From NCBI RefSeq assembly GCF_947500985.1, contig NZ_CANMTX010000002.1, forward strand, positions 186,001 through 250,000: a stretch of DNA of 64,000 bases. Direction: 5' to 3'. The notes under the pieces were generated by a model. The model was given only the letters and a program-made list of their open reading frames with translations, was not told where the DNA came from and ran no database searches. A program made the translations under genes and the position numbers. Every line of letters begins with the position of its first letter. Position 1 is the first letter of the stretch. Source of the stretch: an uncultured Maribacter sp. Lineage in GTDB: Bacteria; Bacteroidota; Bacteroidia; Flavobacteriales; Flavobacteriaceae. Positions 1 through 64,000 of this stretch are shown here, in pieces.

Positions 1-1
1 G

Positions 2-2290
2 AATATGGTGACTATTATATCTCCAGATATAGCGTTAAGCGGAACTGTTACTCCTTTGGCTGAAGCAACTTGTACTGATGACCAAGGTGTAATAAGAGTT
101 GAGGTTGAAGGCGGATATAGGCTTTATGATATTGTATTAACAAACACGACAACTGGTGATGTGTTTACAATGGATGATGTTAATGAAGGAATATTTACTG
201 ACTTAGCTTCAGGCGCTTACACCATAAGTATTACCGATGATGCCGGATGTGTAGTAAACTATACAGAAACATTGGCAGCAGCGACACAAATAGTGGCAAA
301 TGCAACCCCGCTTGTAACAGACTTAGCATGTTACGGTGATACAGGAGCCGTAGTTACAGCAAATGTAACAGGTGGCGGTAGCGGTACGTATAGCTATCAG
401 TTGAACTATTATGATGCAACTGGTACTACGATTACAACTACAACGGGAGCACAATCGAATCCTAATTTCAATGATTTAGGTGCAGGTTTCTATAGTATTA
501 CTGTAGTTGATGGATGGAACTGTGATACCACAACTAATATAGTTGAGGTTAGAGAGCCTACTGAAGTACAGGCTAGCTTAATTAGAACAGACGCATTAAC
601 TTGCGCAGAAGGCGCAGAATTTGAACTTACCGCGTCAGGTGGTAGTGGTACATATGAGTATAGTGTTGACAACATCAACTTCTTACCAATGACCAGCAAC
701 CCAATTGGTTTACCTGAAACTGGTGAGTATGGAGCAGGTAGATACCAATTCTATGTTCGTGATGCGGTAAATGGTTGTGAGTCTGCAATTTCGAATGCAA
801 TTACTGAAAGTGAGATACCGCCATTATTGTTATTTGTTGATGAAACTGCTGCAGTACTGAATTGTACTGGCGAAAGCACGGCAATTATTTATGCAACTGC
901 TGATGGGGGATTAGGAAACTACCAATATGAATTGTTTACCGATAGTTCTTTAAGCGTAGCTTCTAGAATTGCTGGTCCACAATCTCAAGGCGTGTTTAGA
1001 GATTTAGGTGCAGGTACGTATTATGTAACTGTAATTAGTGATGATTGTGAAACAACACCAGAAACTGTTGTTATTGTTGAACCAACACCATTGACTTTCA
1101 CAGAACATGTAATAGATATTACATGTTCTGGTGAAAATGATGGCGAGATTACGGTTACACTTTCAGGTGGAGCTGGTGGTTATCAATATGCGATTTCTCC
1201 GAACTTGAATCAATTTTATTCTGATGGTACATTTACCGAATTGACTCCAGGAGAGTATACAATCATTGCACAAGACCAAAATGGTTGTTTCGAATTCTTG
1301 ACATATACTATTTCAGAGCCGTCAAGTTTAGAAGTAACTGCAGAGACAACACCAGAAATTTGTGTTGATAGTCAAGATGGTTCTATCATCCTTGAAATAA
1401 CAGGTGGTACGGCACCATATAGCACGGCACTGAATTCTAATGACGATGTAGACTTTGTATTGAACAGAACAGAATTCTATGACATGGCTGCAGGTAATTA
1501 CCTAATCGTAATTAAAGATGCCAATGGTTGTGATACTAACGTAGTAGTTGATATTGAAACAGGTGTAAACTTAAATGCTACCGTAGTACCAGTTTATGAA
1601 TGTTCAAGTGATACACCAGACAATTTTGTGAATATCACTTTAGAAGATGATAGTGTAATCGGCGATGTGCTTTATGCGATAGATTCTATTGATCCAGCTG
1701 CTTTTCAGTTGAACCCTGATTTTAGAAACTCGGCAATAGGCAACCATTTTATTACCATTGCACACTCTAACGGTTGTTTACAAACAATTGACTTTGTAAT
1801 AGAAGCATTTGAACCATTGACACTTGTTTTAGAGCAAAATAACATAAATGAAATAACTGCTGTTGTAGAAGGTGGTCGTGAAGGCTATACTTACTACTTC
1901 GATGGTTTTGACAATGGTGATAATAATATATTCTATGTTACAAGAACAGACACCTACGAAGTGCGTGTTGTTGATGAGAACGGATGTTCTACGATTGCTA
2001 ACATATTTATGGAGTTCATAGACATTGAAGTTGATAATTTCTTTACACCTAATGGTGATGGGCAGAATGATTTATGGATACCTAGAAACATTGAACAATA
2101 CCCTCAAATACTAATAAAAATATTTGATCGTTATGGTAGAGTGGTTTCCGAACAAGAAGTTGATTCTGAAGGTTGGGATGGAACATACTTAGACAACGAA
2201 TTGCCAACCGGAGATTACTGGTATGTAATTAAACTGAACGGCGATCGTGATGAAAGAGAATTTGTTGGACACTTTACTTTATACCGTTAA
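2..2290 (+). CDS. T9SS-secreted SprB-repeat adhesin, C-terminal part (5' end outside window)
   Basis: The reading frame is open from the first bases, so the gene begins upstream; the ATG at 5 is probably internal. About seven Cys-anchored repeats follow at roughly 85-90 residue spacing, each with a Cys near its start, a GG-x-Y core and a G-x-Y-x-(I/V)-x-V-x-D end, as in SprB-type repeats of gliding adhesins. The last 85 or so residues form a type B T9SS sorting domain, recognised by FFTPNGDGQNDLW, RYGRVV, GWDGTY and a terminal FTLYR. The protein should be exported by Sec, passed through the type IX translocon and left on the cell surface or released. The PorP/SprF gene 14 nt downstream is the usual partner of such adhesins. 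The full length and N-terminal signal cannot be seen. Confidence 0.9.
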   Translation, partial: NMVTIISPDIALSGTVTPLAEATCTDDQGVIRVEVEGGYRLYDIVLTNTTTGDVFTMDDVNEGIFTDLASGAYTISITDDAGCVVNYTETLAAATQIVANATPLVTDLACYGDTGAVVTANVTGGGSGTYSYQLNYYDATGTTITTTTGAQSNPNFNDLGAGFYSITVVDGWNCDTTTNIVEVREPTEVQASLIRTDALTCAEGAEFELTASGGSGTYEYSVDNINFLPMTSNPIGLPETGEYGAGRYQFYVRDAVNGCESAISNAITESEIPPLLLFVDETAAVLNCTGESTAIIYATADGGLGNYQYELFTDSSLSVASRIAGPQSQGVFRDLGAGTYYVTVISDDCETTPETVVIVEPTPLTFTEHVIDITCSGENDGEITVTLSGGAGGYQYAISPNLNQFYSDGTFTELTPGEYTIIAQDQNGCFEFLTYTISEPSSLEVTAETTPEICVDSQDGSIILEITGGTAPYSTALNSNDDVDFVLNRTEFYDMAAGNYLIVIKDANGCDTNVVVDIETGVNLNATVVPVYECSSDTPDNFVNITLEDDSVIGDVLYAIDSIDPAAFQLNPDFRNSAIGNHFITIAHSNGCLQTIDFVIEAFEPLTLVLEQNNINEITAVVEGGREGYTYYFDGFDNGDNNIFYVTRTDTYEVRVVDENGCSTIANIFMEFIDIEVDNFFTPNGDGQNDLWIPRNIEQYPQILIKIFDRYGRVVSEQEVDSEGWDGTYLDNELPTGDYWYVIKLNGDRDEREFVGHFTLYR

Positions 2291-2304
2291 AAACTTAACC
2301 TAAA

Positions 2305-3258
2305 ATGATGATGCGGAACAGTCTATTGACACTGGTATTATTTATAAGCGTATTCTCCCTAAGAGGGCAGGAGCTTACTATACCTCAATTATCTCAATAT
2401 CTTGCCGATAACCCCTTTGTAATGTCCCCAACTTACGCAGGTATTGGTGACCATGTTAAAATAAGACTTAACGGTCTTACTCAATGGGTAGGTATTAAAG
2501 ATGCACCCGATACCCAATCTCTAGCAGCAGATATGCGTGTTGGTGAAAAATCTGGTGTTGGTATGGTATTATATAACGATAGTAATGGTGAAACAAAACA
2601 ACAGGGAGCGAGATTCTCATTTGCGCACCACCTTACTTTAGACCGTTATGATGACGAGTTTTTATCATTCGGTATCTCGTATAATTTTAACCAGTTTAGA
2701 ATTGATAATACAAACCCTGCTTTAATTGCAGATCCAGCATATGTTGGTGATAAAGCTACCACAAATCATAACTTTGATATTGGTGCACTATATAGGTATG
2801 ACAAGTTTTATTTCAGTGTTAATGCTTCAAATATCTTAGATAAAAATTTAAGTAATTTCAACGCCTTATTCGAGCCTAATAGACTAAGAAACTATTATGT
2901 GTATACCGGTTATAGATACATGAAGAAAAGAACCAGCAAGATGGAAATTGAACCTTCTGTGTTGTTTCAATTGTTCGAGAGTGATGGGCGTTCTGTTACC
3001 GATTTAAACTTGAAATTTAGATTTTACGATTTTGAAGATTATTTCTACGCCGGTGTCAACTATCGTTTCTTGAACGATCAAATTGGTAACCCGCTTTATA
3101 TTGCTCCAATTGCAGGTTTAAAGAAAAGTAATTTTTACTTCGGATATTCTTATCAAGTTATTCTTAACGAACTTCTTGGTTATAGTTCTGGTACGCATGT
3201 AATCACCTTAGGGGTAGATTTATTTCAGGGTATCAGTAATTGTCGTTGTACGTATTAA
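2305..3258 (+). CDS. PorP/SprF family type IX secretion outer-membrane protein
   Basis: 317 residues with an N-terminal signal peptide (hydrophobic core LLTLVLFISVF before a Gln). The mature part is rich in alternating aromatic strands, consistent with an outer-membrane beta barrel of the PorP/SprF family. Motifs typical of the family include QLSQYLADNPFVMSPTYAG near the start and repeated YRY/NYRF strands. Members bind the type B sorting domains of a specific adhesin and help bring it to the surface. The position 14 nt after an SprB-repeat gene ending in such a domain matches the sprB-sprF arrangement of Flavobacterium. The family call is firm; the pairing with the upstream adhesin is an inference from adjacency. 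Confidence 0.9.
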   Translation: MMMRNSLLTLVLFISVFSLRGQELTIPQLSQYLADNPFVMSPTYAGIGDHVKIRLNGLTQWVGIKDAPDTQSLAADMRVGEKSGVGMVLYNDSNGETKQQGARFSFAHHLTLDRYDDEFLSFGISYNFNQFRIDNTNPALIADPAYVGDKATTNHNFDIGALYRYDKFYFSVNASNILDKNLSNFNALFEPNRLRNYYVYTGYRYMKKRTSKMEIEPSVLFQLFESDGRSVTDLNLKFRFYDFEDYFYAGVNYRFLNDQIGNPLYIAPIAGLKKSNFYFGYSYQVILNELLGYSSGTHVITLGVDLFQGISNCRCTY

Positions 3259-3303
3259 TCCTTCAAGTGAGATTGATTAAATTTGATCTCCAGAATATAA
3301 AGA

Positions 3304-3675
3304 ATGGGTAAAGTACAATTAGAGAATATAAAAGCATATGCCCACCACGGGTGTTTGCCTCAAGAAACCAATATCGGTAGTGATTATTTGGTCAACGTTT
3401 CTGTTGATACAAATTTATTGATTGCCTCAGTTTCCGACGAGTTAAAAGATACTGTTGATTATGTTCATATCAACAAGATTGTGAAGCAAGAGATGGCAAC
3501 GCCTTCTAAATTATTGGAGCATGTCGCCAAAAGAATAATAGACAGAATATTTATTGAACTTCCAACAGTAGATTCAGCTATGGTTTCCGTTTCTAAAATC
3601 AATCCGCCTATAAACGGAGATGTTGAAAAGGTAACGGTATCATTGAATTTACAAAGAGGACAATCTGTTCAGTAA
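3304..3675 (+). CDS. folB: dihydroneopterin aldolase
   Basis: 123 residues, the normal FolB length. The enzyme splits 7,8-dihydroneopterin to 6-hydroxymethyl-7,8-dihydropterin and glycolaldehyde in folate synthesis in the cytoplasm. The sequence shows the N-terminal YAHHGCLPQE motif (family form Y-x-x-H-G), the central TVDY that contributes to pterin binding, LLEHVA and a C-terminal SKINPPI, close to the family K-P-x-x-P-I. It sits 45 nt after the PorP/SprF gene and just before tRNA-Cys, so co-transcription with either is possible but not demonstrated. Confidence 0.93.
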   Translation: MGKVQLENIKAYAHHGCLPQETNIGSDYLVNVSVDTNLLIASVSDELKDTVDYVHINKIVKQEMATPSKLLEHVAKRIIDRIFIELPTVDSAMVSVSKINPPINGDVEKVTVSLNLQRGQSVQ

Positions 3676-3763
3676 ACCATCCGACCTTAAATAAATATAA
3701 TTTCTTAGTTGTTAATGCAGCTTAAATTGGGAATAATGTTTATTTTTGCTCTCGCTTAAAAAT

Positions 3764-3837
3764 GGCATCGTGGCCGAGTGGCTAGGCGCAGCTCTGCAAA
3801 AGCTTGTACAGCGGTTCGAATCCGCTCGATGCCTCCA
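3764..3837 (+). tRNA. tRNA-Cys (GCA)
   Basis: The cloverleaf folds by eye. The acceptor stem GGCATCG pairs with CGATGCC, and the discriminator base is T as expected for tRNA-Cys. The T arm is AGCGG-TTCGAAT-CCGCT. The anticodon loop CTGCAAA carries GCA. The CCA end is encoded (3835-3837). The outermost anticodon-stem pair looks like a C-U mismatch. A 7 bp hairpin with a T run follows within a few bases. Confidence 0.96.
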
Positions 3838-3840
3838 AAA

Positions 3841-3864
3841 CCCTCCTAACCAGGAGGGTTTTTT
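3841..3864 (+). terminator. intrinsic terminator of tRNA-Cys
   Basis: CCCTCCT (3841-3847) and AGGAGGG (3852-3858) form a perfect 7 bp stem with loop AACC, followed by six Ts. It lies 3 nt after the CCA end of the tRNA. Confidence 0.93.
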
Positions 3865-3938
3865 GTTTCTAATAAATTGGTTTATAAAAGTATAACTACT
3901 TTGCAATTAAGTTTTATACCCTTTTAAAAATGAAGCTT

Positions 3939-4340
3939 CTAAGCCGCTTGTAGTAGAAATACGAGCAATATGGTAGGTATGAAATAAACCGCAATGGTTT
4001 TAGCACCTTCGTAATCTTTAGCAATTCTTTGTCCGAATAAAAGCATAAGTAATGTTATTCCTGATAGAATAGCTCCATAAAAAGCAATTACTTTACCGCC
4101 CGAACTTAAAATTTGATAGATACCAACACTGCAAAGTACCCCCGCAACTACCTCTGTAACTAAAATTACACCTACCAGTAAGGGAACAATATTTTTAAAT
4201 GGAGTAGCGGAAAAATGCTCTTTTAGCCATGAAATATTACCGTTCCAATCGATAATTTTATCAAAACCACTTTGAAGGAAAGTGATTATTAAAAAAAGTA
4301 GTAATAAAATTTCTGTCGCGTTATTTGAAAATGTATTCAT
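3939..4340 (-). CDS. DoxX family small membrane protein
   Basis: 133 residues with four predicted transmembrane helices (about 9-25, 47-70, 80-105 and 115-131). The pattern fits the DoxX/DoxD superfamily: LLLFLIITFLQSGFDKI in the first helix, a WLKEHF segment and a GAILSGITLLMLLFGQRIAKDYEGA stretch split over helix three and the next loop. The biochemical role of most DoxX proteins is not established. It follows holB on the same strand by 9 nt, so the two are probably transcribed together. No regulatory element is obvious. The family call is good; function is unknown. Confidence 0.8.
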   Translation of the reverse strand: MNTFSNNATEILLLLFLIITFLQSGFDKIIDWNGNISWLKEHFSATPFKNIVPLLVGVILVTEVVAGVLCSVGIYQILSSGGKVIAFYGAILSGITLLMLLFGQRIAKDYEGAKTIAVYFIPTILLVFLLQAA

Positions 4341-4349
4341 GGAGGTCGT

Positions 4350-5510
4350 TTATTTAAGTTCAGCTTTTTTTCTGTGAAGAAGCCGGGTTAGTTTAATAGA
4401 TAGGTCGGTGAAAATAATTTTGGAATTTCCATTTCTTTCTACATGGTAAATAGCATCTTCTAACTCTTTAGTAATATCTATAATGTTGTTTTCGTGTACA
4501 AAAGGTGCAAATTTCTTCAGTTGAAATCCTTCGGCATGTATTTTTAGATAAGCAAGTTCTTCTGCACCATAGTTAATCATGAGTGCCTGTCTCATAACTG
4601 TAATACAGTAACTTAGAAAGTTCTTCTGTGTTTCTCTACCGGTTTTTGCAACTTCTTCGCTCCATAATAACAATTCGTGAATAGCGGCCTTATTACCTTT
4701 TGCCTTAAAAGCTGTACGAACCCATTGTACAAACCAGTTTTCAAACACAAGGTCTTCAGAATCCTTATTTAAGAGATTAAGAGCTTTATTATAATTACCG
4801 TTTGCTTCGTGAGCTAATAGCATAGCTTCTGGTTTGCTAGCACCTTTTTCAGTTAAGGCTGAGGCAATAGCATCTTCTGCTAAAGGAGGAAAATGAACAA
4901 CCTGACATCTAGATTTTATGGTCTGTATAATTTGTTCTTCGTCTTCACACAGTAGTAAAAAGATAGTTTTGTCTGGCGGCTCTTCAATTAACTTTAATAA
5001 TTTGTTAGAAGCTGCAGTGTTCATCTTTTCAGCCATCCAAATAAGCATCACCTTATATCCGCCTTCATAAGATTTTAAGGATAATTTTTTTACAATGTCC
5101 TGTGCTTCATCAACACCAATTTGACCTTGTTTCTTTTCAATTTCAATATGGCGATACCAGTCAAAGAGATTTCCATAAGGCTGTTCTAGTATAAACTCTC
5201 GCCATTCTTTCATATAATGGTTACTTACGGCGTGAGATTTTACCTTATCAGAATTAGAAACAGGAAAAGCAAAATGAACGTCTGGGTGAGCAAATGATTT
5301 GAACTTTAAATTACAAGCTTCATTGCCACCATTATTTTCTCCATTCGTGTTAGAACATATAATATATTGAGCATAAGCCAATGCCATAGGCAAAAGACCG
5401 CACCCTTCTGGGCCAACAAATAATTGTGCATGTGGTATTCTACCGGCATCTGCACTTGATGCTAGGTGTTTTTTAATGTGTGAAAGTCCTAAAATTTCAT
5501 TGAATAACAT
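4350..5510 (-). CDS. holB: DNA polymerase III delta-prime subunit
   Basis: 386 residues. It is the AAA+-fold clamp-loader subunit that opens the sliding clamp together with tau/gamma and delta. The P-loop position reads VGPEGCGLL and lacks the Lys-Thr/Ser of an active Walker A, as is known for delta prime, which does not hydrolyse ATP. The zinc region keeps only two nearby Cys (C52 and C66) before FAHPDVHFA. The sensor region has EEPPDKTIFLLL and the SRC motif (IKSRCQ). The divergent gene is pgk; the 124 nt between the two starts must hold both promoters. The start at 5510 gives the canonical MLFNEILG opening. Confidence 0.92.
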   Translation of the reverse strand: MLFNEILGLSHIKKHLASSADAGRIPHAQLFVGPEGCGLLPMALAYAQYIICSNTNGENNGGNEACNLKFKSFAHPDVHFAFPVSNSDKVKSHAVSNHYMKEWREFILEQPYGNLFDWYRHIEIEKKQGQIGVDEAQDIVKKLSLKSYEGGYKVMLIWMAEKMNTAASNKLLKLIEEPPDKTIFLLLCEDEEQIIQTIKSRCQVVHFPPLAEDAIASALTEKGASKPEAMLLAHEANGNYNKALNLLNKDSEDLVFENWFVQWVRTAFKAKGNKAAIHELLLWSEEVAKTGRETQKNFLSYCITVMRQALMINYGAEELAYLKIHAEGFQLKKFAPFVHENNIIDITKELEDAIYHVERNGNSKIIFTDLSIKLTRLLHRKKAELK

Positions 5511-5603
5511 AGATTCAAATATAGTTGTTTAAAGCACAACAAATTTAATGGTATTGGGTGTAAATTATCCTATTTAGCACTTTATCCCAAGCCATTTAAT
5601 CTT

Positions 5604-5611
5604 TACATTTG
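5604..5611 (+). promoter_or_regulatory. candidate -7 promoter element of pgk
   Basis: TACATTTG fits the Bacteroidetes -7 consensus TAnnTTTG and lies 23 nt before the pgk ATG. No good TTG -33 element is seen at 17-23 nt upstream, so the call rests on the -7 box alone. Confidence 0.45.
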
Positions 5612-5634
5612 TTAACTAACAAAAGTAATATCAC

Positions 5635-6825
5635 ATGAAAGTATTGAATGACTTTAATTTTGAAGATAAAAAAGCGTTAATTAGAGTGGACTTCAATGTT
5701 CCATTAAATGACAAATTTGAAGTAACAGATAACTCTAGAATTCAGGCAGCTAAGCCCACAATTATTAAGGTGTTAGAAGATGGCGGTAGTGCTGTGCTTA
5801 TGAGCCATTTGGGAAGACCAAAAGGAGTGCGCAATCCAGATTTGTCGCTAAGTCATATCGTAGATGCTGTTTCTGATGTTATTGGGGTTACTGTAAAGTT
5901 TGTAAGCGACTGTATTGGTGAAGAAGCTGAAAAAGCGGTTGCAGAATTACAGAATGGCGAGGTACTTTTATTAGAGAACCTAAGATTTCATAGTGAAGAA
6001 GAAAAAGGTGATGAAGCTTTTGCAGAAAAACTTTCAAAACTAGGAGATATATATGTTAATGATGCTTTTGGTACGGCTCACCGCGCACATGCATCTACTA
6101 CTGTAATAGCTAAGTTTTTTCCGGGAGCTAAGTGTTTTGGTTATTTATTAGCAAAAGAAATAGAAGCTATCGATAAGGTGATGGCTACAGGTGAAAAACC
6201 GGTATTGGCAATTTTAGGTGGAGCAAAAGTTTCTTCTAAGATTACTATTATTGAAAATATTCTTGATAAAATCGATGATTTGATTATCGGTGGTGGTATG
6301 ACTTATACTTTTATTAAGGCGCAAGGAGGTAAAGTAGGAGATTCTATTTGTGAAGATGATAAGATGGATCTTGCGATGGAAATTCTTAAACAAGCCAAAG
6401 AAAAAAATGTTAATGTACACATACCTGTAGATGTTATTGCTGCAGATGCTTTTGATGCGAATGCAAACACACAAGTTGTAGATGTTGACAAAATACCAGA
6501 TGGCTGGCAAGGATTAGATGCCGGGCCTGATACATTACAAAATTTCAAAAAGGTAATTTTAGCTTCTAAAACAATTCTTTGGAATGGCCCAATTGGCGTT
6601 TTTGAAATGGAAAAATTTGCCGCTGGTACTATTGCAGTTGGTAATTATATTGCAGAAGCTACAAAAGCAGGTTCTTTTTCATTAGTTGGTGGTGGAGATT
6701 CTGTTGCCGCAGTGAAACAATTTGGTTTTGAAAACAAAGTTAGTTATGTATCAACAGGCGGAGGTGCAATGCTAGAAAGTTTAGAAGGTAAAACATTACC
6801 AGGGATAGCCGCTATATTAGAGTAG
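5635..6825 (+). CDS. pgk: phosphoglycerate kinase
   Basis: 396 residues, full length. It transfers the acyl phosphate of 1,3-bisphosphoglycerate to ADP in glycolysis. Signature elements are visible in order: [11 protein letters not shown] near residue 15, SHLGRPKG near 58, [27 protein letters not shown], the nucleotide-binding GGAKVSSK near 196, [10 protein letters not shown] and GGGDSVAA near the C terminus. It is monocistronic in appearance, with its own -7 box upstream and a separate gene start 120 nt downstream. Nothing unusual was noted. Confidence 0.97.
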
Positions 6826-6944
6826 TAAAGGGGTTATCGATAAACGGCATATAACGAAAATTTGTGCATTTTAAGAGAAATTATTTTATTCTCATTAAAA
6901 AATGTACGATTTTCGTTTGTTCCGTTAACGTAATTTACCCCAAT

Positions 6945-8576
6945 ATGAATAAAGTAACCTATAAGTCTTTTTATGTACTAGGATTAGCTTTGTTGCCAGT
7001 CTTAGGATCTGCACAACAAGAAAATACTGTTTCTGCTGTTTCAGATTCTTTAAATAGCACTACTATAGTTGTCAATGATTCACTAAGCGAAGTGGTCCCT
7101 TTGAATCAATTAGGTGTTGTAAAAAGTTCTAAAACCGAAAGTTTGGTTTTATACAAACCAACTGAATCTTCTTCTTATAATCTTCAGGATAATGCATTAG
7201 CAGCCAAGTTCGATAGTCTTTGGATGAAAGAACTCGTAGATGCAGCACCTCTTTACAATGAAATGTATGAGGAAATTATGGTAGAGCCAGATACTGTTTC
7301 TACTTTCGTTTTAGATTTACCTACAGATACGTTAAAAATGCGTTTGGCAAAATTGAACGCTAAAACGCCTTTCAATGTAGAATACAATAAGTCTTTAGAA
7401 AGCGTAATCAAATCATTTCTTACTAGAAAGAGAGGCTTAATGGAACGTATGCTTACTATTAGCCAATTTTACTTTCCTTTATTTGAACAAGAATTTGACA
7501 ATAAGAACATTCCGTTAGAGATGAAATATTTGTCTATTGTAGAATCTGCCTTAAACCCTAAAGCGCGTTCTAGAGTTGGGGCAACAGGTCTTTGGCAGTT
7601 TATGTATGGTACAGGTAAAGAAATGAAATTAAACATCAACAGTTATGTTGATGAGCGTAGTGATCCAATTAAATCAACTGCCGCCGCCGCTAATTACTTA
7701 AATAGATTACATAGAATATATGATGATTGGGATTTAGCCTTGGCTGCGTATAATTCTGGTCCAGGTAATGTAAATAAAGCAATTCGTAGAAGTGGCGGTC
7801 AGCGTAATTACTGGAATATTAGAAGAAATTTACCTAGAGAAACTGCTGGCTACGTTCCAGCTTTTCAAGCTACCATGTATATTTTTGAGTATGCAGAAGA
7901 GCATGGTTTAAAAGGAAAGAAAGCAGATCGCGCCTATTTTGAAACAGATACGATTCATGTTAAAAGCCTAATTACTTTTGATCAAATTTCTGAATTAGCG
8001 GCTATTGATAAAGAAGAATTAAAGGTGCTTAACCCTCATTATAAATTAGACGTTATTCCTTTTGTAGAAGGTCGAGCTCATGCACTAAGATTACCAGTGC
8101 ACAAAATGGGAAAATTCGTAGCGAATGAAGCAGCTATTTATGCTCATGTAGAAAAGGAATTGAAAAGTAAAGAAAGTCCGATTGCTCAAATTACAAAGCA
8201 AGCAGGCGCAAATAGTATTAGATATAGAGTTAGAGATGGTGATTTTCTTGGAAAAATTGCTGAGCGCTATGGTGTGCGTGTAAGTCAATTGAAACAATGG
8301 AATGGATTACGAAGTAATAATTTGAAAATCGGACAACGATTAACAATTTACCCAAAACATAATTCGGGTTCTTCTGTAAAACCTAAACAAACTCCTTCTA
8401 GAACAGCTGTTGCAAGCAATTCTAAAACGCATGAAGTTAGAAGTGGAGACTCATTATGGACGATTTCTAGAAAATATCCTGGAGTAACTATAGATAATTT
8501 ACGAAAGTGGAACGGTATTAGTGGTAACAATTTAAAGCTAGGCACAAAACTTAAATTGTGCGACTGTTCATCGTAA
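6945..8576 (+). CDS. LysM-containing membrane-bound lytic transglycosylase (MltD-like)
   Basis: 543 residues from the ATG at 6945. A longer frame with a GTG start at 6864 exists, but 6945 puts a normal signal peptide (YVLGLALLPVLGSAQ) at the N terminus, so I chose it. An SLT (goose-lysozyme-like) domain lies at about 190-305, with the catalytic Glu in IVESALNP near residue 200, then GATGLWQFM and ALAAYNSGPGNV. Two LysM peptidoglycan-binding modules follow near 420-465 and 495-540. The enzyme should cleave peptidoglycan glycan strands to 1,6-anhydro-muropeptides in the periplasm. The lipoprotein gene 12 nt downstream is likely co-transcribed. Confidence 0.92.
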   Translation: MNKVTYKSFYVLGLALLPVLGSAQQENTVSAVSDSLNSTTIVVNDSLSEVVPLNQLGVVKSSKTESLVLYKPTESSSYNLQDNALAAKFDSLWMKELVDAAPLYNEMYEEIMVEPDTVSTFVLDLPTDTLKMRLAKLNAKTPFNVEYNKSLESVIKSFLTRKRGLMERMLTISQFYFPLFEQEFDNKNIPLEMKYLSIVESALNPKARSRVGATGLWQFMYGTGKEMKLNINSYVDERSDPIKSTAAAANYLNRLHRIYDDWDLALAAYNSGPGNVNKAIRRSGGQRNYWNIRRNLPRETAGYVPAFQATMYIFEYAEEHGLKGKKADRAYFETDTIHVKSLITFDQISELAAIDKEELKVLNPHYKLDVIPFVEGRAHALRLPVHKMGKFVANEAAIYAHVEKELKSKESPIAQITKQAGANSIRYRVRDGDFLGKIAERYGVRVSQLKQWNGLRSNNLKIGQRLTIYPKHNSGSSVKPKQTPSRTAVASNSKTHEVRSGDSLWTISRKYPGVTIDNLRKWNGISGNNLKLGTKLKLCDCSS

Positions 8577-8588
8577 ACCAAAACACCA

Positions 8589-9593
8589 ATGAGAAAAAGA
8601 ATTTCACTTTGTTTTTTAGCAATTTTAGGATTGTCAATTGCCTGTAAAGAAGACGGCAAAGCAGATTACCTACCAGAGTCGGTAGGTGCCATGAACACCT
8701 TAACGGTAGTTATAGATAATGATTTATGGAACAGTAATGTAGGCGATGCAATTCGTGAAAATTATACTGCTGCTGCACAAGGTCTAACTTGGGACGAGGC
8801 ACTATTTAGTGTTACTCAAATTCCACAACAAATTTTCACGGGTTCTATTCGTAATACAAGCTCTGTCTTGTATGTAATGGAAGATACTTTGAATGTTGCC
8901 CATATGAAATCTAACATGTACGCTAAACCACAGAAAGTGGGAGTTATCAAAGGGCGGAATAAAGAAGAGATTATTGCAAATATTAAAAAGACGGCACCAG
9001 AATTTATAGCTGACTTTAAAGCACTTGAAATTGCAAAAGCCCAAAAAAGATTCGAGAAATCATTAAATAAGGAAAAGGCGCTAGAAGATAAATTCGATAT
9101 TTCGATGAAAATACCATCTATTTATAGAGTAGGTAGAGAAGAGGATAATTTTGTGTGGATAGATCGTCAAATTCAAAAAGGCAATATGAATATTATCGCA
9201 TACACGATGCCTTGGGATAGCTTTCAGAACGATTCTACTTTTGTTCAAGACATTATAAAGATGCGTGATTCTATTGGCGGACTTTATATTGGCGGTGAAG
9301 ATATTCCTGGAAAGAATAATCATATGATTACAGAAAAAGCTTTTTCTCCATATGTCTTTCCTGCTGAGGTTTCAGGTAAAAAAGCAGCAGAAGTAAGGGG
9401 AATTTGGGAAATGTCTGCTTATCCTATGGCAGGTCCGTTTTTAACCTATATCATAAGTGATAAAGAGAACAATCGTAAATTGATTGTTGAAGGGTTTGTT
9501 TTTGCTCCTGCAACCAAGAAAAGAGATTACATGTTTGAGCTAGAAGCAATCATGAAATCTGTGCGGTTCAATGTTAATGAACAAAACAAATAA
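8589..9593 (+). CDS. DUF4837-type lipoprotein
   Basis: 334 residues. A lipobox LSIAC near residue 19 is followed by KEDGK, which resembles the K-(D/E)2 surface-export signal described for Bacteroidetes lipoproteins. The mature protein begins with a LTVVIDNDLWNSNVGDAIRE segment and contains WIDRQIQKGNMNIIAY, both of which I associate with DUF4837. No enzymatic motif is visible. It follows the MltD-like gene by 12 nt, suggesting a cell-envelope role in the same unit, and it ends at a strong terminator. Function is unknown. Confidence 0.8.
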   Translation: MRKRISLCFLAILGLSIACKEDGKADYLPESVGAMNTLTVVIDNDLWNSNVGDAIRENYTAAAQGLTWDEALFSVTQIPQQIFTGSIRNTSSVLYVMEDTLNVAHMKSNMYAKPQKVGVIKGRNKEEIIANIKKTAPEFIADFKALEIAKAQKRFEKSLNKEKALEDKFDISMKIPSIYRVGREEDNFVWIDRQIQKGNMNIIAYTMPWDSFQNDSTFVQDIIKMRDSIGGLYIGGEDIPGKNNHMITEKAFSPYVFPAEVSGKKAAEVRGIWEMSAYPMAGPFLTYIISDKENNRKLIVEGFVFAPATKKRDYMFELEAIMKSVRFNVNEQNK

Positions 9594-9625
9594 CTAATTT
9601 CAATTTAGTTTTATAAAATGCAAAA

Positions 9626-9652
9626 GGCTCAGGAATTTCCTGAGCCTTTTTT
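9626..9652 (+). terminator. intrinsic terminator after the lipoprotein gene
   Basis: GGCTCAGG (9626-9633) pairs with CCTGAGCC (9639-9646) around an AATTT loop and is followed by six Ts. Flanking A and T runs extend the stem and let it work in both directions between convergent genes. Confidence 0.93.
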
Positions 9653-9700
9653 ATGTGAAATAGGTTTGTTGTTTGATTACAAACCTTATTATGGTGTGTA

Positions 9701-9877
9701 TTATAAATTACTGAAAGAAAAGCCAGTAGACACTCTAAAAATTAAAACGTAAGAAGCATAAGCAATCAATAAAAAACACAGCCACGAAAATATTTTAAAG
9801 TAGTGTTCTAAAAGGAAACTTTTCCAATTTTTAAAGGCTTCAATGTAAATTTCTTTTACTAGTGTAATTTTTTCCAT
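9701..9877 (-). CDS. small single-pass membrane protein (DUF6747-like)
   Basis: 58 residues from the ATG at 9877; a TTG two codons upstream is also possible. The N-terminal half is amphipathic (LVKEIYIEAFKNW). A single hydrophobic helix covers about residues 28-48 (IFSWLCFLLIAYASYVLIFRV), split here by an SW pair. The arrangement, length and the VSTGF tail resemble a small flavobacterial family that I recall as DUF6747, though the number is uncertain. No function is known. It is isolated, with a terminator on each side. Confidence 0.6.
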   Translation of the reverse strand: MEKITLVKEIYIEAFKNWKSFLLEHYFKIFSWLCFLLIAYASYVLIFRVSTGFSFSNL

Positions 9878-10148
9878 GTTCAATGATTTAGGAGTTCTTG
9901 CGAGTAAAGATGTTCAATCCTAATGCCTTTATTGAAAAGCTTAGGTAAAAGACCTAATTATTCTATAAAATGTAATTGGTTAAAATTGATATCTATCAAC
10001 AGTAAAAAAGATAGATAAACAGCACATTCTATAGGTATTAGAAAATCGATAAAGCGTATAAAATCATAGATAAATAAAAAGTAACCTGTATAATGAAGTT
10101 GACAAGTATTTAAATTTACTAAGCATTAAAACCTAAATGAATTATAAT
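9878..10148. other. intergenic stretch without a recognised gene
   Basis: About 270 bases of AT-rich sequence upstream of the small membrane gene. It should hold that gene's promoter on the minus strand. I see no ORF with coding character, RNA gene or repeat here; the next feature is the palindromic terminator at 10149. Confidence 0.5.
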
Positions 10149-10180
10149 AAAAAAGACCCGCTAATTAGCGGGTCTTTTTT
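10149..10180 (-). terminator. bidirectional intrinsic terminator after the OmpA-family gene
   Basis: This is a perfect 32 bp palindrome. The GC core GACCCGCT pairs with AGCGGGTC around an AATT centre, with A and T tracts on either side. It sits 18 nt after the OmpA-family stop codon on the minus strand. Confidence 0.92.
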
Positions 10181-10197
10181 ATTGATGTTATTTTATA

Positions 10198-12747
10198 TTA
10201 CATGTCTACGATAATAAACTCTGACCTACGGTTAAGGTAGTGTTGTTCTTCTGTACAACGAACCGTACCGTCACAACCATTAATTAACTGTTCTTCTCCA
10301 TAACCAATAGCGCTTTCAATTCTACTCGGATCAATACCCTGAGCAATGATATAATCTCTTGTGGATTTAGCACGCTTATCAGATAAGTACTTGTTATAAA
10401 CGTCATCACCCCTTGAATCTGTATGAGATTCAATTTTAATAACCATATTAGGCGAATCGTTCATTACTTCTACTAGTTTATTGAGTTCTTCAGCAGCATC
10501 ATCACGTATATATGATTTGTCAAAGTTAAAGTGAATCATCTCTGTCTTAAGCTTCTTAATGCCATTCTCTACAGCAATCATATCATTAAGTTTTCTCATA
10601 GAGACATCTACATTAACAATTTCATTGTCTTTCGTTGCAGCTTCTCTGGTATCATCAAAGTATGATCCTTTGGTCGTCTTTAGAACATATCTTGTATCAG
10701 CATCTAAATCTTCAAAAATGAAGTTTCCATTTTCATCGGTTTCCATTTCTTTAAGTTTGATGTTGTTCTCATCAAGTAATTCAACTAATGCGTTTGGCAT
10801 TAAATCGCCGGTGATTAACTCGGTTACAATACCAGATATAGCATTTATACTGGTTGGTATTTCTTCTAGTTGTAATGTTTTAAATGAGTAGATGTCATCA
10901 TCGCCTTTACCACCATCGCGGTTAGATGCAAAGTATCCTTTTTGAGTCTCTTCATCTACAATAAAAGAAAAATCATCTTTTTTACTGTTGACCGGTTTAC
11001 CGACATTGCGGACTTCTAAAAAGCCAGCTTCATCATCAAAGGCAACTTCAAAAACGTCTAATCCTCCTAGACCAACATGCCCATCAGATGAAAAGTATAA
11101 TTTCTTTTCATTTATAAATGGAAACATTTCTTTATGTTCCGTATTAATTTCTGGACCAAGGTTTCGTGGAGAAGAGAATGAACCGTCTTCAAGAACATCT
11201 ACAACGAAAATATCTGTTTCACCTAAAGTACCAGGCATATCAGACACAAAGTATAACTGCTTTCCGTCAGTACTTAGCGCTGGGTGACCAGTAGAGTAAT
11301 TGTCACTATTGAAAGATACTTCTTCAGCTTCTAACCATTCTCCATCTACTTTTTTGGAACGATAAATTTTAAGATGATTTATACCGTTTTTATCACGCTT
11401 TAGTTTTTTACCATAATTGTTTCTGGTAAAATACATCGTCTCATTATCAGGAGTGAAAGCAACAGATGCTTCGTGATATTTTGTGTTTATCTTTTTAGAA
11501 AATTTAATGGCATCTTTAAAATCTTGAGATTCTTCATTTACTTTGGCAACAAATAAATCTAAGTACGGTTGATTGTTCCATTTATATTTTCTGGTAGTAA
11601 ATATAGAAGAATCTTTAGCAGATGCATAAACCATTTCATCACCACCATAATACATTGGTGAAAATTCTGAATACTTTGAATTTATATTCAAGTTGTCGAT
11701 ATCAAACTTTTCCTCCATTCTTAGAAGACCATCTAAAACTATTTCATTCTGTTCTGTATCTTGTGCAATCTCTTCGCCAGCTAATTTTCTATTATATAAC
11801 TTTAATAGACGTTTTGATCTTTTATAGTTTCCAATTCCTTTAAGAGAGTGAGCATATTTAAATAGGTAGTCAGAACTCATGTCAGACTCATACTTAGTAT
11901 ATAATATGTTGTACCACTTATATGCGTTTTCCATATCTGTATTAAAGTAGTGGGCGTCGCCCGCTTTTTTCAATACATCATATGTATAAGCTTTTTCTCC
12001 TTTAGATAAAGCTTGCTCATAAATTTTGGCTGCTTCCGCATACCACATTTTGTCAAAATACTCATCAGCCCTTTTTATAAGCTTTGATTTAACTGCGGGG
12101 TCATTCTCTTTCGATGCAGTTAACATCTCATAAGAAACATCTTCTACCGGTATAGATTCTGTTTCTAACAAAGTTTCCTGAGCTAATGTTAGGTCTGTTG
12201 TTTTTTCTAATTCTGAGTTTGCTTCTAATGCTGTAGTTGTTTCTATTTCTGATACGACCGGTAACTCAACTACTGATTCTGATTCAGTATTTAAATTACT
12301 ATTGATCATTTTTAGTATCCAAACTTCATCATCGTAACGATTATCAAATTGTGTAGAACAATCGTTAATAGCATTTTCCCATGAAGTATAATGATTTAAA
12401 TATAGATAGTATAGTTGGTTTTGAGGATTTTGAAAGTACCCTGCTTCAAATCCTTTTTTATTAAGTTTTTTAATTTGAGATTTAAGATTCTTGTTTTTAG
12501 AAAATGTACCAGTTATTATGTAGTAGCCATTTTGGGTATCTGGAATATCATGAAAAGCCCTGTAAGGAATGGACAGCTCTTCAGCAGCCTTTTGAAATGC
12601 CTTTTTGTCATCAGCATTTATATCTGAAACTATTGCACTGTTACTATTGTTTGATACCTCAGATTCAAGTTCGTCTTGAAAGCCTTGGGCTTGAGCAAAA
12701 ACGATAAAGACCAGAAAAAATAAATTTAATACACTTCTCATAGACAT
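10198..12747 (-). CDS. OmpA-family protein with SPOR-like, TPR, PD40 and carboxypeptidase-regulatory-like domains
   Basis: 849 residues. It has a signal peptide (FLVFIVFAQAQG), an SPOR-like segment at about 60-150 (GYYIITGTF), TPR-like helices around 220-330, several PD40/WD40-like blades around 350-640 (SDMPGTLGETDIF, SDGHVGLGGLDVF, SNRDGGKGDDDIY), a carboxypeptidase-regulatory-like fold and a C-terminal OmpA domain (IHFNFDKSYI, SHTDSRGDD, NRRSEF) that should bind peptidoglycan. This is the layout of PorE-type T9SS proteins and of the OmpA proteins that often sit beside PorP/SprF. Here it stands alone between two terminators. A role in anchoring the T9SS to the cell wall is inferred. An ATG six bases downstream is an alternative start. 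Confidence 0.88.
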   Translation of the reverse strand: MSMRSVLNLFFLVFIVFAQAQGFQDELESEVSNNSNSAIVSDINADDKKAFQKAAEELSIPYRAFHDIPDTQNGYYIITGTFSKNKNLKSQIKKLNKKGFEAGYFQNPQNQLYYLYLNHYTSWENAINDCSTQFDNRYDDEVWILKMINSNLNTESESVVELPVVSEIETTTALEANSELEKTTDLTLAQETLLETESIPVEDVSYEMLTASKENDPAVKSKLIKRADEYFDKMWYAEAAKIYEQALSKGEKAYTYDVLKKAGDAHYFNTDMENAYKWYNILYTKYESDMSSDYLFKYAHSLKGIGNYKRSKRLLKLYNRKLAGEEIAQDTEQNEIVLDGLLRMEEKFDIDNLNINSKYSEFSPMYYGGDEMVYASAKDSSIFTTRKYKWNNQPYLDLFVAKVNEESQDFKDAIKFSKKINTKYHEASVAFTPDNETMYFTRNNYGKKLKRDKNGINHLKIYRSKKVDGEWLEAEEVSFNSDNYSTGHPALSTDGKQLYFVSDMPGTLGETDIFVVDVLEDGSFSSPRNLGPEINTEHKEMFPFINEKKLYFSSDGHVGLGGLDVFEVAFDDEAGFLEVRNVGKPVNSKKDDFSFIVDEETQKGYFASNRDGGKGDDDIYSFKTLQLEEIPTSINAISGIVTELITGDLMPNALVELLDENNIKLKEMETDENGNFIFEDLDADTRYVLKTTKGSYFDDTREAATKDNEIVNVDVSMRKLNDMIAVENGIKKLKTEMIHFNFDKSYIRDDAAEELNKLVEVMNDSPNMVIKIESHTDSRGDDVYNKYLSDKRAKSTRDYIIAQGIDPSRIESAIGYGEEQLINGCDGTVRCTEEQHYLNRRSEFIIVDM

Positions 12748-12754
12748 AATTCTT

Positions 12755-12775
12755 AGTTGAACATTACATTCAACT
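12755..12775 (-). promoter_or_regulatory. stem-loop in the leader of the OmpA-family gene
   Basis: AGTTGAA and TTCAACT form a perfect 7 bp stem around a 7 nt loop. It ends only 8 nt before the minus-strand start codon, so it should be part of the mRNA leader. Confidence 0.5.
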
Positions 12776-13018
12776 GGGGTTTTAAGTATAGTACCAACGG
12801 TTAGTTATGGATTTTTAGTACTATATGTCTAACGAAATTAGCAGTAAAGCGATATTCTGAATATTAATTGTTGTGAAAGAGTGTTTTTATGTCGTGAATG
12901 AATAGTATTTAGTAGCCTCGTAACCAATGAGATCTCGATAAACGGATAATTTGACCGTTTTGTGAAGTGTGTGAGGTTATAAAATGAGACCTAATACTCT
13001 AATAAAAAATCTATAAAA
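12776..13018. other. intergenic stretch without a recognised gene
   Basis: This lies between the OmpA-family leader and the tatA terminator on the minus strand. It must contain the OmpA-family promoter, but I could not place a convincing -33/-7 pair. No coding or RNA feature was seen. Confidence 0.45.
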
Positions 13019-13044
13019 CAAAAAAGCCCTGAAAATTAGGACTT
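13019..13044 (-). terminator. intrinsic terminator of tatA
   Basis: Read on the minus strand, AAGTCCT and AGGGCTT form a 7 bp stem with one G-U pair and a 7 nt loop, followed by a run of Ts. It lies 31 nt after the tatA stop. Confidence 0.75.
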
Positions 13045-13074
13045 TATAAATTATATTAAAGAATGGTTTGTAAC

Positions 13075-13260
13075 CTATTCCTTTTTCTTTTCTTCTAGTT
13101 GCTCATCTTCTTTAGAGGCATCTTTAAATTCTTTTATTCCACTACCTAAACCTCGCATAAGTTCCGGAATCTTTTTACCTCCGAATAATAGTAGAATTAC
13201 GACTACCACTAATATAATTTGTGGAGCGCCTATGGCCAAAAAAATAGATAATAATGTCAT
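13075..13260 (-). CDS. tatA: twin-arginine translocase subunit TatA/E
   Basis: 61 residues from the ATG at 13260; a TTG at 13287 would add nine residues. One membrane helix ([14 protein letters not shown]) is followed by the TatA hinge [14 protein letters not shown] and an amphipathic, then strongly acidic/basic tail ([10 protein letters not shown]). TatA oligomers form the passage for folded proteins with twin-arginine signals in the inner membrane. No tatC is adjacent. A perfect 22 bp palindrome lies about 49 bp upstream of the chosen start. Confidence 0.9.
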
Positions 13261-13308
13261 AAGACTATGATTTAAAATGGATTTCAAAGATACTAAAAAC
13301 TTATTAGT

Positions 13309-13330
13309 TTGCTGTTAATATTAACAGCAA
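13309..13330. repeat. perfect 22 bp palindrome upstream of tatA
   Basis: TTGCTGTTAAT is followed directly by its reverse complement ATTAACAGCAA. The dyad has no loop and no T run, which fits a protein-binding operator better than a terminator. Confidence 0.7.
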
Positions 13331-13718
13331 GTGATTTTTTATTTATAATTGTGGCAAATGCACAAAATATACTAATCTGTATTTTTTATAAAAAACTCTA
13401 AAACAACTAGTTACTAAATAAAATTATAATTAAAGTAATTAGCGAGCTTTATATTAAATAATGAATTTCAATAGATTTCTCTATTAAATAGAGATAGATT
13501 GTTTTAGAAATATAACAGCATTATTTCATAACTTGATTAAGTTTTATATTAGGGTTAAAAGAACGGTGGTATATATATGTAGTCATACTATAAAAAAATA
13601 ATTTTTGTTCGATGAATTTTTTTAGAATGCTGTAATTAATTTAAGTTTGGAAAACTCTTTCTAAATTATTCATTTTATAGAAGGTCTAAAATTAAATTCT
13701 AAGTTTATCTTTGTTAAG
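13331..13718. other. AT-rich divergent intergenic region
   Basis: About 390 bases between tatA and the M23 peptidase gene. A 7 bp inverted repeat TCTCTAT/ATAGAGA sits at 13478-13494, and a TAnnTTTG box lies at the right edge. No gene, RNA or other repeat was recognised. Confidence 0.5.
13706..13713 (+). promoter_or_regulatory. candidate -7 promoter element close to the M23 peptidase start
   Basis: TATCTTTG matches the Bacteroidetes -7 consensus TAnnTTTG and ends 5 nt before the ATG at 13719. If used, the transcript would be nearly leaderless. No TTG is found at the right -33 distance. Confidence 0.35.
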
Positions 13719-14591
13719 ATGGCCAAAAAGAAAGTCAAAAAAAGAAAGGAAATAAAAAGGAAGCTTCTTCATAAGTATCGTTTGGTAATTTTAAACGAAA
13801 GTACTTTTGAAGAGAAGATTTCTTTTAAGTTAAGCAGGCTCAATGTTTTTGTAACTGGATCACTTTTTATGATTACCTTAATCGGACTTACAACACTGCT
13901 AATTGCCTTTACGCCACTGCGAGAATATATACCAGGTTATTCTTCAACAAGACTAAAGAAAGAAGCCACAGAGCTTACCTACAAAACAGACTCTTTAATT
14001 CGAACACTAAATTATACCAATAAGTATTTAGATAATATTCGTATGGTGTTAAAGGGTGATATTGAGAATACGGTAGTAAATAGAGATTCTCTTTTTCAGC
14101 AGTTTAAATTAGATCCAGCATCTGTAGATTTAAACCCTATTAAAGAAGATTCGTTATTACGGGCAGAGGTCGCTCTTGAAGACAAGTACAACCTATTTGA
14201 ACGAACAATTGATAAGAAAAACTTAGTATTGTTTACTCCTGTTTCAGGGTCTGTTTCTATGAGCTTTAACCCTAATGAAAAACACTACGCAGTTGATATT
14301 ACTGCTAAAACTGATAGTCCGGTAAAAGCAATTGCAAACGGTACAGTAATTTTTTCTGAATGGACGGCAGATACTGGTTATGTAATTATAATTGAGCACG
14401 AAGGTGGATTATTAAGCGTTTATAAGCATAATGGTTCATTATCGAAATATCAAGGTAATATTGTTAGAGGTGGTGAAGTAATTGCTGCAGTTGGTAATAC
14501 CGGTGAACTTACCACTGGACCACATCTTCACTTTGAACTTTGGGATAACGGAACACCTATTGATCCTTTAAATTATATCGACTTTAATTAA
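13719..14591 (+). CDS. M23 family metallopeptidase, membrane-anchored
   Basis: 290 residues. A Lys/Arg-rich N terminus is followed by one membrane helix at about 42-64, a helical linker and a C-terminal LytM/M23 domain. The zinc and catalytic residues are present: H189 and D193 in HYAVDI, and H269 and H271 in GPHLHFELW, with H236 in VYKHN. The catalytic domain faces the periplasm and should cut peptide cross-bridges in peptidoglycan or activate other hydrolases. Having all metal ligands suggests an active enzyme rather than an EnvC-like pseudo-enzyme. The GH3-family gene follows after 6 nt. Confidence 0.9.
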   Translation: MAKKKVKKRKEIKRKLLHKYRLVILNESTFEEKISFKLSRLNVFVTGSLFMITLIGLTTLLIAFTPLREYIPGYSSTRLKKEATELTYKTDSLIRTLNYTNKYLDNIRMVLKGDIENTVVNRDSLFQQFKLDPASVDLNPIKEDSLLRAEVALEDKYNLFERTIDKKNLVLFTPVSGSVSMSFNPNEKHYAVDITAKTDSPVKAIANGTVIFSEWTADTGYVIIIEHEGGLLSVYKHNGSLSKYQGNIVRGGEVIAAVGNTGELTTGPHLHFELWDNGTPIDPLNYIDFN

Positions 14592-14597
14592 AACGAA

Positions 14598-16094
14598 ATG
14601 TCACTAAAGACTATTGCTGCCAAAATATTTGCACATCGTATCGCGAAAAGAACCGATAAGTGGGTCAGTAATCCTATTGAGACACAAGAGAGGGTTTTTA
14701 GAGATCTTATTGCAAAAGGAAGTAAGACAAAGTTTGGCAATGATCATAATTTAAAGACGATTAAAACCCATAACGATTTTATAGCGCAGGTTCCTATAAG
14801 AGATTACGAAGAACTTAAAGATTATGTGAATTTAGCGGTTGCAGGGCAAGAAGATATTCTTTGGCCAGGGAAACCATTATATTTTGCAAAAACATCTGGC
14901 ACCACATCTGGAGCAAAATATATACCCATTACAGAAGGTAGTATTAAAGAACAAGTAAAAGCATCTAGAAACGCTATTCTTAATTACATACATGAAACTG
15001 GCAAAGCAGATTTCGTAACTGGTAAAATGATTTTTTTACAGGGTAGTCCTGTTTTAACAGAGAAAAACGGAGTAAAACTAGGTAGGCTTTCTGGTATTTC
15101 GGCACACTATGTTCCTAATTATTTGCAGAAAAATAGAATGCCCAGTTGGGAGACGAATTGCATTGAAGATTGGGAAACCAAAGTAAATGCCATTGTAGAA
15201 GAAACCAAGAATGAAGATATGACGGTTATCGCCGGTATACCTTCTTGGGTTCAAATGTACTTTGAGAAACTAAAAGAAAATACCAATGAGTATGTAGGTG
15301 ATTTGTTCAAAAATTTTGAACTTTTCATTTATGGCGGAGTCAATTATGAACCATATAGAAAGAAGTTTGAATCATTAATTGGTCGTAAAGTAGCAAGTAT
15401 AGAATTGTTTCCGGCAAGTGAAGGTTTCTTTGCTTATCAGAACTCTCAAACAGAAAAGGGTATGTTACTGTTACTAGATGCAGGCATATTTTATGAATTT
15501 GTACGATCTGATGAATTTTTTGATGAACACCCTAAAAGAATCACTTTAAAAGATGTTAAAATTGGTGTTGACTATGTTATGATTATCACCACAAATGCCG
15601 GTTTATGGGCATATAATCTTGGTGATACCATTCGGTTTATTTCAACGTATCCTTTTAAAATAGTAGTGTCTGGGCGTATAAAACATTTTATTTCTGCTTT
15701 TGGGGAACATGTTATTGCCAAAGAAGTGGAAGAGGCAATGTTGGTAGCTACAAAGGCCACCGATGCTAGTGTAAGTGAATTTACCGTAGCACCACAAATT
15801 ACCCCGCAAGAAAATGAATTGCCATATCACGAGTGGTTTATAGAATTTGAAAAACTACCGTCTAATATGGACCTTTTTATACAAGAACTAGATTCGGCAC
15901 TTCAAAAACAAAATAGTTATTATTATGACCTTATTGTAGGTAAGGTGTTGCAAACTTTAAAAGTTACTCCCGTTAAAAGTGGAGGGTTTTTAGAGTATAT
16001 GAAATCAATAGGTAAGCTCGGCGGACAAAATAAAGTTCAGCGTCTAGCTAACGACCGAAAAGTGGTTGAAAGCCTGTCAAAATATAAGGCATAG
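14598..16094 (+). CDS. GH3-family acyl-adenylate-forming enzyme
   Basis: 498 residues. It resembles plant GH3 proteins and their bacterial relatives, which are ANL-superfamily enzymes that adenylate a carboxylate and join it to an amine. The ATP motif TSGTTSGAKYIPI lies at about residues 99-111. Other family blocks are IYGGVNYEPYR, ELFPASEGFFAYQ, YNLGDTIRFIS and SAFGEHVIAKEVEEA. The substrate of bacterial members is not known. It is 6 nt behind the M23 gene and likely in the same transcript. The start ATG is well placed. Confidence 0.88.
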   Translation: MSLKTIAAKIFAHRIAKRTDKWVSNPIETQERVFRDLIAKGSKTKFGNDHNLKTIKTHNDFIAQVPIRDYEELKDYVNLAVAGQEDILWPGKPLYFAKTSGTTSGAKYIPITEGSIKEQVKASRNAILNYIHETGKADFVTGKMIFLQGSPVLTEKNGVKLGRLSGISAHYVPNYLQKNRMPSWETNCIEDWETKVNAIVEETKNEDMTVIAGIPSWVQMYFEKLKENTNEYVGDLFKNFELFIYGGVNYEPYRKKFESLIGRKVASIELFPASEGFFAYQNSQTEKGMLLLLDAGIFYEFVRSDEFFDEHPKRITLKDVKIGVDYVMIITTNAGLWAYNLGDTIRFISTYPFKIVVSGRIKHFISAFGEHVIAKEVEEAMLVATKATDASVSEFTVAPQITPQENELPYHEWFIEFEKLPSNMDLFIQELDSALQKQNSYYYDLIVGKVLQTLKVTPVKSGGFLEYMKSIGKLGGQNKVQRLANDRKVVESLSKYKA

Positions 16095-16149
16095 TGCAAC
16101 GAGCTTTTAAATAACAAATTATAAATCGTAATTTCGTTTGAAATCACCA

Positions 16150-17832
16150 ATGGGAAAAGCAATTATAACAACAAGAGCACAAGAGTCTACAAATGCAATA
16201 GAACGCATGTATATTACTATGCGTCATCTTTTTAATAGAGGTTTTTATAAACCAAACGGAGTTTCTGGTGAAGCATTGAAAAATGCCTTACTGCAGTTAA
16301 GACCTGAAATATATGGTTCCGTAGGAGAAGAAAAAGCCGAATTAAACGGACTTATATACGTTTTAGAAAGATTACCTGAGGGAATAGAACAATGTTCATT
16401 CATTAATCTAACTTCAGATGAAGGGTATGGTATTTCTCATATCAACCCGATCATTCCGCCAAAAAGAAGAAGAAACTGCTATCGTATAGACGAAGAGCAG
16501 ATGAATATAGAAATCACTAGAGGTCGTTCAGACATCTATGATATTCTTACACACCTTACATTTCTGTTCATTGAATCTGAAAAAATATGCAAACGTGTTT
16601 TAATAACAGATACAGAAAGAACTATAAGAGATTGGGAAAAACTTGAAGCTGCGGTTCGAAAAGAAGAATTGAACCAGGCTGAGAGAGAAATAGCACTTAT
16701 ACACACAGCCAACATTTTGGGTAGGTCTTTTGAAGAAATTTTAGAAGTCTATAAAAAGTTCAGCACCAAAAGTAACCCAGATAGATTTCTGAATGTTATT
16801 TATTGGTTAGGTAAACTAGCCTTAGACGAAGAAATCTCAGGTGAAAAAAGAGCAGTTACATTTAGTGCTTTGCTAAGAGAGCGTTTAGGGCATCATATTC
16901 ATGGAGAAAGATGGGCAAATAACATTAAGGAGGTTTTAACCAAAAACAACCTAATGCATAGACCAATTCATATTATCTCTGCAAACATGCATAGTGTTAT
17001 GAATTCATTATTTGCGAAAGCAGCTTTGAAAACTGAATTTCCGAATACAGATTCATTAGAAATTTTTGAAGCACTTAGTAGTTCTGGTAATGCGGCACTA
17101 AGGAAGAAAGTTACCGACCTGGCAGAGAAGAATGGTATGATCATTATGGATGATACCTCAGGAACCAATATAGATGTACAGATATTTGATACGGCAAAAA
17201 TAAAAATCAACAATTGTTCGTATGAATTTTCTGAACAAGAGCTTGATAAAAAACCTGTTATATTTGTAATGGATTACGCATTTGGTGAGCAAGCGTATGA
17301 AACAATTGATGAATTATTGAAACCGTACAATACCAAAAAGAACAATGTGTCTTTGATAAATGTTGATTCTGTTTCGATAATGGGAAAAGCGGGTATTCTA
17401 GAAGGAGGAAAAGGAGATTTGATGATACCTTCTGCACATATATTTGAAGGAACAGCAGACAATTATCCATTCAAAAATGAATTGTGTGCCAAAGACTTTG
17501 AAGGTTATGGTTTAGAGGTTTTTGAAGGTACAATGGTTACTGTTTTAGGAACATCACTTCAAAACAAAGACATTTTGAAGTTCTTTCATAAATCAACTTG
17601 GAATGTAATTGGTTTAGAGATGGAAGGTGTGCATTACCAAAAAGCAATACAGTCTGCATCTAAAATTAGAAAGAGTATCGGTGAAGATGTAAAAGTGCGT
17701 TATGCGTACTATGCATCAGATAACCCATTAGAAACAGGTAGCACATTAGCTTCAGGAGGCTTGGGTACAACAGGGGTAAAACCTACTTACTTAATTACAG
17801 ATAAAATTTTAAAGCAAATATTTACTACATAA
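16150..17832 (+). CDS. DUF6909-like protein with a nucleoside-phosphorylase-like C terminus
   Basis: 560 residues from the ATG at 16150; a TTG at 16138 is possible. I recall this full-length type as DUF6909, a Bacteroidetes family without known function. The N-terminal half is helical. The C-terminal third, from about residue 370, looks like the nucleoside phosphorylase/MTA-nucleosidase fold. It has VTVLGTS, then LEMEG in VIGLEMEGVHYQ, then a basic stretch and RYAYYASDNP, matching the EMEG-(n)-R-(n)-SD order of that superfamily. The stop codon directly precedes the ATG of the Wzz-like gene with no gap, so the two are probably translated together. The enzymatic activity is an inference from these motifs. 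Confidence 0.75.
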   Translation: MGKAIITTRAQESTNAIERMYITMRHLFNRGFYKPNGVSGEALKNALLQLRPEIYGSVGEEKAELNGLIYVLERLPEGIEQCSFINLTSDEGYGISHINPIIPPKRRRNCYRIDEEQMNIEITRGRSDIYDILTHLTFLFIESEKICKRVLITDTERTIRDWEKLEAAVRKEELNQAEREIALIHTANILGRSFEEILEVYKKFSTKSNPDRFLNVIYWLGKLALDEEISGEKRAVTFSALLRERLGHHIHGERWANNIKEVLTKNNLMHRPIHIISANMHSVMNSLFAKAALKTEFPNTDSLEIFEALSSSGNAALRKKVTDLAEKNGMIIMDDTSGTNIDVQIFDTAKIKINNCSYEFSEQELDKKPVIFVMDYAFGEQAYETIDELLKPYNTKKNNVSLINVDSVSIMGKAGILEGGKGDLMIPSAHIFEGTADNYPFKNELCAKDFEGYGLEVFEGTMVTVLGTSLQNKDILKFFHKSTWNVIGLEMEGVHYQKAIQSASKIRKSIGEDVKVRYAYYASDNPLETGSTLASGGLGTTGVKPTYLITDKILKQIFTT

Positions 17833-18831
17833 ATGGCAACCAATCAATCACCATCTACACAAACCAATTCTGACGAAATTGATTTGGGACAATTATTTCA
17901 ATTAATAGGAAGAGGTTTCAATGCTATTTTTCGTTGGGTTTTAAGAGTATTTCTATACCTTAAAAAGAACATGCTTTTACTTATTGGTCTTGTCGTTGTT
18001 GGCCTTGCAATTGGATATGGGTTAAATAAAATTATATCTAAGAAATTTAAAACAGAGGTCATTGTAAAACCTCAAATAGAAAGTAAAAACTACTTGTATG
18101 ATGTTGTAAGTGAAATACAATCTAACATTAAATCAAAAGATACTTTATTCTTTAAATCAATAGGTATCGATAATATTGATTTTGACGGTTTAAATATCGA
18201 AATATCTAGAGTAGCAGAAGTAGGTGGCTCAGAAAGTGATATTAAATATTTAGAGTTACTTCAAAGTTTTGAAAATACAGATGCCATAGCAGATATTGTT
18301 AGGGCAGAGTTGCAGAATAAAAGTTCTTTTAACCATAGAATTACATTCTACTACAAAGACCCAACTGTCGGTAAAATATTTGCAGAAAAAGTATTAAGCT
18401 ATATCAACACAAATACCTATTTCAATGGTCTTTTAGAAGTGTATAGGAATAATGCAAATGTGCGTATCGAGGAAGACCAAAAACTCTTAATACAAGTAGA
18501 TCAAATTATTACAAACTATACTACTGGACTAGCAAGCAAAGGGAGTACTTTTTCAAATGAAAGAATAGTTTTAGACAATCAAGAGCAGGTCAATATAGCT
18601 GATATTTTTGAATATAAAACAAAGCTGATTAGGGATATTGAAGCTAAGAAGTTAGAATTAGAGGAGCAAACATTACCGGTAAGTATTATTAACTTAGGTC
18701 AACCTCAAGTAGAGCAAAAGTCATTTTTCGGTAAAAGTATTGTGTTGATTCCTGTAATATTTGTTACGGTTTTCTTCATGTTGTCTGCATTGATATATTT
18801 AAATAAAAAATCAAAATTAATACACCAATAA
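17833..18831 (+). CDS. Wzz-like polysaccharide chain-length determinant
   Basis: 332 residues. The first membrane helix lies at about 50-68 (LLLIGLVVVGLAIGYGL) and a second near 302-322 (IVLIPVIFVTVFFMLSALIYL), with a long periplasmic and partly coiled-coil part between. This is the PCP/Wzz topology that sets the modal length of Wzy-made polysaccharides. The Bacteroidetes-type opening with IDLGQLF is typical. It has no tyrosine kinase domain and no neighbouring Wzc or Wza. It starts immediately after the DUF6909-like stop and is followed 14 nt later by rfbB, opening the sugar-biosynthesis part of the locus. Confidence 0.85.
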   Translation: MATNQSPSTQTNSDEIDLGQLFQLIGRGFNAIFRWVLRVFLYLKKNMLLLIGLVVVGLAIGYGLNKIISKKFKTEVIVKPQIESKNYLYDVVSEIQSNIKSKDTLFFKSIGIDNIDFDGLNIEISRVAEVGGSESDIKYLELLQSFENTDAIADIVRAELQNKSSFNHRITFYYKDPTVGKIFAEKVLSYINTNTYFNGLLEVYRNNANVRIEEDQKLLIQVDQIITNYTTGLASKGSTFSNERIVLDNQEQVNIADIFEYKTKLIRDIEAKKLELEEQTLPVSIINLGQPQVEQKSFFGKSIVLIPVIFVTVFFMLSALIYLNKKSKLIHQ

Positions 18832-18845
18832 AGAATTACTTAGGT

Positions 18846-19889
18846 ATGAATATATTAATAACAGGAGGCGCAGGTTTTATTGGATCTCATGTAGTTAGAA
18901 GGTTTGTAAAGAATTATCCAAATTATAATATCTATAATCTTGATGCTTTGACCTATGCTGGCAACCTTGAGAATTTGAAAGATATTGATGATAAGCCTAA
19001 CTACAAGTTTATTAAAGGAGATATCGTAGACGAAAGTTTTATCAATAAGTTGTTTGCTGATGTTGACTTTGACGGGGTAATACATTTGGCTGCAGAATCT
19101 CATGTAGATAGGTCTATTGAAGACCCGCTTGCTTTTGTAAGAACAAATATTATTGGTACTGTAAACCTTTTAAATGCTGCTAAAAATGCATGGAAAGATA
19201 ATTTTGAAGGAAAACGATTTTATCATGTAAGCACAGATGAAGTTTATGGTGCTTTAGGTGAACAAGGCTTGTTTACAGAAACAACAGCATATGATCCAAA
19301 TTCACCATACTCTGCTTCCAAAGCAGGTTCTGATCATTTTGTAAGAGCCTATGGGGAAACATATGGTTTACCATATGTGATTACCAATTGTTCTAATAAC
19401 TATGGACCATATCATTTTCCAGAAAAGCTTATTCCACTATTCATAAATAATATAATGGAAAATAAATCTCTTCCAGTTTATGGCGACGGTAAATATACTC
19501 GAGATTGGCTTTTTGTGGAAGATCACGCAAGAGCCATTGATTTGGTTTTTCATAAAGGTAAAAATCACGACACCTATAATATCGGAGGTTTTAATGAATG
19601 GCAGAATATTGATTTAGTAAAATTACTCTGTTCAGTTATGGACAAAAAATTAAACAGAGCCGAAGGTGAATCAGAGAAGTTAATAGCCTACGTAAAAGAC
19701 AGACCAGGGCATGATTTAAGATATGCCATTGATGCTACTAAAATAAATAAGGAGCTAGGTTGGAAACCTTCTGTAACTTTTGAAGAAGGTCTAGAATTAA
19801 CGGTAGATTGGTACTTTGATAATTCAGATTGGTTAAGTCATGTTACCTCTGGTGATTATAAAGAATATTATAAAAAAATGTATACATAA
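18846..19889 (+). CDS. rfbB: dTDP-glucose 4,6-dehydratase
   Basis: 347 residues. An extended SDR enzyme, it converts dTDP-glucose to dTDP-4-keto-6-deoxyglucose. It shows the NAD motif GGAGFIGS at 7-14, [19 protein letters not shown] with the catalytic Asp-Glu pair, YSASKAG with the YxxxK catalytic pair, and [15 protein letters not shown]. It is the second step toward dTDP-L-rhamnose, and the other three genes follow in the order A, C, D. Spacing to rfbA is 25 nt. Confidence 0.96.
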
Positions 19890-19914
19890 GTTTAACCATA
19901 TCAAACCAAAAAGT

Positions 19915-20784
19915 ATGAAAGGAATAATCTTGGCAGGAGGATCAGGAACTAGGCTTCACCCACTAACACTATCAGTTAGTAAACAGTTAATGCCTATTTA
20001 TGATAAACCGATGATTTACTATCCGTTGTCAACTTTAATGTATGCGGGTATTAAGGAAATTCTAATAATATCTACGCCAAAAGATTTACCACTTTTTGAA
20101 GATTTGCTTGGAGACGGGAAAAAATTTGGTTGCTCTTTTTCATATGCAGTTCAAGATGCTCCAAACGGGCTGGCTGAAGCTTTTATAATAGGTGCTGAAT
20201 TTATTGGCAAAGAGAAAGTTGCCCTTGTATTAGGAGATAATATATTTTATGGTTCTGGTTTGGCAAAACTATTACAGAGCAATAATGATCCAGTTGGTGG
20301 GATTATTTATGCTTATAGAGTTCATGATCCAGAAAGATATGGTGTAGTTGAATTTGATGAAAATGGCGTTGCAATTAGCATTGAAGAAAAACCTATTGAG
20401 CCAAGGTCTAATTTTGCGGTTCCGGGTATATACTTTTATGATAATAATGTAGTTGAAATAGCTGCCAACATAAAGCCTAGTCCAAGAGGTGAATTAGAAA
20501 TTACAGATATAAACAAAGAATACTTAAAACAAGGTAAACTAAGCGTAAGTATTTTGGATAGAGGTACAGCTTGGTTAGATACCGGTACATTTCAATCGTT
20601 AATGCAGGCTTCTCAATTTGTTGAGGTAATTGAAGAACGCCAGGGACTTAAGATTGGTGCAATTGAAGCTGCGGCTTATGAAATGGGATATATAGATAAA
20701 AATCAGTTTAAAGCGCTGGCAGAACCTTTAATGAAGAGTGGTTACGGCAAAAATCTTCTAGGTATTTTAAATAAAAATCAATGA
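19915..20784 (+). CDS. rfbA: glucose-1-phosphate thymidylyltransferase
   Basis: 289 residues from the ATG at 19915, the normal family length; a longer in-frame extension overlapping rfbB exists but lacks support. The enzyme joins dTTP and glucose-1-phosphate to dTDP-glucose. Nucleotide-binding [11 protein letters not shown] is at the N terminus, followed by [26 protein letters not shown] and the [11 protein letters not shown] block. The stop overlaps the rfbC start in ATGA. Confidence 0.96.
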
Positions 20785-21326
20785 ATTTTATAGAGACTAA
20801 GTTAAAGGGTTGTTTTATTATAGAACCAACTTTATTTGCCGATGATAGAGGTTATTTCTTTGAATCGTTTAATGAAGAAAGATTTAATAAAGGCATTGGA
20901 ACAAACGTAGAATTTGTTCAAGACAATCAATCATTTTCTCAGCAAGGCGTTATAAGAGCAATTCATTATCAATTAGGAGAATATGCACAAGCAAAATTAG
21001 TTAGGGTTTTGCATGGAACTGTTATTGATGTAGCTGTTGATTTAAGAAAAAGTTCTCCTACTTATGGACAACATGTAGCTATTGAATTAAGTGGTGAAAA
21101 TAAAAGACAATTGTTTATTCCAAGAGGTTTTGGGCATGGTTTCTCTGTAGTATCTGAAACGGCTGAATTTTTCTATAAATGTGATAATTACTATAATAAA
21201 GAATCTGAAGGTGGAATCATTTTTAACGATTCAACTTTAGAGATAGATTGGAAAGTAGATTCGGATCAAATTAAAGTATCTGAAAAGGATTTAATCTTGC
21301 CAACTTTAAATAAGGCTAGATTATGA
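20781..21326 (+). CDS. rfbC: dTDP-4-dehydrorhamnose 3,5-epimerase
   Basis: 181 residues, cupin fold. It epimerises C3 and C5 of the 4-keto-6-deoxyhexose. The [10 protein letters not shown] motif, [17 protein letters not shown] with the catalytic His, [17 protein letters not shown] and [13 protein letters not shown] are all present. It overlaps both neighbours by 4 nt (ATGA), a sign of translational coupling in the rhamnose block. Confidence 0.96.
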
Positions 21327-22183
21327 AAAATATCCTTGTAACGGGAGGTAATGGACAACTAGCTACCTGTCTTAAAGAAGTAAGCGAGGAGCAAGGTGAT
21401 TTAAATTTTCTTTTTGTTAGTTCTAAGCAATTAGATATAACAGATTATAATGCAGTTAATGATTTTTTTAAGAAGAATGATATCTCTTATTGCATTAATT
21501 GTGCAGCCTATACAGCCGTTGATAAAGCAGAAACTGATATAGAAGCTGCTACAAAGGTTAATGTTGTTGGTGCTAGAAACCTTTCTAAAGTTTGTAGTTT
21601 ATTTAATACGATATTAATACATATCTCAACAGATTTTGTTTTTGACGGGGAGAAAACTTCTTTGTATTCTGAGGAAGATAAGGAAACCCCTATCTGTGTT
21701 TACGGGCAAACTAAGCTTAAAGGTGAAATTGCTATAGCCGAATCTTGGGAGAAACATATAATAATTAGAACTTCATGGCTATATTCAGAGTATGGTAATA
21801 ATTTTTTAAAAACTATGCTTAGATTAGGTGCAGAAAGAGATAGTTTAGGAGTTGTTGCTGATCAAATAGGCACACCAACCTATGCCGTAGATTTAGTAGA
21901 AGTTATTATTGCTGTTATAAATATGAAAGAACCTGAATTTGGAGTTTTTCATTATAGTAATGAGGGAGTTGCTAGTTGGTATGATTTTGCTGAAGCCATA
22001 TTTGATATTAGTAAAACTAAAGTTGAATTATCACCAATAAGAACTGAAGCATACCCAACACCAGCTAAAAGACCTACATTTAGTGTAATGGATAAGTCAA
22101 AAATTAAATTGAGTCTAGGTATTAAAATACCTTATTGGAGGGAAAGTTTAAGGGAGTGTATTTTAACAATAAAATCGTTTTAG
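21323..22183 (+). CDS. rfbD: dTDP-4-dehydrorhamnose reductase
   Basis: 286 residues. It is an SDR reductase for the last step to dTDP-L-rhamnose. It shows the GGNGQLA nucleotide motif, NCAAYTAVDKAE, STDFVFDG, the YGQTKLKGE catalytic YxxxK, RTSWLYSEYGNNF and the C-terminal RPTFSVMDKSK. It ends 19 nt before the GpsA-TagD fusion gene. From here the sequence becomes visibly more AT-rich, as is common in serotype-type glycan regions. Confidence 0.95.
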   Translation: MKNILVTGGNGQLATCLKEVSEEQGDLNFLFVSSKQLDITDYNAVNDFFKKNDISYCINCAAYTAVDKAETDIEAATKVNVVGARNLSKVCSLFNTILIHISTDFVFDGEKTSLYSEEDKETPICVYGQTKLKGEIAIAESWEKHIIIRTSWLYSEYGNNFLKTMLRLGAERDSLGVVADQIGTPTYAVDLVEVIIAVINMKEPEFGVFHYSNEGVASWYDFAEAIFDISKTKVELSPIRTEAYPTPAKRPTFSVMDKSKIKLSLGIKIPYWRESLRECILTIKSF

Positions 22184-22202
22184 GAAAATAATAAAGTAGA
22201 AA

Positions 22203-23564
22203 ATGAAAATATTAATTTTAGGTGGCGGAGCATTTGGTACAGCTGTAGGTAGTCAATTGGCGTATAATTCCTTAAATGAAATATATCTTTTTCAAAGATC
22301 TTCTTCTAGACATGAAGAACTGGTGAAAGAACATACAAACCATACTTATTTTCCTAATAAAAAATTAAATCCAGCTCTAAAATCTACAATTGATTATAAA
22401 TACATAAACCAATTTACTGTTATAATGATTGCCTTGCCGACTAAATTTATAGCAGGGGAATTAGAAAAAATAAAACCTTATTTGAAGAAAGATGTACTAA
22501 TTGTAAACTTATCTAAAGGTATTTTAAATAATAATAAAACTATTGTTGAATTAATTCGAGAAGTTTTATCTGTTGATAACGTTGTATCGTTAAAAGGAGC
22601 ATCATTTGCATCTGAAATGATAGATTCTGCACCAACTCTGTTGACTTTAGGTTATGATTATAAGGAGCAGTATAATATAATAACTAGTATTATAAAGAAT
22701 ACTAACATCTATATTGATTATACTACTGATATCAGAGGTGTAGAACTGTTAAGTGCACTTAAAAATATTTACGCAATTTTTCTTGGTTATGTTGATGGTC
22801 AATATAACTCAGCGAACACGAGGTTTATGATATTAACAAAGTGTTTTGCAGAGATTAAAATTATATTAAAGGGACTTGGAGGAAGGGAAGAAACCTTGCT
22901 TTTAAGTGCAGGATTTGGAGACTTAGGTTTAACAGCATTAAATGATTTAAGCAGAAATAGAACTTTGGGACTATTAATTGGTAAAGGTTTTTTTAATTCA
23001 GACTTTACTAATCATTCAGTTGTATTAGAAGGAATTAAAACATTAAATATGATTGATGAGGCAATGCCAGACTTATTAAAGAAAAGGTTGCCCATTTTTA
23101 CGCGTATGGCAAACTTTTTTAATAGCCCTTCAGAAAATAAAATGGATATTGTTTTTGATGAGTTAATGGAAAACAATTATAAAACAGTTCTTACCTATGG
23201 CACGTTTGACCTTTTTCATTACGGGCATGTTGAGATATTAAGAAGAGCAAAATCTTTAGGAGACCGACTTGTTGTAGGTCTTTCTACAGATGAATTTAAC
23301 TTGTTGAAAGGTAAAAAATGTGAATTTTCTTTTGATAAAAGAAAGAGAATGCTTGAATCTATAGAGTATGTTGATTTAGTGATTCCTGAAAATGAATGGG
23401 AACAAAAAGTAGATGATGTGACCAAGAATAATGTTGACATTTTTGTGATGGGAGATGATTGGCGTGGAAAATTCGATTTTCTTTCAGAATTTTGTCAAGT
23501 ACATTATTTTGAAAGGACTGAAGGTATTTCTACAACAAAGCTTAAGTCCATACTTAAAGATTAA
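22203..23564 (+). CDS. fused glycerol-3-phosphate dehydrogenase and glycerol-3-phosphate cytidylyltransferase
   Basis: 453 residues forming two complete enzymes in one chain. Residues 1 to about 315 match NAD(P)-dependent sn-glycerol-3-phosphate dehydrogenase (GpsA): GGGAFGTAVG at the N terminus, VNLSKGI, the catalytic Lys in SALKNIYAI and GFGDLGLTALND. Residues 325-453 match TagD/GCT cytidylyltransferase: TYGTFDLFHYGH with the HxGH site, VVGLSTDEFN and RTEGISTTKLK. Together they would convert dihydroxyacetone phosphate plus CTP to CDP-glycerol. The downstream CDP-glycerol phosphotransferase would use that product. There is no internal stop or frameshift, so this is a true fusion. I do not recall such a fusion as a described enzyme. 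Confidence 0.92.
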   Translation: MKILILGGGAFGTAVGSQLAYNSLNEIYLFQRSSSRHEELVKEHTNHTYFPNKKLNPALKSTIDYKYINQFTVIMIALPTKFIAGELEKIKPYLKKDVLIVNLSKGILNNNKTIVELIREVLSVDNVVSLKGASFASEMIDSAPTLLTLGYDYKEQYNIITSIIKNTNIYIDYTTDIRGVELLSALKNIYAIFLGYVDGQYNSANTRFMILTKCFAEIKIILKGLGGREETLLLSAGFGDLGLTALNDLSRNRTLGLLIGKGFFNSDFTNHSVVLEGIKTLNMIDEAMPDLLKKRLPIFTRMANFFNSPSENKMDIVFDELMENNYKTVLTYGTFDLFHYGHVEILRRAKSLGDRLVVGLSTDEFNLLKGKKCEFSFDKRKRMLESIEYVDLVIPENEWEQKVDDVTKNNVDIFVMGDDWRGKFDFLSEFCQVHYFERTEGISTTKLKSILKD

Positions 23565-23579
23565 TAAATTACTTTTTTA

Positions 23580-24782
23580 ATGTACTCAAATCTTTTTAAA
23601 TATTTTACTTACTTAATTTTTATGCCGTTTTGGTATTTGCAATTACTAATATCAAGAAATAAAAAACTGTGGATATTTGGAGCATGGTATGGAGAAAGGT
23701 TTTCTGACAATAGTATGTATTTATTCAAGTACATTCATGAGAATTATCCCGATATTAGAGCGATTTGGATTACCACAAATAAAGACATATTTAATTCTAA
23801 TAAGACTTTAGGTTATGAAACCTATATGAAATGGAGCCTTAAAGGTGTTTGGTATTGCTTAAAAGCAAAATTCGTATTCGTTACATCAAGAAAACAAGAC
23901 GTAAATGAATTTTTTATTAACGGATCTACTACCGTAAACCTATGGCATGGTAGTCCCTTAAAGAAAATAGGAGCTGATGATAAATACTCTCAAGTAAATA
24001 GTTTTTTTTATAGTAAAATAGTTAAAAATATATTTTCTATTTCTTACGAATTTAATTATGATTTTGTTATTTCTAATGCTGCGGTTTTTACAGATAAAAT
24101 GGCTGCTTCATTTAAAGTTGATAATACTCAGGTATTGGAAACCGGGTGTCCAAGAAATGATGTTTTTTATAATACTAAGAAAGATTCGTTCAATTTAAAT
24201 GTTCTGGAACGTTTTCCAAATGCCAAATTAGTTTATTATTTACCTACTTTTAGAAATAGTGAAACGCCTAAGAATATATTTACTCAACCAGATTTTAATA
24301 TCAATTTTATTGAAGATTTTTTAAGAAAAGAGAATATTGTCTTAATAAATAAGGGTCACTTTGTCGAGTCAAAAAAGGGAATTACGTCTACAAACCCTCT
24401 ATCTAGAATAATTCATTTAAAGGATAGTGATACTACATCTGATATTAACTTTATGCTTAAAGATGCGGATGCCTTAATAACCGACTATTCTAGTGTGTTT
24501 TTTGATTTTTTGTTGACAGAAAGACCTATGATTTTTGCAGCTTTTGATTTGCAAGAATACATGTCTCAATCAAGGGAACTTTATTTTGAATATGACAATG
24601 CTATATCAGGTCCAATGGCAAAAAACTGGAAGGAAATTATGTTTCACTTGAAGAATGTTTGGTGTGACATTAATAATAATATATTGATCAAGGAAAAAAA
24701 CACATTGTATAATAAATACCATGATGCTAATAATTCTGAAAGAGTAGTTCAATCTTTAATAGGTCTTTCAAATAAAAAATGA
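23580..24782 (+). CDS. CDP-glycerol glycerophosphotransferase family protein
   Basis: 400 residues of the TagB/TagF type. A short hydrophobic N-terminal segment (FMPFWYLQLLI) is followed by the GT-B domain with NLWHGSPLKKIG near 120 (catalytic His), YLPTFRNS, the TDYSSVFFDFLL motif near 300 and RPMIF. These enzymes move glycerol phosphate from CDP-glycerol onto a lipid-linked glycan or polymer, classically wall teichoic acid in Gram-positives. In this Gram-negative locus it probably decorates or links the repeat unit. CDP-glycerol should come from the fusion enzyme 15 nt upstream. Its stop overlaps the next start by 4 nt. Confidence 0.9.
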   Translation: MYSNLFKYFTYLIFMPFWYLQLLISRNKKLWIFGAWYGERFSDNSMYLFKYIHENYPDIRAIWITTNKDIFNSNKTLGYETYMKWSLKGVWYCLKAKFVFVTSRKQDVNEFFINGSTTVNLWHGSPLKKIGADDKYSQVNSFFYSKIVKNIFSISYEFNYDFVISNAAVFTDKMAASFKVDNTQVLETGCPRNDVFYNTKKDSFNLNVLERFPNAKLVYYLPTFRNSETPKNIFTQPDFNINFIEDFLRKENIVLINKGHFVESKKGITSTNPLSRIIHLKDSDTTSDINFMLKDADALITDYSSVFFDFLLTERPMIFAAFDLQEYMSQSRELYFEYDNAISGPMAKNWKEIMFHLKNVWCDINNNILIKEKNTLYNKYHDANNSERVVQSLIGLSNKK

Positions 24783-25699
24783 GAATACAAGTTTATTTTA
24801 TTTCCATTTTTCTATTACTCTTTTTAAGTTGTTATAAGGAAGATTCACTTATTTTGGATATAGAATTATTTCCTGATAGAACTCAAGACTTTACCTTGTG
24901 GCAGTTAGATCAGTATAAAGATGTTTCGCAAATGGGATATATAATTAAAACTGATGATGATAAAACTATTGTAATTGATGGTGGAGATAGTAATATCTCA
25001 GATTTATTATATAATTACATTTTACAACTTGGCGGTACTGTTCATTATTGGGTAATTACTCACCCTCATAAAGACCATGCAGGTGCTTTAAATTCTATTC
25101 TATCTAAAAATGAAATAAATATAAACATAGAAAGCGTTATTTATTCAAGGTTAGATTTAGAACTAATTAGAGTTCATGAAGAGCTTTCTCATTCTTTTGC
25201 CAACGAATTCTATACCCGTATTGATAAAACAGATATTCAACAGCTAGAACCATTAATTGGCGATGTGCTAAATTTAGGTGAGGGAGTGGAATTAAACATA
25301 TTAGGTATTAAAAACCCAAAAATTTTAATTAATCATGTTAACAACTCATCTTTGGTGTTTCAAGTGAAAAGTAAAACTAAAAGTGTTTTATTTGTTGGGG
25401 ATCTTGGTATTGAAGGTGGTGAAATTGTTTTAAATAATAACGAATTGGCATCTTTACAATCCAATTATATACAAATGTCCCACCACGGACAGGATGGTGT
25501 ATCAAAAGATTTTTATTCTGCAATTGCTGCAAATATTGCACTTTGGCCTACGCCTAAATGGCTATGGGAAAATAACTTGGATGCAAAAGGTTATGACAGT
25601 GGTCCATGGAAAACATTAATTGTTAAAAATTGGATGGATGAATTAGGCGTGAGCCGTAATATAGTTGCAGGCATAGAAGGAACAATACAAATAGACTAA
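24779..25699 (+). CDS. MBL-fold (ComEC-like) hydrolase lipoprotein
   Basis: 306 residues. A lipoprotein signal ends at Cys18 (LLFLSC) and is followed by YKED, matching the X-K-(D/E)2 export signal of surface lipoproteins in Bacteroidetes. The metallo-beta-lactamase core shows VIDGGDSN, the metal motif THPHKDHAG (HxHxDH), LFVGDLG and MSHHGQDG. The SHHG form is shared with ComEC-type MBL domains, but there are no ComEC membrane segments, so a competence role is unlikely. It is coupled by ATGA to the CDP-glycerol transferase. A phosphodiesterase acting on glycerol-phosphate glycans outside the cell is a plausible role, by analogy with MBL-fold teichoic acid esterases, but is unproven. Confidence 0.8.
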   Translation: MRIQVYFISIFLLLFLSCYKEDSLILDIELFPDRTQDFTLWQLDQYKDVSQMGYIIKTDDDKTIVIDGGDSNISDLLYNYILQLGGTVHYWVITHPHKDHAGALNSILSKNEININIESVIYSRLDLELIRVHEELSHSFANEFYTRIDKTDIQQLEPLIGDVLNLGEGVELNILGIKNPKILINHVNNSSLVFQVKSKTKSVLFVGDLGIEGGEIVLNNNELASLQSNYIQMSHHGQDGVSKDFYSAIAANIALWPTPKWLWENNLDAKGYDSGPWKTLIVKNWMDELGVSRNIVAGIEGTIQID

Positions 25700-25703
25700 A
25701 TTA

Positions 25704-27116
25704 ATGGCAACTGTATCTAAGAATATTTTTTGGCAATCTATAGCCGCATTTCTTCAAATATATACAGGAGGTATTGTTTTTATTTTGCTTGCTAAAATAA
25801 TGACCATTGAGGAGTTTGGAATTTTAAGTTTTGGTTTTTCATTTTCAACATTACTAGCAACTTGTTTAGATTTTGGTCAGTCTTTAATGATTATGAAAGA
25901 TTATCCTCAAAAGCTATTTCCAAATAGTGAGTATATCTTAAACTCTCTTGCCCAAAAAATTGTACTTATTGTATTTTTTTGTGGTCTATTTCTATTGTAT
26001 CTATATGTGTTTTATGCAGGTGAATGGCTAGTTATAGGTCAGTTGTTTGTCTTATTTGCTGTTGTAAGTGCTTATGTACTTTATTTACAAGCAGTATTAA
26101 GAGTTAAGAATAAATTTAAAGATGCATCATTTTCAATAATAGCCTATGCGACTGTAATTTCATTACTTGTTTTTTTAATTTATAAGGATCAATTAACAAC
26201 AATTGAATTTATTAAGTATATGATTGTTGCAAAGCTATTTCAATTAGTAGTTACTATATTATACTGTAAAGAAATTTTTATTAAAAATTGGTTTAATGTA
26301 GGGATACAAAAACATTTATTAAAATACAGTTGGTCTTATGGTGCACATTTTATTTTTGGCACATTTTATTTTACTGTCGACACACAAATAATAGCGTTAT
26401 TACTAAATGCAGAAGATGTTGCTTTGTATCAATCAATATTCAGAATAATATATATATTCTTAATAGTTTCAGACGTGGCGTCTAACGTGCTTTTGCCATA
26501 CCTTTCATCAAAGTATGCTAATGATCAATCTATTGATGAATTATCAGGTAATGTACTTTACTTACTACTTGTCTTAGGTAGTTCTCTGTTTTTGTTTTTT
26601 ACATTTTTTTACAGGGAAATAATAAATATTTTATACACTGCCGAATATATAGAAGCGTATCCTTTAGTTTTACCTTTAAGCATAGTAATATTATTGCGTA
26701 CAAGTGCTTCTATTTATGGTACATTACTTACAATTTCAAATAATCAGGTAAATAGAGTGAAGGTGGTATTTTTAAGCATGATAGCAAGTATAGCCTTTAA
26801 TTTAATAATAATACCGTATTATGGAATTGTTGGGTCTGCTTGGATAAGTGTTATCGTTCATTTGCTATTATTTGTTGGTTATCAATGGTATTCTAGAATA
26901 GATTTTCCGAAAATTAATATTATAACAGCTCCAAATGTTACTGTGGTTTTGATAGCATTTTTATTTGTGGTATTAGACAGACTAATAAATATTCATAATA
27001 TTTATTTAAGTATTTTTATGTTTGTTTTTTGGGGAATTTTAATTGCCTTTTTAATGAAAAAACATCAAAAACTAACTATTCTAAACAAAATACTCAAAGA
27101 CAAGGGTGTTGTATAA
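25704..27116 (+). CDS. polysaccharide flippase (Wzx-type)
   Basis: 470 residues with about 12-14 predicted membrane helices and the opening VSKNIFWQSIAAFLQIYTGGI, typical of the oligosaccharide flippase (MATE/MVF-related) family. It should move the lipid-linked repeat unit across the inner membrane. It starts 4 nt after the MBL lipoprotein gene and ends 11 nt before the polymerase-like gene, matching the Wzx/Wzy order. The specific substrate cannot be told from sequence. Confidence 0.87.
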   Translation: MATVSKNIFWQSIAAFLQIYTGGIVFILLAKIMTIEEFGILSFGFSFSTLLATCLDFGQSLMIMKDYPQKLFPNSEYILNSLAQKIVLIVFFCGLFLLYLYVFYAGEWLVIGQLFVLFAVVSAYVLYLQAVLRVKNKFKDASFSIIAYATVISLLVFLIYKDQLTTIEFIKYMIVAKLFQLVVTILYCKEIFIKNWFNVGIQKHLLKYSWSYGAHFIFGTFYFTVDTQIIALLLNAEDVALYQSIFRIIYIFLIVSDVASNVLLPYLSSKYANDQSIDELSGNVLYLLLVLGSSLFLFFTFFYREIINILYTAEYIEAYPLVLPLSIVILLRTSASIYGTLLTISNNQVNRVKVVFLSMIASIAFNLIIIPYYGIVGSAWISVIVHLLLFVGYQWYSRIDFPKINIITAPNVTVVLIAFLFVVLDRLINIHNIYLSIFMFVFWGILIAFLMKKHQKLTILNKILKDKGVV

Positions 27117-27127
27117 TTAAATTTTAG

Positions 27128-28291
27128 ATGTACAGACTATTACGTAATCCATTATACATTTATTTGATAGGATTTACATTTTCATTTCTAGTTTATATGC
27201 TAGATTGGAGTGCATTGTATCCAAAGATTTCTGTAATGATGATAGTTTTCTTTACTATTACGTTTATTTCTTTTGGTTTTTTTGGATTAATGGTAGACTA
27301 TCTCAAATTGGTTCGCAAAACATTCTCAAAGACCAAAACAAAGCTAATTATTCAATGTGCTTTTATTTTGCTATTTTTTTATTTGGTAGAATTTGTTGTT
27401 GAAGGTGGTATTCCTTTGCTATCTAAATTATTAAATCAAACAGGAGTCCATTATTTAGAATTTGGTATTCCAATACTGCACGGTATTTTAATTTCTTTTA
27501 ATTCTTTTCTTATAGCACATACTTTCTCCACGTATTTATCAACTAAAAATAAAAACCTTTTAAAGATAAATTTTCTTTTATATATACCTGCATTATTATT
27601 TTTAAGTAGAAGTATATTAATGCTAGGTCTTCTATCTTCTATTTTTATTTATATTCATTACTCCAATAATTTAAAGTTTAAAAATCAAATTAAACTTTTG
27701 TTTTTAGGCGCGGGAGCACTTTATTTATTTGGAGTACTTGGTAACCTTAGGTCTGGAGGCGATTATATCTATGATCAAAGTATGGCTAATGAAGATTTTA
27801 TGGAATCTTCAATTCCTAAAGAGTTTTATTGGACATACTTGTATGTAGCATCTCCACTTGCTAATTTTCAGAATACGGTTGATAAGACAGGTAAAGTAGA
27901 TAAAGATTTTGTTGGATTTATTTTCTACGAAAATCTTCCACAAATAATTTCTAAAAACCTGGGAGGACCTTTTAATATTGTACAAAGAGATTTGAAAAGG
28001 CTAATACCTTGGTTAACCGTAGGTACAACTTATGCAAAATCTATTTCATATTTAGGTTGGCTTGGGCCCTATTTACTCTTTATCTTTAATCTATTAATAT
28101 ATTTAGCGATACTATTGTTTTTAGTACCGAAGAGCAGTAGTTATCATATAACAACCTTGTCGATACTCTCGGTAATAATTTTGTTAAATATTTTTGCCAA
28201 TATGTTAGTTGTAACAGGCATTTCATTTCAACTAGCTTATTGTGTTATTTTCGCTTTTTTTGAAAACAAAAAAATTGTCATAAAATCATGA
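27128..28291 (+). CDS. O-antigen polymerase-like membrane protein (Wzy-type)
   Basis: 387 residues with about 10-11 predicted helices and a larger extracytoplasmic loop around 215-300 (MANEDFMESSIPKEFYW onward). This topology and context fit an oligosaccharide repeat-unit polymerase; such proteins share little sequence, so the call rests on topology and on the position between flippase and glycosyltransferase. The stop overlaps the next start (ATGA). Confidence 0.75.
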   Translation: MYRLLRNPLYIYLIGFTFSFLVYMLDWSALYPKISVMMIVFFTITFISFGFFGLMVDYLKLVRKTFSKTKTKLIIQCAFILLFFYLVEFVVEGGIPLLSKLLNQTGVHYLEFGIPILHGILISFNSFLIAHTFSTYLSTKNKNLLKINFLLYIPALLFLSRSILMLGLLSSIFIYIHYSNNLKFKNQIKLLFLGAGALYLFGVLGNLRSGGDYIYDQSMANEDFMESSIPKEFYWTYLYVASPLANFQNTVDKTGKVDKDFVGFIFYENLPQIISKNLGGPFNIVQRDLKRLIPWLTVGTTYAKSISYLGWLGPYLLFIFNLLIYLAILLFLVPKSSSYHITTLSILSVIILLNIFANMLVVTGISFQLAYCVIFAFFENKKIVIKS

Positions 28292-28983
28292 TGATATCTG
28301 TATGTATGGCTGTTTTTAACGGCGAGGAGTTCATAAGAAAACAATTAGTTTCAATAGTTTCTCAACTAAAAGAGAATGACGAATTGATTATTTCTGATGA
28401 TGGGTCTACGGATAAAACTTTGGACATAATTAAAACTTTTAATGATAATAGAATTAAACTATTTTATTCAGGAAAGAGAAGTATTATAATGAATTTTGAG
28501 AATGCTTTAGGCAAAGCTAAAGGTGATGTTATTTTTCTTGCCGATCAAGATGATATTTGGTACCCTAACAAAATTGCTGAAACCTTATTATACCTTAAAG
28601 AATATGATTTAGTTTTTTCAAATGCTTCTGTTTTTAAGGAGAATATATTAGAAACCACATTGCTTTACAGTGGAAATAAGAATAGAACAGGGTTGGTTCG
28701 TAATTTTATTAAGAATAATTATATAGGGGCAACAATGGCCTTTAAAAGCGCGATTTTGAAGACGGCACTTCCATTTCCATCTCAAATTTATATGCATGAT
28801 GCTTGGATTTCGTCGATAGCAGAAATTACAGGCAAAACCTTTTTCATTAATAAACCACTGATTTATTATCGAAGACATGGTAATAATGCATCTGAAACTG
28901 GAGAGAAAAGTACTAATACATTACTTAAGAAATTAAAAATGCGGTATAATTTGGCAAAAAGTTTATTGCAAAGACTTTTATGA
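28288..28983 (+). CDS. glycosyltransferase family 2
   Basis: 231 residues. A compact GT-A domain: ISVCMAVFNGEEFIRKQL at the N terminus, IISDDGSTDKT, and DQDDIWYPNK with the DxD-like metal motif. MHDAWISSIAE later in the chain is common in transferases of the rhamnosyl/glucosyl type. It should add one sugar to the repeat unit on the cytoplasmic face. It is coupled to both neighbours by ATGA overlaps. The donor sugar is unknown; dTDP-rhamnose is a candidate because of the locus. Confidence 0.88.
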   Translation: MMISVCMAVFNGEEFIRKQLVSIVSQLKENDELIISDDGSTDKTLDIIKTFNDNRIKLFYSGKRSIIMNFENALGKAKGDVIFLADQDDIWYPNKIAETLLYLKEYDLVFSNASVFKENILETTLLYSGNKNRTGLVRNFIKNNYIGATMAFKSAILKTALPFPSQIYMHDAWISSIAEITGKTFFINKPLIYYRRHGNNASETGEKSTNTLLKKLKMRYNLAKSLLQRLL

Positions 28984-30728
28984 TTTTAAAACGAAATAAT
29001 CTTACATTTATAATTCTACTAATATCCACAATTATAGCAGGTGTGCTGCTACAGTTGTTATTAGTACGAGATATAAAGAATTCCATAAAGTCTAACATTG
29101 TAGATGTTCAATTTTATTTCTCTCGTAACGTAGACTTCCGGTCTACTTTATATTACTCATTTACAGATAAGTTTAATACAGAAAATAAAGTTCAAATTGA
29201 TAGTAGTGTAAATAATGTTGCTATATTCAAGATTCCCCAAACTAATAAATTATTAACTAATTTTAGGCTTGATTTTGGAAATAAACCAGGAATTTCTTTA
29301 TTAGAAATAGATAGTATGCAAATAAAGTACGGGAATACTTTTTTAAAGCTAAAACAAAAGCAATTATTTGAACATATTTTTACCAATAGTGGTTCTGTAA
29401 GATTAAATAAAAGGGAGAATAGCATGATTATGATGCCTAATAAAGAACCGTATGACCCATATATAGTCTTTGATCCATTTGTTAAAATTATATTAGACAA
29501 CCACCCTTTAAGGCTGCCAGCGTTGTTAATGCCATTTTTAATTTTTTTAAGTTTATATATAAAGAGATGGTATATTAGGTTTAAGCCAAGTCCGTTAGAT
29601 ATATTATTGTTATTGTTTATCATCTGCATTCCTTTGAAAATTGCTTGGACAACCTTTTTGTCTATAATAATTTGTCTTTATGCAATCTCTTTAGACATAC
29701 GCGACAGAAAATTCAAGATTAAAAATCTTGAAGGTTTACTTTTAACAACATTATTTATTCTTACGCTTATAATTGGAAGACCAACCAAGTTAAAAGTAAT
29801 TGACAATCAATTAGCTTTAGTACTATTTGCAATTATTATTTGTAGTGGTATTATCAATGGACGAAAATTATCTAGTAGTTATGTCTATTTTTTTCTGATT
29901 TTAAATGCTTTATTTGTTACGACAGGCTTGTCGTTTTTACTGAATTTTAGTTCTGTTTTTGGGTTAAGTATTGGGGACTATTTTAATGAGATAAAAATTT
30001 ATAGTGGTAATATTCGAAACTGGCTTTATTATGACCATGCTGTCTTCTTAACTTTCTTTGGTATTGTAGGATTACTGCCATTAAAATATGGTTGTTTATT
30101 TAAAAATCAAAAAACAAGTGTGGTAATTTCTTATCATTTCTTGTTACTAGGTACCATAATTCTTTTTGGTGCTAGGATTTCGCTATTAGTTTATCTTATC
30201 TTTTTAATAAATATTCTGATAGAAGGAAGTTTAAAGTGGCGAATTATTTTTAATGTTTCTGTTTTTTTAATTACCGCAATATTTTTGTTTTCCTTTATTG
30301 ATTATTTTGATAGCAGTAGATTTGATTTGTGGACTGTGAGCTGGGAGGCAATTAAAGATAAACCTCTTTTTGGTTATGGGCTTGGTAGTTCTGATAATAT
30401 CCTCCATACTCCAGAATTCATGCATGAAGGAAGAGGAGTAATACCTGAATCCTTAAATCATGCCCATAATCAGTTTATTACCTTTTTGACTGAAATTGGT
30501 TTTATAGGTTTATTGTTGCTCATTATAACGATTGGTATTTATTTAAGACGTATGGCTCAGAATAAAACGATGACGATGGTTTTATTTATATTTGGTCTTT
30601 GTTACGTATTTTTAACTGAGTCCATATTACAAACCTCAAAACCCTTGTTTGTGTTATGTTTTTTATTTATGATGTTGACTAGCATTCCAGCAAATGAAAT
30701 TACTAATGAATTTGACAAAAAACCATGA
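28980..30728 (+). CDS. O-antigen ligase/polymerase-like protein with an extracytoplasmic N-terminal domain
   Basis: 582 residues. One membrane helix at about 8-28 is followed by a soluble stretch of about 140 residues (roughly 35-170) that looks beta-rich, and then about 11 helices. The large loop after the later helices has the Wzy_C/WaaL-type signature HAHNQFITFLTEIGFIG, preceded by FGYGLGSSDN. The family joins or polymerises lipid-linked glycans in the periplasm. The N-terminal soluble domain is unusual for WaaL proteins and may bind glycan. With the Wzy-like protein upstream there are two candidate polymerase/ligase proteins in the locus. ATGA overlaps join it to both neighbours. Confidence 0.83.
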   Translation: MILKRNNLTFIILLISTIIAGVLLQLLLVRDIKNSIKSNIVDVQFYFSRNVDFRSTLYYSFTDKFNTENKVQIDSSVNNVAIFKIPQTNKLLTNFRLDFGNKPGISLLEIDSMQIKYGNTFLKLKQKQLFEHIFTNSGSVRLNKRENSMIMMPNKEPYDPYIVFDPFVKIILDNHPLRLPALLMPFLIFLSLYIKRWYIRFKPSPLDILLLLFIICIPLKIAWTTFLSIIICLYAISLDIRDRKFKIKNLEGLLLTTLFILTLIIGRPTKLKVIDNQLALVLFAIIICSGIINGRKLSSSYVYFFLILNALFVTTGLSFLLNFSSVFGLSIGDYFNEIKIYSGNIRNWLYYDHAVFLTFFGIVGLLPLKYGCLFKNQKTSVVISYHFLLLGTIILFGARISLLVYLIFLINILIEGSLKWRIIFNVSVFLITAIFLFSFIDYFDSSRFDLWTVSWEAIKDKPLFGYGLGSSDNILHTPEFMHEGRGVIPESLNHAHNQFITFLTEIGFIGLLLLIITIGIYLRRMAQNKTMTMVLFIFGLCYVFLTESILQTSKPLFVLCFLFMMLTSIPANEITNEFDKKP

Positions 30729-31546
30729 CCTATAATTTAACCGTATCTGTTGTATTATTCAATACAGATGAAGAGGAAATTTCAAATATTTCTGAGACAA
30801 TATTGAGGTTAGACCTTAAAACTAAATTATTTTTTGTTGATAATTCACCAACCAATAAACTAGAGTTAGTAATTAAAAAAGACGATCGAATAGAATATAT
30901 ACATTCTGGTAAAAATGTAGGATTTGGATCAGGTCATAATATTGCAATTAAATGTGCGAAAGATATAGCAGAATTTCATTTGGTTTTAAATGCCGATGTA
31001 AATTTTGATGTTAGTATACTTAATGCTATTTATGACTTTATGGTAAAAAATCAAGACATTGGACTTTTGGCACCAAAGATTCTTAACCCCGATGGTTCTA
31101 TTCAATATTCGGCTAAATTGTTACCCTCTCCCGCAAATCTTATTGTGCGGAGGTTTATTCCATCTAAATCTTTGAAAGCAAAAATGGATTTTAATTATGA
31201 ATTCCATTTTTTTGATTTTAATCGTATTGTAGAGGTCCCTTACTTAATGGGCTGTTTTATGTTTATTAATACCAAAGTTTTTAAAATTGTCGATGGTTTT
31301 GATGAACGTTTTTTCATGTATCCTGAAGATATTGATTTAACGAGAAGAATTTATAAGCATTTTAAGACAGTATATTATCCTGAGGTTACTATAGTTCACC
31401 AGCATGGCAGGGGTTCTTATAAAAGTATTAAATTGCTATATTATCATATTACGTCAATGATTAAGTATTTTAACAAGTGGGGTTGGTTTTTTGATAAGGA
31501 CAGAAAAGAAATAAATAAGAATGTGTTAAAGCAATTTAGAAACTAG
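30725..31546 (+). CDS. glycosyltransferase family 2, rhamnosyltransferase-like
   Basis: 273 residues. A GT-A enzyme: VSVVLFNTDEEEI, VDNSPT, NVGFGSGHNIAI, LVLNADVNFD with the DxD-type site, LMGCFMFINTKVF, DERFFMYPEDIDL and HQHGRGSYKS. These blocks are typical of rhamnosyltransferases of the WbbL/RfbN group, which agrees with the rfbBACD genes upstream. It is the last gene of the uninterrupted block; a gap of about 150 nt follows before the sugar transferase gene. Confidence 0.88.
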   Translation: MTYNLTVSVVLFNTDEEEISNISETILRLDLKTKLFFVDNSPTNKLELVIKKDDRIEYIHSGKNVGFGSGHNIAIKCAKDIAEFHLVLNADVNFDVSILNAIYDFMVKNQDIGLLAPKILNPDGSIQYSAKLLPSPANLIVRRFIPSKSLKAKMDFNYEFHFFDFNRIVEVPYLMGCFMFINTKVFKIVDGFDERFFMYPEDIDLTRRIYKHFKTVYYPEVTIVHQHGRGSYKSIKLLYYHITSMIKYFNKWGWFFDKDRKEINKNVLKQFRN

Positions 31547-31657
31547 TTTTATTACTTTTTTAGGTTTTCTTTAATTCTGAAATGTCAAAATAAGTTAAAA
31601 CAAGGTTTTTAGGCAAGAATAATCTAATTTGCGTATCTAAAAATAATTAAACGTAAC

Positions 31658-31677
31658 ATGACCTGTCTTATGGTCAT
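31658..31677 (+). promoter_or_regulatory. short inverted repeat before the sugar transferase start
   Basis: ATGACC and GGTCAT flank an 8 nt spacer, 20 nt before the TTG start codon. It could be a leader hairpin or a GACC/GGTC-type operator. No T run follows, so it is not an intrinsic terminator. Confidence 0.35.
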
Positions 31678-31697
31678 TTAAATCTAAATTTACAGAT

Positions 31698-33050
31698 TTG
31701 AAGTATAGAAAAGGAAGATGGTCTAAGTTAATTAAACCTTTAATGTCTCTGGTTGATTTGGCTATACTTATTTATGGAGTATCGCTTTTTGAGATTTACT
31801 TAGTTAATCAATATTTGTTTATTGGATACGTTACACTTTCGTGGATAATTATAGCCGTCAAAAATGGTTTTTACGAAGTTGAACGGCAAACTCGTTTAAT
31901 ACAACTTTTTTCTCTGTTAATTAAACAGGTCTTAATGTTTATTGTGGTCTTATATGCATTTATAGGCTTTTTTAAGCAACCGCATGTTGGTAGAATGGCT
32001 TTAGCATCATATGTTCTTTATGTAACTACAGTCGTTTTTTTGTTTAAATATTTGGGCTTTTTCCTTTTAAAAAAATTTAGAGTTTTATTGAAAGGAAATG
32101 GTAGAAGTGTCATTGTAATTGGTGATAATGCAAAAACTAGACAGCTTATAAAAATCTTTCAAACTAAGTTAGATTATGGCTTAAACTTTAAAGCCAAATT
32201 TTCAGTAAGAGATAAGAATTTTTCTTTAATGAAGTGTTTGGAGTATGTGGTTGAAAATAATATTGACGAGATTTATTTTTCTGTTGCAGAATTGTCTAAT
32301 GATCAAATAACACATCTAGTTAATTTTGCAGAAAATAACTTAAGGACTCTTAAATTTATACCAGATAATAAAGATATTTTCGCTAGGAATTTAAAGTATG
32401 AGTATTACGATTACATTCCTATATTGTCATTACGAAAAATAGCATTACATGATTCAATCAATGCTTTTGTCAAGAGAGCGTTTGATATTGTTTTTTCTTC
32501 TGTAGTTATATTGCTTGTTTTGTCTTGGTTAACACCGTTACTGGCTATTTTAATCAAGTTGGAGTCTAAAGGGCCAACGTTGTTTTTGCAAAAAAGACAT
32601 GGTCTAGATAATCGTGAGTTTTATTGTTTTAAATATCGGTCGATGGCAGTTAACCGGAGTAATGATGCTTTGCATGTTACAAAGAACGATATGCGAGTTA
32701 CTAAAATAGGAAGATTCATTCGAAAGACTAGTTTAGACGAAATGCCTCAGTTTTATAATGTATTCTTTGGTCAAATGTCTGTAGTAGGACCAAGACCACA
32801 CATGGTCTCCCTTTCTGAAGTTTATATGAAGAAAGCCAATAGATATATGTTAAGACACAGTGTAAAGCCAGGTATTACTGGCTTGGCTCAAGTTAGCGGC
32901 TTTAGAGGAGAGATAGAGGCAGATACAGATATAATCAATAGAGTTAAATACGACATATTCTATCTAGAAAATTGGTCTTTGTTATTGGATTTAGGTATTA
33001 TTATTCAAACTGTCACAAACTTATTTAAGGGAGAAGAAAAAGCCTACTAG
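31698..33050 (+). CDS. initiating sugar transferase (polyprenyl glycosylphosphotransferase)
   Basis: 450 residues from a TTG start, chosen because no in-frame ATG comes before residue 17 and the basic [13 protein letters not shown] stretch fits a cytoplasmic N terminus. Four membrane helices fill the first 120 residues, then a Rossmann-like part, a fifth hydrophobic segment ([16 protein letters not shown]) and the C-terminal catalytic domain: [45 protein letters not shown]. It transfers a sugar phosphate from UDP-sugar to undecaprenyl phosphate and so starts each repeat unit. Topology is that of WbaP/WcaJ-like enzymes. Confidence 0.92.
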
Positions 33051-33057
33051 AATTATT

Positions 33058-34035
33058 ATGAAAAAAATATTAATTACAGGTGCCGCTGGTTTTTTAGGTT
33101 CTCACTTGTGCGACCGTTTTATTGCTGAAGGTTTCCACGTCATTGGAATGGACAATCTTATTACAGGAGATTTAAAAAACATAGCTCATCTTTTTCCATT
33201 AGAGCATTTCGAGTTTCATCACCATGATGTTTCTACCTTCGTTCATTTAGAAGGGAAGTTGGATTATATCTTGCACTTTGCATCACCCGCAAGTCCCATT
33301 GATTATTTGAAGATTCCGATTGAAACTTTAAAAGTAGGGTCTTTAGGTACGCTAAATCTATTAGGACTGGCAAAAGAAAAAGACGCAAGAATATTAGTAG
33401 CATCTACCTCTGAAGTCTATGGGGACCCTTTAGTTCATCCTCAAAATGAAGAGTATTACGGCAATGTTAGCCCAATAGGTCCACGCGGTGTATATGATGA
33501 AGCCAAGCGCTTCATGGAGTCCATTACAATGGCTTATCATAGACATCATGGACTAGATACACGTATCGTTCGTATATTTAATACCTATGGTCCTAGAATG
33601 CGTTTAAATGATGGTAGGGTTGTTCCTGCATTTATGGGGCAAGCGCTACGAGGCGAAGATTTAACCGTATTCGGAGATGGTTCTCAAAGTAGGTCATTCT
33701 GTTATATCGATGATCAAGTAGAAGGAATATACCGATTGCTATTTAGTGATTATACAGATCCGGTTAATATTGGAAATCCGCATGAAACAACTATCAAAGA
33801 ATTTGCTGAGGAGATTATAGCTTTAACTGGTACCAAACAAAAAGTCATTTACAAACCGCTTCCTCAAGATGATCCTACACAACGTCAACCCGATATTACA
33901 AAAGCGAAGGAAATTCTGGGCTGGGAACCAAAAGTACACAGGGTAGAAGGATTAAAAATCGTATACGATTATTTCAAATCGTTGTCTCAAGAGGACTTAC
34001 AGAAGAAAGAGCATAGAGATTTCTCTACTAAATAA
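33058..34035 (+). CDS. UDP-glucuronate decarboxylase (UDP-xylose synthase) family SDR
   Basis: 325 residues. It shows [11 protein letters not shown] at the N terminus, [20 protein letters not shown], the YDEAKR catalytic Yxxx[11 protein letters not shown] and [14 protein letters not shown], which together mark the UXS subfamily. It oxidises and decarboxylates UDP-glucuronate to UDP-xylose. The UDP-glucose dehydrogenase that supplies its substrate is not in this window. It lies 7 nt after the sugar transferase gene, so xylose may be part of the glycan. Activity is inferred from family motifs. Confidence 0.9.
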
Positions 34036-34055
34036 AAATTTAAAAGAGCAAGGAA

Positions 34056-34063
34056 TATTTTTG
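34056..34063 (+). promoter_or_regulatory. candidate -7 promoter element of purD
   Basis: TATTTTTG fits TAnnTTTG and ends 14 nt before the purD ATG. It is in AT-rich sequence and lacks a clear -33 TTG, so it is a weak call. Confidence 0.3.
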
Positions 34064-34077
34064 CAAAAATTGATAAA

Positions 34078-35349
34078 ATGAATATTTTAATTCTAGGATC
34101 AGGTGGTCGCGAGCATACTTTTGCTTGGAAGTTGGCTCAAAGTAATAAATTATCAAAACTTTTTGTGGCACCAGGAAATGCTGGTACAGAAAAAATCGCA
34201 ACAAACATACCAATTGGTGTAAATGATTTTGAAGCTATTAAGAAATTAGTTTTAAAGGAGAATATTGAACTTGTTATGGTTGGCCCAGAAGATCCTTTGG
34301 TAAACGGAATTCATGATTTTTTTCTTGGTGACCAAGAATTAAAAAAAGTGGCAGTTATCGGTCCTGAGAAATTAGCGGCTACTTTAGAAGGTAGTAAAGA
34401 GTTTGCGAAAGAATTTATGATGCGTCATGAAATACCTACCGCTCAGTATAAAAGTTTTACGGCTGAGACTGTTGAAGACGGTTTTAAATTTTTGGAAGAA
34501 TTAAATCCTCCGTTCGTTTTAAAAGCTGACGGATTGGCTGCTGGTAAAGGCGTAGTTATTCTCAATGACTTAAACGAAGCCAAGGTTGAATTAAAATCAA
34601 TGTTGGTTGATGAGAAGTTTGGTGCTGCTAGTGCAACTGTTGTAATTGAAGAGTTTCTTGATGGCATAGAGCTAAGTGTTTTTGTGCTAACCGATGGTGA
34701 TAGTTATAAAGTGCTACCTACAGCAAAAGATTACAAAAGAATAGGTGAAGGTGATACTGGACTCAATACTGGCGGTATGGGAGCTATTTCACCGGTTCCT
34801 TTCGCAAGTAAGTCCTTTATGGATAAGATTGAGCAGCGAATTGTAAAACCTACGGTAGAAGGGCTTAAAAAGGATAATATGCCTTATAAAGGTTTTATCT
34901 TCATCGGACTCATAAAAGTTGGTGATGACCCTAAGGTTATTGAATACAACGTTAGAATGGGTGATCCTGAAACTGAAGTAGTTTTACCGCGTATTCAGAA
35001 TGATATGGTAGAATTGCTACAAGCTGTTGCTGATCAGAAATTATCTGGTATAGATTTACAGTTAGATACTAGAACAGCTACTACAGTTATGACTGTTTCT
35101 GGTGGCTACCCTGGTTCATACGAAAAAGGAAAAGAAATCACCGGTATTGATTCTATTACAGAATCACTGGTATTTCACGCAGGTACTACACTTAAAGATG
35201 GTAAAGTAGTTACTAACGGTGGTAGGGTAATGGCGATTACTTCTTTTGGCAGTGATTTTAAATCAGCACTGGCGCAATCGTATAAAAATGTAGAAAAACT
35301 TTCCTTTGAAGGAATGAATTATAGAAAAGATCTAGGTTTTGATCTTTAA
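34078..35349 (+). CDS. purD: phosphoribosylamine-glycine ligase
   Basis: 423 residues, an ATP-grasp enzyme of purine synthesis that joins phosphoribosylamine and glycine. It starts with NILILGSGGREHTFAWKL. ATP-grasp elements FVLKADGLAAGKGVVI, LNTGGMGAISPVP and EYNVRMGDPETEVVLPR are present. It lies 42 nt after the xylose synthase gene but is a housekeeping function and probably has its own promoter. A long inverted repeat follows the stop. Confidence 0.96.
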   Translation: MNILILGSGGREHTFAWKLAQSNKLSKLFVAPGNAGTEKIATNIPIGVNDFEAIKKLVLKENIELVMVGPEDPLVNGIHDFFLGDQELKKVAVIGPEKLAATLEGSKEFAKEFMMRHEIPTAQYKSFTAETVEDGFKFLEELNPPFVLKADGLAAGKGVVILNDLNEAKVELKSMLVDEKFGAASATVVIEEFLDGIELSVFVLTDGDSYKVLPTAKDYKRIGEGDTGLNTGGMGAISPVPFASKSFMDKIEQRIVKPTVEGLKKDNMPYKGFIFIGLIKVGDDPKVIEYNVRMGDPETEVVLPRIQNDMVELLQAVADQKLSGIDLQLDTRTATTVMTVSGGYPGSYEKGKEITGIDSITESLVFHAGTTLKDGKVVTNGGRVMAITSFGSDFKSALAQSYKNVEKLSFEGMNYRKDLGFDL

Positions 35350-35354
35350 TCAAT

Positions 35355-35397
35355 AATCTGTTATCAGTTTTTAAAGATTAAAAACTGATAACAGATT
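35355..35397. terminator. 19 bp perfect inverted repeat between convergent genes
   Basis: Positions 35355-35373 are the exact reverse complement of 35379-35397, with a 5 nt AAGAT loop. The A/T runs that would form the slippery tract lie inside the stem. It is placed between purD and a convergent small gene, so a two-way terminator is the simplest reading. Confidence 0.75.
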
Positions 35398-35407
35398 TAA
35401 TTTGATA

Positions 35408-35629
35408 TTATAAGTAAGAGTGAGAAGTACTCGACTTATCTTCTTCACCATTATCGTTATATTTTTTCAATTGAAGCATCCAATACACAAATGCTACAGA
35501 ACCTATTAGCATAAATACCCAGTTTAAGATATTTGCCAAAGCCCAGCTATCTGCAAAACGTAAAAAATCTAACGGTGCAAATAGTACATTTACGAACAAA
35601 TCTGCGATACCTTCAAAAAATGATTTCAT
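35408..35629 (-). CDS. small membrane protein (DUF6341-like)
   Basis: 73 residues. An amphipathic N-terminal half (FFEGIADLFVNVLFAPLDFLR) is followed by one membrane helix at about 36-54 (WVFMLIGSVAFVYWMLQL) and a polar acidic tail. The FEGIA-x-LF and APLDFLR motifs match a flavobacterial family that I recall as DUF6341. Function is unknown. It is divergent from the DUF6427-like gene, 40 nt away. Confidence 0.7.
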   Translation of the reverse strand: MKSFFEGIADLFVNVLFAPLDFLRFADSWALANILNWVFMLIGSVAFVYWMLQLKKYNDNGEEDKSSTSHSYL

Positions 35630-35669
35630 CTTATTACTATATTTACCAGCAAAAATATAAAAAGCTTAG

Positions 35670-36599
35670 ATGATTTCAAGCATTTTTGAGAAAACAAAAC
35701 CGGTGAATTTCATCATTCTTCTGGTTTTTTTGTTTCTTTTCTACTGGTCAGTCCAATTTTACTTCTTTGATTTATCGATGAGCAATGTGGAAATTGCCCC
35801 GTCAATCGGTATTTTGACCATTTTATTATTCAGTGTCTTTATTGTTGACTTTGTTGTTAAACGTAACAAACTTACGAGTACAAATTCTTTTGCAATTTTG
35901 TTTTTCACCCTGCTTTTTGTGGTTTTCCCTGAGACGCTAGGTGATAATAATGCCATTTTCACCAGTTTTTTCTTATTGCTCGCGATGAGGCGATTGCTAA
36001 GTATTAAATCTCTAAAGAATATTAAACTTAAAATTTTTGACGCCTCACTCTGGATCTGCATTTCAAGTGTTTTCTATGAATGGGCTTTGCTTTATTTGCT
36101 ATTAGTTTTTGTCGCAATATATATTTATGAACCAAAAAACATTCGAAATTGGTTGGTAATCATATCGGTAGGCTTTTGTTTTCTCATTATACTGTATGGT
36201 ATATTAGTTTTACTTGACAAACCTAATTTTATTCTAGAGCATTATGATTTTGCAATTAACTATGACGCTATATTCCCCATTAAATGGTGGACTAGCCTAA
36301 AAATGACATTATATGCCTTATTCAATATAGCTCTTGCTTTTTCTGCTTTTGTACACTTGAGTAAATCGGGTGTGGGTAAGGTTATTGTTATGAGACTTAT
36401 TGCATTTTCGTTTGTAATAGGCTTGGTCGTTAACGTGCTAGTTACTTCTGAAAATAACAATGCCGTGATGATTACCTTTTTTCCTTCGGTAATTTTCATC
36501 GTCAACTATCTTGAATCTATTAAGAAACCCAAGTTTCTAGAATTAATTCTTGTTTCTAGTATTTTAATACCCATCATAGTTTTTGTTGTGAAACTTTAG
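35670..36599 (+). CDS. multi-pass membrane protein (DUF6427-like)
   Basis: 309 residues with about 9-10 predicted membrane helices and few polar loops. The opening MISSIFEKTKPVNF and the central FPETLGDNNAIFTSFFLLLAMRR split over a loop and helix are features I associate with the flavobacterial family DUF6427. Its neighbourhood (purD, DUF6341-like, DUF4254, GT9) is a common flavobacterial gene order as I recall. The biochemical role is unknown; a glycan or lipid role is only suggested by the GT9 neighbour. Confidence 0.7.
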   Translation: MISSIFEKTKPVNFIILLVFLFLFYWSVQFYFFDLSMSNVEIAPSIGILTILLFSVFIVDFVVKRNKLTSTNSFAILFFTLLFVVFPETLGDNNAIFTSFFLLLAMRRLLSIKSLKNIKLKIFDASLWICISSVFYEWALLYLLLVFVAIYIYEPKNIRNWLVIISVGFCFLIILYGILVLLDKPNFILEHYDFAINYDAIFPIKWWTSLKMTLYALFNIALAFSAFVHLSKSGVGKVIVMRLIAFSFVIGLVVNVLVTSENNNAVMITFFPSVIFIVNYLESIKKPKFLELILVSSILIPIIVFVVKL

Positions 36600-36639
36600 G
36601 TTTATGCTTTAAACTTTATCTTTGTTAAAAACAGCTCAT

Positions 36640-37242
36640 ATGTTTAGCGAATTCGCATTTAATATCTTTAATATCAGTATTAAAAAATATCACATAGTAG
36701 ATGATGTGTATCAAAGTTTTCATAATCCTTATTCGAAAGAGGATATAGAGCATTTGCTTTATCGCAAAAACTGGATTGATACCGTTCAATGGCATTATGA
36801 GGATATCATAAGAGATCCGGATATAAATCCAGACGACGCCTTGGTTTTAAAACGTAAAATTGATGCTAGTAATCAAGACAGAACTGACTTGGTGGAGTTC
36901 ATTGATAGTTATTTTCTTAATAAATACCAATCGGTAGATGTTAAGGCAGATGCTACTATTAATACAGAAAGTCCTGCTTGGGCAATTGATCGCCTATCTA
37001 TTTTGGCGTTGAAAGTCTATCATATGAATGAAGAGGCTACTAGAGCAGATGCTTCTTTAGAACATAGAGAAAAATGCCAAGCTAAATTAGAAATCTTGCT
37101 TGAACAGAAAAACGACCTTTCTTTAGCTATAGACCAGTTGCTTGCAGATATTGAAAGTGGTGTGAAATATATGAAGGTATATAAGCAAATGAAGATGTAT
37201 AATGATGAGGAACTAAACCCCATCCTTCGTGGCAACAAATAA
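36640..37242 (+). CDS. DUF4254 domain protein
   Basis: 200 residues from the ATG at 36640; a TTG at 36622 is in frame but less likely. It is a mostly helical soluble protein, with NWIDTVQWHYEDIIRDP near the N terminus and AIDRLSILALKVYHM near the middle, which I recognise as DUF4254. A TATCTTTG box (36617-36624) lies 15 nt upstream of the start and may be the -7 promoter element. Its 3' end overlaps the GT9 gene by 14 nt, so the two are translationally linked. Function is not known. Confidence 0.8.
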   Translation: MFSEFAFNIFNISIKKYHIVDDVYQSFHNPYSKEDIEHLLYRKNWIDTVQWHYEDIIRDPDINPDDALVLKRKIDASNQDRTDLVEFIDSYFLNKYQSVDVKADATINTESPAWAIDRLSILALKVYHMNEEATRADASLEHREKCQAKLEILLEQKNDLSLAIDQLLADIESGVKYMKVYKQMKMYNDEELNPILRGNK

Positions 37243-38281
37243 AACTATTCATATTCTGGTCATTCGACTATCCGCAATGGGTGATGTTGCTATGACCGTG
37301 CCTGTTATTATGGGTGTCATTAAAAAATATCCCGAAGTAAAAATCACCGTTTTAACAAAAGCCTTTACTGCGCCAATATTTGCCAACATACCTAATGTAA
37401 AGGTCTATAATGCTGATGTAAAAGGAAAGCACAAAGGCATTTTGGGTCTTTGGAAATTATACCAAGAATTAAAAGCGTTACAGATTGATGTAGTTGCAGA
37501 CTTGCATAATGTTCTTCGTAGTTCTATTCTAAAACAGTTTTTTAAACTATCTGCCATTCCATTAATTCAAGTGGATAAGGGAAGGGCAGCTAAGAAAGCT
37601 TTGGTAAATCCAAAACGAACATCTTTTAGCCCTTTACCAACTACTTTTAAACGCTATGCTGAGGTTTTTAGCAAGCTTGGTTATCCTGTTACAATAAGTG
37701 AGATTGAAACCTTATCTAAAAAACCAATTCCTGAGTCTGCAAATAGCTTGATTAATTTTGAAGGAAAGTTGAAAATTGGTATTGCCCCGTTTGCGGCTTT
37801 TAGCGGGAAAATGTATCCATTACCATTGATGGAGAAAGTTTTAAGTGATCTTAACGCTTCCAATAAATATTCAATAGTTTTATTTGGAGGAGGGAAAAAG
37901 GAAATTGAGGTTTTAGCAAAATGGGAATCTCAATTTAACAATTGCTCAAATGCAGCAGGCAAATTGTCATTTTCAGACGAATTGAGCTTAATATCTAATC
38001 TTCAGTTAATGTTAGCGATGGATAGTGGGAATGCCCATTTAGCTGCAATGTATGGTGTGCCAACCGTAACAATATGGGGCGTTACGCATCCGTATGCAGG
38101 TTTCTCGCCTTTTAATCAGCCAGAGCATCATGCCCTTTTATCCGACAGAAAAAAATATCCTGCTATACCCACTTCTATTTATGGTAATAAATATCCCGAT
38201 GGTTATGATAATGTAATGGAAACAATATTACCTGAAACAATCGTTCAGAAAATCAGTGAAATTTTAAGTGTTTCGGTTTAA
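37229..38281 (+). CDS. glycosyltransferase family 9 (heptosyltransferase-like)
   Basis: 350 residues from a GTG start that overlaps the previous gene by 14 nt; the next Met would cut into the first conserved strand. The N-terminal ILVIRLSAMGDVAMTVPV and C-terminal LAMDSGNAHLAAMYGVPTVTIWG are the hallmarks of ADP-heptose:LPS heptosyltransferases. It should add a core sugar during LPS assembly on the inner face of the inner membrane. The donor may not be heptose in this group. Its stop overlaps the end of the convergent TetR gene by 4 nt. Confidence 0.9.
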   Translation: MATNKTIHILVIRLSAMGDVAMTVPVIMGVIKKYPEVKITVLTKAFTAPIFANIPNVKVYNADVKGKHKGILGLWKLYQELKALQIDVVADLHNVLRSSILKQFFKLSAIPLIQVDKGRAAKKALVNPKRTSFSPLPTTFKRYAEVFSKLGYPVTISEIETLSKKPIPESANSLINFEGKLKIGIAPFAAFSGKMYPLPLMEKVLSDLNASNKYSIVLFGGGKKEIEVLAKWESQFNNCSNAAGKLSFSDELSLISNLQLMLAMDSGNAHLAAMYGVPTVTIWGVTHPYAGFSPFNQPEHHALLSDRKKYPAIPTSIYGNKYPDGYDNVMETILPETIVQKISEILSVSV

Positions 38282-38895
38282 GAATTTACGGGCTTAGCTT
38301 CTATACTTTTAAAGTATTGACGTATCTGAGACATAAATCGATATTTTTTAGAAGAAGGAGCTGCACTTGTCATTAAAATTCTTACTCCGAAATAAGAACT
38401 CATTATAAAAGTAGCTGCAGCTTCACAATCTGCATGGCGGTCTAAATAGCCATTAAATTTTCCTTTTTGTAGAGCAGTTACTAGATTTACCTCCCATACA
38501 GTAACAATCTCATTTAGATGACGCATAACAACATCATTCTTACCATTGAATTCGGCCAAAAAATTACTTAGAACACAACCATAATCCATTTCATTATGAA
38601 CTGCGGTTTCCAAGGCATCGTCGAAACATTTTGTAATAAGTGTTAATGGATTATCATGACCCTCAATAGGTTCTATTAATGTGCTGTATATTTTACGTGC
38701 AAGAAGATTTTCTATAATTTGTATAAAAAAATCTTCTTTAGATTCGAAGTGATAATAAAAAGCACCTTTAGAAAGGTCTAGTTTTTTTAGAATATCATCT
38801 ATACTAGTATCGTAATACCCTTGGGCATAAAACAATTCTAATCCGGTGTTCTGTAAACGTTGCATGGTTGCCATGCGCTTAAGGCTCTTGTTCAT
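38278..38895 (-). CDS. TetR/AcrR family transcriptional regulator
   Basis: 205 residues. The N-terminal helix-turn-helix covers about 12-58: GLELFYAQGYYDTSIDDIL, then LDLSKGAFYYHFESKEDFF. The ligand domain has two Cys (in DYGCVLSN and ADCEAA). This resembles TetR_C-type regulators of the AcrR group. A perfect GACCA-TG-TGGTC palindrome lies 24-35 nt upstream of its start, consistent with autoregulation. The same 12-mer occurs again at 50720, in front of the ArsS-type cluster and degP. The effector is unknown. Confidence 0.9.
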   Translation of the reverse strand: MNKSLKRMATMQRLQNTGLELFYAQGYYDTSIDDILKKLDLSKGAFYYHFESKEDFFIQIIENLLARKIYSTLIEPIEGHDNPLTLITKCFDDALETAVHNEMDYGCVLSNFLAEFNGKNDVVMRHLNEIVTVWEVNLVTALQKGKFNGYLDRHADCEAAATFIMSSYFGVRILMTSAAPSSKKYRFMSQIRQYFKSIEAKPVNS

Positions 38896-38918
38896 AATAT
38901 GTAGATTTGGGTAAATCC

Positions 38919-38930
38919 GACCATGTGGTC
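38919..38930. promoter_or_regulatory. candidate TetR operator, autoregulatory site
   Basis: GACCATGTGGTC is an inverted repeat GACCA/TGGTC with a 2 nt spacer. It is 24 nt upstream of the tetR start and within the divergent region shared with the M48 gene. On the minus strand it extends to AGACCACATGGTCGG, matching the site at 50720 over 15 positions apart from the two central bases. Confidence 0.65.
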
Positions 38931-39183
38931 TTTTTATACAACAGTTTACCTCCTAAGATTATTTATAAAATTGGATGAAATGCAATATTTTTTCGATGAA
39001 TGTTTAAAAATTGGTCAAAGAACAACATTTTCAATATTAAAACAGACTAACAAGTTGGTATACAAATTATTGCATTAACCTACATAATGCCATATTAACC
39101 TTAAGATATTTCTTGAATAGGATTAAAATAAATCTTGTTTATAAAAGTTTATGATTCGTACCAAAACCAATAATCGACCATAA

Positions 39184-41292
39184 ATGACCAACTCTTTCTA
39201 CCCAACAAGTCCTACTGAAATCCCTAAAAAGCTAACTGGTTTAACAAGCAGCTATCAATTGAAATCATTTTTAGCTATACTGGCCATTGTATTATTTTTT
39301 GCGCTTTATGCTGCAATGGTAACAGCATTGGGTTATTTGCTTTACTATGCGGTCATCTATGATATGGGGCATATTAATAAGTTTACTATTATTCTTAAGG
39401 TAGGTGCAATTGCAGGGGCAGCAATGCTTTTTGTTTTTACACTCAAGTTTATTTTTAAGCTCAAAAACCATAAACCGGTAAACCGTATTAAATTGGTTAA
39501 AGAAAAAAATAAATTGTTATGGAGTTTTATTGATCAGATATGCAAGGAAACAGGTGCACCAAAGCCTAAGGCTATCTATATGGATCCTGATGTCAATGCT
39601 TATGTATCATATAGCAATATGTGGTTAAGTTTATTTTTACCAATAAGAAAGGAATTAACTATTGGTATGGGTCTTACAGATTGTCTTAACCTATCTGAAT
39701 TTAAAGCGGTAATTAGTCATGAATTTGGTCATTTTGCTCAACGTAGCATGAAGATCGGGAGTTATATTATATCTGCTAATACCATTATTCATGACATGAT
39801 TTTTGAAAGGGATAAGTGGGATGATGCTCTTGATCAATGGCGTGCATCTGACATTAGGCTTTCTGCTGCGGCTTGGGTAATTACACCAATGATATGGGTT
39901 ATAAGACAAATTCTAAATTTGTTTTATCAGTTTTTGAATTTAATGTATTCTTCATTGTCCAGAGAAATGGAATTTAATGCAGATAAGGTTGCCGTTAAAA
40001 CTTCTGGTAGTGATGCAATTATTTCCGCACTTTGGAAATTAGACGGAGGCTCAGAAGCATGGGGTATAACTATGAACAATGGTATTTTGGCGGGCAAAAA
40101 GAACATTTTCGTTAAAAACCTTTATGCCAATAACGGTTTGGCCAATAAAAGAAATGCTGTTGAGCAAGGTAAAGCACTTAAAGAATTGCCTACGGACATT
40201 AGAGGTGGTAAAAAGTATTTTTCTGCTTCAGAACATTCTAAGGTAGGCATGTATACTAGTCACCCGCCTAATGATAAGCGAGAGAATAGTGCTAAATCAC
40301 CATATGTTTTTTGTGAAATTGATGAGAGGTCTCCTTGGAATTTGTTTGAAAGTAGAGAAGAAATTCAGATGGAAATGACTTTATTGCTTTATAAAATGTA
40401 TTTAAACCAAGTTCCAAAAGAATGGCAATCATCTGAAGTATTAGAAGGGTTTATAAAGTCCGAAACCCGGGGAGCAGAATTGTTCAAAGAATATGAGAAT
40501 ACATTTTCTAACCGATTTTTTCAAATTCCCAATGCGGAAAAGTTATCAGCTGCGTTACTAGAAATTGGTACGCCTACAAAGAAGGTTTTAGCTAGCTTAA
40601 AATCTGAATTAAAAGATTTAATGCTACCAATTAATGAAATAGAAACTTTAATTGTCAAAGCTCAAAATATTGCTCAAGGTACAACTAAGGAAAAGACTTT
40701 TTCTTTTAAAGGGGTAGAGTATAATAAGAAAACATTAGAGAATGGATATAATTTTTTACTAAACAAAAGGGAGGAGCATTTTAACCAAAGCTTTGAAAAT
40801 TGGGATTATTCTTTTTGTGCGTTTTTTATTCTGTTGGCTAGAAAAGATGGTAAAGAAGAGCAATTGCAACGACTTTATAAACAACATGAAACGTTATCTA
40901 TGTTCTATAGAAATATGACTACTACCAAGAATACAATTTACAATCGTGTAATTGAGGTTCAGAATATTGGTGAAGTAACCAAAGAACATATACACTCTTT
41001 AACCGCAAGCGTAAAAAAATCATTTGATTCGTTAAACGAGGAAGTTAACAATTTAGATAAATTAGATTTTGTTCCAATGCCAAATATTGAATCTATTCAA
41101 GAATTAAAGGAGGCTTTGGTAGAAAATGGAGAATTAAAAAAAGAGCATGGATTAATTTTTGAAAACGGGGGTTTTAATAAGATGATGCAGCAATTAGAAA
41201 CAGCTATTTTTAATTGTCAAAGAATAGACCAAAAAAGTATTAGTAGCATTTTACTGTTTCACAAACAATTAGAACTGTTTTTAGAGGAGTAG
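39184..41292 (+). CDS. large M48-family membrane metallopeptidase
   Basis: 702 residues. Two membrane helices occupy about 28-55 and 78-97. The zinc site is SHEFGHFAQ (HExxH) near 180, a further hydrophobic segment lies near 235-260, and the third zinc ligand is expected in SREMEFNADKVAV. The block YTSHPPNDKRENS is typical of M48. The last 300 or so residues form a helical, charged region with no domain I recognise, making the protein about twice the length of HtpX. The active site should face the cytoplasm or membrane. It is divergent from tetR, 288 nt away, and may be a target. A terminator follows. Confidence 0.87.
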   Translation: MTNSFYPTSPTEIPKKLTGLTSSYQLKSFLAILAIVLFFALYAAMVTALGYLLYYAVIYDMGHINKFTIILKVGAIAGAAMLFVFTLKFIFKLKNHKPVNRIKLVKEKNKLLWSFIDQICKETGAPKPKAIYMDPDVNAYVSYSNMWLSLFLPIRKELTIGMGLTDCLNLSEFKAVISHEFGHFAQRSMKIGSYIISANTIIHDMIFERDKWDDALDQWRASDIRLSAAAWVITPMIWVIRQILNLFYQFLNLMYSSLSREMEFNADKVAVKTSGSDAIISALWKLDGGSEAWGITMNNGILAGKKNIFVKNLYANNGLANKRNAVEQGKALKELPTDIRGGKKYFSASEHSKVGMYTSHPPNDKRENSAKSPYVFCEIDERSPWNLFESREEIQMEMTLLLYKMYLNQVPKEWQSSEVLEGFIKSETRGAELFKEYENTFSNRFFQIPNAEKLSAALLEIGTPTKKVLASLKSELKDLMLPINEIETLIVKAQNIAQGTTKEKTFSFKGVEYNKKTLENGYNFLLNKREEHFNQSFENWDYSFCAFFILLARKDGKEEQLQRLYKQHETLSMFYRNMTTTKNTIYNRVIEVQNIGEVTKEHIHSLTASVKKSFDSLNEEVNNLDKLDFVPMPNIESIQELKEALVENGELKKEHGLIFENGGFNKMMQQLETAIFNCQRIDQKSISSILLFHKQLELFLEE

Positions 41293-41316
41293 ATATGTAC
41301 AATATCTAGTAATTAA

Positions 41317-41350
41317 AACACCAAGCTAACGTATTAACCTGGTGTTTTTT
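41317..41350 (+). terminator. intrinsic terminator between M48 and ArsS-like genes
   Basis: AACACCA (41317-41323) pairs with TGGTGTT (41340-41346) and six Ts run to 41350. The loop is long (16 nt). It separates convergent genes. Confidence 0.75.
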
Positions 41351-41375
41351 GTTTTAAATGAAACTGCTTTTAAGA

Positions 41376-42431
41376 TTAAGCAACAGTCCCCTGGCAACTA
41401 CTACCGGCACCTGCTGTACAACCATAACAATGCTGTGATATGATAATGTTTCTATCGTTCAATAGATCTTCGTTATAATCTTTAATATGTTTCACCTTAC
41501 TAGCTACTTTTAGGTCTAGCATTTGGTTAAAATCACAATCGTATAACCATCCATCCCAACTAATAGATATCGTATTGGTACACATTACATTTTCTACTGC
41601 TGAGGGATTATATGCTTCTACCAAAGCATACATATAATCTTCATAGTTTTCTGAGGCTATCAAATAATCTAAGAAACGTGCTATAGGCAAATTGGTAATT
41701 GCAAACAGGTTATGAAATTGAATATCAAAATCTTCTTTTAAAGCTTTTTTGAAATCCTTTTCCATAGCTGCTTGGTCACCTGGTAAATATGCACCTGATG
41801 GATTATAGACTAAATCCAGCCTTAAATCGCTACCTGGCATACCATAACCTCTTGCGTTTAGTTCTTGCAATGCTTTGATTGACTTATCAAAAACACCGTC
41901 TCCTCTTTGCTTATCTGTTTTACCACGTGTATAGTGTGGCATTGAAGAAATAACGTGTACGTTATGCTTTTTAAAGAAATCTGGTAAATGATAATATTTT
42001 TTATTTGCTCTTATAATAGTAAGGTTAGAACGAACAATGAAATCTTTAATACCTGCTTTTGCAGCTTCTTCTACGAACCATTCAAAATCAGGATTCATTT
42101 CTGGTGCTCCACCAGTTAAATCTAAAGTATGAGCTCCTGTATTTTTAATGACCTCCAAACATTGTTTCATGGTATCGCGAGTCATAATTTCTTTACGATC
42201 AGGACCAGCATCTACGTGGCAATGTTCACAAACTTGATTACACATGTAACCCACATTAATTTGTAAGATTTCCAACTTTTTAGGTCGTAAAGGAAAATGT
42301 CCAATTTCGGCAATTTTATCTTTAAAATAAGGAAGCTCGCCATCAGCAAAAATTCCTCCATTCAATATTTCTAATTGCTTATTGGAAACTGCTAAATCGT
42401 TTCCTGTCGCTTTTAATGATTTTGTAGCCAT
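41376..42431 (-). CDS. arsS: ArsS-type radical SAM enzyme (arsenosugar biosynthesis family)
   Basis: 351 residues. The radical SAM cluster ligands are C64, C68 and C71 in CNQVCEHC, followed by LDLTGGAPEMNP and RSNLTI. The C-terminal region (DUF3641 type) ends in a Cys-rich tail with QHCYGCTAGAGSSCQG. This layout is that of the radical SAM/Cys-rich family named ArsS, which in cyanobacteria links dimethylarsenic to the 5'-deoxyadenosyl group. No ArsM methyltransferase is in this window, so arsenic as the substrate is a family-based inference. Three GAACAAC heptamers end 7 nt before its start codon. Confidence 0.85.
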   Translation of the reverse strand: MATKSLKATGNDLAVSNKQLEILNGGIFADGELPYFKDKIAEIGHFPLRPKKLEILQINVGYMCNQVCEHCHVDAGPDRKEIMTRDTMKQCLEVIKNTGAHTLDLTGGAPEMNPDFEWFVEEAAKAGIKDFIVRSNLTIIRANKKYYHLPDFFKKHNVHVISSMPHYTRGKTDKQRGDGVFDKSIKALQELNARGYGMPGSDLRLDLVYNPSGAYLPGDQAAMEKDFKKALKEDFDIQFHNLFAITNLPIARFLDYLIASENYEDYMYALVEAYNPSAVENVMCTNTISISWDGWLYDCDFNQMLDLKVASKVKHIKDYNEDLLNDRNIIISQHCYGCTAGAGSSCQGTVA

Positions 42432-42437
42432 TTTTTA

Positions 42438-42464
42438 GTTGTTCGTTGTTCGTTGTTCGTTGTT
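42438..42464. repeat. GTTGTTC heptanucleotide tandem repeat in the arsS leader
   Basis: Three exact GTTGTTC units (42438-42458) and a further six matching bases. On the coding (minus) strand these are GAACAAC units ending 6-7 nt before the ArsS ATG. The edge TTCGTTGTTGG (42456-42466) is the exact reverse complement of CCAACAACGAA at 42631-42641, just after the upstream gene's stop. Confidence 0.9.
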
Positions 42465-42643
42465 GGCATTTTGTAAATGCTTCAAACTTTAACATGACAA
42501 CAATTAATTTCTTATTCTTAACCGTGAATATTCGTAATGAATATTCCATTTGCAATTTTTTTTAAACTAGCTTTAATTTCAATGTATTGATTATTAAAGA
42601 AGGCTGCTACCAACAACCATCAACGAATAACCAACAACGAAAT

Positions 42644-43849
42644 TTACATGGACAATTTATTATACTTATTCATCATCTGTACACCATGCACCAATGTTGC
42701 ACCGCTTTCAATGGCAGCACCGACATGAACGGCTTCCATCATTTCTTCTTTCGTAATTCCTTTTTGTAATCCGTCTTTGGTATACGCATCAATACAATAC
42801 GGACACTTAACCACATGCGAAACTGCTAATGCAATTAGAGATTTTTCTCTAGCACTTAGTGCGCCTTCTTCGAAAACTTTACCATAATAATCGAAAAATT
42901 TTGTTCCAAGCTCTTCGCTCCACTCTGTAATTTTTCCGAATTTTCTTAAATCTGCTGGGTCGTAATACGTATTTGCCATCTTTTTTTGAGTTTTAGTTTG
43001 TATTGAATCTTTTTGTTCTTTGTTAAAATGAATCGGAATTCCCTGTCCCATTTTTTCTATTTCAGGAAGGATTTCCATATTATCCCAAATGCCAGAAGTG
43101 AGGGTGTCACCATAAGCTTCAGGTAAGTGATTTTTGTACATTAATTTCTGTGCGGTTTCGGCTTCGTATACAAATGATTGATGATTGAAGGTTACTTCCC
43201 CATCAATAATATCCAATATCATATACCATACGCGAGTAGTGCCATCATTTGCTGGCATGCCAATAACGCCAGGGTTCAACCATAGATTATCATTATTAGT
43301 TTGATGAAAGGGTAAACCGCAATGACCTGCAATAATGATATCACTTTTAGTCTCTTGAAAACAGCGTTCTTTACTTTCTGTGGCATTTGACTTAAATACG
43401 AATTCAGAAGTATTTCTATAGTTTCCATGGACTACGGTTACTTTTTTACCAGCATAATCAAAACTGATGTACTCTGGTATTTCCTTCATCCAACCTAAGG
43501 ACTGTTGAGATAAATGACCCTTAGTATACGGAAACCACATTTTTGAAAAATCGTCGCAACGGCTACCACTCTTAAAATCGCATCCACAATCTTCGCTATC
43601 GCTAGCCAATTGTAGCTCTACATTACCTGCAATGCTTAATGCACCCCATTTTTGAAACAGTTGTACGGTTTCTTCTGGTTGTGCACAATACCCGGTAATG
43701 TCTCCAGTGCTTATACAGTTTTCAGGTTTAATACCCTCTTCTTCAGCAATAGAAATCAATTTTTCTAAAGCTTGTAGATTGCTATACACACCACCGAAAA
43801 GCAATAGTTTTCCTTCTTTTACCCCAATATGTTTTATTTCTTTATCCAT
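42644..43849 (-). CDS. degenerate metallophosphoesterase fused to an AhpD-like peroxidase domain
   Basis: 401 residues from the ATG at 43849; a start at 43891 is possible but would overlap the symporter gene more. Residues about 8-255 follow the YfcE/ApaH-type metallophosphoesterase order, but key ligands differ: the D-x-H of motif I reads GGVYSN, GNHD reads GNVE and GHTH reads GHCG, while STGDITGYC and VVHGN remain. This half is Cys-rich (CGC, SRC, ERC, GHC). Residues about 290-401 are a complete AhpD/carboxymuconolactone-decarboxylase-like domain with CPYC, the form known as arsenosugar-biosynthesis-associated peroxidase-like protein. The gene lies between the symporter and arsS genes. Confidence 0.83.
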   Translation of the reverse strand: MDKEIKHIGVKEGKLLLFGGVYSNLQALEKLISIAEEEGIKPENCISTGDITGYCAQPEETVQLFQKWGALSIAGNVELQLASDSEDCGCDFKSGSRCDDFSKMWFPYTKGHLSQQSLGWMKEIPEYISFDYAGKKVTVVHGNYRNTSEFVFKSNATESKERCFQETKSDIIIAGHCGLPFHQTNNDNLWLNPGVIGMPANDGTTRVWYMILDIIDGEVTFNHQSFVYEAETAQKLMYKNHLPEAYGDTLTSGIWDNMEILPEIEKMGQGIPIHFNKEQKDSIQTKTQKKMANTYYDPADLRKFGKITEWSEELGTKFFDYYGKVFEEGALSAREKSLIALAVSHVVKCPYCIDAYTKDGLQKGITKEEMMEAVHVGAAIESGATLVHGVQMMNKYNKLSM

Positions 43850-45174
43850 GTAGGTATTATATAAACGAATAGGCAACATATGATGCCCCAAAAATTAATC
43901 CAAAGTAAATTGGCATACTTGCCGGTTGTAAAAATTAAATTATCTGGAAACCAGTTAAAAATTAAAAGGAAACCAAATATCAATCCGATGAAAACACTTA
44001 AGTGAAAACTGATTTTAGGTGCTTTGTCTTTCCAAAATATAAATACAGGAGTAAGACCTATCACCATAGTTCCACTAATTGTCGTAGCAGATAATATCTC
44101 TGCATCTAAAAAAACGGGTATGGTACCTAACATAGCTATTGCTACCATTGACCAACGTCCAAATTTTAATGTGTTTCCTAGATTTAAATCTAATGCCAAT
44201 AATTTTGAAAATGATGAAAAAGTAGAATCTAATGTAGATGCGGCAGAGGTGATCATGATGAAATTGATGACTAATAATATTACGGTTCCAAATGCTTTAC
44301 CAACTTGTACTGCAGCCTGACCGTGCATACCTTGAAATTGTGCATATACGCCGATAATACTAAATAAGATGATACAGATTGCACCTAGTACACTTGCCCA
44401 TAAAAAACTCTTCAATGTTACTTTCGGACTACTGATAAATCCTCTATCGGTTAACACTGGGTCATGAAAGGGATAACTAAAGGATTGTAGCAATGCAGCG
44501 AATAGTAAATTGAGCCCTGTTTCAAAAGACCAAATTCCAGAATTAACCACTTCGGTAGTGGTGATTGCATTATCCTTTCCAAAAATAGTGAACAATATTA
44601 CCGCTAATAGTATAGAAAATAGCCCCATTTGGACAACATCGGTGAAAATTGAACTGCTCATGCCTCCTTTGAGTACATATGCCAATGTTAGTCCGGTAAA
44701 TACTAAAATGGACCAATAATATGGGCTCGTACCCATTTCGCCAAAGTAAGATCCTATCACCATGGTGTTACTCCAAACTTCATTGAACAATCTAAATGCA
44801 ATTAATATGGAGAATATAGTCACGGCAGATTTACCGAATTTTGAAGATAGAAAATGATGAATACTGGTGTATTTACCATGAAGTCTCAATTTGTAAATGA
44901 CGATACCTGCTACGGCAAAAGACAAATAATACCCTGCATAAGCTACGCCACCAACGATACCAAAATCTAATCCTAAATTTGCCGCGTTCGTAATGCTCTT
45001 TGCAAAAATCCATGAGATAATTAAACTACCCATTAACATAAAAGTATTGGGCGCTTTCTTTTTTTGTACTGCTTTAAAAAATTGATTGGTATCTTTTGCC
45101 CATGGGGAAAGGAAGAACAACACCAAACTTGATGCTATTATTAATCCCCATTGCCAAATCTTTACTTCAGTCAT
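43834..45174 (-). CDS. sodium/solute symporter (SSS family)
   Basis: 446 residues with about 12-13 predicted helices. Features of the SSS family include the early KKAPNTFMLMGSLIISW region, GGVAYAGYYLSFAVAG, the YTSIHHFLSSKFG loop and ITSAASTLDSTFSSFSKLLALD, where the Ser/Thr-rich part contributes to the Na2 site in this fold. It should import a small solute with sodium across the inner membrane. Its 3' end overlaps the next gene by 16 nt. The 44 nt before its start contain four CCTAACT heptamers. The substrate is unknown; the SusC/SusD pair upstream suggests it finishes the import of whatever they bring in. Confidence 0.87.
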   Translation of the reverse strand: MTEVKIWQWGLIIASSLVLFFLSPWAKDTNQFFKAVQKKKAPNTFMLMGSLIISWIFAKSITNAANLGLDFGIVGGVAYAGYYLSFAVAGIVIYKLRLHGKYTSIHHFLSSKFGKSAVTIFSILIAFRLFNEVWSNTMVIGSYFGEMGTSPYYWSILVFTGLTLAYVLKGGMSSSIFTDVVQMGLFSILLAVILFTIFGKDNAITTTEVVNSGIWSFETGLNLLFAALLQSFSYPFHDPVLTDRGFISSPKVTLKSFLWASVLGAICIILFSIIGVYAQFQGMHGQAAVQVGKAFGTVILLVINFIMITSAASTLDSTFSSFSKLLALDLNLGNTLKFGRWSMVAIAMLGTIPVFLDAEILSATTISGTMVIGLTPVFIFWKDKAPKISFHLSVFIGLIFGFLLIFNWFPDNLIFTTGKYANLLWINFWGIICCLFVYIIPTWIKK

Positions 45175-45187
45175 TTTTTTGGTTTTT

Positions 45188-45215
45188 CCTAACTCCTAAC
45201 TCCTAACTCCTAACT
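45188..45215. repeat. CCTAACT heptanucleotide tandem repeat before the symporter gene
   Basis: Four exact CCTAACT units fill most of the 44 nt between the SusD stop and the symporter start. On the coding strand they read AGTTAGG and are followed by an A-rich leader of about 13 nt and the ATG. A change in unit number would alter the distance between the stop and the next start. Confidence 0.92.
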
Positions 45216-45218
45216 CTG

Positions 45219-46643
45219 TTACTCATCCCACCAAACAGCCACATTTATACTATTACCTTCCGTGTTATTTGAAGCTTCGGTATAATTAGCATTATTTAAA
45301 GCTTCTTCTTCTGAAGGATATGGCATGCGAATCGGAATTAAATTATTGTTCAAACTAGCGGAAATTGTTTTCAATTGAGGAAAACCTGTTCTTCTATATT
45401 CAACCCAACCTTCATAACCGTTTATACTATTTGCAATCCATTTTTGGGTGATGATATTTTCTAATGGATCTCCGTTAGCCAAGGTCGCATCAATCGTTAA
45501 ATAATCGGCAGGTAAATCTACTTGCCAATATTCAAAAGCTTGTATTACTCCTGTATTATAAAGGGTTTCGGTATCAGCAGTAATCAATCCTTTTTGGGCG
45601 GCTTCCGCTAACAAGAAGTGGGTTTCCATGCTTGTTATGAAGTTGGCGTCTAAAAGTCCGGTATTCTCTCTAAAAATAGCACCTAGCAAAGAGTAATCAG
45701 CTAACGAGACTCCGGCAGAGGCATCAATTCCATTTAATAGTCCATTGTAACCGTCATCTGTACTATTTGCAAATGGTTTGTACATACGGCTAATACGTGG
45801 GTCGTTTAAACTTGTCAAAATTTCATCCATAGTTTCAGAAAGCACGTAATTATTAAAATCACCAACCCTAAGCTGTGCCAGTCTAAAACTATTTGGCTCG
45901 CCATCGGTAAAATTGAAAATGGCATTTTCGCTATTATCGTTAATGAAATTACCTTCGATTGCGATTGCCTGTAATTGTGAAGCGACATCTATTTTACCTG
46001 AAACACGCATTAGATATTTAATCTTCAACGAATTTGCAAAACGTATCCATCCTTCTAAATCGCCATTAAATAAAATATCACCTTCTAAGGCAATTGTACC
46101 TGTGTAGCTCTCAAGCGCAGCAATACCTTTATCGAGATTATCAAATATGCCACCTTCATCCATGTAAATGGATTCTTGAGAATCGTAAACCGGAGTAACG
46201 GTTTCGGTATCACCTTTGAATGCTTCAGTATAAGGAACATCTCCAAATAAATCTGTTAGTCCTGCTGCCATGTAGGCTTTCATTATTCTTGCAGGTCCTT
46301 CATAGACCGCAAAGGCAATATTTTCTTGAGATAAATTCAATATGATCTCATTGTCTCTTAGATTTTGATAGAATATAGGCCAAGGATTGCCTCCCAATTG
46401 TGGAGATTTCAAATCATGTCTATCAAATAAGTTGAAATCGAGAGCCGTACTATATTGACCTAACAGATTGCCTGCAGTAAAACCTTCATATGACATTTGT
46501 TCACCAAAATCATAGATTACTTGTCTTAACAATAGACTAGGTTGTACTGCTACAGGATCATTGGTATTCGTATTAATTTCTTCAAAATCTTTTGTGCAGC
46601 CAACGACCAGTAATAAGATTAGAATGTTATATATATGTTTCAT
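45219..46643 (-). CDS. SusD/RagB family lipoprotein
   Basis: 474 residues. A lipobox VVGC near residue 16 is followed by TKDFEEIN, the usual SusD start, also matching a surface-export signal. Family blocks are LLRQVIYDFG, YMAAGLTDLFGDVPYTEAF, LDKGIAALE and the C-terminal WVEYRRTGFPQL. It should be a cell-surface lid that captures ligand for the SusC channel encoded 9 nt upstream. The pair is not next to glycoside hydrolases, so a polysaccharide substrate is not indicated. Confidence 0.92.
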   Translation of the reverse strand: MKHIYNILILLLVVGCTKDFEEINTNTNDPVAVQPSLLLRQVIYDFGEQMSYEGFTAGNLLGQYSTALDFNLFDRHDLKSPQLGGNPWPIFYQNLRDNEIILNLSQENIAFAVYEGPARIMKAYMAAGLTDLFGDVPYTEAFKGDTETVTPVYDSQESIYMDEGGIFDNLDKGIAALESYTGTIALEGDILFNGDLEGWIRFANSLKIKYLMRVSGKIDVASQLQAIAIEGNFINDNSENAIFNFTDGEPNSFRLAQLRVGDFNNYVLSETMDEILTSLNDPRISRMYKPFANSTDDGYNGLLNGIDASAGVSLADYSLLGAIFRENTGLLDANFITSMETHFLLAEAAQKGLITADTETLYNTGVIQAFEYWQVDLPADYLTIDATLANGDPLENIITQKWIANSINGYEGWVEYRRTGFPQLKTISASLNNNLIPIRMPYPSEEEALNNANYTEASNNTEGNSINVAVWWDE

Positions 46644-46652
46644 CTTTTTTTC

Positions 46653-49600
46653 TTAAAAATTAAATCCGGCTTTGAAACCTATGCTTCTTGTGGTGGCGTA
46701 TGACATATCTTCTACGCCGCTAATAAATCCCTGTCCTTGTACCGCTAATTGCTCCGGGTCAAAATGCGGATTCTCAGTAATTGCAAATAAGTTCTTTCCG
46801 ATAAGAGATAAACTCAGCGTTGCATCTTGATTGAAAAGGCTAAGATTGTCAAACGTATAGCCAACAGATAATTGACGCAACTTTAAAAAGGAAGCGTCAT
46901 AGGTGTTGTTTTCTTCATGGTTTCTATCATAGAACTGACGATAGTAACTTTCTGCTGAAACTGCTACTGTATTTTGTGCATAAACAGGATTGTCAGTAGT
47001 GCCTGTATTTACAACGCCTTCGGGAACAATACCGCCTTCGGGTCTAAAAGCTGTTTCAGCTAATTGACCACCAACATTACCTAAAGCCCTTGTTCTAGAA
47101 ACTATGATTCCGCCTTGTCGCCAATCGAAAAGGAAACCCATATTCCAGTTTTTATAATTGAACTGGTTATTGAAACCCAACATAAAATCAGGATTGTAAT
47201 TACCCAATTTTTGAAGTTCATTATCTGGTATGTATCTGCCTTCATCCGTAAGAATAAAATCGCCATTTTCATTCTTAAGATATCCTGTTCCGTATAGATC
47301 ACCAACGCGACCGCCTTCTTCTGCCTGTAAAAATACCGTTTGGTTTTGACTGTCGTAGATTCTAGAGTATGCGAGTGTTAGTCGACCTTCGTCTTGTGGT
47401 AAACTTTCAACCGTAGATTTGTTGGTGCTAAAATTTAAGGTGCTGTTCCATTTTAAATTTTGACTTATTACTGGCGATATGCCTAAAATAATCTCCACAC
47501 CTTTAGAGCGAACTTCGCCACCATTAACTACTTGTTGCGTATAGCCAGACGAGATACCGATAGGGAGTGAAATGATTTGATCTTTGGTCAATGCGTTATA
47601 GTAAGAAACATCGAACCGAACCTGGTCGCCAAATAAACGAACATCTGCGCCTACTTCGAATGATGATGTTAATTCTGGTTGTAGATTAGCGTTTGCAATG
47701 GTATTAGAATTACTAAAGGTTGGTTGACCGTTAAATGGTGTCTGCGCCACAAAAGCGCCTGTAGTTTGATACGGATTTGTATCATTACCAACCTGTGCCC
47801 AACTTGCTCTTAATTTTGCAAATGATATCGCCTTAGGTAAATCAACTACTTCTGATAATATAAAACTGCTGGATACCGACGGGTAAAAGAATGAGGTGTT
47901 ATCTACTGAAAACGGAGTGGCTAAAGCACTAGACCAATCGTTTCTGCCTGTGACATCCAAAAAAAGGTAATCTTTGTACCCGAATTTTGCTAAACTGTAA
48001 AAACTGTTTATTCTTTTATTCGATTCAAACTCGAATACTTCAATAGGTGAAGCTGCATTCGATAATCTAAATATGCCTGGTTGTGCTAAGCTTGTGGTTT
48101 GCGCTTGTGAGGTGAATGCTTTTTGATCTAATCGATTACCGCCAAGCGAAATATCAACTTTAAAGTCATTGAATTGATTTGAATAATTTAATAGAAAATC
48201 GGTATTCACTTCTCTATAGAAAACATCATGCTCGGCATAAGCACCATTAGAGAAACGATTAGAACTATAAGCCCTTTTTAATTGGCGTAGTTCACTAGAA
48301 TAATCCATTCCTGTTCGTATAGATGCCGTTATGTGCGCTGTAATATCATAGCTGGCTGAGATGTTTCCAAAAACACGATCTCTATTGAAAGAGTTGGTGT
48401 TTTCATTAAGAATGAAATACGGATTATCGAAAAAGGTGTAGTTATATGAATACTGTTGTATGCCTTCTAAACCTGGTTGCCAGTAGTTCTTTAAATTTTC
48501 AATATTTAAAGAACGCGGACCCCAAGCTACTAAAGAATAATTTGCGTTTTCAGATCCATAACCGTTAGATGGTCTGTTGTCACTATTAGAATTAATATAA
48601 CTGATAGATGAATTAATGCGTAATTTGTCAATAGGTTGAAAATTCAAACGTGCACTTACAGTTTGCCGGTCAAGATTAACACCGGGTATAATAGATTCAC
48701 TTCGCAAATCAGTAAACGAAAGACGATAGTTGCCTTTTTCAAATTCATTTGAAATGGCGATGTTATTAATTAACGTTGTTCCGGTTTCATAGAAGTTCTT
48801 CAAGTTATCAGGATTAGATTTAAACTCCGTCGGTGTTATTGCATTGCCATTGTAAAGAGCAGTATCGCCACCGCGAACAATTGTTCCGTCTGCTAAAGTC
48901 ACGGGACTATCATATTGCGGAATAAGGTTACCAACATCTAAACGAGGTCCCCAACTATAGGTGATTAAGTCATTTGTTCCACCACCTAATCCGTCTACAA
49001 AAGCAAATTCTCCGGCATTCCCCTGTCCGTATTCATTTTGAAAATCGGGCAATTGAAAAGCTGAATCCACAAAAAAGCTCGTATTATAACTTACTCCCAA
49101 TCCTTTAGTGTTCTTGCCACTTTTAGTTTCAATAATAATAACACCATTAGATGCTCTAGTTCCATAAAGAGCCGCAGCACTTGGACCTTTTAAAACAGAT
49201 ACTTCGGCAATATCATCAGGATTCACATCCATAGCGCCATTTCCAAAATCGATTTCTTGAAATCCGGCTGCTGCTTCATTGGTAAAGTTGAAGACCGAGT
49301 TGTTATTTATAGGTACTCCATCAACAATAAATAGCGGATTGTTATTAGAGAAAGAAGCTTCACCACGAATGGTAATTTTTGATGAAGATCCAACACCAGT
49401 AGCACCTTGGTTAATAGTTACACCTGCCAGTTTACCAGAGAGGTTGTCTAGAAAGTTCACTGATTTCACCTCGGTAACTCCTTTGGCGTCTAAACTTTGA
49501 ACTACATAACCTAATTCTTTGGTTTCTCGTTTCAACCCTAATGCGGTTAATACGACTTCGTCTAAAACTTCAGAAGAATCTGCCAAGGTGATATTTATAG

Positions 49601-49856
49601 TTCGTCGATTGTTTATATTAATTATTTGAGTTTCATATCCTAAAACGGAATATTCAATAGCGCCTGAAAGATTAGGTACATTAATAGTGTATATACCATC
49701 TTCATTAGTGGTTGATCCGTTTACCGTACCAGACAATACAATGTTTACGTACGGTATGGTATTGCCATCGGTATCGGTCACAATACCTGAAATTGTTTCT
49801 TGAGCATTGACCATGTTCATTATAAACAATGTCAACACTAGTACTAAGTGTCTCAT
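46653..49856 (-). CDS. SusC/RagA family TonB-dependent outer-membrane receptor
   Basis: 1067 residues from the ATG at 49856, which gives a normal signal peptide (HLVLVLTLFIMNMVNAQ); a TTG at 49889 would extend it. A carboxypeptidase-regulatory-like domain at about 20-95 precedes the plug (VVLTALGLKRETKELGY, then RGEASFSNNNPLFIVDGVPI) and a large beta barrel ending in FKAGFNF. It should import a ligand with energy from TonB. It lies between the DUF2064-type gene and SusD in the same direction. Confidence 0.93.
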   Translation of the reverse strand: MRHLVLVLTLFIMNMVNAQETISGIVTDTDGNTIPYVNIVLSGTVNGSTTNEDGIYTINVPNLSGAIEYSVLGYETQIININNRRTINITLADSSEVLDEVVLTALGLKRETKELGYVVQSLDAKGVTEVKSVNFLDNLSGKLAGVTINQGATGVGSSSKITIRGEASFSNNNPLFIVDGVPINNNSVFNFTNEAAAGFQEIDFGNGAMDVNPDDIAEVSVLKGPSAAALYGTRASNGVIIIETKSGKNTKGLGVSYNTSFFVDSAFQLPDFQNEYGQGNAGEFAFVDGLGGGTNDLITYSWGPRLDVGNLIPQYDSPVTLADGTIVRGGDTALYNGNAITPTEFKSNPDNLKNFYETGTTLINNIAISNEFEKGNYRLSFTDLRSESIIPGVNLDRQTVSARLNFQPIDKLRINSSISYINSNSDNRPSNGYGSENANYSLVAWGPRSLNIENLKNYWQPGLEGIQQYSYNYTFFDNPYFILNENTNSFNRDRVFGNISASYDITAHITASIRTGMDYSSELRQLKRAYSSNRFSNGAYAEHDVFYREVNTDFLLNYSNQFNDFKVDISLGGNRLDQKAFTSQAQTTSLAQPGIFRLSNAASPIEVFEFESNKRINSFYSLAKFGYKDYLFLDVTGRNDWSSALATPFSVDNTSFFYPSVSSSFILSEVVDLPKAISFAKLRASWAQVGNDTNPYQTTGAFVAQTPFNGQPTFSNSNTIANANLQPELTSSFEVGADVRLFGDQVRFDVSYYNALTKDQIISLPIGISSGYTQQVVNGGEVRSKGVEIILGISPVISQNLKWNSTLNFSTNKSTVESLPQDEGRLTLAYSRIYDSQNQTVFLQAEEGGRVGDLYGTGYLKNENGDFILTDEGRYIPDNELQKLGNYNPDFMLGFNNQFNYKNWNMGFLFDWRQGGIIVSRTRALGNVGGQLAETAFRPEGGIVPEGVVNTGTTDNPVYAQNTVAVSAESYYRQFYDRNHEENNTYDASFLKLRQLSVGYTFDNLSLFNQDATLSLSLIGKNLFAITENPHFDPEQLAVQGQGFISGVEDMSYATTRSIGFKAGFNF

Positions 49857-49908
49857 AAAAAGCTTTAAACTGAAGTTGTATTTACCCAACTATTGAGCAA
49901 AGAGGGAA

Positions 49909-50598
49909 TTAGATAAATGAAACTTCAGGCGAACCCTTATTGTACATGAATCTGTCGAGAAACAGACGTAAGAAGTTTTGATTAGTGTAGTATAGACTTC
50001 TTTTTACTTTTAATAATCCTATAATCAACAACAATAATGCTGGAGAAAGATTTTTAGAGAACGATAATAAAGAGTGCAAATCTTTTTCGTTGTCTAAATC
50101 TCGTAAAACAGGAAGCTTAATTAATTCGGAGGACTCTTCATGTAACCACAGCGATATTTCATGATACAGACTATAACGCTGCCAAGACAAGTTTTGAAAT
50201 GCTGCAATATCAAAATTAGATTTTTGTATACCTAGCAAATAAAATCCGCCATCGATTGATGGTCCTATTACGGTTTTGCCTAGCGCTAATTGTTTTGCTG
50301 TATGTTGAAGATGATGTATTTTTAAATGTGGAGTATCATTACCAATGGTTATGATATTAGAAAAACCTCTTTCAAAAACGTTGGCAATTGCATTGGTAAA
50401 ACGTTCACCAAAAGTTACGCCAACTTGATTATTATCTGAAAAATGAAAAACAGGTAAACCTGTTTTTTTAGCCTTCTTAAGTGTAGTTTGAGTTAGAGTA
50501 TCAAATAACTGTTCACCTTTAGGTATGTACTTATTTGCCAAATCTTGTTTGGCAGAATTGGCAAATACTAAAATTGCAGTAGTACCCTGTGAATTCAA
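49909..50598 (-). CDS. DUF2064/TIGR04282-like arsenosugar-cluster glycosyltransferase
   Basis: 229 residues from a TTG start; no other Met occurs early enough. The nucleotidyl/glycosyl transferase core is visible as TIGNDTPHL (family G-x-D-x-P) and GPSIDGGFYLLGI, with RDLDNEKDL near residue 170. The usual N-terminal G-K-x-K-T-R-L loop is replaced by ANSAKQDLANKYIP, so donor binding may differ or be lost. About 40 extra residues follow the core, including a hydrophobic stretch (SPALLLLIIGLLKV). It is the first gene of the minus-strand cluster, about 120 nt from a TetR-like operator. Confidence 0.75.
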   Translation of the reverse strand: MNSQGTTAILVFANSAKQDLANKYIPKGEQLFDTLTQTTLKKAKKTGLPVFHFSDNNQVGVTFGERFTNAIANVFERGFSNIITIGNDTPHLKIHHLQHTAKQLALGKTVIGPSIDGGFYLLGIQKSNFDIAAFQNLSWQRYSLYHEISLWLHEESSELIKLPVLRDLDNEKDLHSLLSFSKNLSPALLLLIIGLLKVKRSLYYTNQNFLRLFLDRFMYNKGSPEVSFI

Positions 50599-50719
50599 TT
50601 AAATTTTCTTTCTCGTTGTTAAACTTACGTAAAAATAAAGCAAAGGTTTTCTAAGTATATATAATTTATATGATTAAAATATAAGAAATATCTTACTTTA
50701 AGTCAAAATGTCAGTTTTA

Positions 50720-50731
50720 GACCATGTGGTC
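50720..50731. promoter_or_regulatory. second copy of the TetR operator palindrome
   Basis: GACCATGTGGTC is identical to the site in front of tetR, and TCGG also follows the palindrome here. It lies 122 nt before the start of the minus-strand cluster and 242 nt before degP, so either direction could be controlled. Confidence 0.6.
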
Positions 50732-50744
50732 GGTTTTAAATAAC

Positions 50745-50858
50745 TGGTTTGACCAATTACCTAATACAATCATCTGTAAAGTTGATCTTTAATAAGATAA
50801 ACAGCACCTTTATGAACTTTAATCCACGCTAGTTTTAAGGTTACAGACTGGTTAGTCT
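50745..50858. promoter_or_regulatory. two further GACC/AGTC dyads in the degP-cluster intergenic region
   Basis: TGGTTTGACCA (50745-50755) and AGACTGGTTAGTCT (50845-50858) are short inverted repeats related to TetR half-sites. Similar half-sites (TTGGTCAAA near 39011, AGACTAAC near 39044) follow the first operator in the same order, but they are imperfect. The rest of the 374 nt gap holds no gene. Confidence 0.4.
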
Positions 50859-50919
50859 AAAAAAATCCTTAAAATTTCAGTAAGTTTTAATTTTTTTTTA
50901 GCATTGACAGGCATGGGCA

Positions 50920-50934
50920 TGGCATAGCTATTGA
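50920..50934 (+). promoter_or_regulatory. sigma-54-like promoter candidate of degP
   Basis: TGGCAT-AGCTA-TTGA fits the sigma-54 pattern TGGCAC-N5-TTGC in spacing and at the -24 GG, but the -12 pair is GA instead of GC. It is preceded by tandem GGCATG units. The degP ATG is 38 nt downstream. Confidence 0.4.
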
Positions 50935-50972
50935 CACTAGGGAGTTAGAAGAATTTTAAAAATAAATTATAT

Positions 50973-52487
50973 ATGAAATCAGATACAAATACCAGAAGCG
51001 CTTGGAAGGTTTACTTCTTCTCAGCGATTATTGCGCTTGCAGTGAGTTATGGCGTACTACATTTTAACAAACAAGAGGTAAAAGAATCTACCGGAGTAAC
51101 TGTCGTGGAATCTGTGCCAGGTGCACAGGCTTTATATACGAGAGATAACGAAGGAAATATTAAGCCTTTAGATTTTACAGAAACTTCTAAAAAAGTCTTA
51201 GATGCCGTAGTGCATATTAAATCTACCCAAACAGGTTCATCAAACCAAAATCAAGCAGCGCGCGACTTGCCAGACCCTTTTAAAGAGTTTTTTGGTGATA
51301 TGTTTAAAGGGCAATCTCCAGAAGGTACACGTTCGCAACCTAGAGTTGGCACGGGATCTGGCGTTATCATAAATGACAAAGGGTATATCGTTACCAATAA
51401 CCATGTTATCGATAATGCCGATGAGGTTGAGGTAACCCTATATAATAACCAATCGTATAAAGCCACTGTTATTGGTACAGACCCAACTACAGATTTGGCA
51501 CTTTTACAGATAAAAGCTGATAATTTAAAAACGATGTCATTGGTTAATTCTGATGATGTAGAAGTAGGTGAGTGGGTATTGGCAGTTGGTAATCCGCTTG
51601 GATTAAATTCTACGGTAACCGCCGGTATTGTTAGTGCAAAGGCAAGAAGCATTCATATTAATACAGATAAGTTTGCGGTAGAAAGCTTTATACAGACAGA
51701 TGCTGCTATCAACCCAGGTAATAGTGGTGGTGCTTTAGTAAATTTAGATGGTAACCTTGTGGGTATTAACACTGCCATAGCAAGTACAACAGGTACATAT
51801 ACAGGATACGGATTTGCGGTGCCTAGCAACATCGTTACCAAAGTAGTCGAAGATTTATTGAAATTCGGTAACGTACAGCGTGGTATGTTAGGGGTTTCTA
51901 TCAGAACTATGGACAGTAACTTAGCGAAAGAGAAAAATGTTGACTTTACCAAAGGGGTATGGGTAGAACAAGTTGGTGAAGATAGTGGCGCAGATTTGGC
52001 AGGTATGGAATCAGGTGATATTATCGTTAGCGTAAATGGTAAAGAAACAGGAACTTCACCAAGGCTTCAAGAAATTATTGCTGGTAAAAGACCTGGCGAT
52101 AAGGTTACCATTGTTGTAAATAGAAATGGTAAAGAAAAAGAATTGGAAGTAGAGTTACAAAATTCTCAGGGTGGTACCGATATTATCAAAAAAGAAGAGA
52201 AAGAAGTTTTTAATCTGCTCGGAGCTGATTTTGAGAATGTAGATAAAGAAATCGCAAAGAAATTTGGTTTAGATGGTGGAGTGCAGGTAACCAAATTGTA
52301 TTCTGGTAAGATTAAGAAAGAAACTCAAATGAGAGAAGGGTTTATTATTACACATATTGATGGTAAACGTGTAAACGATGTTGATGACGTTGCTGCTATT
52401 TTAGAGAATAAAAAAGGTGGAGTAATGTTAGAAGGGGTTTATGAAGATGGCACTAAAAATTATTATGCCTTCGGATTGGATTCATAG
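50973..52487 (+). CDS. degP: Do-family serine protease (DegP/HtrA)
   Basis: 504 residues. An uncleaved or cleavable N-terminal helix (YFFSAIIALAVSYGVL) leads to the trypsin-like domain with the full triad: H144 in TNNHVIDN, D174 in TTDLALL and S251 in PGNSGGAL. Two PDZ domains follow at about 295-390 and 410-500. It should refold or degrade damaged envelope proteins in the periplasm. A sigma-54-like promoter and a TetR-like operator lie upstream, and a strong terminator lies 21 nt after the stop. Confidence 0.95.
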   Translation: MKSDTNTRSAWKVYFFSAIIALAVSYGVLHFNKQEVKESTGVTVVESVPGAQALYTRDNEGNIKPLDFTETSKKVLDAVVHIKSTQTGSSNQNQAARDLPDPFKEFFGDMFKGQSPEGTRSQPRVGTGSGVIINDKGYIVTNNHVIDNADEVEVTLYNNQSYKATVIGTDPTTDLALLQIKADNLKTMSLVNSDDVEVGEWVLAVGNPLGLNSTVTAGIVSAKARSIHINTDKFAVESFIQTDAAINPGNSGGALVNLDGNLVGINTAIASTTGTYTGYGFAVPSNIVTKVVEDLLKFGNVQRGMLGVSIRTMDSNLAKEKNVDFTKGVWVEQVGEDSGADLAGMESGDIIVSVNGKETGTSPRLQEIIAGKRPGDKVTIVVNRNGKEKELEVELQNSQGGTDIIKKEEKEVFNLLGADFENVDKEIAKKFGLDGGVQVTKLYSGKIKKETQMREGFIITHIDGKRVNDVDDVAAILENKKGGVMLEGVYEDGTKNYYAFGLDS

Positions 52488-52508
52488 TCCGCTTTAATGA
52501 CTAATTTT

Positions 52509-52547
52509 ATGCCGAGTGGATAATAGTATCCGTTCGGCATTTTTTTT
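52509..52547 (+). terminator. intrinsic terminator of degP
   Basis: A 14 bp stem (52509-52522 with 52527-52540, two G-U pairs) with loop ATAG, followed by seven Ts at 52541-52547. Confidence 0.94.
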
Positions 52548-52564
52548 GAATTAATTCTAGATAG

Positions 52565-53338
52565 ATGCAAATAGGTTCTAAGTCCGTAGGTTTGGTGCTT
52601 TCTGGTGGGGGCATTCGAGGTATGGCACACATAGGAGTAATTAAAGCAATGCAAGAGTTTGGTCTAGAAGCCAGCGTTGTTTCTGGAAGCAGTATTGGTG
52701 CTTTAGTTGGTGCGTTGTATGCAGCCGATAAACCAGTTATTGATATGCTCCGTTTTTTTAAGGAGACTCCGCTTTTTAAATACAATTATTTCGCGGTCGC
52801 AAAACCGGGTTTATTGAATAGCGAGAGTTATATATCTTCTTTCAAACAGTATTTTCCAGATGATAGTTTTGAGGCTTTGAATAGAGAGCTTCACGTCGTA
52901 GCCACCAATTTACAAAGGGGAGAAGAACTCTTTATAAATGATGGAGAATTAATAAAACCATTACTGGCTTCTGCCGCATTACCACCTGTTTTTAGTCCGG
53001 TAGAGTATAAAGGTGAATTATATGCCGATGGCGGAATAATGAATAATTTTCCTTCAGAGCCGGTTTTATCTAAAGTAGAATATGTAATTGGCAGTAATGT
53101 ATCAGTAGTTTCTAAATTAGAGAAAAAGCATTTGAACAATTCGTTTCAATTGACAGGCAGAGTAACGGGGTTGATGATTTATGCTATTAACCGACAAAAG
53201 ATTAATAATTGCCATCTTATCCTCGAATCGCAAGAATTGGAACATATCGGTTTACTTGATCGAAGAGGTATCGAAAAGGCCTATGCAATTGGGTATGAGA
53301 CTGCGGTGAGAAAATTTGAAACTATGTTTCCAGAATAG
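52565..53338 (+). CDS. patatin-like phospholipase
   Basis: 257 residues. The oxyanion motif LSGGGIRGMAH is at about 12-22, the nucleophile elbow GSSIG has Ser43, and the dyad Asp155 is in YADGGIMNN. No signal peptide or barrel is present, so it is a cytoplasmic or peripheral RssA/YlbK-like lipid acyl hydrolase. It starts just after the degP terminator. The TAnnTTTG-type promoter was not found; it could be served by readthrough. Confidence 0.9.
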   Translation: MQIGSKSVGLVLSGGGIRGMAHIGVIKAMQEFGLEASVVSGSSIGALVGALYAADKPVIDMLRFFKETPLFKYNYFAVAKPGLLNSESYISSFKQYFPDDSFEALNRELHVVATNLQRGEELFINDGELIKPLLASAALPPVFSPVEYKGELYADGGIMNNFPSEPVLSKVEYVIGSNVSVVSKLEKKHLNNSFQLTGRVTGLMIYAINRQKINNCHLILESQELEHIGLLDRRGIEKAYAIGYETAVRKFETMFPE

Positions 53339-53355
53339 TTATTAGATAAAAAAAA

Positions 53356-53433
53356 CGTCATTGCGATGTACGAAACAATCTCACAGATAGTAACAACTAT
53401 TCAACTGATTGCTCCACAGCGTTCGCAATGACG
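53356..53433. repeat. REP-like palindromic element
   Basis: The ends CGTCATTGCGA (53356-53366) and TCGCAATGACG (53423-53433) are exact inverted repeats. An inner CAATC/GATTG pair continues the stem. The CGTCATTGCGA end is a common form of dispersed bacterial palindromes. It sits between convergent stop codons. Confidence 0.8.
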
Positions 53434-53460
53434 ATTTTATAAAGTTTATTTAGTACTTAA

Positions 53461-54510
53461 CTAAACATCATCATAGTCTACCTTAATAGTCGGTGTAGTA
53501 GGGTGTGCTTGACAGGTAAGAATAAAACCGTCTGCTATTTCTTTATCGGTCAGGATCTGGTTCATAACCATTTCTGCTTTTCCTTCCGTTACCTTAGCAA
53601 TACAACTACTACATACTCCGCCTTGACATGAGTATGGGGCATCTATATTTTCCTTTAAAACAGCATCTAGTATTACTGTTTTCTTATCCATTGTAAACTG
53701 AAATTCCTCATCATCAACAAGAACGGTTATAGAAGTTTGACCATCTGCTTGTACAGGTAATTCTTCTTTTATTTCAGTAGGAGTAAAAAGCTCAAAATGG
53801 ATTTTATCTTTTTCAACTTCATTCTCTACCAAAGTATCTTGTACCAAACGGATCATCTCTTCTGGTCCACATAAATAGTAGCCATCAAAATCAACATCCT
53901 TATGCTTATTTAATAATGCATAGTTTACGGTTGAGGTATCTATTCTACCAAATAAAGCCTTGTCTTCACGAGTCTGACTGTTAGTAAAGTACACAAAAAA
54001 TCTATTGGCATATTCTAGTTCTAGTTTTACCAAATCAGTATAGAACATGGTCTCTTCATAAGATTTGTTACCGTATACCAACACGAATTTGTTCTTTGAG
54101 TTACTATCTAAAACAGACTTTACAATACTCATAATAGGGGTAATACCACTACCTGCTGCAAAAGCAGCAATGTTCTGAACGTCTTTGGTTGTATTGAATA
54201 CGAAACGACCTTCTGGTTCCATTACCTCTAATGTATCGCCGACCTTTAATTCTGAGTTGGCGTAATTTGAGAATCCGCCATTATCTACCTTTTTTATACC
54301 AATGGTGATACCATCTTTTTCTGTAGATGAACTAATAGAATATGCTCTTCTAAGTTCTTTACCTTTAATTTCTTTTTTTATGGTGATATACTGACCTGCC
54401 GTAAAGGCGAAAGTCTGTGCCAATTCTTTCGGAATTGAAAATGTAACGGCAACAGAAGTTGGCGTTAATTTCTTAATGTGTTTTACCGTTAGTGGGTGAA
54501 AATGCGACAT
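53461..54510 (-). CDS. PaaE-type ferredoxin-NADP reductase with C-terminal 2Fe-2S domain
   Basis: 349 residues. An FAD domain (RRAYSISSS) is followed by an NAD(P) domain (AAGSGITPIMS, YLCGPEEMI) and a plant-type 2Fe-2S domain with YSCQGGVCSSCIAKV and ILTCQAHP giving four cluster Cys. This order is that of PaaE and related oxygenase reductases. There are no paaABCD genes nearby, so it may serve another oxygenase or desaturase. It is convergent with the patatin gene across the REP-like element. Confidence 0.9.
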   Translation of the reverse strand: MSHFHPLTVKHIKKLTPTSVAVTFSIPKELAQTFAFTAGQYITIKKEIKGKELRRAYSISSSTEKDGITIGIKKVDNGGFSNYANSELKVGDTLEVMEPEGRFVFNTTKDVQNIAAFAAGSGITPIMSIVKSVLDSNSKNKFVLVYGNKSYEETMFYTDLVKLELEYANRFFVYFTNSQTREDKALFGRIDTSTVNYALLNKHKDVDFDGYYLCGPEEMIRLVQDTLVENEVEKDKIHFELFTPTEIKEELPVQADGQTSITVLVDDEEFQFTMDKKTVILDAVLKENIDAPYSCQGGVCSSCIAKVTEGKAEMVMNQILTDKEIADGFILTCQAHPTTPTIKVDYDDV

Positions 54511-54749
54511 ATGTTGGTTTCTTTAAATCGATTTACAAAATTAAGCATGCTTTTGCGATAAAATATGACATTTGTCAAAAAAGTATAATTCTCTATGTTA
54601 TGTCGTGAAGTTTCAGTTTTAAAAATCCTTAAATTATCTTTTTGAAAAAATTATTCTAAAAATTGTCCCTAATTTGATTTCGGTAACGTCATTGGATAAA
54701 CAATAAGAACTTAGAGTGAGTTCTATGTAAAAACTAAAACAGTTAAATT

Positions 54750-55097
54750 ATGAAAGATTTTATGATGATTTTTATTGGTGCAGATTACCAAGAATTAGGT
54801 TTATCGCAAGAGCAATTACAAGAACGAATGGGGAAATGGTTTGCTTGGAATGAAAAAATGATGGCTCAGGGTATTGTAAAAGGTGGTGACGCTTTAGTTC
54901 CACATGTAAAAAGAGTTTCTGGTCCGAAGCGTACCGTAACCGATGCTCCTTTAATAGAGGGTAAAGAGTTGATTGGAGGGTATTACATTGTACAAGCGGA
55001 AAATGCTGATGCTGTGGTTAAGATTGCTGAAGATTATCCAGATTATGATTTGAACGGTACCGTTGAAATTAGAGAAGTAATGGTATTTGAGCAGTAA
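54750..55097 (+). CDS. YciI-related (DGPF) protein
   Basis: 115 residues. The ferredoxin-like YciI fold is suggested by FMMIFIGADYQ, a helix with MGKWFAWNEKMMAQGIV, the GGDALVPHVKRV strand and GGYYIVQAENADAVVKIA. The biochemical role of most members is unknown. It is 5 nt before a long ECF sigma factor gene; YciI/DGPF proteins beside ECF42 sigma factors are a known conserved pairing and may provide the signal. Confidence 0.88.
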   Translation: MKDFMMIFIGADYQELGLSQEQLQERMGKWFAWNEKMMAQGIVKGGDALVPHVKRVSGPKRTVTDAPLIEGKELIGGYYIVQAENADAVVKIAEDYPDYDLNGTVEIREVMVFEQ

Positions 55098-55102
55098 GAT
55101 AT

Positions 55103-56341
55103 ATGGAACATAAAGTAGTTGACCATCTTTTTAGACATCATTACGGGAAGATGGTCGCTATTCTAACCCGCTTTTTTGGTCTCTCTTATTTAGAAACTAT
55201 TGAAGATGCGGTACAGGATACGTTTATAAAAGCCACCTCTCAATGGCGAACAAAAATTCCTGATAACCCAGAAGCTTGGCTGAACCGAGTTGCCAAAAAC
55301 AGAACTATTGATATTCTGCGGAGTATACAAGCAGAAAAGAATAGAAACCTTACTATTACTACAGGAGCTTCTTCGCTACAGATTGATGAACTTTTTTTAG
55401 ACCATGAAGTCGCCGATAGTCAGTTACGAATGATTTTCGTTGCATGCCACCCAAGTTTGCACCCTAACGAGCAAATTGCTTTTGCACTAAAAACAATTTC
55501 GGGATTCAGTACTAAAGAAATTGCTGCGGCCTTGCTGACCAAAGAAGATGCAATTGTTAAGCGATTAACCCGTGCGAAGAAATCAATTCGAGAGAACAAC
55601 ATTCAATTTAAATATCCAAATCCTGAAGCTATTCAGGAACGGATGCTACGCGTTATGGAAGTTATTTATTTGACATTTAATGAAGGGTTTCATTCTACCA
55701 ATCAAGACAAATTGATTAAGGAAGATTTGTGTGGCGAAGCCATTCGACTTTGCCAACTTCTTCTGAAAAAAGAGCAATTTAGAAGCGGAAGTTTGTATGC
55801 ACTTTTTGCGTTACTATGTTTTCACTTGTCTCGGTTAGAAAGTAAAATATCTATTGATAATCAAATAGTTAATTTGCAGAATCAAGACCGTGCCAAATGG
55901 TATTTTCCGTTGATAAAAATGGGTAATAGTGCTATGAATAAGGCTGTGGAGTATGACGATACCTCTGTTTATCATTACGAAGCTGCAATAGCATCAGAGC
56001 ATTTAAATGCCAAAACTTTTGAAGACACCAACTGGGAAAATATCTCTAATTGGTATGAACAATTATATATGTTCGAATCAAATATGTTTACTTTATTGAA
56101 TCATGCAACGGTATGTATTCAATTGAGTGATTATGAAAAAACACTTCACTTACTAAATAGTATAGATGTTTCAGATTTAGGACAAAGAGCGTATTTGTAT
56201 TATGGTTGTTATGCAGAATTATATATTAAAAAAGGAGAAAAGGAATTAGCGATTTCTTTTTTAGATAAAGCCTTGTTAGGGACCTCAAATATGCTAGAGA
56301 AGGAGTTTTTGACTATAAAGAGAGAGGGATTAATTGGTTAA
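55103..56341 (+). CDS. ECF42-type RNA polymerase sigma factor
   Basis: 412 residues, about twice the size of a simple ECF sigma. Region 2 is at about 10-75 (DAVQDTFIKA, PEAWLNRVAKNRTIDILR), region 4 at about 110-165 (TISGFSTKEIAAALLTKEDAIVKRLTRAKK split here by the spacer), and the C-terminal 240 residues form a TPR-like helical extension with EVIYLTFNEGFHST. This extension and the adjacent YciI gene mark group ECF42. No anti-sigma factor is present, and control is thought to act through the extension. Target promoters are unknown. Confidence 0.9.
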   Translation: MEHKVVDHLFRHHYGKMVAILTRFFGLSYLETIEDAVQDTFIKATSQWRTKIPDNPEAWLNRVAKNRTIDILRSIQAEKNRNLTITTGASSLQIDELFLDHEVADSQLRMIFVACHPSLHPNEQIAFALKTISGFSTKEIAAALLTKEDAIVKRLTRAKKSIRENNIQFKYPNPEAIQERMLRVMEVIYLTFNEGFHSTNQDKLIKEDLCGEAIRLCQLLLKKEQFRSGSLYALFALLCFHLSRLESKISIDNQIVNLQNQDRAKWYFPLIKMGNSAMNKAVEYDDTSVYHYEAAIASEHLNAKTFEDTNWENISNWYEQLYMFESNMFTLLNHATVCIQLSDYEKTLHLLNSIDVSDLGQRAYLYYGCYAELYIKKGEKELAISFLDKALLGTSNMLEKEFLTIKREGLIG

Positions 56342-56456
56342 TTTTTTAGGTATATATAGTAAGGTATAAAATAAGAGCTTAATGAATATTTTGAAGTTTG
56401 TTTGTAACAAACTCAAGATTTTTCTTACTTATATTCTGAATACTAAAACCAACCGA

Positions 56457-57926
56457 ATGTTTAAACGTTTTTCTTCATTACAATGGAAATCCTTTTTTAG
56501 GTCCTCTAACCTTGGTAAAAGTCTAGGGATAAAAATAGTGATGGGATTTTTTGGCATATACATGCTTTTATCACTTGCTGGTGCAGGAGCCGGAATGTAC
56601 TTTATCTTAAAAGAAATATTCCCAGATCAAAGCCCTATGTGGAGTATTAGCCAATATTTTATTTACTGGATTTTAATTGAATTATTTCTACGATACTTCA
56701 TGCAAAAATTACCGGTGATGGATATAAAACCATTCTTGACCACCCCTGTTAAGAAAAGTACCATCGCGCATTATATATTGGGTAGATCGGCAGCATCTAT
56801 CTATAATTTATTAACGTTGTTCTTTATAGTACCCTTTGCAATTGTTTTATTGTTTAATGGCTATCCTGTTTTAAATGTGTTGCTATGGATAGTGGGTATA
56901 ATGGGCATTATACTTAGTATTAATTATGTAAACCTGCTTGTAAATAAGAATGATAAAGTTCTTATTGGCATAGGAAGTATTCTTGCTTTAGGTTACGGAT
57001 TGGATTATTTTGGAGTGTTCTCTGTTAAAGAGTTTTTTGCACCTGTTTTTCATGCGCTCTATGCATATCCAATTACGGTATTGATTCCGATTGCTTTTGC
57101 AGCACTTATATACTATGTCAATTTTAAATACTTACGAGATAAGATTTATTTAGATGCAAAGCTTCAATCGAAATCAGTAGAGGCAAATACTTCAGATATG
57201 TCTTGGACAAAGCGTTTTGGAGAAATGGGTTCTTTCTTACAGCTTGATTTAAAAATGATTTGGAGAAATAAAAGAACAAAGTCTCAAGTGTTTATTTCCT
57301 TACTTTTTGTTTTTTATGGCTTGGTATTCTATACCGTAGAAGTCTATAGTAGTATGATGCCAATGAAAGCATTTGTTGGTGTATTTATGACAGGAATTTT
57401 CTTAAGTAATTTTGGTCAATTTATCCCAGCTTGGGATAGTAGCTATTATAGTATGATGATGTCGCAGAACATACCAATGCGAAAGTATTTAGAATCTAAA
57501 GTTATTTTAATTACTGTAAGTGTTGTGGGTATGTTTTTATTGACGATACCCTATGTTTACTTTGGTTGGGAGGCTTTAGCTATTAATTTTGGTTGCGCAT
57601 TGTATAATCTAGGAGTAAATATACCGGTCATTTTATATTTCGGTTCATTTAATAAAAAGAGAATCGAATTAGATCAGAGTCCGTTTGGTAACATGCAGGG
57701 CGCAAGTGCTACTCAGTTTTTGGTAATGCTTCCAGTTATGGTAGTTCCTATAATTATCTTTTCCATCTTTTATTACATCTTTAATATAGAAGTTGCAGTC
57801 GGAGTATTATCAGTTTTAGGCATTATTGGTTTTGCCATGAAGAACTACTTAATCGATTTGATCACGGAGCAGTACAAGAAAAAGAAATACGGAATGATTG
57901 CAGGTTTTAAAGAGAAGGCGAGTTAA
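56457..57926 (+). CDS. DUF5687-type ABC permease-like membrane protein
   Basis: 489 residues from the ATG at 56457; an upstream in-frame ATG at 56382 adds a basic stretch but 56457 gives the family start (KRFSSLQWKSFFRS). About 12 predicted helices are present. The sequence matches a Bacteroidetes membrane family I recall as DUF5687. The ABC ATPase 54 nt downstream makes it the probable permease of a two-gene exporter. The substrate is unknown. Confidence 0.8.
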   Translation: MFKRFSSLQWKSFFRSSNLGKSLGIKIVMGFFGIYMLLSLAGAGAGMYFILKEIFPDQSPMWSISQYFIYWILIELFLRYFMQKLPVMDIKPFLTTPVKKSTIAHYILGRSAASIYNLLTLFFIVPFAIVLLFNGYPVLNVLLWIVGIMGIILSINYVNLLVNKNDKVLIGIGSILALGYGLDYFGVFSVKEFFAPVFHALYAYPITVLIPIAFAALIYYVNFKYLRDKIYLDAKLQSKSVEANTSDMSWTKRFGEMGSFLQLDLKMIWRNKRTKSQVFISLLFVFYGLVFYTVEVYSSMMPMKAFVGVFMTGIFLSNFGQFIPAWDSSYYSMMMSQNIPMRKYLESKVILITVSVVGMFLLTIPYVYFGWEALAINFGCALYNLGVNIPVILYFGSFNKKRIELDQSPFGNMQGASATQFLVMLPVMVVPIIIFSIFYYIFNIEVAVGVLSVLGIIGFAMKNYLIDLITEQYKKKKYGMIAGFKEKAS

Positions 57927-57980
57927 GGTTTTTCATTTGACGCATTTCATTTCATCCTAAAAAATTAGAATAATAAGATT

Positions 57981-58700
57981 ATGATTACAATAGAAAATTT
58001 ATCAAAGAAATACGGTTCACAACAAGTACTAAACATCGAACATTTAAACATTCCAACGGGACAAAGCTTCGGGTTAGTTGGTAATAATGGTGCAGGTAAA
58101 ACAACGCTTTTCAGTTTGTTGTTAGATTTGATTCAGCCTAGTACAGGTCATATCATTAATAATGAAGTTCAGGTAAACACCAGTGAAGATTGGAAACCTT
58201 TTACATCATCGTTTATAGATGAAACTTTTCTGATTGGGTACTTGACTCCCGAAGAGTATTTCTACTTCATTGGTGACCTTCGCGGGCAAAATAAAGCTGA
58301 TGTAGATGGGCTTTTAGCACAATATCAAGATTTCTTTCATGATGAAATTTTAGGTCAGAAGAAGTACTTAAGAGATTTATCGAAAGGAAATCAGAAGAAA
58401 GCTGGTATTGTAGCTTCTTTTATAGGGAACCCTAAAGTGGTCATATTAGATGAGCCTTTTGCAAATTTAGATCCAACAACTCAAATTCGATTAAAGCAAA
58501 TCATTAAAGAACTGGCAGAACAAAAAGATGTAACCGTTTTAGTATCTAGTCACGATTTAATTCATGTAACCGAAGTATGCGAACGTATAGTGGTATTGAA
58601 CAAAGGAGAAGTAGTTAAAGACATTGAAACATCTGCTGAAACCTTGAAAGAATTAGAGGTTTTCTTTGGTGCAGAAAGTGCTCTGCCGGTTGCGGAATAA
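57981..58700 (+). CDS. ABC transporter ATP-binding protein
   Basis: 239 residues. Walker A is GNNGAGKTTL near 36-45, the signature is LSKGNQKKAGI near 133, and Walker B is VVILDEPFANLDP near 154, with the switch His in SSHDL. It belongs to the DrrA/CcmA-like exporter group. It pairs with the DUF5687-type protein encoded just upstream. A terminator lies about 120 nt after the stop. Confidence 0.93.
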   Translation: MITIENLSKKYGSQQVLNIEHLNIPTGQSFGLVGNNGAGKTTLFSLLLDLIQPSTGHIINNEVQVNTSEDWKPFTSSFIDETFLIGYLTPEEYFYFIGDLRGQNKADVDGLLAQYQDFFHDEILGQKKYLRDLSKGNQKKAGIVASFIGNPKVVILDEPFANLDPTTQIRLKQIIKELAEQKDVTVLVSSHDLIHVTEVCERIVVLNKGEVVKDIETSAETLKELEVFFGAESALPVAE

Positions 58701-59086
58701 TACGGATGTCTGTTCGTTCTAGGGCAGTGGAGAACTACAACTCGTTAAAAAATCAATGAGATTTCGACAGTGTGTGATTAGACGAACTACACTTTTAACT
58801 AAAAGCCATAAAAAAACATAAAACCGACCACTAGGTTGGTTTTTCATTTCTGAGTTTTATAAGGAGATAGATAAAATCCGATGAAGATGTATTTGATCAG
58901 ATTATCTGCAGTTACCATATAAATTCTTGGTCATTTTAATTTAAAACAAACTACATAGTCGGTAAAAATTTGTGTTAGTGCTTTAGAAATGTTGCGAATG
59001 CTTAAAAATAAATATGCTGTTTACCGATGAACTACATAATAATGTGGCTGTTTTTAAGTTAAACATACATACGTAGATCAACTATT
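58701..59086 (+). other. intergenic region with a terminator and a possible degenerate palindrome
   Basis: The first 100 bases contain GTTCGT (58712) and ACGAAC (about 58785) facing each other, perhaps a decayed dispersed repeat. The terminator at 58821 follows. The remaining 240 bases upstream of the PorW/SprE gene are AT-rich and show no gene. Confidence 0.4.
58821..58844 (+). terminator. intrinsic terminator of the ABC operon
   Basis: AAACCGACC pairs with GGTTGGTTT (one G-U pair) around an ACTA loop and ends in a T run. Confidence 0.82.
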
Positions 59087-61642
59087 TTGAATCTTAGAAA
59101 CAAACTTATTTTATCGGGTCTTTTGGTGAGTATGCTTTTTAATGCATGTTCTGTTAAGAAAGACAAGTTCGTAAACCGTAACTGGCATGCGCTCAATACC
59201 AAATACAATACCTTGTATAATGGTAACATTGCTTTTGAGCAAGGTCGAGAAACTTTGCACGATACCTATCAAGATGATTATTTTGAAGTCTTGCCTATAG
59301 AACGTTTAGAGGTTAGCGGCGAAATCAAACTTGACTCCGAAGACAACAATCCTAATTTTCTTATTGCGGAGGAAAAAGCTACTAAGGCTATTCAACGCCA
59401 TAGTATGGATATTAAAGATGAAGAGCGAAACCCACAAATAGATGAAGCTTTTCTTCTTTTAGGGAAAGCAAGATATTTTGATGAACGCTACATTCCGGCA
59501 TTAGAATCTTTCAATTATGTACTAAACAAATATTCTGAAAGTGATAAGCTAAACGAAGCTAGTATTTGGAGAGAGAAAGTAAACATCCGGTTAGAAAACG
59601 ATGATCTAGCAATAAAGAACTTAAAACGCTTAATGAAATATGAGCGTTTAAAAGATCAAGAATATGCCGATGCAAGAGCAATGATGGCGCAAGCGTTTAT
59701 TAATCTAAATGCACCAGATACGGCAGTTCAAAATCTTAAAATTGCATCGCACTACACTACAAAAAATCCTGAGAAAGGAAGGTACTATTATATTATAGGT
59801 CAGTTATATAATCAACTAGGCTTTAAAGACAGTGCTAATTACGCATTTGACAAGGTTATTGAATTAAATAGAAAGTCGCCACGTGTGTACATGATCAATG
59901 CCGAAATTGAAAAATTAAAGAATACCGAGGTTACAGCTGAAAATAAAGAAGAGGTACTGGAGTATTTGACCAAATTAGAATTGAACAGAGAGAATAGACC
60001 ATTTTTAGATGGTATTTACAGACAATTTGCAGAGTTTCATTTAAAACAAGAATCTGATAGTTTGGCTTTGCTTTATTTCAATAAATCATTACGTGCTTCG
60101 CAAAACAAGCCCAAATTGAATGCCCTTAACTACGAGAATTTAGCTGAATATAATTTTGATGAAAGTGTGTATAAGCCGGCTGGTGCATATTACGATAGTG
60201 TATTGACCAACCTTAATGAGAACACCAAGAAATTTCGTTCTATTAAAAAGAAGCGAGATAACTTAGAAGACGTTATTAAATACGAAGACATCGTACAATA
60301 TGCTGATAGCGTAATTACAATTTATCAAATGCCGAAAGATGAGCAATTGGCTTATTTTGGAAAGCATATTGAAGAATTGCAAAAGGCAAAAGAAGCTGCA
60401 CAGAAAAAAGAAAAAGAAAGAATTACCGATGGTTTTGCTGCATTTAGCAATAGTAAAGGCGGTAAAGAAAACAAAGGTAAATTCTATTTCTATAATATAA
60501 CCAGTTTAGGTTACGGTCAAAACGATTTTAAGAATCGTTGGGGTAATAGAGAATTAACCGATGATTGGCGTTGGTCAGACAAATCGTTAATCAATACTGA
60601 AAATGTTGCTTTACAAGATGCAACAAGTGCTAACGATAGTTTAAATGTAGTTAGTGAAGATGAGAAATTCTCATTAGACTTTTACATGGATCGTTTGCCA
60701 ACAGATGTTGCTGTTATTGATAGCTTAAAAACAGAACGTAATTTTGCGAACTATCAATTAGGATTGATATATAAAGAGAAGTTTAACGAGAATCTTTTGG
60801 CAGCTGCTAAATTAGAAGATGTATTGGCATCTAATGCCGAAGAGCGATTGATTCTTCCCTCAAAATATAATTTATATAAGATATACGAAGAAGTTGATAG
60901 TCCTTTGAAAGAGACTATGAAGGCAGACATTATTGCCAACCATGCCGACTCTAGATATGCTGAGATTCTATTGAATCCGCAAGCGGTATTGGCAGATAGT
61001 TCCGATAGTCCAGAGAAGCGCTATGAGAGTTTATTCAAACAATATAAAGAGCAACAGTATTTACAGGTAATTACAAGTGCAGAGCAAAACATTAATAGAT
61101 TTACTGGTGATCCTATAGTACCAAAATTTGAAATGCTGAAGGCTAACGCAATTGGTAGACTTCAAGGTTTTGAACCTTTTAAAGAAGCATTGAATTATGT
61201 GGCGCTGACGTATCCTAATAACCCGGAAGGTAAAAAAGCTGAACAGATGATTGCAGAGCAGCTTCCTAAGTTAGAGCCAAAAGAGTTTTCTCCTGAGACA
61301 GATTCAAAAGGAACATCGAACTGGAAAGTAGTTTTTCCGTTCAAAAGAAGTAATACTGAACAGGCTTTAAAGTTGATAGAATTGTTAGAGCAATCTATCG
61401 TAGATCTTAGATATAAAAATATAGTTTCTAGAGATATTTATAACCTAGAAGACCAATTTGTAGTAGTACACGGATTTAAATCTAAAGATTTTGCCCTTGG
61501 GTATGCCGAGCTACTAAAAAACAATAAGGATTACCTCGTTGCTGATGAGAATTTTGTAGTTTTATCGGAGAACTATAAGATTATTCAAGTACACAAGAAT
61601 ATTATCGATTATAGAAATACGCTTTTAACCCCAAAACCGTGA
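59087..61642 (+). CDS. porW: T9SS/gliding TPR lipoprotein PorW/SprE
   Basis: 851 residues from a TTG start; the next Met lies inside the signal peptide. The lipobox LFNAC is near residue 21 and is followed by SVKKDKFVNRNWHALNTKYN, the characteristic PorW/SprE opening. TPR repeats cover most of residues 85-380 and 550-700. The protein is an essential periplasmic lipoprotein of the type IX secretion system and of gliding in Flavobacterium. It is followed after 3 nt by bactofilin and atpZ, a gene order I have seen in flavobacteria. Its presence fits the T9SS-secreted adhesin at the window start. Confidence 0.9.
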   Translation: MNLRNKLILSGLLVSMLFNACSVKKDKFVNRNWHALNTKYNTLYNGNIAFEQGRETLHDTYQDDYFEVLPIERLEVSGEIKLDSEDNNPNFLIAEEKATKAIQRHSMDIKDEERNPQIDEAFLLLGKARYFDERYIPALESFNYVLNKYSESDKLNEASIWREKVNIRLENDDLAIKNLKRLMKYERLKDQEYADARAMMAQAFINLNAPDTAVQNLKIASHYTTKNPEKGRYYYIIGQLYNQLGFKDSANYAFDKVIELNRKSPRVYMINAEIEKLKNTEVTAENKEEVLEYLTKLELNRENRPFLDGIYRQFAEFHLKQESDSLALLYFNKSLRASQNKPKLNALNYENLAEYNFDESVYKPAGAYYDSVLTNLNENTKKFRSIKKKRDNLEDVIKYEDIVQYADSVITIYQMPKDEQLAYFGKHIEELQKAKEAAQKKEKERITDGFAAFSNSKGGKENKGKFYFYNITSLGYGQNDFKNRWGNRELTDDWRWSDKSLINTENVALQDATSANDSLNVVSEDEKFSLDFYMDRLPTDVAVIDSLKTERNFANYQLGLIYKEKFNENLLAAAKLEDVLASNAEERLILPSKYNLYKIYEEVDSPLKETMKADIIANHADSRYAEILLNPQAVLADSSDSPEKRYESLFKQYKEQQYLQVITSAEQNINRFTGDPIVPKFEMLKANAIGRLQGFEPFKEALNYVALTYPNNPEGKKAEQMIAEQLPKLEPKEFSPETDSKGTSNWKVVFPFKRSNTEQALKLIELLEQSIVDLRYKNIVSRDIYNLEDQFVVVHGFKSKDFALGYAELLKNNKDYLVADENFVVLSENYKIIQVHKNIIDYRNTLLTPKP

Positions 61643-61645
61643 ACA

Positions 61646-62059
61646 ATGTTTTCAGACAAACAAAAACCTAGAACTATGAATGAAGTAGGAGGTCAACCTA
61701 ACAGAATAGAGAAGAATACTAAGATTAAAGGAGATATTATATCTGAAGCAGATTTTCGTATAGATGGTAAGCTAGATGGTAATGTAAAAACTTCAGGTAA
61801 AGTTGTAATCGGTAAAGATGGTTACATTCATGGTAAAGTAGAATGTGTAAATGCAGATATAGAAGGCAGCTTTAATGGCGAACTTTTAGTGTCTGACTTA
61901 TTATCTTTAAAATCATCTGCAGTAATAGAAGGTACCGTATCTGTAAATAAATTAGCTGTTGAACCAGGTGCTACGTTTAATGCTTCTTGTACTATGGGTG
62001 GCGGTAAAGGTGCTGCAGGTTTAAAATCTTCTAATAATGGAGCCGCAAAAGCCTCGTAA
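61646..62059 (+). CDS. bactofilin (polymer-forming cytoskeletal protein)
   Basis: 137 residues. A disordered N terminus is followed by the right-handed beta-helix core of bactofilins: TKIKGDIISEADFRIDGKL, GKVVIGKDGYIHGKVECVN, ADIEGSFNGEL and SVNKLAVEPGA. Bactofilins self-assemble without nucleotide and guide local cell-wall synthesis. The stop overlaps the atpZ start by 23 nt in another frame, so translation is coupled. Confidence 0.92.
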   Translation: MFSDKQKPRTMNEVGGQPNRIEKNTKIKGDIISEADFRIDGKLDGNVKTSGKVVIGKDGYIHGKVECVNADIEGSFNGELLVSDLLSLKSSAVIEGTVSVNKLAVEPGATFNASCTMGGGKGAAGLKSSNNGAAKAS

Positions 62060-62264
62060 TGATAATTCTGAGCTTTTAAGAAATGCCGCAAGCTTATCTG
62101 GTGTCGCCATACAAATGGGTGTCACTATATTCTTAGGTAATCTTTTAGGGGAGTGGTTGGATCAAAAATTTGAAAAAACGTTTTTAGAAGACACATTTAC
62201 TTTACTTGCTGTATTTTTGTCTATCTATTTAGCCATAAAAAAAGTTATGGCGTTAAATAAATAA
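62037..62264 (+). CDS. AtpZ/AtpI family protein
   Basis: 75 residues with two membrane helices (about 19-40 and 50-70), including GVAIQMGVTIFLGNLLGEWLD, a split of the AtpZ/AtpI signature, and FTLLAVFLSIYLAIK. The family helps assemble the ATP synthase c ring or handles magnesium near it. It starts inside the bactofilin gene and precedes atpB. Confidence 0.87.
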   Translation: MEPQKPRNDNSELLRNAASLSGVAIQMGVTIFLGNLLGEWLDQKFEKTFLEDTFTLLAVFLSIYLAIKKVMALNK

Positions 62265-62267
62265 ACG

Positions 62268-62660
62268 TTGCTAAAAAATATCATTTTATATATAGTCGTG
62301 TTCACTGTTGTGGGCGCGACTTCTTATTTTCTGCAAGATTTGGTCCTATCGACTGCACCGACTTATTTTGGTCCGCTTTTGATCAAGGCATACACTTTTC
62401 ACTTCTTGTTTTCTTTAACATTGGTCGTCATATTCTTAATTGCCTCAAAAAACAATTCATTTTTTGAACAATTGGGTTTTATGTATATGGGTGTTCTGGT
62501 TTTTAAGATTATGGTTTTCGCGATATTGTTTTATCCATACTTGTTAGGTGAACTGATTATGCCTCAAATATATAGGGGTGCGCTACTTATACCGGTGATT
62601 ATTTTTTTGTTTCTAGAAGTGTTTTTTATTTCGAAAATTATGCGCAAAAAAAGACTCTAA
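62268..62660 (+). CDS. small membrane protein (DUF6168-like)
   Basis: 130 residues from a TTG start, 3 nt after atpZ. Four predicted helices with few charges; I recall this flavobacterial family between atpZ and atpB as DUF6168. It occupies the place that an AtpI-like protein has in other atp operons, so an accessory role for ATP synthase is possible but not shown. Confidence 0.7.
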   Translation: MLKNIILYIVVFTVVGATSYFLQDLVLSTAPTYFGPLLIKAYTFHFLFSLTLVVIFLIASKNNSFFEQLGFMYMGVLVFKIMVFAILFYPYLLGELIMPQIYRGALLIPVIIFLFLEVFFISKIMRKKRL

Positions 62661-62677
62661 ATTTTAAAGCTTTAAAA

Positions 62678-62710
62678 TTGGGTAGATTATGCAATAATTA
62701 ACTACTTTTG
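62678..62710 (+). promoter_or_regulatory. candidate promoter of the atpB operon
   Basis: TTG (62678-62680) and TACTTTTG (62703-62710) are 22 nt apart, fitting the Bacteroidetes TTG-N17-23-TAnnTTTG promoter. The atpB ATG follows 40 nt after the -7 box. Confidence 0.6.
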
Positions 62711-62750
62711 CGCAAAATTTCTAGGAGCTAAATTTTTTGATAAAGAACTA

Positions 62751-63929
62751 ATGATGCAAGTTTCAAATACGATTAAAACCTTATTACAACTTCTAATACT
62801 TTGTTTTTCATTGCAAAGTTTCGCTATATCTGATACCGAACCAGAAGGTACAGTTAGTACTAAGGAACAGGTAGATGAGTATATTTTACATCACCTTAAA
62901 GACTCTCACGATTTTCATTTGTTCTCATATTCTAATGATGCAGGCGAAAGAAAGCACATTGGTTTTCCACTTCCTGTAATTCTTTGGTCGAACAATGGCT
63001 TGGCAACTTTCATGTCATCAGAATTTCATCATGACGATAATGGGCAGGTTATAGTTGAAAGAAATGGTTCTAAATTTGTAAAACTTCACAGTAAAATATA
63101 TGAGTTAGATAATGGAGCAACATCAGTTAGTTTTGATGAAGAGCACCATGCAACGAACGCTCATAAAGCATTAGATTTCTCAATTACCAAAAGTGTTGTT
63201 GGTGTGTTGTTAGTAGGGTTGCTTATGTTACTGGCCTTTTCATCATTGGCGAAACAATACGGAAAGAAAAAAATACCTACTGGTTTTGGTAGAGTGTTAG
63301 AGCCTTTAGTACTTTATGTAAGAGATGAGATTGCAAGACCTAATATTGGCGAAAAGCATTACAGAAAATTTACAGGATACCTTTTAACAGTATTCTTCTT
63401 TATATGGATACTAAACTTAATGGGACTTACGCCATTCGGATTTAATGTGACGGGTCAAATTGCGGTAACAGCTTGTTTAGCAATATTTACTTTGGTAATC
63501 TATACAGTTAGTGGAAATAAAGATTATTGGATGCACATTTTGTGGATGCCAGGTGTACCTGTTTTCGTGAAGCCTATTTTGGCTATTATAGAATTAGCTG
63601 GTGCATTTATCATTAAGCCTTTCTCTTTATTAGTTCGTTTGTTTGCGAACATATCTGCAGGGCATATTGTAGTAATGAGTTTAATTGCGATCATGTTTAC
63701 ACTTAAAAAGAGTTTAGGTGTTGTGGGTGCAACAGGCTTATCTTTGGTTTTATCATTTTTCATCACCCTTATTGAGGTGTTGGTTGCCTTTTTACAGGCA
63801 TATATTTTTACTGCGCTTTCAGCCTTATTTATAGGTATGGCGGTTGCAGAACATGATCACGAGCACGAGCATGATTCTCATGGTCATGAAGTGGCAGATG
63901 CTGAGGATGTAAGAGGAGATTTTATTTAA
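62751..63929 (+). CDS. atpB: F0F1 ATP synthase subunit a
   Basis: 392 residues, longer than in E. coli because of an N-terminal signal-like helix and a periplasmic domain of about 140 residues with many His, as is usual in Bacteroidetes. The proton-channel part has LTPFGFNVTGQ, the essential Arg in RLFANISAGH, and LVAFLQAYIFTALSALFIGMA split by a turn. The last 25 residues are His/Glu/Asp-rich (HDHEHEHDSHGHE). It is followed 38 nt later by atpE. Confidence 0.95.
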   Translation: MMQVSNTIKTLLQLLILCFSLQSFAISDTEPEGTVSTKEQVDEYILHHLKDSHDFHLFSYSNDAGERKHIGFPLPVILWSNNGLATFMSSEFHHDDNGQVIVERNGSKFVKLHSKIYELDNGATSVSFDEEHHATNAHKALDFSITKSVVGVLLVGLLMLLAFSSLAKQYGKKKIPTGFGRVLEPLVLYVRDEIARPNIGEKHYRKFTGYLLTVFFFIWILNLMGLTPFGFNVTGQIAVTACLAIFTLVIYTVSGNKDYWMHILWMPGVPVFVKPILAIIELAGAFIIKPFSLLVRLFANISAGHIVVMSLIAIMFTLKKSLGVVGATGLSLVLSFFITLIEVLVAFLQAYIFTALSALFIGMAVAEHDHEHEHDSHGHEVADAEDVRGDFI

Positions 63930-63967
63930 CAAGAGTTTTTTTAATTTAATTATATAAATCAATTAGT

Positions 63968-64000
63968 ATGGTAACTTACAATTTAATTGGAGCAGGTTTA
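63968..64000 (+). CDS. atpE: ATP synthase subunit c, first 11 codons (cut by window end)
   Basis: The ATG at 63968 opens MVTYNLIGAGL, the start of a Bacteroidetes c subunit, in the expected place after atpB. The rest lies beyond the window. Confidence 0.85.
   Translation, partial: MVTYNLIGAGL

Follow-up and report, generated by a model that had tools for sequence, protein, structure and literature searches.

A fused GpsA-TagD protein in surface-glycan loci, a probable bifunctional CDP-glycerol synthase

In the window, that is the whole stretch of 64,000 nucleotides from an uncultured Maribacter sp. analysed here, a single gene encodes both a glycerol-3-phosphate dehydrogenase (GpsA) and a glycerol-3-phosphate cytidylyltransferase (TagD). 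This fusion is real and conserved, and it is probably undescribed. We think it very likely that the protein is a bifunctional CDP-glycerol synthase feeding the glycerol-phosphate decoration of a surface glycan. CDP-glycerol is the donor for glycerol phosphate decoration of surface sugars and, as read from the sequence, the fusion would offer a one-gene source of this donor for enzymatic glycan synthesis.

The fused gene and its two halves

The gene gpsA2-tagD lies at 22203..23564 on the forward strand (+). Its translation is a single open frame of 453 residues with one terminal stop and no internal stops. Pfam recognises PF01210 at residues 2-154 (E 1.4e-29, 103.6 bits against a gathering score of 23.1), PF07479 at residues 176-304 (E 7.1e-28, 98 bits against a gathering score of 25) and PF01467 at residues 330-448 (E 2.7e-23). 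The first-pass annotation had proposed that a full GpsA and a full TagD are joined here in one gene without a frameshift. This is borne out by the one frame of 453 residues in which Pfam finds both domains, and the motifs quoted at that time (GGGAFGTAVG, SALKNIYAI, TYGTFDLFHYGH and RTEGISTT) are all located in the translated fusion.

The N-terminal half comprises the Rossmann and helical NAD-dependent glycerol-3-phosphate dehydrogenase domains and extends over residues 1-304 (22203..23114, +), as delimited by Pfam and a residue table. We call it GpsA2, a name given here to the glycan-locus clade of GpsA, fused and unfused, that is described below. A linker of about 23 residues (305-327; 23115..23183, +), placed from the domain borders and the alignment of the fusions, leads to the TagD half at residues 328-453 (23184..23561, +) with HxGH at 339-342, K369, K371 and RTEGISTT at 438-445. 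Besides Pfam, NCBIfam and the alignment, solved structures identify this half: TagD structures 1coz and 2b7l align to residues 327-449/450 of the fusion with E about 1e-50. Solved GpsA structures align to the N-terminal part. An AlphaFold2 model of the fusion (19 rows) has a mean pLDDT of 75 and a pTM of 0.52. This model is confident in the Rossmann part and in TagD but not at residues about 195-324. Since the helical part of GpsA is poorly modelled, the distance between the two active sites cannot be placed.

With TIGR01518, the equivalog model of glycerol-3-phosphate cytidylyltransferase, the TagD half scores 181.8 bits and exceeds the cut-off of 165.4. The GpsA half is matched by many GpsA models, the best at 194.5 bits, and stays below the own cut-off of every NCBIfam GpsA model listed; the nearest ones are NF000942 (194.5 versus 257 bits) and NF000940 (169.4 versus 202). 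It is thus a divergent GpsA. Identity to the housekeeping GpsA of the host is 28-29%, and because of this low value and the cut-offs not reached a shifted substrate or cofactor is possible. All 12 fusions introduced below match TIGR01518 as well as GpsA models with E 1e-20 or better.

Within the 29 GpsA2 rows, 12 fused and 17 unfused, K105, K187, N188, D240, S250, R251, N252 and R253 are invariant; T244 is kept in 28 rows and replaced by S in one. The positions K105, K187, N188, D240, R251, N252 and R253 correspond to the catalytic lysines, asparagine, aspartate and arginines of GpsA. In the TagD half (TagD numbering) D11, H14, H17, K44, K46, R55, D94, R113, T114, S118 and T119 are present in 12 of 12 fusions, and so are G16 and G116 of the HxGH and RTxGISTT motifs. 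Exceptions to RTxGISTT are V at position 117 and S at position 120, in one fusion each and both in G189. For the TagD of Bacillus subtilis, the available part of PMC8262930 names His14, His17, Arg113, Lys44 and Lys46 as functional residues. Arg63 of the dimer-interface motif RYVDEVI is absent from all 12 fusions, and among the 19 standalone rows (TagD or TagD-like) 6 have it; three of the other 13 descend from fused forms. As most standalone rows are also without Arg63, it is no defining residue of the family. Of the same motif, D66 is kept in 11 of the 12 fusions.

A loss of catalytic residues on alignment had been named as one way to refute the initial reading. The tested catalytic residues are kept in both halves of all 12 fusions. 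Because two complete domains in one chain retain them, the enzyme in the glycan locus would probably lead from dihydroxyacetone phosphate (DHAP) to CDP-glycerol, as originally claimed.

Occurrence in related genomes

It had been suggested to search for other proteins with both domains in one chain and to map their neighbourhoods. The search yielded 12 distinct genomes with the fusion, the window included (G000, G308, G076, G251, G189, G733, G844, G955, G1011, G967, G829 and G839), and the fused gene mostly lies close to a PF04464 or LicD gene. The genomes are spread over 8 genera in 3 families of a single order, and the proteins are 51-97% identical; outside the window's genus the identity to the window protein is 51-59%. 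In overlapping samples, all drawn within the window's own phylum, the fusion occurs in 2 of 36 genomes of the genus sample, 4 of 299 and 5 of 397 genomes of two family samples, 8 of 395 genomes of the order sample and 1 of 395 genomes of the phylum sample. In the large samples four or five candidates were scored per genome, hence misses are possible. The genus of G076 gave 1 of 11 genomes and the genus of G189 1 of 1, both already known.

Adjacent gpsA and tagD genes would be a natural order in such a locus, and a sequencing or assembly error might have merged the two neighbours. We set this explanation, which was itself listed beforehand as a potential refutation, aside with near certainty. 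The same joint is found in 12 genomes, with a linker of similar length and with the tested catalytic residues kept, which rules out a frameshift, a sequencing error or an assembly join. Moreover, a Maribacter MAG (L001, counted with G308 as one genome) has the same intact frame at 97% protein identity. Its codon differences to the window are mostly silent, 49 against 12 replacing ones overall, and silent changes dominate both halves (silent/replacing: GpsA 31/8, linker 2/1, TagD 16/3). Thus, the fusion of GpsA and TagD is a genuine gene.

Among mobile elements, none of the 140 matching phage records and none of the 158 matching plasmid records covers 80% of the fusion query in one place. Viral contigs searched with the window protein gave no fusion; with the fusion alignment as query we obtained 12 loci with the TagD part only, and with the GpsA alignment 7 loci with GpsA only. 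Genome contigs were scanned with six short exact peptides, which returned a near-identical relative and six lone TagDs, and owing to this type of query the scan is uninformative on distant fusions. Two contigs of the viral collection carry other arrangements. In L177:9-2393 glycosyltransferase domains of families 1 and 2 are followed by a TagD-like domain in one frame of 795 residues, and in L192:738-2990 a TagD-like gene and a GpsA gene lie about 765 bases apart on opposite strands.

The surrounding glycan locus

Upstream of the fusion are four genes of the dTDP-rhamnose type, rmlB, rmlA, rmlC and rmlD (18846..22183, +; open frames named by eye), with 19 bases between the preceding gene and the fusion. 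Downstream, 15 bases separate the fusion's stop codon from the gene of a TagF-like CDP-glycerol:glycerophosphotransferase of 400 aa (23580..24782, +; PF04464, E 2.3e-66). It is followed by a metallo-beta-lactamase-fold protein (24779..25699, +; PF00753) with an N-terminus that looks lipoprotein-like by eye, a Wzx-type flippase (25704..27116, +; PF01943) and a possible Wzy-type repeat-unit polymerase (27128..28291, +), which has no Pfam match and scores 30.3 bits with TIGR04370, below the cut-off of 40. The row continues with a family 2 glycosyltransferase (28288..28983, +; PF00535), an O-antigen ligase/polymerase-like membrane protein (28980..30728, +; PF04932), another family 2 glycosyltransferase (30725..31546, +; PF00535) and an initiating sugar-phosphate transferase (31698..33050, +; PF02397). 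As a guess, the metallo-beta-lactamase-fold protein may serve as a phosphodiesterase on the decorated glycan.

We suggest that the pathway proceeds in three steps. The GpsA2 half would reduce dihydroxyacetone phosphate with NAD(P)H to sn-glycerol-3-phosphate. Then, the TagD half would convert sn-glycerol-3-phosphate and CTP to CDP-glycerol. Finally, the adjoining TagF-like transferase would pass glycerol phosphate from CDP-glycerol to the repeat unit of the glycan of this Wzx/Wzy-type locus. We infer both activities, the substrates and the acceptor glycan of this pathway.

Within two genes of the fusion there is a PF04464 gene in 9 of the 12 genomes (window, G308, G251 on both sides, G733, G844, G955, G1011, G967 and G829) and a LicD gene in one (G189), together 10 of 12. 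For G839 the same contig carries the PF04464 gene at a distance of about 15 kb. Custom profiles, built from 13 TagF-like and 4 LicD-like proteins, found neither a PF04464-like nor a LicD-like gene in the roughly 59 kb surrounding the fusion of G076; this genome has a weak PF04464 match of 59 bits on another contig. At the 17 unfused GpsA2 loci no PF04464 or LicD gene was seen within two genes, two of these loci (L091, L092) meeting the contig end just downstream. When 15 of these loci (all but L095 and L105) were searched with a TagF-like profile, the single match, of 14 bits, was in L089, to a gene which is a sugar epimerase by Pfam. Genome-wide, PF04464 matches above the cut-off occur in 11 of the 12 fusion genomes versus 2 of 17 genomes with unfused GpsA2; Fisher values for this association are descriptive only because the rows are related.

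Of 14 gene pairs compared between the window and L001, none is as conserved as the fusion, which has 97% protein identity and 87% of four-fold sites identical. For the rmlD beside it the values are 79% and 51%. That the fusion is so much more conserved than its neighbour is a hint of recombination at the locus.

Origin of the fusion

A GpsA tree of 58 rows unites all glycan-locus proteins, 12 fused and 17 unfused, in a single clade (100/100), the GpsA2 clade. The 29 other GpsA rows, which include the housekeeping copies of five fusion hosts, fall outside. Seven of the 12 fused proteins branch outside a group of 20, to which 15 of the 17 unfused rows belong, and the two remaining unfused rows (G1050 and G916) are also early-branching in the clade. 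The tree requires at least four changes between the fused and the unfused state, three of them by well-supported branches alone. As long branches meet at the base of the clade, its inner root is uncertain. Judged from these sequences, loss of TagD or repeated fusion may each explain the pattern.

The TagD tree has 31 rows. Here the 12 fused and three standalone TagDs make up one clade (100/99), and thus the TagD half has a single source among the sampled rows. A clade of fused TagDs devoid of standalone members is rejected (AU p 0.0047), with L101, L102 and L104 falling inside. The TagD half has thus returned to a gene of its own on at least one occasion, in the family f64. The three standalone genes descended from the fused form are L101:6790-7197, L102:1078-1485 and L104:6941-7348, with a TagF-like gene near each; in L101 the standalone TagD gene now comes after a gene identified by eye as mnmE.

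Each of the 12 fusion genomes has a close TagD (64-100% identical). Where GpsA2 is unfused (17 genomes), the best TagD match is at most 44% identical, one genome having none. Up to 600 bases downstream of the 17 unfused genes we found no convincing TagD remnant among the best two matches each (lowest E 0.03); the scanned stretch was shortened by a contig end in G947 and G951 and taken behind the whole frame of 846 residues in G916. In f64 a gene of 617-622 residues directly precedes the fusion in three of four genomes and the unfused GpsA2 in 14 of 15, the 15th unfused gene being near a contig end. In L078 this gene is sugar-nucleotide dehydratase-like (PF02719).

Several loci of relatives deserve mention. 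L087-L100, from the order sample and mostly of f64, have unfused GpsA2 in surface-glycan loci, as sole GpsA found and with glycerol kinase not found. Two unfused loci (L094:752-2039 and L095:8551-9838) have a TagD-like gene, 40-42% identical, beside a LicD-like gene and possibly represent a three-gene version of the same CDP-glycerol pathway. In L105:4402-6942 GpsA2 belongs to a long frame (846 residues) that matches nothing in Pfam over its C-terminal half; this sequence has N letters. In its relative L103 (G1050), for which frame sizes of 847 and 317 were both obtained, a stop separates the two parts. Five Flavobacteriaceae genomes (L054-L058) share a row of genes of about 614, 311, 400 and 1077 residues and then a GpsA-like gene (between 8334 and 10737) of 333 residues, which is 29-32% identical to the GpsA half of the fusion.

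Supply of glycerol-3-phosphate

We searched for a conventional GpsA with the housekeeping GpsA of the window's host (E 1e-10). Seven fusion genomes (G000, G308, G076, G251, G189, G733 and G829) have such a second GpsA, in G251 in pieces on two contigs. GpsA2 is the sole GpsA found in the four f64 fusion genomes, in G839 (68% complete) and in all 17 genomes with the unfused gene. The four f64 genomes G844, G955, G1011 and G967 are small and 98, 73, 90 and 69% complete, respectively. Glycerol kinase exceeds the cut-off in 6 of the 29 genomes, G000 included, and has no match in the 19 f64 genomes, several of which are incomplete.

This distribution bears on the possibility that only the TagD half matters for CDP-glycerol, with GpsA2 being a regulatory or structural passenger or having shifted to another ketose or keto-polyol phosphate and thereby to another CDP-polyol. 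The half is indeed divergent and below the curated cut-offs, and a long branch (2.65 changes per column) leads to the GpsA2 clade. Yet the tested residues are kept throughout the clade bar the one T/S change, the TagD half scores above the glycerol-3-phosphate cut-off and GpsA2 is the only GpsA found in f64, as one expects of a working glycerol-3-phosphate dehydrogenase. We therefore regard such a passenger or shifted role as improbable and retain the bifunctional CDP-glycerol synthase.

A further suggestion was that the fusion possibly channels glycerol-3-phosphate from one site to the other and so away from phospholipid synthesis into the glycan. Consecutive steps are physically joined, and besides the fusion the genome of the window encodes another GpsA and a glycerol kinase, so that a dedicated supply of glycerol-3-phosphate is plausible and a private one would be sensible there. 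However, G844, G955, G1011 and G967 yielded no GpsA besides the fusion and no glycerol kinase; if this holds, the fusion would also have to supply the lipids, which argues against obligate channelling. Also the closest functional parallel, Bcs1, speaks against it: as listed among the references in the available part of PMC10299916, the paper of Zolli et al. on this enzyme bears 'without substrate channeling' in its title. All in all, channelling appears unlikely, if somewhat less so than the passenger role.

Tentatively, we propose that in f64 the sole GpsA of the cell sits in a surface-glycan locus, in some species fused to TagD, and might there form a branch point between lipids and glycan, and that the larger-genome relatives, for example the Maribacter-like host of the window, keep a dedicated extra copy. 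We hold this for a serious possibility rather than the expected outcome. If true, the lipid supply of f64 would be tied to a variable surface locus. The tree is compatible with either direction of movement of the fusion between f64 and the larger-genome groups. The question then arises how glycerol-3-phosphate is split between lipids and glycan where the fusion is the only GpsA.

Comparison with known systems

The first annotation knew of no description of the fusion, and we likewise found no description of it in the literature, as far as the parts of texts available to us go and with subscription journals mostly outside the coverage. PMC7356198 has TagD, GpsA and CDP-glycerol together; in its available part gpsA is a housekeeping marker gene and a separate cytidylyltransferase gene appears elsewhere in the text. 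The available parts of PMC10434189 and PMC3210612 have nothing on a fusion of GpsA and TagD. For Actinobacillus Cps3B/Cps7B and Campylobacter HS1.11 (HS:1), the text at hand presents the cytidylyltransferase as an enzyme of its own.

With the GpsA family the N-terminal half shares the Pfam domains and the tested residues, but it forms a distinct clade, is far from the GpsA of its host and is joined to TagD. With TagD/TarD/GCT (TIGR01518) the C-terminal half shares the motifs and a score above the curated cut-off; the TagD of B. subtilis, in contrast, is a chain of 129 residues (1coz). HldE and other CTP_transf_like fusions likewise carry a cytidylyltransferase-fold domain C-terminal to another enzyme of the same pathway, whereas the HldE model NF008454 scores only 57.6 bits on the fusion against a cut-off of 521.

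The nearest functional parallel is Bcs1, in which one chain also combines reduction of a ketose phosphate with activation of the polyol phosphate by CTP. This CDP-ribitol synthase is also named Acs1 and consists of a TarI/IspD-type cytidylyltransferase and a TarJ-type reductase, hence of other folds in another domain order. This make-up is not matched by our protein, for which Pfam gives GpsA and CTP_transf_like domains. The substrates differ as well, ribulose-5-phosphate and ribitol versus DHAP and glycerol: in Haemophilus influenzae Bcs1 uses ribulose-5-phosphate and NADPH and then CTP to make CDP-ribitol for the capsule polymerase, according to the available part of PMC10299916.

In summary, the two reactions, the two families and the overall design of reductase plus cytidylyltransferase are already known. 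New are the combination of GpsA and TagD, the separate clade of this GpsA and the finding that some genomes show no other GpsA. The fusion would be a second pathway to a surface-glycan donor with reductase and cytidylyltransferase in one chain and, since its parts are apparently unrelated to those of Bcs1, this design would have emerged both for ribitol and for glycerol.
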